Source of the DNA: a virus
Reading direction: 5' to 3' (one strand)
IMG/VR virus record: IMGVR_UViG_3300009124_000099
Coordinates: 1 to 24,862 of that record
DNA: 24,862 bases
Part shown: positions 1 through 24,862 of the stretch, in pieces
Layout: every line of letters begins with the position of its first letter
How positions within the stretch are numbered: position 1 is the first letter of the stretch
Translations under genes and position numbers: made by a program
Notes under the pieces: generated by a model
Seen by the model: only the letters and a program-made list of their open reading frames with translations
What the model was told of the DNA's origin: nothing
The model's database searches: none

Positions 1-3000
1 TTTTCCTGACCATCCGCATTTTCAATTCTATTTGATACTGTCTTAACAGAAGCACTAGAAAGATCAACAACTGGTGACAAGTGAGAAACGGATGAAGATA
101 ATTCCATCTTATAGGTCAAAGATCTGCTAATGCTATTCAAAGTTTCATTAATTTCAGAAGCAATAACTTTCTGATTATCAAAATAATGTGGTTCATTGAG
201 GAAAGTCTTTTCAAACTCAGTTTGTGAGTATGAAGCGTAGTTTGTTGTTGAAGAATCAACGGGAATGATGTTAGTTGTCTTAACAGACGTATCTAGTTTA
301 GTGCCAGAAACTGTCAAGTAGTGAACTTGTGGATATAGAGTTTCGAATTTTCTGTTGTAAGTAGCATATACATGTCCACCACCAACAGAACTTCTAGATG
401 CCTTGGTGATAGTTCTAATATTATATGAATCAACACCAGAGTTCATCACTTGGAAGAGATTGGTGTTATATGTTTCAGATGGAATACCACCAGTTTCTTT
501 AACTCCTCTAAAGAAGACATAAGAATGACCACTATCTTCAAAACCATTATCTCTGTGGTTAATCTTGATAATGCTGTTGTTATTTCTAAAGAGTTTTGAA
601 GTAGCAATCGATTCTGAAGTTGCATCAGTCTCAACTGGATTCATTTCAAGAAGTTCGTATCCAAGACTTACATTCTTGAGTAACAATTCGGAAGGTCTAG
701 AAATATCAAACTCAGCACGGTAAATTGTAAACTTAAGATCTTGATCTAAATCTTCAGTCCAATTTTCAGTGTTCTGAGACTTATAAAGAGATCCAAGAGA
801 TGGTTGAGTTGTGATTACGGTGCTTGTAGATAGATCAGTCTGTCCTAGAGCAGAAGACCACAACTCATAATCAGTTGAATCTGTTTCAACTACCATAGCA
901 TATTCGGAATCATTCTCTAGATATACAGGATAATCAAAAGCAAAATGTGTTGGAGTAGTAGACTCTGTAAGACCCTCAAAATCGGTTGCTACGCCCATTC
1001 TAACTGCTGGGGTATCGATATTAATAAACGTCTCTACAGTACACCCTCCAGCGCCATTACCAACGCCTTTGATGACTACTGATGGTGCTTCGGTATAACC
1101 AAAACCAGCAATTGATACTTCTGCATTGTAAATTCTACCATCAGATACATTGATCGTAGCAGTTGCCACAGAACCACCAGGAAGTTGTGGACTTTCAATA
1201 GTCAAAACTGCGCTGTCATAATTAGCGCCAGGGTTGGTAACTCTAATTTCAGAAAGTTTACCACTATCCTTAGCAATTGTTAGTTTTAGATCTGTTCCTC
1301 CAGTAGCATTTGCTAATGTTACCGAAGGAATTTCTAGATCCTCATTTTGTAAGAATGAACGACCATTGTGGTTACTTAGGACAAGTGTATATACCTGCTC
1401 ATTTGTCAGTGCGTATACTCCAGTAGAAGAAGGTGTTAGATCAACACCATTCTTATCAATAATCTTAGAGATAGGACCAGAAGCAGCAGAACTAGTTCCT
1501 ACAACATACTCACCTCTGGTAACCAATACGTTGCCAGAAGCATAACACTTAAGATATGTGTTTGGAGTTAAAGTTTTTTCTGTTCCAGGAACAATGTTTT
1601 TGGCGGGTTTGTCAAAGTCAACATTAGTCATGTAAACTCTAACTGGAATATTAGCACTCTTATTCTTAAAGTAAAGATCAGCACCAGTTACAAACACACC
1701 ACCATCAAAGTTTTCGACCTTGAATACTTGTGCTAGTGGGTTGGGTCTTAGTGGGTTATCTGTGTTGCTTTCGACGAACTGAACACCCTCGTTTGACTTA
1801 AAGTAAGATGGTTTGGTGGATACAATGCTAGAAGGATTCTGTGGAAGAATACCTGAAGCATAATACTTAATTTCAGCATAAGTATCTACGTTTGCTTTAT
1901 TCTCATTAGTGCTACTAGAAGTAAATCTAAAGGTTAGTTCACCAGTAGTAAAGCGTAGTTCCTCTGAAGACTCATCATATTCAACGGTATTGGAGTCTCC
2001 AGTCCAAGTAGCATTCTCTCTTGGAGCATATCCAGCAGGGAGTAGAATTAGACCACTAGCATTACCATTCTCATCAGTTATAATCTCTCCATTAAATGCT
2101 GACAGAGAGTTTCCAGCAATACCAGTAAATCTTAAGTCTGGGTTAACCCAACGATTAATATTTCTTCCTTCTAAGAATACCGAAACCTTGGTTAGGGGCT
2201 TGAGTCTTCCAATTACAAATTTGATAGGTCTAGTTCTAGCAAAGAATTGTAGTGATGTTGATACAACATTCTCACCAACTGTCTTAGTTTGGACTCCTTT
2301 TCCTAGTTCGTTATTTTGTGGACTAATGTTAGAGGAACTTCCAACAGAAGCAGACTTAACAGAAGACTTGGCATTAGATGTATTAGTTTCGCCAAGAGAA
2401 TTAATTGATGTAAATGATGGAGATGTTCCAACCCAGTTTACAACAAACGAATTGTGTAGACTGGAGAAACTTTCCTTGGCATTGTCTTTAGCAATAAAGA
2501 TATCAAATAGACTTGTATTTGTATCGACAACCAGTGGTTCTACACTTTGATCGTACCACTGATCAACTTGAGGAGAAACTTCACCCTCTCCAACATATTG
2601 GAATACAACAAATGGATTTGGATTGATTGTCTTAGATGCGAAATCATTACCAAGTAGTTTGAGACTACTATATGGTAAAGTTACGATATCTCCAGATTTT
2701 TGATATCCAGCAACAGATCTTTGATCTTGTCTAGTATTAACTTCTCTGAGAAGAATCGAATCTTCCTTAGATTGTGGTCTTAAAACAGACTGTCTGCTAT
2801 CGATAGCACACTTATAGTCAGCAGAAACAAGATTACCAATGCCGTGAGTTTCAAAATTATCTACAAAGAAACCAGACTTAAATCTATCAAGTCCAATTTC
2901 ATCCTTAACCTGCATATTCAATGCTTGTTGCTCAAGGATACTCAGAGTGGTGTAATACTCTAAACGCTCAATACGCTTCTCAAGTTTTCCAATATCTTTC

Positions 3001-6000
3001 ATCGTATATCTACGATGCTCTACTGGAGTGATCCTTACATCCTTGCTAGTTGTTGTGTATGCTGGAATATAAGCATAGAATAGAGCAACTGCATCCTTGA
3101 CAGGATCTGGTTTAGTTGGATTGAGAGAAGAGTTACCTTCCTTTACAATAAATTCTCCTCTCTTATTGAGGAAGATGCCATCAATACGATCTAGGTACTG
3201 AACCTGACTGAACGAGAATGTGTACTCTAGATTTACATCTGGAGCAGGTGTGCTTGCGACAACAGAACCAGCACCAGTGAAATTACTGTTAGTAACTTCT
3301 AGCGTTGAAGTGTCTTGATATCCAGCAACAATTGTTGAAGTATTTACTTTTGGTCTGAAATCAATAACATTCTTCAGTTCTACATTTCCAAGAGTAGATG
3401 AGTTAAATGTTGGAATTTCGTCTTCGAGAACACCAGCTTCGTGTAGGTAACTATCGATAGTTACAAAGTCTCCCTGAGAATGTTCAAAGTAATCAAAAGC
3501 AATTACAATTTGTCCTACAGTTGGTTCAAATCCTGGTTTTAGAACAATTCTTGAAACATCATAGATTGTGTCTCTCTGTCCATTGTCAAACGTAAATCTA
3601 TTAGTTACATCAGTTCCAGAAACTAGATTTCCTGCGCTATCAATTTCGGGTGGTTGTGTACTAGTTCCCTCATAAACATAACGTAGTCTGTATGCATCGG
3701 AGAATGATAGAGTTTCTACAACGTCGCTATCATAGTCAGTTCCTCTGAAAGGAATGACTCTATCGCCAGCAGAATCAACGACAATACGCTTGTTCTTGAT
3801 AGCAGTTTTGAGTCTTGGTTTCGCATTAGAAACTTCTAGAGTTGCTGTGAGTTTTAACTCAGGAGCAACGTAATTTGCTTCGCCAGCAAAGTTGGTGTTG
3901 AAATATGAAGTTGGTAGTTGGAACGTAATGCTACCAGAAGTCAATCCACTGGATGTGTCGGTAGCAGATACAATCTCAACATTATCTTCATCGATGTAAA
4001 CAATGTCTCCATCTTCAACCAGATCAGCACTGTTCTTATTCAAGACAGTAACAATGTAGTTCTTTTCGTTGAATGAAGTAAACCTTTGTGTTCCAAATGG
4101 CAATTGGGCAGCGAATGTGATAATACCACCACCAGTTGATCCAGCAGTAACAAAGTCTCTTCTAAAGAAGTATTTGATCTTGGTGTCTTCTGTACCAGCA
4201 GAAATTTTCTGAACCTGCTTGCTTCCTGTTGGGAATAGAAGTGTTCCTGAGTTTGGATTCTTAACTCTTGGACGAAGAAGAACAACACTGGTACTAGTTA
4301 CATCATCATAAAGTGTCTCGTCAATATAAATTCTGGTCTTGGCAGATCCTTTTTGGATAGTTGCGTATTGTACAACTGCTCTGATAACATTATTAGACGC
4401 ATCAGAGAATTGAATTAAATCGCCTTGCTGAACAACACTGCTGGCATCAGCACTAAAACTTGTAGATTCAAGGAACTTTGTTCCTTTAGAACCAAAGAAT
4501 GTGAAGTCAGTTACAGATGAAACATTAGCGAAGTCTCTGTCATCAACTACAGCATCCGCAGTAAAGTTATTGGCATTACCAGATCCATAAGAAGCACCAA
4601 AAGATTTTACATTTTGTGGTGTGTATGTAGTAACAGTATTTCTGTTAAGAACAGGAATAATAACGGCAGATGTTGTTGGTGTAGTTTCTCCAGAATTAAC
4701 TGTAATTACTGGTGGTTTTGAGTATTCACCAGCAAAAGAAACTCTGTCAATGATATCAACTCTGTAGATACCTTGACCATTGAAACCAAGTTCTACTTGG
4801 GATTGGTCATACTCTACGCCATCAACAACAATAGTAGAAGTTGATGGGTATCCTAATCCTCTTTCTTGTACAACAAAATGGGAGATTGTATTTTCTTTTG
4901 CGATCTTTACAAGATTGCCTGCTTCGTCTCTAACTGTTTCTCCAGGAACAAACTTTCCAGAAAGAGTTTTAACAAATAAGATTTTACCCGTTGAGTAAAC
5001 TCCATTTGGAGATCCTTCTACTACACCATAAGCACCACTGGTCAATCCATATACATACTCACCAACACCATATGAATTAGTTGGTACTACAGATTCTAGA
5101 GTAATTCTTGTAAAGAATTGGGGATCAAAATATGATAATCCAAACTTAGCAGTATAAGCACTACCACCTTCTGCCAATGTTCCTTTGGAAATAACAATAT
5201 CAGAGTCTGGATTAAAACCAGCACCTCTCTCTTCCAAATAGAAATTGCTTGGTTTTGCAGTTCCGATTACAGGAGTAATAGTATCGCTGTAATCAACTAC
5301 ATTAGCAAAAATTGTTGATGCTAAATCTTCTTTCTCATCTCCAATTGCGTCTGCTTGTGTCAAGAAGACTTTTCTATTCTTTCCTTGTGAACTTTCATCA
5401 TACTCTTTGAAGATATTTTCTAGGTCACTCTTAGTACCAGCAATAGTTACTTCTAAAAATCTAGACTCTTCAGTAGTTCCTGGATTCTTGAGTGGCTTAA
5501 AGACCTTTGTATATGAAAGAACATCTACGCTACCAACAATATTTGTTCCTGCTCTAGTCTTAACATACCAAAGTTTACTAAAGGTATTTTCTAGATCCGA
5601 AGGTACGATACTAGTAATTGGGATATTTACATCTACAATTTCGAGTGTTACTGTTTTAATACCTGTATTGGTATCAAAATACTGACCTCTTCTAGAAACT
5701 GTTTGACGATAGTTTGTGGTTGATTCGGTATTACTGAGACCAACATAACCATCGTTAAACAGAGAATACAAATATACTGTTGGGTATGCTGTAAGTTGTG
5801 ATCCTTCTTTATTCAGAGGAACACTGCCATATACATTACTAATAGTATAAGTTGGTAGACCTTTTGTTTTAAGAGTTACATTGTCAGTGCTGAGACTTTC
5901 TCTTGCTTTGTTAATTTCAAGATACTTAGTTTCTTTATTTACAATTTCATATCCTCTAATATATGCTTTACCAGGACCAATACTGGCAATCATTTTTCTA

Positions 6001-7103
6001 CCAGCTTCTCCAGCAGAAAGACCATTATAAAGACCAAACTCATCGGCAGCATAGAGACCTCTATTGCTATCTTTCTGAGCATACTCTCTAATATCAACAG
6101 AGAAGTCTTGTACTACATAATCACCGCTCTCATCAAAAGTTCTTCTTGCTAGAGTCTGCTCTAGCACACTGTAATCAGCAGGAGTTACTTTTCTCTGTAC
6201 AACTCCGCGATTTACAGTAATAAGTTGAATGAAGTTCTTATCTGTGATAGCATCTAGAGCAAACTCTTTGAGTTCTAGACTAATTCTTAGTCTGTGAGCT
6301 CCAGGTGCTGTGTAGTTAGAAGAACCAATAGCATTGTCATAAAGAGATGAGTCTTCTTCTGGAGTTACAACCTCTTCTTTGATTGTAAATCCAACTTTTG
6401 CGGAAGGTTTATTGTAGTATTCGTCGATAACGAGGAGTTGTGCATCGTTACGGACGAAATATCCATTAACAAAATAGATACCTTCTTCTACCTTTACAGC
6501 AGAAGCATAACCCATAGCTGGACTTTCTAGAGAAGTTACAGCACCAGTATCTGGATTGGTTACATTAATACTAGTTGGTAAAACACTACCATCTGTTCCA
6601 ACAACCATTAATGGAGTATTGACACCATCAACGACTTCTAAAGTTTCGCCTTGGCGGAAAGTAGTTTCAGCATTAGAATTGCCACTATTTTGATAACTTA
6701 CAAATAAAGTATCTGAAGCAATTTCTGTTGCTATATTTGCCGATAATATATTAGCAACAACACCAGAAGTTAAACCACGCAGTTGGAGACCAATTAACTG
6801 AGTGATATCATACTTTCTGTATACAATGTCATCTCCCTCAGAAATAGCAACTTCTGAAACAGAAGATAACTTAACATAGTCTAGTTTTGTATTAAGACCA
6901 ACCTCACCAGGAATAACTAGTTCTCCCTGCTTGAAAGCATACTTACCAAAACTTTCAACCTGATTTTGAAGAATAGATTGTAGTTGTGTTAATTCTCTAC
7001 CTTGTATGGAGTACCCAGGACGGAAAAGAATCTTATAAAAATTCTTGCTCGCGTCAAAGTCCTCGTAGTAAGGATTTACATTTAGGTTAGTCTTCTGAGG
7101 CAT
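1..7103 (-). CDS. DUF4815-type giant virion structural protein (3' end beyond the window)
   Basis: The frame is open from ATG at 7103 to the left edge: 2,367 codons with no stop, and the C-terminus lies outside the window. I read the translation through and found it continuous. The N-terminus (NPYYEDFDASKNFYKILFRP at residues 10-29, then PGYSIQGRELTQLQSILQ) is the hallmark of the DUF4815 family, known to me from cyanophage and pelagiphage structural proteins. A second family signature, KLEKRIERLEYYTTLSILE, is a likely coiled coil near residues 1365-1390. The rest is beta-rich, Ser/Thr/Asn-rich sequence with GxGY repeats (for example GFGYTEAPSVVIKG near residue 2000). GGAG lies 4 nt before the ATG. 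The gene follows the gp8 terminator, so it is probably a separate late unit. The likely role is a baseplate-periphery or fibre-like virion protein; its exact position in the particle is unknown. Confidence 0.9.
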   Translation of the reverse strand, partial: MPQKTNLNVNPYYEDFDASKNFYKILFRPGYSIQGRELTQLQSILQNQVESFGKYAFKQGELVIPGEVGLNTKLDYVKLSSVSEVAISEGDDIVYRKYDITQLIGLQLRGLTSGVVANILSANIATEIASDTLFVSYQNSGNSNAETTFRQGETLEVVDGVNTPLMVVGTDGSVLPTSINVTNPDTGAVTSLESPAMGYASAVKVEEGIYFVNGYFVRNDAQLLVIDEYYNKPSAKVGFTIKEEVVTPEEDSSLYDNAIGSSNYTAPGAHRLRISLELKEFALDAITDKNFIQLITVNRGVVQRKVTPADYSVLEQTLARRTFDESGDYVVQDFSVDIREYAQKDSNRGLYAADEFGLYNGLSAGEAGRKMIASIGPGKAYIRGYEIVNKETKYLEINKARESLSTDNVTLKTKGLPTYTISNVYGSVPLNKEGSQLTAYPTVYLYSLFNDGYVGLSNTESTTNYRQTVSRRGQYFDTNTGIKTVTLEIVDVNIPITSIVPSDLENTFSKLWYVKTRAGTNIVGSVDVLSYTKVFKPLKNPGTTEESRFLEVTIAGTKSDLENIFKEYDESSQGKNRKVFLTQADAIGDEKEDLASTIFANVVDYSDTITPVIGTAKPSNFYLEERGAGFNPDSDIVISKGTLAEGGSAYTAKFGLSYFDPQFFTRITLESVVPTNSYGVGEYVYGLTSGAYGVVEGSPNGVYSTGKILFVKTLSGKFVPGETVRDEAGNLVKIAKENTISHFVVQERGLGYPSTSTIVVDGVEYDQSQVELGFNGQGIYRVDIIDRVSFAGEYSKPPVITVNSGETTPTTSAVIIPVLNRNTVTTYTPQNVKSFGASYGSGNANNFTADAVVDDRDFANVSSVTDFTFFGSKGTKFLESTSFSADASSVVQQGDLIQFSDASNNVIRAVVQYATIQKGSAKTRIYIDETLYDDVTSTSVVLLRPRVKNPNSGTLLFPTGSKQVQKISAGTEDTKIKYFFRRDFVTAGSTGGGIITFAAQLPFGTQRFTSFNEKNYIVTVLNKNSADLVEDGDIVYIDEDNVEIVSATDTSSGLTSGSITFQLPTSYFNTNFAGEANYVAPELKLTATLEVSNAKPRLKTAIKNKRIVVDSAGDRVIPFRGTDYDSDVVETLSFSDAYRLRYVYEGTSTQPPEIDSAGNLVSGTDVTNRFTFDNGQRDTIYDVSRIVLKPGFEPTVGQIVIAFDYFEHSQGDFVTIDSYLHEAGVLEDEIPTFNSSTLGNVELKNVIDFRPKVNTSTIVAGYQDTSTLEVTNSNFTGAGSVVASTPAPDVNLEYTFSFSQVQYLDRIDGIFLNKRGEFIVKEGNSSLNPTKPDPVKDAVALFYAYIPAYTTTSKDVRITPVEHRRYTMKDIGKLEKRIERLEYYTTLSILEQQALNMQVKDEIGLDRFKSGFFVDNFETHGIGNLVSADYKCAIDSRQSVLRPQSKEDSILLREVNTRQDQRSVAGYQKSGDIVTLPYSSLKLLGNDFASKTINPNPFVVFQYVGEGEVSPQVDQWYDQSVEPLVVDTNTSLFDIFIAKDNAKESFSSLHNSFVVNWVGTSPSFTSINSLGETNTSNAKSSVKSASVGSSSNISPQNNELGKGVQTKTVGENVVSTSLQFFARTRPIKFVIGRLKPLTKVSVFLEGRNINRWVNPDLRFTGIAGNSLSAFNGEIITDENGNASGLILLPAGYAPRENATWTGDSNTVEYDESSEELRFTTGELTFRFTSSSTNENKANVDTYAEIKYYASGILPQNPSSIVSTKPSYFKSNEGVQFVESNTDNPLRPNPLAQVFKVENFDGGVFVTGADLYFKNKSANIPVRVYMTNVDFDKPAKNIVPGTEKTLTPNTYLKCYASGNVLVTRGEYVVGTSSAASGPISKIIDKNGVDLTPSSTGVYALTNEQVYTLVLSNHNGRSFLQNEDLEIPSVTLANATGGTDLKLTIAKDSGKLSEIRVTNPGANYDSAVLTIESPQLPGGSVATATINVSDGRIYNAEVSIAGFGYTEAPSVVIKGVGNGAGGCTVETFINIDTPAVRMGVATDFEGLTESTTPTHFAFDYPVYLENDSEYAMVVETDSTDYELWSSALGQTDLSTSTVITTQPSLGSLYKSQNTENWTEDLDQDLKFTIYRAEFDISRPSELLLKNVSLGYELLEMNPVETDATSESIATSKLFRNNNSIIKINHRDNGFEDSGHSYVFFRGVKETGGIPSETYNTNLFQVMNSGVDSYNIRTITKASRSSVGGGHVYATYNRKFETLYPQVHYLTVSGTKLDTSVKTTNIIPVDSSTTNYASYSQTEFEKTFLNEPHYFDNQKVIASEINETLNSISRSLTYKMELSSSVSHLSPVVDLSSASVKTVSNRIENADGQE

Positions 7104-7114
7104 CTTGCTCCGCC

Positions 7115-7142
7115 AAATACTAGTATCTAGTCCCTAGTATTT
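7115..7142 (-). repeat. 9-bp inverted repeat built on three CTAG-containing heptamers in the leader of the DUF4815 gene
   Basis: On the minus strand AAATACTAG and CTAGTATTT form a perfect 9-bp inverted repeat with a 10-nt loop, ending 11 nt before the start codon at 7103. The same segment holds three heptamers in tandem (ATACTAG, GGACTAG, ATACTAG; 7120-7140). The octamer ACTAAATA at its upstream edge is a 6/8 match to the late promoter, and I found no better promoter for this gene. The element could be a leader hairpin near the ribosome binding site or a protein-binding site. The function is not established. Confidence 0.6.
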
Positions 7143-7151
7143 AGTAGAGAT

Positions 7152-7180
7152 AAAAAAAATCCCCCGATCTCTCGGGGGAT
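7152..7180 (-). terminator. Rho-independent terminator after gp8
   Basis: The minus strand reads ATCCCCCGA-GAGA-TCGGGGGAT, a 9-bp perfect stem closed by a GNRA-type GAGA tetraloop, followed at once by a run of T. It begins 19 nt after the gp8 stop codon. The opposite orientation lacks a comparable T run, so it acts on minus-strand transcription. It separates the baseplate wedge genes from the DUF4815 gene. Confidence 0.95.
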
Positions 7181-7198
7181 TATTAGAAGTCTGATAAA

Positions 7199-9010
7199 TC
7201 AGAACTCGATGACTAGTTTGATATCTTCAATCTGGTCAGGAGCACGAGTAATGAGACGGCGGTTTTCAATGTAGATAACCTCACCAGAATTATTTTCAAT
7301 CTCTGGAGTTGCTAAACCAGCAGCAAACGTTACTCCAAGAGAAGTGTTTGCGTAACCAGTTGCCACATTACCAGCAGCAGCAGATTGACCACCAGTAATG
7401 GCGTTTGCTCCATTGCTCTCAAATGCTCTTACAACACCTTGATCGGTGTGAGCATCGTTTGTTTGGATGTACTTAAGAATACCATCGGTTGTAGAACCAG
7501 AGTCTAGAGTCCAAGAAACAACAGTGCCATAAGCAGTACCATCAGTTACAGTCTGACTAATTCTCTCGTCGGGAATAAAGTCGGCAGTTGCTCCATCAAT
7601 TTTAACTGCTCTTAGACCAGAGAGGGTATCACCTGTTGCGAAAGTTGTAGTTCCCCAATTAAATGGATCTTTGATAATGCCGATACGACGGAAGTCATTA
7701 TCAACAGGGAAGTCGCCAGAACCTTCAGCATAAGTGAGGCGAATGTTTGTCATTACGCGCTTACCATTGAGTTCTGTCTCGTGATCAGAACCATGACCAC
7801 CCTGAGGAGGCATGACAACTTCAAGAGCACCAGTAGCACCAGCAGCCGTTGCTACAGCAGATGTGAGTGCTTGATCTGAGTAAAGGTTGCCATTTCCTAG
7901 GAGGACGTTAGCATAAGTGTAGCCAGATCCACGTACTACTACGGAAGCAGAGGTGATTGTACCAGATCCATCGGTAGCAAACTCAACAACACCACCAGTT
8001 CCATCACCTTTGATGCTGGTGTAAAGAGTTTGAGATGCGGGTAGGTTGTTGCCACCATCTTCGATCAGAACAACATCCAATGCTCCAGCAACAGCAAGAC
8101 CTTCTACAGCAACTCTAGAAGGTTGTGCTGGAAGAACAATTGGCATGAAGTCTGAAGAAAGGAACTTCAGAACATCATCAGTTGGGATGGTGTACATGTG
8201 CTTCCAGATGTAACCAGCACCAGTGGTTTCTGTATAGAGTCCAGTACCAGCATCATAGTTGCCTCCAGTTGTTAGAGGCTCTTCGGTTGCGTTCTGACCA
8301 GTAGCATTTGCTGGATTCTCTCCATTGTAGAGACACTTGAATACTTCATAGTTGGAGTTCATTACATAAAACTTAGCATCAGCAATTCTGTCTTGACCAG
8401 TTGCGGTTTGTTTGCCAATTTGACCACCGCCACCTGGGGTAGCGGAATAGTCAGGTTTCCACATGTCATACTTAGGATTAGCAACTAGATCCCAGTTATA
8501 ACGGCGAATAACAGTTCTTGCGAAAGAGTTAGTAATACGCTTAGCAGCAATAATTTCGTCGTAAAGACCAATCTTTTCTCTTTGGTTATCGAGAGGGAGG
8601 GGAGGAACGTCTTCAGTACTGTAACGATAAACACCAGTGGTTGCTATAGCACCAGTATCGGATGATCCACCATCAGCGGTCTCTTTTAGAGCACTGCCGA
8701 GAGGAGGAACAGAATTAACACCGCTGCTGCCAAAAACGTCGGTTAACAGAAGGGCACTATCATAAACGGCAGAAACAGTGGCGCGGAATGCGGTGGAACC
8801 ATATGTTCCAATATACACTTCGTTCCCTACTGTGAAGTTAGTTGCTGACTTAGAGTAAACTTCTAAGTATGCCTTCCAGGGTTGGGGTCGTCCAACGAAG
8901 AAATACATCCTTGAACGCTCGGCACTAGTGTCAGTAGCACCTTCAGTTAGCGATTCGAGGAATTGCTTCGCATTAAAAATTCTAAACTTATCAGAGATAA
9001 TAGCAGCCAT
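7199..9010 (-). CDS. 8: Baseplate wedge protein gp8
   Basis: This 603-aa protein matches remembered T4 gp8 features: an N-terminal FNAKQFLESLTE followed by MYFFVGRPQPW (T4: MFLGRQTPW); RRYNWDLVANPKYDMW near residue 170 (T4 has HNWVSGTVYDMY); FYVMNSNYEVFKCLYNG near 215-231; and YIWKHMYTIPTDDVLKFLSS near 268-287 (T4 YKWKYMYTVPADDALKF). T4 gp8 is 334 aa, so this version is nearly doubled. The extra sequence is mainly C-terminal and includes a GSGYTYANVLLGNG beta repeat near residues 360-375. gp8 dimers sit in the T4 baseplate wedge beside gp7 and gp10. The gene follows the gp7-position giant, as in T4 (6-7-8), with its own late promoters and a terminator after it. There is no strong Shine-Dalgarno; GGAA lies about 10 nt before ATG. 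Confidence 0.95.
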   Translation of the reverse strand: MAAIISDKFRIFNAKQFLESLTEGATDTSAERSRMYFFVGRPQPWKAYLEVYSKSATNFTVGNEVYIGTYGSTAFRATVSAVYDSALLLTDVFGSSGVNSVPPLGSALKETADGGSSDTGAIATTGVYRYSTEDVPPLPLDNQREKIGLYDEIIAAKRITNSFARTVIRRYNWDLVANPKYDMWKPDYSATPGGGGQIGKQTATGQDRIADAKFYVMNSNYEVFKCLYNGENPANATGQNATEEPLTTGGNYDAGTGLYTETTGAGYIWKHMYTIPTDDVLKFLSSDFMPIVLPAQPSRVAVEGLAVAGALDVVLIEDGGNNLPASQTLYTSIKGDGTGGVVEFATDGSGTITSASVVVRGSGYTYANVLLGNGNLYSDQALTSAVATAAGATGALEVVMPPQGGHGSDHETELNGKRVMTNIRLTYAEGSGDFPVDNDFRRIGIIKDPFNWGTTTFATGDTLSGLRAVKIDGATADFIPDERISQTVTDGTAYGTVVSWTLDSGSTTDGILKYIQTNDAHTDQGVVRAFESNGANAITGGQSAAAGNVATGYANTSLGVTFAAGLATPEIENNSGEVIYIENRRLITRAPDQIEDIKLVIEF

Positions 9011-9044
9011 TGGTTTTCTGTTCCGACGTAATTTGTGCCTGAGT

Positions 9045-9058
9045 TATTTATATTTATA
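9045..9058 (-). promoter_or_regulatory. Two overlapping T4-type late promoters upstream of gp8
   Basis: On the minus strand the 14-mer TATAAATATAAATA contains two perfect copies of the T4 late promoter octamer TATAAATA, offset by 6 nt (9051-9058 and 9045-9052). It lies in the 55-nt gap between the giant gene's stop and the gp8 ATG, 35-48 nt before that ATG. In T4 such sites are read by host polymerase with gp55 and the gp45 clamp. No -35 element is needed, and I see no good one. Confidence 0.85.
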
Positions 9059-9065
9059 GCAATAT

Positions 9066-12000
9066 TTAGGTAATTGAAAACGGAATCAACTGATCAGCAG
9101 CACTAATCGTGTTTGGTCCCGTTGTCACAGTACATCCAGTAAAGGAAGTTGGTTGTTTTCCAGTATACTGGATAACTGTTCCTCCGCTGGTGAATAGGTA
9201 ACCTTCTGTTGGGAAGTACGTTGTGTCTTGTACATTAACAGTTCCACCTACAGTTCCAGAAGAAGAACTAATAGCAACTGGATTTTGAATAGATGAATTT
9301 GTAAGATTAAAGTAGTTTCCAGCCAAGGTGTAACTAGATTCTGATCTTTCAACAAAGTCTCTAATCGTCAATGCTGGGAAGTGGAAACTTAATTCAAGCA
9401 ATGAAATGCCAGAAACATTACACACACCATCATCAATAATTTGATCAAAGTTTCCGATTGTTGGACCCGCATTTGTCTTAGCATATTGACCGATATATTG
9501 CTGAACTGCTCCAAATAGTTCATTAACAATAAGTTGTTCAGTAGTATCTCTTAGAGTTACAAAATATTGACCATTAACATCAATCAAATCTACATTATCA
9601 TCATGTCCACCAGAAGTGTTATTTCCTCTTACTGGAACTGGATCTACCAAGAACAAAGATTCTTCATATCCATCAACTGCTCCTCCTGGTGGTGGAGTAA
9701 TTACAAATTCGGTTGTTGTATCATGATCTGCGGTAATTTGTGCCGAAGATTGTCTAGGAATTGTAGATTCTCTAGTAATTTGTGTTTCTAAAGCAATACT
9801 GACAACTGCTGCATCCGACTCAACAGCAATAACACCACCAAAGGCGATAGATACTGGATCTGGAATTTGTCTTAAGAATGTTCCCGCTGCCCAGAATTGT
9901 GGGGTAGTATTGTTCTCCCCTCTTTCTACAAACAAGAAACGATCATTTACTTTACGTAAGTATCTTACAACTTCATTTCCAATTAACAAATATCCATTTG
10001 TCTTAAACTTGGCAGTATCTGGAATGTATACAATAGTATCAGTAGGATCAAGATCAACATCGAGATAAGCACCAACCTCAAAGAAGTTGACATTAGAGAT
10101 AGCATCATTAGGAATGAGATTCTCAAATGATGTTGTAATAGTTCTGCTTACATTAACAATAGAGTTACTAGATAGAACTCCCTGAATTTCAGCAGATAGA
10201 ACAGTAGCATCATAGAATACATCAATAACTTGTACATCGTTTGGATCTTGATCTCTAGTACCAACAAATTCTGATGCTCCTCTTTGAAGTTCATCACCAG
10301 ATTCTCTTACTAACTGAATTTCAGCAGTGATAACTCTATCAGTATCAATAGGACTATTGAAGAATACAGATGTAAAGGAGTTAACACCTTCGACTTGGTT
10401 TCCTAGAACATCAATCGTAGATGTAGCAGTCATTCCTGCCGATTCTACGAATGGATTAATACCAACGTTGATTAATGATACACCAATGTCTCTATCTGCA
10501 AGAATATCATAACGTCTAGCAACTCTAATCTTTGGTGCCTCTGTATAACCAGAACCAGCATCCAAAAGGTCTACACTAATTACTTGACCTTTACTTACAA
10601 GAACATTTGCTTTTGCTCCACCACCATTTCCATTTTCTGGTATAAAATGTAAAACGGGAGGAGTAAAATATTGATATGCTGTTGGTTGTGTCAATGGATC
10701 CCAACTGCGCTGGTTCCACTCAAGTTTCCCAATTCTGCCTGTAGGAATTTTTCTTCCTTCATTATCAAGAACAAAGTCTCCTTGAGAATCCTTTTCATAT
10801 TCTAAGATAGCTATAACAGATAAACCTTCTCCTCTAGTAATGCCATTATATCTTTCAACATCAACCGATCCAAACATAGAGTTTGAAACCTGTTCTTGTG
10901 GTCTCTGCTCTTTGCTAGTTGTTATTCCAGGAAGTTTTTTAATTCTTCGGAACTTATCTTCTCCTTCTACTCTAATGTTGTCACCATTAGATAAACTTAC
11001 AAATGGTTTTCTATAAGTTTTCCCTAATAAAGTTCCAGACCAAACTTGATCATTTGTCGTAAGAAGCATTCTGCTATTATCATCAGTTTGATATGTAATA
11101 GAATAATTCGAGAAAGAAACTTGTGTGTTTAATAAGTATCTTCCTTTTACAGCAAATGTGATATCTAAAGATAGATTAAGTTCGCATTTGTAACCAAAAC
11201 AATCAAACTGTAATTGATTTCCAACTCCACGAATATTTGATAGTTCTCCCAAAACATTATATGTTCCATCTTGTCTTACTTGGAATGCGTGAACTGGAAG
11301 ACCTCTCTGATTTCCCATCCAATAGTATCCTAAGAAAGTATCAATTCCTGCCGTAGTATCAATAGTAACAAAAGATTTCGCATAATACGAATCTGGAGCA
11401 AAATCATAGATATTAAGAATTTGACCAACATCTCTACCATAAAGGTAGCGCATGTCAATTTTCATTTCTTTCTTAATTGGAACATTGAAGTAGATATTTG
11501 GACCTGCTACTTCGTAACTATATCCTTCTCTCTGGAGAACACCGTCCAAGAAAACATATAGATATTCCTTATCTTCAATAGACTGTACTGTGTTATCCTC
11601 GACATCTAGAATCAAAAATGGACCAGTTCTAACATCATTAACTAAATCGTAGTCGATTGTTAAACGCTTATAATTACCAACACCAATACCAACAACTTTT
11701 TCGACTGCAGTTGGTTCACCAATACTCTTAGCACCAAAATCTTGATCCCAAATAGGAGCAACATCAAATACTAATTTGTTTGGAATTGTAGTTCTATCAA
11801 TGTAGTAAGAATCTTCGCCAGGATAATCAGCATTATATTTTGGTCTTTGTAGAACAGCATTAATAGTCAGGAAGAGATCTTCATCTTCTTCCGTATTAAC
11901 TACAGAACCATCTTCCCAATATAATTCAAATACTTTACTTTCTCCATCAATATAGTCTGGTAGTGATTTTACTACCAATTGAGAATTTAATACATCATAA

Positions 12001-15000
12001 ACGTTATCATATAGAGAATCGACAGAAGAAACTACATCATCACACTCTCCATCGGGAAGTGCTGTATCAGGAATCAAGTTGTAGTTTGTATATGGAGTCT
12101 GCGAAGTCCAATTTCCTGGTTTGCTGGAATTGATAGGAGTATCATCAACCGCACCAGTTCCATTTGCTAGAATGTCTTGTACTACCTGAATCATGCTATC
12201 AATAGAAGATTCCACTTCAGCACAGAATGGGAACTGTGTATCCAAAGCAATTGAAAGATCTGTTACTGGGGTGATAGAAGTATAAGTTCCTGCGCCAAGA
12301 GTATTTCTCATAGCAAGAATCATTTTCTCACCTAACTTATTCCAAGCATCAATAGCAGCAGCAGTTTCTACAGGTGTTCTATTGATGAAAGTTAGTTCTT
12401 CTCCAGCAGGATAACCAGCATTTGTGTAGTACAGTCTAGCAAACTCTACTACTTTTTCGTTGCCGCCTAATCTTAGATGATAAACAATCGCATCGATTAA
12501 GTATCCGAGATCTCTCTTACATTTTTCTTTGTCGCCAGCAGGAAGAGCATATGTATCATATGTGTATCCGCTAACTTCCTCTTGTAAGTACAATTTATTG
12601 GCAGCAATCAAATTGGAAGCATCATAGAATGTTCCACTATTAATACCACTGAAGAAGAATGTTGCTTGGTCAGAACTAGAGAATGATGTTGGAGTGATAA
12701 ATGTATCACCAGGAGTAACAGCAAAAGTATTTCCTGGTTCTACAACGGCAGTATTGGTAGGAACAATAACGTTACCACTAGTAAATCCATCATAAGATGT
12801 GCTACCTTGTGGAGCACCTCCGCCTCCACCTGAGTTTGCTAGAGCAGCGCGAGACAATGTAATTTGGGTATTACTATCAATTGATACAATCTTTGTTCCA
12901 GAAGGATATGCTCTACCAGAACTTACATGCATACCAACAGCGAGTCTGTTAGTATTATTGACTGTCATCAAAGTTGAACCTTGAATATAAGAAACACCGT
13001 TCTCAACGATATCCCAATTTCTTATAGCAAGTTTTGCCAAATTGGTAGCATACTTAAAGATGCTTAGTGATTCTGTTTTATTCTTGGTAATATAATCATA
13101 ATTTGTATCTTGACCAAAAATTGATACATAATCAACAGTTTTAACGTTACCACCAAATCTGATGTCATGCTCATAAGCATCTAAGATATAACCAATATCT
13201 CTTTGATAGTCATCAAGTTTTGTACTCCAATCTAGAGAAGGATAAAATTCTTTTCCATATCCAACAGATTCGGCAATAATAAATTCTCTATTTCTTTCAA
13301 TTTGATTAGCAGAATCTAACCACCTTCCACTTCTTTGGAAAATGTTTCTGACTTTTTTAAAGTATCTTGAATTATATTGATTATCTTTAAATGTAAAATA
13401 TCTTCCGTAAAAAGTTACACCTTTATATTCTGTGAGTTCTGATAAATTTGAACCTGTTAGTTTTTGATTTGGACCAAGAGGTGGTTGAGAGAAAGTAATA
13501 TTATCGCCAGAAATGGTGTATGCTACTTCTGGATCTTGTAAAACTCCATCTAGTGTAATAATTAAATTTTTAGCACTAGTTGGGTTGAAGGGCAAACCAC
13601 TATCATTTAATAATTGAAATGTTTTTGTTCCCTGTAATCTACCATCGGAATCATAATATCCATCAAAAGGAGCAGATAATGTAAAAGTAAAAGCATTGCT
13701 TTCGTTGAAATTAAATTCTGATGTAGCAGCAGAACCAACACCTTTCTTGATTCTCTGATTTTCAATCTTTTGAACTGTCTGAGTAATAGTTCTTCTGGTG
13801 TTCTCAACGGTAATCTTATTTTTATTTGGATCCCAAAGTTGCACAACACTGAAGTGTGATGCTTTTGGCATCTCCACTGGCATCTCCACTGGCGCAACTG
13901 CTTCAACATCTACCTGACCAAATAACTTAAATCCAGCAGGGTGAGTTGTGGACTTGATTAAGTCTCTCCACTGATCAATAGGAGTCTTGGACTTAACAAC
14001 ATACGAATAATCTTGATAGAAGAAACTGTCTAGAATTTTCTGATTGGAATTGCCTAGTCTACCTCTATCAGACTTATAATATCCGATGTTGTCAAAGAAA
14101 GCAGTAATGTTGTCTACAAATGTGCTTGCATAAATTGCTTTGACTGATCCAGATGCTCTTGAAATTAAACCTGTAATTTCAACACCTTGTCTGATAGTAC
14201 CAGTGATAGTTTCAAGTTTCAGTAAATTGGATCCAGGTCTCCATTCCGATACTTTAGATCTGGAGACTTCTGTATTTCCAATTTTTTGGACAACAGTTTC
14301 TCCTTTTTGGAAGTTACCACTAAAGTTTCTTAGCGATACAACATACTTAGATGAGAATGTGGAGGCAACAGTTTTGTCTAAGTGGAATGCTCCACCATTT
14401 CTGGTGATACTAATGCTTTGTGGAACACCAATTGTAGTGCTATCTACATATGCCTCGACATCACCTTCAATAATTTCAATTTTGGGAGCGTAAGTATACC
14501 CTCTACCAGGATTGTCAACAGTAATAGAGAAGATCTCTCCTTCTCTCACAACTACATTAAACGATAAATCTACACCATCACCGTCAACTACAACTGCCTT
14601 TGGATTAACATAGTTTGATCCTTTGCTGTCTCTTCTGACACCAACAATAGTATTAGTAATTTCGTCAAACAAAACAGTTGCTTCTGCTTTAAAGTTTGGA
14701 TTTGGATCAACACCTTCGATGATTGGGACTTTTTTATAATTCAGTCCAAGATTTGTGATCTTGAAAGAATTGATTTCTCCAACAGCAAATTGTCCTGTAG
14801 TTGTGTATTTAATTGTTCCTGATCCGTCCCAAAGAGGAGCAGATGGAACATCATACACAAATCTATTTGGAGTAACATAAATTACAGTCTTTGCTCCCTG
14901 TAAAGGATCTGTGATAATTTTCAGATACTTACCATCAGAGTTTACAATACCATTTTTATCAAAGTAGTAGAAGTTGGTAAAACTTGTTCCTGTTTTGGTA

Positions 15001-18000
15001 GAATAGTTATTGCTAGTAATTCTTGGTCCAAAACCAAATTTAACATCTGTAAATGCACCAGGGTTTCCTGGTAAAATGTTTGACGCTAGTTTTTCGAGAG
15101 TGATGATATTATAGTTCTTACTAGGACTTAAATCAAAGTAAGTTTCTACAAGAGATGAGTGAGAAGTATCAAACTTATACTTGTAAAATTCTTGGATATC
15201 AATGTTTGGATTTGGTGTGTAAGTTACATTATCTTCAGAGAACTCAAACTTAAAGTCAATTGGTTGAACAGTTTTTACAGATACCAGTCTTTGTGGAGAA
15301 CTAGAATCGAAGAATGTTGTGCTTACTTTGATGTCTTGAGCCGTTAATTTTTCAACAGAGTAATCATATACAATAGTTGCTTTCTGTGTTTCTAAATCAT
15401 ATGATTGGATATATCCAGATCCAGCAACTGTTCCTACTTGGAATCCAGCATCAAAGTTGTATCTTGCTTTGAATAGAGAAACTTCTTGACCATCAAAGTG
15501 ATCAACAACGGCAGTATTTTCTTTTCCCGTTGTTACAGTTAAATTCTTTCCATCTACAGAAACAATTTCCATCACCTCATTTCCAATAGAAATCAAATCT
15601 CCATCAGAGAATCCAGTAGTGCTGTCTAACGTTAGGATGGTGGATCCAGCAGCAAATCCAATATGATCAACATACAATGTAAGTCTAGACGTACTTAAAG
15701 AAGCACCTGCTCTCTGTAAAGACTCGTCATCCACACCAAGGTAATCTGCTTTTCTGTAACCAGATCCTTTAGATTGAATTGTAATATTAGATACTACACC
15801 AGCATTAGAAACAGTGATATTTGCTGTGGCACCAGTTCCAGTTCCACCAGTCAATGGGACATTTGTATAAGTTCCTGCTGTGTAATCTGCTCCGCCATTC
15901 AAAACTTGGAATCTTCCAACACCAGTATCATCAACAGTTGATGTAAACTGTGGGGGTTGGAATACTACTTCTTGATACAGTCTCTTTCTGAGATAATATG
16001 TTTTAGTTTTAGTGGCATCGTCTGGGAAAATGTCAATATTGACTCGATCTCCAATACCTAATCCATGATTGGTTGCAGTTTCAATAAGAGCAACACTCTG
16101 ATTTACTTCAAATGGTTCCAGTCCATCACTAAGTGAGGTCAGTGTAACTGGTCTAGTTCCAGAAGTATTAAAGAAATCATCTGATTGTAAAAAATATTCA
16201 CCTGTATTAAAATCTAACCAATCACCACCAAGAACCTTGATCTCAACAGTGTTCTGATTGGATGTGCTGTTTAAAACTTCACCTGTAGCAATTGTTGGAT
16301 TGATACCATCAGTAAGACTCAGAGTAGCACCTTTAGTATAAGAGCTCTTTTGATCTAACAGAATGAAGAACGTTTTAATATCAGCAGAGAAAGTTCCAGT
16401 ATTATCAAATGTTCCAATTACATCTTTTAGAACAATTGTATTATCGTTTTGTATATTACCAACAATCGTACCAGAAGCATTTGATGATGGTTGACGTAAA
16501 ACATCATCAGTAAACAGATAAGCATTCTGGATAGTTGTCAACTTAACGACTTTGTTCTCATAACTATCAAGATATTGTACGTTCTTACCTTTTACAGATT
16601 CTACCAGTGCTTCTGCTTCAGAACCTTCAGATCCTCTATTATTAAAATAGATTTTGCTGTTCACTGAGAAGTTAGAAGATGATCTATCGATAGCAATAGA
16701 ATCGATAGTTCCAGATCTTACTTCAGAGATCTGTGCTACAACACCTTCGCCATTTCTAGGCATACCAGGCTGATAGAATCTCTTAGATTTCTTTGGAGCA
16801 TCATTTTGATTAATGTTAGAATTGTAGTTACTGTCTACTGGTAGAGAATAGAAATTTTCTCCTAGAACATATGGGTATTGCGGTACTTGATTGCTATTAA
16901 TAGTAATGAAATAAGCATAAGTTCCTTCTGGAAAATCTGGGGTGATGCAGAATCTTCCATTATTCTCGTCTAGTGATCCAGACTTATGAGAGTAAGTATA
17001 ATCATTTGTAAATGTACCTAATGGATATTCTGTTAATGAAGGACCACCAGATCTAGATCCATTCTTACTGTAACTAGATGTCATCCTAACAATAGGAGAC
17101 TGAGGATCTAGTGGATTTTCATGAGCAAACGGACCATAGATAGGATTGCCATCATAAGCAAATCCAAGAATAGGAGAATGAACTTTAGTTACTGGTTCTG
17201 AACCAGTAACACTGATATTATCGTTTAAATCAACCCTAAGTGCTTTTGGATTAGCAAGATGACCATAACCATATTCTAAAACATTGTTATAGTTTTTGAA
17301 TACGTAACCGTTCTCTGTATCTAATTTAGATTTTAGTTTTTCGAATCTATTAAAATTCCATTCTGTAAGTAATGGTGTTCCACTAGCACCGCTACCAACA
17401 GGTAAAATATCTACTTTTACTGTGCTTTGTGTGTAGAATGTACCACCAGAGTTTTTATTAAACCCTGTAATTTTTCCATCAGTGTCTACGATAGCAGTAT
17501 AATCGGCAAATCTGCCCTTACCATTTTTATCTGTAATTCTAACAATAGGAGCAGAAGAATAATATTCACCAGGATTATCAATCACTAAACTGGTAACTTC
17601 ATCTCCAGTTACAACAGCACGAACAACCGCTCCTCTACCAGAAGTTACTTCAACAACTGGAACTCTTGGGAATATAGTGTCGGTATCAACAATATATCTT
17701 TCAACCACAGAACCAGAAAGAACTGCGCGTGCCTTGTTTGGAACACCATCTAAAAGAACAAAGGGTGGTTTAGAATATCCCTTTCCTTGGGTGTTAACTT
17801 CAATTGATTCTAACTTACCAAAGCGAATGCTTTCTGGATCACGATAACCATATAAACGAACACCATTGAGAAGAATACCAATATCCGACTTTGGTGTTTT
17901 GTACTTCTCGGTAGTTCTAGTTGCTTGCTTTCTGATAATGCGAAGCAATTTTTGATCTAGAACAGTTTGTGTTACTTCCGATCCATCTAAAATTTTGTAT

Positions 18001-19445
18001 GATGGAAAACCAGAAGATGTAATATAATAGTATTGATCATCCGCAAAGATAGCAGATACATCGGTTGAAGTCTGTCCTAAACTAGTTTGAACTGCTGGTG
18101 CAGTGGGGGCATCAATTGGAAGATTGTTGTTGAGGATCCATCTTGGTTGATTTGTACCAGTTCTTACAATCTTTGGATCTGAAGTTTCGAAACCTGGGTT
18201 CGAAATTTGTACTCTATCGCCAGGAGAAGAATATGGATGCTGTATATCAGTTGTGAAATTATATACAACTCCCAATGTTAGAAGTTTAACATTAGATCCT
18301 TCAATGATAACTGGTTTGTATACAGAATCTCCAACGCTATGATTGTAAGTTACATCACCGCGTCTCTTAATAACAAACTGAGTGATATTCTTCTCTTCAA
18401 ACTTGATTGTCTCTTCGCCAATCAAAATTTCACCAGTCTTACCCCAACCAACAGTTGAGAAAACGTTGATGCGCTTACCAACACCATCATTCTGAGAAAG
18501 ATTTTTCTGTAGTGTTGTCTTTGTCGAAATAGCAAATTCACCAGTAACAGTTTCTGGTGCTAAAACAATGTTCCAGATTTGTTCATCATCTGCTGTGCCA
18601 TCTGGATATACATTATCAACTGTAGCAGAAACATACCCATATTCAGTTGTTTCTGGTTGAACAATCTTGTTTCCGATTAAATTTTTTGGATCTCCCGATA
18701 CAACTTTTACTTTCAGAGCATATACATTAACCCAATCTGACTTAGATGCTTTGTAAGTAAAGTCTTTTGGTTTATAAACTTCTGGTTCGTTGGTGTCATC
18801 TTTAGCAATAATTGTTGTAAAGATAAACTTGATTGAACTGTCAGTTCCTTTTGTCTTATAGAACTTTTGAATATTCTTGATTAAAGTTCTCTTGTCAACT
18901 TCACCTCTAAGATACTTTTCTGGGAAAGATCCCAAATACTGAGATTCGAAGTTCTTGACTAGAGCATACAAGAACAAATTACTAACATTATATACTTTCT
19001 CACCAGCAACATGCTGAGCGGCATCAGTGCTGTTGAAATCTGAGGCAGAATACAAGTCTCCTAGAGTTGTGTTACCACTAACACCTCTAGAACACTCTAG
19101 AAGATCTGTATCGGTCCTAGAAGCATAGAAGACAATTTCATTGCCAATTCTTACATAACCGTTCTTCTTAGGGAAAGAACTGGCGTCTACAAGTGTAATA
19201 GTAGTATCTGTAGCACTAACAGTAGCAGCAAGAGAATCATTTTGCTTTAGTAGATTCTTCTCATAATAATCAATGTCAGCATACTTTTGTAAGTTGCTAA
19301 GAACGTCCAAGGGACCACCTTGGACTTCCTGTGCTTCATAATACTTTTGTACGAACTTAGCAAACAGTTCATACTCAGTAGAAATGAATTCAGGAAGCTG
19401 TGACTCAATTAGAGTTGAAATTCTCTTGGTCTTTACAGCAGCCAT
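9066..19445 (-). CDS. 3,459-aa giant virion protein in the gene 7 position (gp7-like baseplate wedge)
   Basis: One uninterrupted frame between gp6 and gp8. Residues about 10-300 resemble the C-terminal third of T4 gp7: DKRTLIKNIQKFYKTKG (184-200), then SSIKFIFTTI and an LIGNKIVQ strand, compared with T4 DKRDAVARFF...YSTKGIEASYKFLF. A second gp7-like segment, DYSYVVKSKTPIDQW...THPAGFKLFG, is near 1805-1845 (T4 SRSYYVMKIKSNLPSSRWKSD...HPVGFGFI). Between and after lie five FP..G..IGNE..Y beta modules (near 75-128, 320-380, 1255-1325, 3125-3185, 3395-3440), GxGY repeats, a YHYH-like domain (about 750-860), two RD(I/L)GY(I/L)(I/L)DA segments (about 2080 and 2310), three DGVLQ-type modules (about 1965, 2530, 2630) and a Gly5 linker near 2205. 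T4 gp7 is 1,032 aa. The start lies 4 nt after the gp6 stop, indicating cotranslation. That it is a gene is certain; the gp7 assignment rests on synteny and remembered similarity. An adhesin or fibre-like role for the extra modules is inference. Confidence 0.93.
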   Translation of the reverse strand: MAAVKTKRISTLIESQLPEFISTEYELFAKFVQKYYEAQEVQGGPLDVLSNLQKYADIDYYEKNLLKQNDSLAATVSATDTTITLVDASSFPKKNGYVRIGNEIVFYASRTDTDLLECSRGVSGNTTLGDLYSASDFNSTDAAQHVAGEKVYNVSNLFLYALVKNFESQYLGSFPEKYLRGEVDKRTLIKNIQKFYKTKGTDSSIKFIFTTIIAKDDTNEPEVYKPKDFTYKASKSDWVNVYALKVKVVSGDPKNLIGNKIVQPETTEYGYVSATVDNVYPDGTADDEQIWNIVLAPETVTGEFAISTKTTLQKNLSQNDGVGKRINVFSTVGWGKTGEILIGEETIKFEEKNITQFVIKRRGDVTYNHSVGDSVYKPVIIEGSNVKLLTLGVVYNFTTDIQHPYSSPGDRVQISNPGFETSDPKIVRTGTNQPRWILNNNLPIDAPTAPAVQTSLGQTSTDVSAIFADDQYYYITSSGFPSYKILDGSEVTQTVLDQKLLRIIRKQATRTTEKYKTPKSDIGILLNGVRLYGYRDPESIRFGKLESIEVNTQGKGYSKPPFVLLDGVPNKARAVLSGSVVERYIVDTDTIFPRVPVVEVTSGRGAVVRAVVTGDEVTSLVIDNPGEYYSSAPIVRITDKNGKGRFADYTAIVDTDGKITGFNKNSGGTFYTQSTVKVDILPVGSGASGTPLLTEWNFNRFEKLKSKLDTENGYVFKNYNNVLEYGYGHLANPKALRVDLNDNISVTGSEPVTKVHSPILGFAYDGNPIYGPFAHENPLDPQSPIVRMTSSYSKNGSRSGGPSLTEYPLGTFTNDYTYSHKSGSLDENNGRFCITPDFPEGTYAYFITINSNQVPQYPYVLGENFYSLPVDSNYNSNINQNDAPKKSKRFYQPGMPRNGEGVVAQISEVRSGTIDSIAIDRSSSNFSVNSKIYFNNRGSEGSEAEALVESVKGKNVQYLDSYENKVVKLTTIQNAYLFTDDVLRQPSSNASGTIVGNIQNDNTIVLKDVIGTFDNTGTFSADIKTFFILLDQKSSYTKGATLSLTDGINPTIATGEVLNSTSNQNTVEIKVLGGDWLDFNTGEYFLQSDDFFNTSGTRPVTLTSLSDGLEPFEVNQSVALIETATNHGLGIGDRVNIDIFPDDATKTKTYYLRKRLYQEVVFQPPQFTSTVDDTGVGRFQVLNGGADYTAGTYTNVPLTGGTGTGATANITVSNAGVVSNITIQSKGSGYRKADYLGVDDESLQRAGASLSTSRLTLYVDHIGFAAGSTILTLDSTTGFSDGDLISIGNEVMEIVSVDGKNLTVTTGKENTAVVDHFDGQEVSLFKARYNFDAGFQVGTVAGSGYIQSYDLETQKATIVYDYSVEKLTAQDIKVSTTFFDSSSPQRLVSVKTVQPIDFKFEFSEDNVTYTPNPNIDIQEFYKYKFDTSHSSLVETYFDLSPSKNYNIITLEKLASNILPGNPGAFTDVKFGFGPRITSNNYSTKTGTSFTNFYYFDKNGIVNSDGKYLKIITDPLQGAKTVIYVTPNRFVYDVPSAPLWDGSGTIKYTTTGQFAVGEINSFKITNLGLNYKKVPIIEGVDPNPNFKAEATVLFDEITNTIVGVRRDSKGSNYVNPKAVVVDGDGVDLSFNVVVREGEIFSITVDNPGRGYTYAPKIEIIEGDVEAYVDSTTIGVPQSISITRNGGAFHLDKTVASTFSSKYVVSLRNFSGNFQKGETVVQKIGNTEVSRSKVSEWRPGSNLLKLETITGTIRQGVEITGLISRASGSVKAIYASTFVDNITAFFDNIGYYKSDRGRLGNSNQKILDSFFYQDYSYVVKSKTPIDQWRDLIKSTTHPAGFKLFGQVDVEAVAPVEMPVEMPKASHFSVVQLWDPNKNKITVENTRRTITQTVQKIENQRIKKGVGSAATSEFNFNESNAFTFTLSAPFDGYYDSDGRLQGTKTFQLLNDSGLPFNPTSAKNLIITLDGVLQDPEVAYTISGDNITFSQPPLGPNQKLTGSNLSELTEYKGVTFYGRYFTFKDNQYNSRYFKKVRNIFQRSGRWLDSANQIERNREFIIAESVGYGKEFYPSLDWSTKLDDYQRDIGYILDAYEHDIRFGGNVKTVDYVSIFGQDTNYDYITKNKTESLSIFKYATNLAKLAIRNWDIVENGVSYIQGSTLMTVNNTNRLAVGMHVSSGRAYPSGTKIVSIDSNTQITLSRAALANSGGGGGAPQGSTSYDGFTSGNVIVPTNTAVVEPGNTFAVTPGDTFITPTSFSSSDQATFFFSGINSGTFYDASNLIAANKLYLQEEVSGYTYDTYALPAGDKEKCKRDLGYLIDAIVYHLRLGGNEKVVEFARLYYTNAGYPAGEELTFINRTPVETAAAIDAWNKLGEKMILAMRNTLGAGTYTSITPVTDLSIALDTQFPFCAEVESSIDSMIQVVQDILANGTGAVDDTPINSSKPGNWTSQTPYTNYNLIPDTALPDGECDDVVSSVDSLYDNVYDVLNSQLVVKSLPDYIDGESKVFELYWEDGSVVNTEEDEDLFLTINAVLQRPKYNADYPGEDSYYIDRTTIPNKLVFDVAPIWDQDFGAKSIGEPTAVEKVVGIGVGNYKRLTIDYDLVNDVRTGPFLILDVEDNTVQSIEDKEYLYVFLDGVLQREGYSYEVAGPNIYFNVPIKKEMKIDMRYLYGRDVGQILNIYDFAPDSYYAKSFVTIDTTAGIDTFLGYYWMGNQRGLPVHAFQVRQDGTYNVLGELSNIRGVGNQLQFDCFGYKCELNLSLDITFAVKGRYLLNTQVSFSNYSITYQTDDNSRMLLTTNDQVWSGTLLGKTYRKPFVSLSNGDNIRVEGEDKFRRIKKLPGITTSKEQRPQEQVSNSMFGSVDVERYNGITRGEGLSVIAILEYEKDSQGDFVLDNEGRKIPTGRIGKLEWNQRSWDPLTQPTAYQYFTPPVLHFIPENGNGGGAKANVLVSKGQVISVDLLDAGSGYTEAPKIRVARRYDILADRDIGVSLINVGINPFVESAGMTATSTIDVLGNQVEGVNSFTSVFFNSPIDTDRVITAEIQLVRESGDELQRGASEFVGTRDQDPNDVQVIDVFYDATVLSAEIQGVLSSNSIVNVSRTITTSFENLIPNDAISNVNFFEVGAYLDVDLDPTDTIVYIPDTAKFKTNGYLLIGNEVVRYLRKVNDRFLFVERGENNTTPQFWAAGTFLRQIPDPVSIAFGGVIAVESDAAVVSIALETQITRESTIPRQSSAQITADHDTTTEFVITPPPGGAVDGYEESLFLVDPVPVRGNNTSGGHDDNVDLIDVNGQYFVTLRDTTEQLIVNELFGAVQQYIGQYAKTNAGPTIGNFDQIIDDGVCNVSGISLLELSFHFPALTIRDFVERSESSYTLAGNYFNLTNSSIQNPVAISSSSGTVGGTVNVQDTTYFPTEGYLFTSGGTVIQYTGKQPTSFTGCTVTTGPNTISAADQLIPFSIT
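13867..13890 (-). repeat. Perfect 12-nt tandem duplication inside the giant gene
   Basis: The 12-nt unit GGCATCTCCACT (plus-strand reading) occurs twice back to back and encodes the repeated tetrapeptide PVEM-PVEM near residues 1852-1859. It falls just after the second gp7-like segment (HPAGFKLFG), in a Pro/Glu-rich linker before the next beta-rich part. An exact nucleotide repeat suggests a recent slippage duplication. Confidence 0.85.
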
Positions 19446-19449
19446 TTAC

Positions 19450-21246
19450 TTACTCTTTATATGCGGTGAAACTTGAATTCGCTACGTCAACGTCAAGATA
19501 AACCTCACGGAGTGCCTTGATGTCATTGGATAATGGGTTTACTCTAACAGAAATACGGTTATCAAAATATGTACCCTTGATGATAGTCAAATCGTACATT
19601 CTTAGTTCGCCTTTTACATAGTCAATATCGCCAACTTCTGAGTTGAGAACAACCTTTTCGCTAGTTGCAGTATCTAGTCTATATAGGACAATTTTGCCAC
19701 CCCTATCTTCAAGATACACGTCAAAATTTGGGTATTCAGTGACTCTAAATCCAGTTGTGGAGAGAGTTGGTCCGTCACAGTCTTCGTCAAATGTGTTCTG
19801 GAAACAAATCTCGTAATAGAATGTTGAATTGAGTTGTGGATAGAAATCCTTTCTCATTGTTACAGAAGTGAGATTTGAGTTGATACTACGATCAGCATCA
19901 TCAATCACACCCACCATTTTACTGTGTCTAAACTTACCATTGAACTTTTCAATGTCTGAAATATCAATGTAGTTTTGTACAGCAGCGATTGCTTTGTCTC
20001 TAATTTGCGCTGGAGTCTGATCAGTTGATGATCCATTGTAATAAATCTTACTATTCAACTCAACATATAGAATTGATGGATCAATAATCTCTGGTTCAAT
20101 AGAAGCAACGGAATATTTTTGTAATTCTGCTACAATATTGCTCTTTGTCAGTGATGTCAAGTAAGCAGCATCTTTTGGTTTCAATACGATGAATACCTTT
20201 CCATACTGTGGTGGGTCTTGGTCCTCACCTCCAAAAATAATGATGTCGCTGGTAGCAGGGTAAATTCTACGAATGATAGCAGAGTAATCATCAGCAGTAA
20301 CGGCACGATCTTGGGTGCCATATGCTTTTGGTGCTGTATAACGAATCTTCTCTGTACTTTCAATCTCTTCGCCTCCAGCAGCAGCAACTGTCGAAGTGAT
20401 AGATACGTCGAAAGAGTTGGGAGAGACACCTTGTGGGTTCTCTAGGACACCAGAGAAGACGAATGTGCGTACACCATTGCTCTCTGAACCAGAAGTGGTT
20501 AGGTAAGACACCTCTACTCTCGCACCATTCTCTAGTGCCTTACCTAAAACACCATCACCAAATAGCAATTCATATCTCTCATCTTCAATTTCTTCCAAGA
20601 AGAAAACTTTTGATGATCCATTAATACCAATAATATTATCAGCAACTAACCATGGCTCACTGAATGATCCGCCAGTTGGAAATACCTTTACTCTAATAGT
20701 ATTAGTATCAATGTTCTGGTTGTCTAAAATAAAACGCTGTGACTTAAGTGAAGTATTGACAGTGTAAGTATTGACTAACTGAGTGCCTTCTCTTACTTCT
20801 ACATTTTCAAAAGTAGCAACATCGTTCGATACTTGTGCTGTTACATCATCGAGCACAACATACTGATAGATGTTATTGTCATAAGAAGCAATAAATCCAG
20901 TTCCTTTCTTCAGCAGGAGCTCCGTATCTGCAGTTGGTGTTCCATATGTTACATTAAATGATACGTAAGCAGTTGGAGACGTTGTGCTCTTGGGTCTATA
21001 TCCTAACTGCTTCGCAATTGCCACCACATTGTCCCTCAAGGTGGCAGAATCGATGAATAGTTCATTGACTACCATATTAGCGTTAAACGCCGTATAGTAG
21101 GTGTTATAGGCAAGTGTATCGATCAGCGTCGATAATGCACTGCCTTCAAAATCATAATCAGTAAAATCTGACTGTGCTCTGAGATACTCTTTCAGAGCAA
21201 CTTTGATATCTTCAAAGTCTAAGTTAGCAACCTGAGTATAAGGCAT
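19450..21246 (-). CDS. 6: Baseplate wedge protein gp6
   Basis: 598 aa against 660 in T4. The start (FEDIKVALKEYLRAQSDFTD, then FEGSALSTLIDTLAYNTYY and NANMVVNELFIDSATLRDNV) and the middle segment ERYELLFGDGVLGKALENG are characteristic of gp6 and related baseplate J-like wedge proteins. In T4 gp6 dimers form the continuous inner ring that holds the wedges together around the hub. The ATG overlaps the gp25 stop by one base (TAATG), so translation is probably coupled; no strong Shine-Dalgarno is visible. The stop is 4 nt before the start of the giant. The C-terminal half (about 330-598) contains the AVTADDYSAIIRRIYP segment typical of the family and no obvious insertion. Confidence 0.97.
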   Translation of the reverse strand: MPYTQVANLDFEDIKVALKEYLRAQSDFTDYDFEGSALSTLIDTLAYNTYYTAFNANMVVNELFIDSATLRDNVVAIAKQLGYRPKSTTSPTAYVSFNVTYGTPTADTELLLKKGTGFIASYDNNIYQYVVLDDVTAQVSNDVATFENVEVREGTQLVNTYTVNTSLKSQRFILDNQNIDTNTIRVKVFPTGGSFSEPWLVADNIIGINGSSKVFFLEEIEDERYELLFGDGVLGKALENGARVEVSYLTTSGSESNGVRTFVFSGVLENPQGVSPNSFDVSITSTVAAAGGEEIESTEKIRYTAPKAYGTQDRAVTADDYSAIIRRIYPATSDIIIFGGEDQDPPQYGKVFIVLKPKDAAYLTSLTKSNIVAELQKYSVASIEPEIIDPSILYVELNSKIYYNGSSTDQTPAQIRDKAIAAVQNYIDISDIEKFNGKFRHSKMVGVIDDADRSINSNLTSVTMRKDFYPQLNSTFYYEICFQNTFDEDCDGPTLSTTGFRVTEYPNFDVYLEDRGGKIVLYRLDTATSEKVVLNSEVGDIDYVKGELRMYDLTIIKGTYFDNRISVRVNPLSNDIKALREVYLDVDVANSSFTAYKE

Positions 21247-21638
21247 TATCGTGTACGCTCTAGGAAGAATTCTACTGCTACTGGTGCGTCGTCTCTACCT
21301 ACAATCGTATACGACATTTCAACTTCATATCCATTATTTAATTCATCTGGAGTGCAACGAATACTATCCACAGAAATTCGTGGTTCATAACGATTCAGTA
21401 CATCTCTGATCTCTGATCTGATAATACCAGCACTACCATAATCCAATGGTTCGAACAATACATTCTGAATACCACATCCCAACTGGGGTTGGAATGGACG
21501 CTCACCCTTCCTAGTAAGAAGCAAGGCAGTAATCGCTTGAACGATAGCTGCCTTGTCTTTCACTGTTACCAGATCATCTGATACAGGATGCTTCTTAAAT
21601 GTAACACTCAAGTCCTTGAATGTCTGAAAGGTCGGCAT
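21246..21638 (-). CDS. 25: Baseplate wedge protein gp25 (GPW/gp25 family)
   Basis: 130 aa, almost the T4 length of 132. It shows the family signature LLTRKGERPFQPQLGCGIQ followed by LFEPLD, and further on NRYEPRI, which contains the conserved EPR triplet. gp25 is a sheath-initiator-like wedge component, conserved across contractile tails and type VI secretion systems. In T4 gene 25 lies away from genes 5-8, while here it directly precedes gp6, as is usual in cyanomyoviruses. A late-promoter-like AATAAATA lies 25 nt upstream of the ATG. No clear Shine-Dalgarno precedes it. Confidence 0.97.
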   Translation of the reverse strand: MPTFQTFKDLSVTFKKHPVSDDLVTVKDKAAIVQAITALLLTRKGERPFQPQLGCGIQNVLFEPLDYGSAGIIRSEIRDVLNRYEPRISVDSIRCTPDELNNGYEVEMSYTIVGRDDAPVAVEFFLERTR

Positions 21639-21662
21639 TTAGACACAGCAATAGGCTGCTAT

Positions 21663-21670
21663 TATTTATT
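21663..21670 (-). promoter_or_regulatory. Late-promoter-like octamer upstream of gp25
   Basis: AATAAATA on the minus strand matches the T4 late octamer TATAAATA at 7 of 8 positions. It begins at the final base of the stop codon of the 71-aa gene and lies 25 nt before the gp25 ATG. This spacing resembles that of the perfect sites upstream of gp8. It would start a gp25-gp6-giant transcript. Confidence 0.6.
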
Positions 21671-21885
21671 CACTCGTGCCAACGCTCTACAAAATCGTCA
21701 AATCCGCCCGCTCCTCCACAAGGGCGTTCTAGGCGGTTCTCGGGAAGAGGGTATAGTTCTTCCTTCATCTTGGATCTACGCTGCCTTGCGGCGGCATCTA
21801 GAAGGCGATCACTATCAGTCTCAGTGATAAGTGTCATTCCTTCTTCAATGAATTCTTCACTTTTATCTACTGAAAATAGTCCCAT
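21670..21885 (-). CDS. Small conserved-looking hypothetical protein (71 aa)
   Basis: Begins MGLFSVDKSEEFIEEGMTLI and ends GGAGGFDDFVERWHE. It is highly charged, with a basic patch AAARQRRSKMKEEL in the middle (residues about 31-44) and a short Pro/Gly turn region (LPENRLERPCGGAGG). There is no membrane segment or signal peptide. A good Shine-Dalgarno, GGAG, lies 7 nt before the ATG, and the gene sits 22 nt after the preceding gene, so it is very likely real and part of the same operon. It resembles a small gene I associate with the gp25 neighbourhood of cyanomyoviruses, but I know no function. Its position among baseplate genes suggests a virion or assembly role, which is inference only. Confidence 0.8.
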   Translation of the reverse strand: MGLFSVDKSEEFIEEGMTLITETDSDRLLDAAARQRRSKMKEELYPLPENRLERPCGGAGGFDDFVERWHE

Positions 21886-21907
21886 CGTTTTTCTCCGTTA
21901 GAAAAGT

Positions 21908-22579
21908 TTAATCAGAACTTTTAACGGGGTTGCTATCCCTCTCTTTTGGTGTTTGCCAGAAATAATCATCAGTGTCTCCTAAGCGTCCCCAGTCGATTCC
22001 TGCCTCTACTTGATATTCTATGGTAGAAACCTTGAAGTCAGGGAACTTGGGTTCTTCTGGAGTGATAGAGAGGTCATACAGACGCATCCTATTATTAGGA
22101 TACAATGCGTATTGACCGTTGTTCAATGCGATACAATTATGAGATTTGTGCTCTTGAGGCACTTCACTTACATTATTATCTATCACATCAATATTAGCAT
22201 GGTAATTATCAAGTGTGAATAGATACTGCCCTCTCATGAGTCCGTGATCTCTGGTAAAGACCTCACAGTCCATCGATGACACAAATCCTTTGTTCACGGC
22301 AGTAACGCCATAATCCATACAATTCCAAAATTGTAGATTCTCCAAACTCATGTCTATGACTGGAGTTTCGGGGGATCGAACAAAGGCACTGATAGGGAGT
22401 TTGTCATACATTGCCCCATACTCAGGCAAGTACGTTTCAAAATAAAAAGCGCGTCCAGGTATGCTCTTAGCACACACCCAGACGCCCTCCACAAACTCCC
22501 CGTGACCATCTTGATGATCTCGTAAGTATTCTTTACGTACCCAGACTTTTTCAGCAGGAAGATTGCAGATTAAATTCAT
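21908..22579 (-). CDS. Conserved cyanophage-type hypothetical protein (223 aa)
   Basis: Recognisable segments are EKVWVRKEYLRDHQDGHGEF (10-29), CAKSIPGRAFYFETYLPEYG, YDKLPISAFV, LQFWNCMDYGVTAV, YLFTLDNYHA, ALNNGQYALYPNNRMRLYD and DFKVSTIEYQ. I recall closely similar proteins annotated as hypothetical in many marine cyanophages, with near-identical blocks such as VWVRKEYLRDH and GRAFYFETYLPEYGA. It is rich in aromatic residues, has no signal peptide or membrane helix, and shows no catalytic motif I recognise. The ATG overlaps the stop of the upstream 48-aa gene (ATGA), so translation is coupled; AAGG lies just before it. The function is unknown. Confidence 0.88.
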   Translation of the reverse strand: MNLICNLPAEKVWVRKEYLRDHQDGHGEFVEGVWVCAKSIPGRAFYFETYLPEYGAMYDKLPISAFVRSPETPVIDMSLENLQFWNCMDYGVTAVNKGFVSSMDCEVFTRDHGLMRGQYLFTLDNYHANIDVIDNNVSEVPQEHKSHNCIALNNGQYALYPNNRMRLYDLSITPEEPKFPDFKVSTIEYQVEAGIDWGRLGDTDDYFWQTPKERDSNPVKSSD

Positions 22580-22722
22580 CGACCTTGACCGCGATAACGC
22601 TTCTTTGCTTTGTTACGAGAAGTGGCAGCATACAGAGTGTGCTTAGAAGTACCTTGACGGGTCTTCTTGGGCTTGCTCTCAATGATCTTCTTGCCACTCA
22701 GACCAACTTTTGCTCGTGCCAT
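22576..22722 (-). CDS. Very basic 48-aa protein
   Basis: Translation: MARAKVGLSGKKIIESKPKK, then TRQGTSKHTLYAATSRNKAK, then KRYRGQGR. Sixteen of 48 residues are Lys or Arg and only one is acidic. The C-terminal SRNKAKKRYRGQGR looks like a nucleic-acid-binding tail, similar in style to ribosomal proteins. It is shorter than usual ORF cutoffs and easily missed. Support comes from an ATGA overlap with the 223-aa gene and a TATAAT promoter candidate 25 nt upstream. The Shine-Dalgarno is weak (GAG, 4 nt before the ATG), and the leader would be very short. The role is unknown; an RNA- or DNA-binding or virion-packaged protein is possible. Confidence 0.85.
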   Translation of the reverse strand: MARAKVGLSGKKIIESKPKKTRQGTSKHTLYAATSRNKAKKRYRGQGR

Positions 22723-22746
22723 AACTCAAAAATAATTGACTCTGTT

Positions 22747-22755
22747 ATTATACCA
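22747..22755 (-). promoter_or_regulatory. Extended -10 promoter candidate (TGGTATAAT)
   Basis: The minus strand carries TGGTATAAT, a perfect TATAAT with the TGn extension, starting 4 nt after the PAAR stop and 25 nt before the ATG of the 48-aa gene. No good -35 is present at 17 nt. The same bases read as TATAATAA match the late octamer at 6 of 8 positions. It could be a host-sigma early or middle promoter or a weak late promoter; the sequence cannot decide. Confidence 0.5.
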
Positions 22756-22758
22756 CAC

Positions 22759-23073
22759 TCAACTGAAAAATACCGTGAAACTCGGTAAAAACAGACAAGC
22801 ATTACCATTTGTAATTTGTGCGCCAACAGGAGCAGCAGGTTTACCATTGATCAAAACTGTTCCCGCAGGGTCGCCTATAATGACCTCTGGGTGCGCTGGA
22901 AAGGGTGGGATAGGTAAATAGTGCTCTTCAGAGATATCACCAATCCTGTGGGCGAATCTACCGTTGATCTTTACATTCGCAGAGTACGCTACGCCAGGAG
23001 TATTGAACGTTAATGGAGTATGAATATCATGTGTCCCATACCAACCTTGTCCTGCTAGTCCAAATGGTTTCAT
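22759..23073 (-). CDS. PAAR-domain baseplate spike-tip protein (T4 gp5.4-like)
   Basis: 104 aa, close to the 97 aa of T4 gp5.4. It shows the PAAR pattern: an early THDIHTPLTF, then VKINGRFAHRIGD (about 34-46) and HPEVIIGDPAGTVLINGKPA followed by APVGAQI (about 61-88). Histidines and a cysteine late in the protein could bind the metal that holds the cone together. PAAR proteins cap the central spike of contractile tails and type VI systems and pierce the target envelope. The ATG overlaps the stop of the 391-aa gene (ATGA), which suggests coupled translation and perhaps a fixed ratio of the two proteins. Confidence 0.95.
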   Translation of the reverse strand: MKPFGLAGQGWYGTHDIHTPLTFNTPGVAYSANVKINGRFAHRIGDISEEHYLPIPPFPAHPEVIIGDPAGTVLINGKPAAPVGAQITNGNACLFLPSFTVFFS

Positions 23074-24245
23074 GATACGCTAGATGGTGGTAGATAATCT
23101 GGGTTATCGAGTTTATTTATCCCTGCCCTAGCAAGATGATAATCAAATCTCTTACTAGCAAGGTCGCCATTATACCTTACAGGCCAATAGAAATACCAAA
23201 TATTATTGGTTAAGTTACTACCAAATGACTCAAGACCAGACCTTGCATAGTCCTGTAACGTCAATGCGGTCTCTCCTGGTATCGGGTCAGGTACATTGAT
23301 AGTTGTACAAGATACCTTAATCGTAAAAACAATGGTGTCAAGTCTACTAGGACGCATCGCAACCAATCCTGCTTTTGGATTGTCGCCTATCCATCGAGTA
23401 AAGAAGTTCCAATAATCATTACCAAATGTTCGTGCCTCATCATAGTCACTACTGATCACCCAGTTCTGATAGTTCTCTGCTGGGTATTCACTACGACTCC
23501 ATCCATTGACACCACTTTCATTCGGATACCCTTCTTCGTTATCATCAATGAAGATCAGCTGCCCGTCCGCCCCGCGAGGCAGCTCGGCGCTTCGGCGTAT
23601 CCAGGCACCATCCTCTCGAATCCTTACCATCTCATAATCATCTGTAGGTAAATGATCCTGTCCATAACTCTTATGATTCACTAAGTGTAACTCAGTATCA
23701 TAGAATCCATACTCGGAGACATACCCACTAATCTCAGAAATCCCCACATACCCTAAAAATAAGGCAGGTGGCACCGCATTGTTGCGTACAATGATGCCAG
23801 GGTCTATGGAATCATTCTGAACGTTTGTCCCTGCCCCAGGACTGACCTTGCCCCATCCATCCTTTACTGCTTCGGTGTGACGTATAGCGGTGTCGTCAAA
23901 ATCTGGGATGCCCACGTCGGGATCGTCAGGTTCACGAGGCCATAGGTCAATTCTCTCGATGCTCGTCTCGGTGGTGACAATTCTTTCGTCTTCGAAGACA
24001 GGGACCATCCAAATCTGAGATGGTTCGATCTCCTCCCATGACAACCATGGCGGTGTGTCATTCTGAAAGATTCCATCTAGAAGATCATCAATAATACTCT
24101 TATTACCCTTCGGATAAAACCTCCCAGCATAAAAAGGTACTCCACTTTTTGCTGTGAGTAGATCAACCTTCCTACGATCCGTCCCCTCTATGGGTCCTAT
24201 ACCGCCCATGGAGGGCGCTAAAACGTTTATCCAGGGTACTGCCAT
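23070..24245 (-). CDS. Unrecognised 391-aa protein coupled to the PAAR gene
   Basis: Begins MAVPWINVLAPSMGGIGPIE. Visible features are an acidic Asp/Pro stretch (REPDDPDVGIPDFDD, about 103-117), Trp/Tyr-rich segments such as ENYQNWVISSDYDEARTFG and DYWNFFTRWIGDN, and a C-terminal TNNIWYFYWPVRYNGDLASK. There is no signal peptide, membrane helix, lysozyme motif or OB-fold signature of T4 gp5 that I can see, so I do not call it gp5. The ATG starts one base after the stop of the 76-aa gene, and its own stop overlaps the PAAR start, so it belongs to a tight late operon. A spike, hub or tail-tip role is inferred only from this coupling. It contains a local GC-rich patch at 23557-23598. Confidence 0.88.
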   Translation of the reverse strand: MAVPWINVLAPSMGGIGPIEGTDRRKVDLLTAKSGVPFYAGRFYPKGNKSIIDDLLDGIFQNDTPPWLSWEEIEPSQIWMVPVFEDERIVTTETSIERIDLWPREPDDPDVGIPDFDDTAIRHTEAVKDGWGKVSPGAGTNVQNDSIDPGIIVRNNAVPPALFLGYVGISEISGYVSEYGFYDTELHLVNHKSYGQDHLPTDDYEMVRIREDGAWIRRSAELPRGADGQLIFIDDNEEGYPNESGVNGWSRSEYPAENYQNWVISSDYDEARTFGNDYWNFFTRWIGDNPKAGLVAMRPSRLDTIVFTIKVSCTTINVPDPIPGETALTLQDYARSGLESFGSNLTNNIWYFYWPVRYNGDLASKRFDYHLARAGINKLDNPDYLPPSSVS

Positions 24246-24246
24246 C

Positions 24247-24477
24247 CTATACTGCCTTTGCGACTGTTAGAAGGTCATTCTTGATGCCTTCTACATTATT
24301 GTGAAGATAATCTAGAGTATCTGACAAACTTTCATACTCACTCGCCTTCGGGCGTCTGTACGCTAATGTCGGTCTTTCCAAGAGATTCACCCTCTGTTCC
24401 AGACTCTCCAATCTCTGTAACAACACTAGGAGTTTCTCCTCCAAGTTTTGCTGTAGCTGCTCTGACGACTTCTCCAT
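24247..24477 (-). CDS. Small coiled-coil protein (76 aa)
   Basis: I start this at MEKSSEQLQQ (ATG at 24477) rather than the longer upstream ATG at 24531, because GGAG within AAAGGAG lies 9 nt before this ATG and nothing similar precedes the other. Residues 8-35 (LQQNLEEKLLVLLQRLESLE, then QRVNLLE) show a clear leucine heptad pattern, and a second helical stretch covers 46-74. It is a soluble, probably oligomeric protein of unknown function. The first 140 nt overlap the end of the 83-aa gene in another frame, and it ends one base before the 391-aa gene. Confidence 0.78.
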   Translation of the reverse strand: MEKSSEQLQQNLEEKLLVLLQRLESLEQRVNLLERPTLAYRRPKASEYESLSDTLDYLHNNVEGIKNDLLTVAKAV

Positions 24478-24589
24478 TATTTGTATCTCCTTTATTGAAT
24501 GCCTCTGCGGCGCGACTCTCAAACTCGTCACAGAATTTATCGAAGTTTTCTAATATTCCTGTAAAGTTCTCGAAAAGGTTTTCACTCAT
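24338..24589 (-). CDS. Small acidic hypothetical protein (83 aa)
   Basis: MSENLFENFTGILENFDKFC opens an amphipathic helix-like N-terminal half (1-35); the second half (about 45-83) is Gly/Ser/Thr/Glu-rich and probably disordered (GGETPSVVTEIGESG...). No motif is recognised. It is the first frame after the late-promoter-like octamer at 24647-24654, but it lacks a good Shine-Dalgarno (seven A residues directly precede the ATG region). Its last 140 nt overlap the 76-aa gene out of frame. It is probably real because otherwise the 170 nt between promoter and coiled-coil gene would be an unusually long leader, but the evidence is moderate. Confidence 0.6.
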   Translation of the reverse strand: MSENLFENFTGILENFDKFCDEFESRAAEAFNKGDTNNGEVVRAATAKLGGETPSVVTEIGESGTEGESLGKTDISVQTPEGE

Positions 24590-24646
24590 TTTTTTGCTGG
24601 GAAAATTTTTTGGATTTCAAGGTTTTAAAAAAACCATTTTCAAAAA

Positions 24647-24654
24647 TATTTATC
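24647..24654 (-). promoter_or_regulatory. Late-promoter-like octamer before the right-hand small genes
   Basis: GATAAATA on the minus strand matches TATAAATA at 7 of 8 positions and lies 57 nt before the ATG of the 83-aa gene. A small AT-rich inverted repeat (GGTTTT/AAAACC, 24621-24635) lies between them in the leader. It follows the terminator at 24723-24754, so a fresh start of transcription is expected here. Confidence 0.6.
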
Positions 24655-24715
24655 GGTCGTCTGGATACTTTTGTAGGTTAGGAGGGACCCATTGATTTTG
24701 AAATCGCTTGGCGAC
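24650..24715 (-). pseudogene. Possible relic C-terminus (VAKRFQNQWVPP...YPDDR, stop)
   Basis: A start-less minus-strand frame reads VAKRFQNQWVPPNLQKYPDD, R, stop, with the stop codon inside the GATAAATA octamer. Its composition looks like real protein rather than random sequence. It begins with the same GCCAAGCGATT as the partial gene to the right and in the same codon phase, exactly 87 nt away. It may be the former or alternative end of that gene. No start codon or ribosome site supports independent expression. Confidence 0.35.
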
Positions 24716-24799
24716 CCTAAGTAACAACAAAGGGGGGCAAATCACTGCCCCCCTGGGTATACCTTACTGTCAGGCGCTAAGTGTAACTAATCGCTTGGC
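24702..24799. repeat. 11-bp direct repeat flanking a stop and terminator
   Basis: AATCGCTTGGC occurs at 24702-24712 and again at 24789-24799, an offset of 87 nt (29 codons). Between the copies lie the last codons and stop of the partial gene and the terminator hairpin. Confidence 0.8.
24723..24754 (-). terminator. Rho-independent terminator after the right-edge gene
   Basis: On the minus strand AGGGGGGC and GCCCCCCT form a perfect 8-bp stem with an 8-nt loop, followed by the T-rich tract TTGTTGTTA. It starts 15 nt after the stop of the partial gene. The plus-strand reading has no T tract, so it serves minus-strand transcription entering from the right. Confidence 0.9.
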
Positions 24800-24862
24800 A
24801 ATGTGTCGTGCTGTGTGTTCCTTTGGTCTGTAGGGGATAGTCATCACATTACCTGATTTGTG
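24770..24862 (-). CDS. C-terminal 30 codons of an unidentified gene (start beyond window)
   Basis: The minus-strand frame is open from the right edge and ends ...YRPKEHTARHIAKRLVTLSA, stop TGA at 24770-24772. It is followed 15 nt later by a strong terminator, as expected for the true end of a transcription unit. The fragment is basic and helical-looking but too short to assign to a family. An internal ATG (MTIPYRPKEH...) would give only 24 aa, so a continuation beyond the window is more likely. Confidence 0.6.
   Translation of the reverse strand, partial: HKSGNVMTIPYRPKEHTARHIAKRLVTLSA

Follow-up and report, generated by a model that had tools for sequence, protein, structure and literature searches.

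The locus analysed here raises the question of why a gene of only 48 codons, encoding a strongly basic protein, stands among the late virion genes of a phage with a promoter of another class in front of it, and whether it is expressed together with those genes or apart from them. The window, that is the whole stretch of DNA analysed, consists of 24,862 bases and is the entire virus record. The genes around the locus are the following:

19450-21246, minus strand: gene for the gp6 baseplate wedge protein
21246-21638, minus strand: gene for the gp25 baseplate wedge protein
21908-22579, minus strand: gene for a 223-aa neighbour, phrog_3704, overlapping at its start with the stop of the 48-aa gene
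22576-22722, minus strand: basic ORF of 48 aa with an ATG start, a member of phrog_516 / T4-GC 394
22759-23073, minus strand: upstream neighbour, gene for a PAAR-motif protein

Elsewhere in the window an ORF of at least 2367 aa (3-7103, minus strand) runs off the left end.

The ORF at 22576-22722 (minus strand), proposed as a gene in the first-pass annotation, is real. Its product matched the profile of phrog_516 over residues 1-48 of 48 (E=3.4e-26, 92.1 bits), and the homologues in S-PM2 (S-PM2p076) and P-SSM4 (PSSM4_075) carry the label T4-GC 394; PHROGs gives no function for phrog_516. By tblastn the 48-aa protein matched 447 phage records at E<=1, the names of which all start with Synechococcus, Prochlorococcus, Cyanophage or Marine, and a divergent phrog_516 member used as query matched 449 phage records at E<=10. 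Among the records named Synechococcus, the 48-aa protein matched 359 and the gp6 of the window 373, these being totals of unpaired records. Searches of Pfam (E<=1), NCBIfam and PDB (E<=10) with the 48-aa protein returned no match, be it to a known nucleic-acid-binding or ribosomal family or to any structure or family pointing to nucleic-acid binding. phrog_516 is a conserved cyanomyovirus protein. A cellular origin was considered and rejected: the protein has 16 matches in bacterial and archaeal genome contigs, of which 15 are flanked by gp25 or other usual phage neighbours and the sixteenth (L106) is cut off, and all 16 look like stray phage contigs. One of them, a 188-kb contig of Nonlabens xiamenensis (L104, NZ_RMVE01000006.1), is almost identical to cyanophage P-TIM40 around the phrog_516 gene, with 100% and 99.4% identity in two proteins, and is probably a contamination of that assembly.

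The expectation that so short a gene would be missed by annotation held in part. Most of the listed isolates annotate it as hypothetical, and the feature is lacking in 4 of 60 rows among the matches listed (Syn30 twice, ACG-2014h twice) and in P-HM2. In the latter (L083:5983-6256), the CDS PHM2_083 begins with GTG inside the unannotated phrog_516 gene, in another frame, and its start may have been placed too far upstream. The S-B43 record (L085) contains a second place that matches the 48-aa protein.

The protein contains 16 Lys/Arg among its 48 residues and a single acidic residue, has a computed pI of 11.8 and ends in SRNKAKKRYRGQGR, so that its composition and C-terminus are as first described. 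The predicted model is of low confidence (mean pLDDT 59) and has no helix; the protein is predicted to be disordered. Across 62 phrog_516 sequences the pattern PK..RQG....T.....S.N...K.YRGQG is invariant. In 71 gap-free sequences pN/pS was 0.30 for the reading frame itself, as compared with 1.62 and 1.97 when the frame is shifted, with third positions carrying 56% of the differences, and between the window and its closest locus (L002) pS was 0.36 and pN 0.009. Among eight genomes, the 48-aa protein surpassed gp25 in conservation in 27 of 28 genome pairs, and gp6 in 27 of 28 as well (mean identities of 60% for the 48-aa protein, 39% for gp25 and 40% for gp6), the sole exception being the pair of the window and S-RSM4. 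Since pN/pS is low in frame and the position is conserved (see below), the objection formulated beforehand, that the frame might not be conserved in relatives or might be free of constraint at the protein level, falls away. From composition and conservation we infer that the protein may bind nucleic acid or a ribonucleoprotein.

We compared 89 loci, comprising 80 IMG/VR contigs, eight isolates and the window; the loci compared are related, so these and the following counts are not independent. gp25 lies downstream of the 48-aa gene in 87 of them and gp6 in 86, with the start of gp25 0.2-1.65 kb past the ATG of the 48-aa gene and varying genes in between, and in the window the gene likewise lies upstream of gp25-gp6. 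The conservation of position that a tblastn check had been expected to reveal is therefore present. In S-B43 gp25 was not found within 6 kb downstream, and an opposite-strand structural gene occurs 363 nt further on. The upstream neighbours include PAAR-type proteins, phrog_11361, phrog_1574 and others. In S-RSM4 (S-RSM4_157, L001:5582-5965) and S-B43 (L085:5576-5965), the PAAR place is occupied by proteins annotated as helicase; these overlap the matches of the PAAR protein of the window and are probably misnamed. The label 'ferredoxin' of phrog_3704 has no Pfam support for the protein at 21908-22579 of the window, and the predicted model of this 223-aa neighbour is poor.

The candidate promoter signals in this part of the window are the following:

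21663-21669, minus strand: late-type promoter core ATAAATA before gp25
22736-22741, minus strand: conserved AGTCAA block, at or just past the expected transcription start
22747-22755, minus strand: extended -10 element TGGTATAAT of a host sigma70-type promoter, just past the stop of the PAAR gene
23114-23120, minus strand: late-type promoter core ATAAATA before the PAAR gene

In the window TGnTATAAT was observed once with 1.76 expected by chance, and ATAAATA five times (two before gp8, one before gp25, one before the PAAR gene and one at about 24.6 kb) with 7.05 expected. As neither motif is above chance, the weight rests on the relatives. Within 60 nt upstream of the 48-aa gene, 28 of 80 distinct relatives carry TGnTATAAT, 31 carry TATAAT and none the late motif, as compared with 0, 3 and 61, respectively, of 79 at the gp25 of the same loci. 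The T4-type late promoter NATAAATA was found before the 48-aa gene in 0 of 80 relatives, and none stands before the ORF in the window. Searching up to 200 nt upstream, TATAAT begins 28-31 nt before the ATG in 32 of 33 cases. The proposal that this promoter differs in class from the TATAAATA type is thus borne out in many, not all, relatives.

Of 117 distinct loci, 67 have a direct sigma70-type promoter, 28 a looser site before phrog_1574 and 22 neither, and 13 of these 22 fall among the 20 loci of one PAAR context. A strict direct match occurs in three of the eight isolates (S-RSM4, S-PM2 and S-B43), and is absent from P-HM2, P-SSM4, P-TIM40, S-H38 and ACG-2014f; S-H38 carries TGCTATACT, and the Prochlorococcus phages P-HM2, P-TIM40 and P-SSM4 are without both the promoter and the terminator signals. 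In the phrog_1574 context (27 distinct loci) the 48-aa gene has no near promoter. There, the strict sigma70 pattern stands before the phrog_1574 operon in 16 loci (shuffle mean 0.04, reverse strand 0) and the looser pattern in 24 (shuffle mean 3.0, reverse strand 1), with the late motif in 0 of 27.

Genome-wide, S-RSM4 has 13 TGnTATAAT sites on the strand where most genes lie and 2 on the other, as against 3 and 6 for the pattern read backwards; the strand counts in six other genomes are 12/7, 11/2, 17/6, 39/6, 7/0 and 3/2, the last of these (S-H38) being no better than the control. Read by eye, the annotation places nine of the 13 sites in S-RSM4 at most about 110 nt ahead of a gene: six hypothetical genes, a dioxygenase-like gene, g46 and the 48-aa gene, none of them annotated as structural. 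A tenth precedes a tRNA gene by 150 nt, and the remaining three fall within genes. By strand, TATAAATA has 9 and 0 sites in S-RSM4, a number not above its backwards control (8 and 3); the six of these nine that fall in the annotated stretches examined stand before g22, two tail-fibre genes and, within structural clusters, three hypothetical genes. In its available part, a 2010 review describes cyanomyovirus late genes as driven by NATAAATA and early genes in S-PM2 and Syn9 as thought to be driven by the unmodified host polymerase through sigma70-like motifs, gives such early motifs as not found in S-RSM4 and calls early and middle gene control unclear (PMC2984593). Because motifs of this kind are thought to drive early genes, it is a natural inference from the promoter class that the 48-aa gene would be expressed earlier than the structural genes.

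A set of 44 distinct loci, found through the upstream protein phrog_11361 together with earlier loci and not through the motif, indicates how the promoter behaves when the spacing changes. In all 44 the 48-aa gene comes next. Where the gap between the two genes is 2-12 nt (37 loci), all 37 contain TTGACA-N17-TAnAAT within the end of the phrog_11361 gene; where it is 29-37 nt (7 loci), the TTGACA string is absent and TGnTATAAT lies in the gap in all seven. The probability of this split is 2.6e-8 assuming independent loci, which serves as a guide value as the loci are related. In L092 the amino acids are altered and TTGACA-17-TAAAAT is retained. The codons of the embedded promoter are among the less variable ones of the phrog_11361 set, in which other codons are also fixed. 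Past the first T of TATAAT, positions 12 (G) and 13 (T), both part of AGTCAA, each reach 97% conservation in 31 promoters of the TATAAT type. The exact string TGnTATAATnnnnnAGTCAA was found in 18 of 88 loci, in one copy each and at the promoter of the 48-aa gene, and in the eight isolate genomes only before this gene, in S-RSM4 and S-B43. To our knowledge the AGTCAA block is not a standard sigma70 feature; one possibility is a regulator site, another a signal at the 5' end.

These promoter data bear on the strongest alternative, namely that the protein is a late virion or assembly component, a basic peptide of baseplate or head, and that its gene is merely the first of the gp25-gp6 cluster. 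The constant position ahead of gp25 (87 of 89 loci) agrees with this, as does the virion study of S-SM1, the available part of which reports 41 detected proteins, with 18 newly added hypothetical ones. Against it stand the late motif, absent within 60 nt of the gene in 80 loci and present at gp25 in 61 of 79, and the terminators that separate the 48-aa gene from gp25 in many loci (see below). The virion table of S-CREM2 also lacks a recognisable entry, a point that counts only if that genome carries the gene and that is limited by the ease with which small basic proteins are missed; the same qualifications apply to the available part of the S-SZBM1 virion table, where no entry is recognisable as the 48-aa gene. 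Two S-PM2 studies do not name the gene in the parts available; one of them, an RNA-seq study (PMC5931967, ArrayExpress E-MTAB-5840), combined its time points in one pool. We consider a virion role unlikely.

Downstream of the 48-aa gene, the window contains a putative terminator:

22451-22485, minus strand: terminator-type hairpin, its stem 14 bp long, located in the 5' end of the 223-aa coding sequence
22439-22450, minus strand: U-rich tail GCTTTTTATTTT following the hairpin

Translational coupling of the 48-aa gene to the 223-aa gene had been proposed. An overlap of stop and start (ATGA, 22576-22579) is present in the window, and the stop letters in 81 distinct relatives, considered as letters only, are ATGA in 24, GTGA or TTGA in 12 and TAATG in 12, the partner gene differing among relatives. 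Co-expression is doubtful, however: because a conserved intrinsic-terminator-like hairpin begins 95 nt into the 223-aa gene, the two genes are probably not simply co-expressed, and a short transcript probably ends at this hairpin.

The hairpin in the window has a folding energy of -27.8 kcal/mol (z -4.8) and shows the GC-rich stem, subsequent U-tract and above-chance stability of an intrinsic terminator. Compared with synonymous shuffles, the hairpin segment gave a mean z of -3.35, with 25 of 28 distinct sequences (window included) below -1.5. A hairpin followed by a T-run within 300 nt after the gene was found at E<=-18 in 55 of 125 distinct loci and in 6 of 750 control windows taken at random from the same strand of the same loci; the corresponding numbers were 64 and 31 at E<=-15, and 86 and 163 at E<=-10. 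A second strong terminator-like hairpin lies near the right end of the window (24731-24754, minus strand).

The embedded terminators reside in genes of phrog_3704, phrog_29004 or phrog_10325, and the others are intergenic with different stems. Pairwise comparison of representatives of the three families gave no significant similarity (E 1.4, 14 and 0.32). Lying in three dissimilar genes or in intergenic stretches with different stems, the terminators after the 48-aa gene are not one inherited element. We also searched from the side of the partner genes, using the best 80 of 224 loci for phrog_29004 and the best 80 of at least 599 for phrog_3704. Hairpins of phrog_3704 (E<=-15) were present in 69 of 74 genes adjacent to the 48-aa gene, in 20 of 29 distal ones and in neither of two with no 48-aa gene in reach, an effect of adjacency (69/74 vs 20/31) with a Fisher p of 0.0005. 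In phrog_29004 they were present in 40 of 44 adjacent genes at E<=-12 (22 of 44 at E<=-15), 6 of 7 distal ones and the single one of unknown arrangement, and in phrog_10325 (E<=-18) in 37 of 37 adjacent genes, 0 of 1 distal and 1 of 1 unknown. As the hairpin often persists when another gene intervenes, the embedded hairpins may partly serve the downstream gene.

In a sample of 235 distinct loci that contain both the 48-aa gene and gp25, and in which the three partner families are over-represented, a terminator of E<=-15 lies between the two genes on the coding strand in 170 and on the reverse strand in 15; 30, including P-HM2, P-TIM40 and P-SSM4, have no hairpin better than -10 before gp25. 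Terminators are about equally common with a near promoter (105/137) and without one (65/98), and several loci with TGnTATAAT are without a terminator (e.g. L011, L014, L016, L038 and L051).

The stems were further examined for covariation in alignments that counted identical rows once (the window being represented by the identical L025) and dropped rows without the searched peptide (four of phrog_29004, one of phrog_3704 and two of phrog_10325). For phrog_3704, phrog_29004 and phrog_10325, respectively, 87.4%, 92.1% and 91.9% of cells are paired, against at most 61% with slid partner columns. Cells with changes on both sides number 44, 14 and 14 in the same order, with means of 23.1, 3.7 and 5.1 in shuffles that leave the relatedness of loci in place and of which 0 of 500 reached the observed counts. 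In phrog_3704, 33 of the 44 cells sit at one pair, three pairs with double change compare with a shuffle mean of 2.7 and are no excess, a slide of -1 yields more such cells (53), and the stem is frequently open at its inner end (39 of 81 at a single pair). Pairs with double change exceed the shuffles in phrog_29004 (5 vs 2.3) and phrog_10325 (3 vs 1.5); further pair types show no clear increase in phrog_3704 and no increase in phrog_10325. Codon use in the U-tract is strongly skewed: its Phe codons are TTT:TTC 205:4, 50:0 and 39:0 in the three families, versus 487:159, 252:108 and 116:38 elsewhere in the counted part of the genes.

Such a hairpin could instead be an attenuator of the downstream gene, with the 48-aa ORF as a translated leader and the ribosomes at the stop/start overlap determining whether transcription reads on. 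This would account for the 36 of 81 distinct loci in which the stop letters could be shared with a start, for a hairpin starting 95 nt inside the next gene in the window and for the hairpins kept in distal phrog_3704 (20/29) and phrog_29004 (6/7) genes. The same ORF, however, is followed by genes of three families that do not resemble each other and, in other loci, by several intergenic terminators, and the protein it encodes is strongly conserved, which typical leader peptides are not; we regard this explanation as improbable. A regulatory RNA, acting with or without the protein, seems less probable again: the predicted discrete transcript of about 300 nt, its conserved AGTCAA start block and the strong hairpin would suit it, but the third-position bias of changes and the low pN/pS indicate a protein, and the window has no Rfam match at the gathering threshold. 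Coincidence combined with shared ancestry, by which promoter-like and hairpin-like strings were inherited with neighbouring coding sequence, draws on the relatedness of the loci, which survives the shuffles, and on the chance-level motif counts in the window, but is very improbable given that the promoter shifts between coding and intergenic positions, that U-tract Phe codons are almost only TTT, that dissimilar genes carry the terminators and that control windows and the reverse strand are mostly without them.

On balance, we favour, at somewhat better than even confidence, the reading that the 48-aa gene is a separately transcribed and probably early unit encoding a disordered, Lys/Arg-rich takeover factor. 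Its family, its constraint and the conservation of promoter and terminator in many relatives come from sequence, to which the reading adds actual transcription, timing, binding and target as deductions. Host RNA polymerase would initiate at the sigma70-type promoter directly upstream, an extended -10 in the window, and in relatives also at TTGACA-17-TAnAAT concealed within the last part of the gene before it. In the window the product would be an RNA of about 300 nt, from approximately 22739, as deduced from the position of the -10 element, to 22440, with transcription mostly halting at the intrinsic terminator within the first part of the following gene. As the start of that gene overlaps the 48-aa stop, translation could reach the hairpin, and part-time read-through or attenuation there is possible. 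The protein would then be made early and in quantity while the baseplate genes, with their gp55-type late promoters, are left off, the flanking late genes before and after using late promoters of their own. It would most likely coat or dock on nucleic acid or a conserved host nucleoprotein machine such as the ribosome, RNA polymerase or the nucleoid. A broader version, which we advance tentatively and hold to be rather less than evenly probable, is that phrog_516 is a widespread early host-takeover factor of marine cyanomyoviruses binding a conserved nucleoprotein machine of the cell, its gene being maintained as a promoter-ORF-terminator cassette of its own, with control elements that are overprinted on the flanking genes and independently rebuilt when the neighbours change.

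The locus thus presents one short, widespread and conserved gene whose signals predict expression apart from the surrounding virion genes, and in many relatives these signals lie inside the neighbouring genes. A 2010 comparison of cyanophage genomes, in its available part, left out promoters and terminators unless they were intergenic or no more than 10 bp from a gene end (PMC3037559), a filter by which signals inside genes would be lost. Synonymous codons fixed at promoters and terminators could be used as a search signal to expose other hidden units in compact phage genomes.

In comparison with known systems, the gene of the window is an ordinary member of phrog_516 / T4-GC 394, matching it over the full length and at the same position upstream of gp25, and no difference was found. 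T4 RepEA and RepEB are small proteins of replication encoded near oriE, within late gene 5, and their likeness to the 48-aa protein is an idea only, that of small early genes in the baseplate region. As a counterpart RepEB was rejected, being encoded on the opposite strand within gene 5 and giving no alignment at E<=100; gp5.3 and RepEA of T4, compared by eye, were set aside. The promoter shares TGnTATAAT or TTGACA-17-TAnAAT at a near-fixed distance with the host sigma70-type promoters of T4-like cyanophages. Unlike these, it lies inside a late virion cluster, is followed by an AGTCAA block found only at the 48-aa gene in the sequences searched and, in relatives, is hidden within the upstream coding sequence. 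The terminator consists of a long stem followed by a U-tract, as in known intrinsic terminators and attenuators. Among the listed papers on hidden terminators, no title or abstract opening describes its arrangement. In contrast to usual terminators and attenuators, hairpins of the type in the window lie within the 5' coding portion of three downstream genes that are dissimilar to each other.
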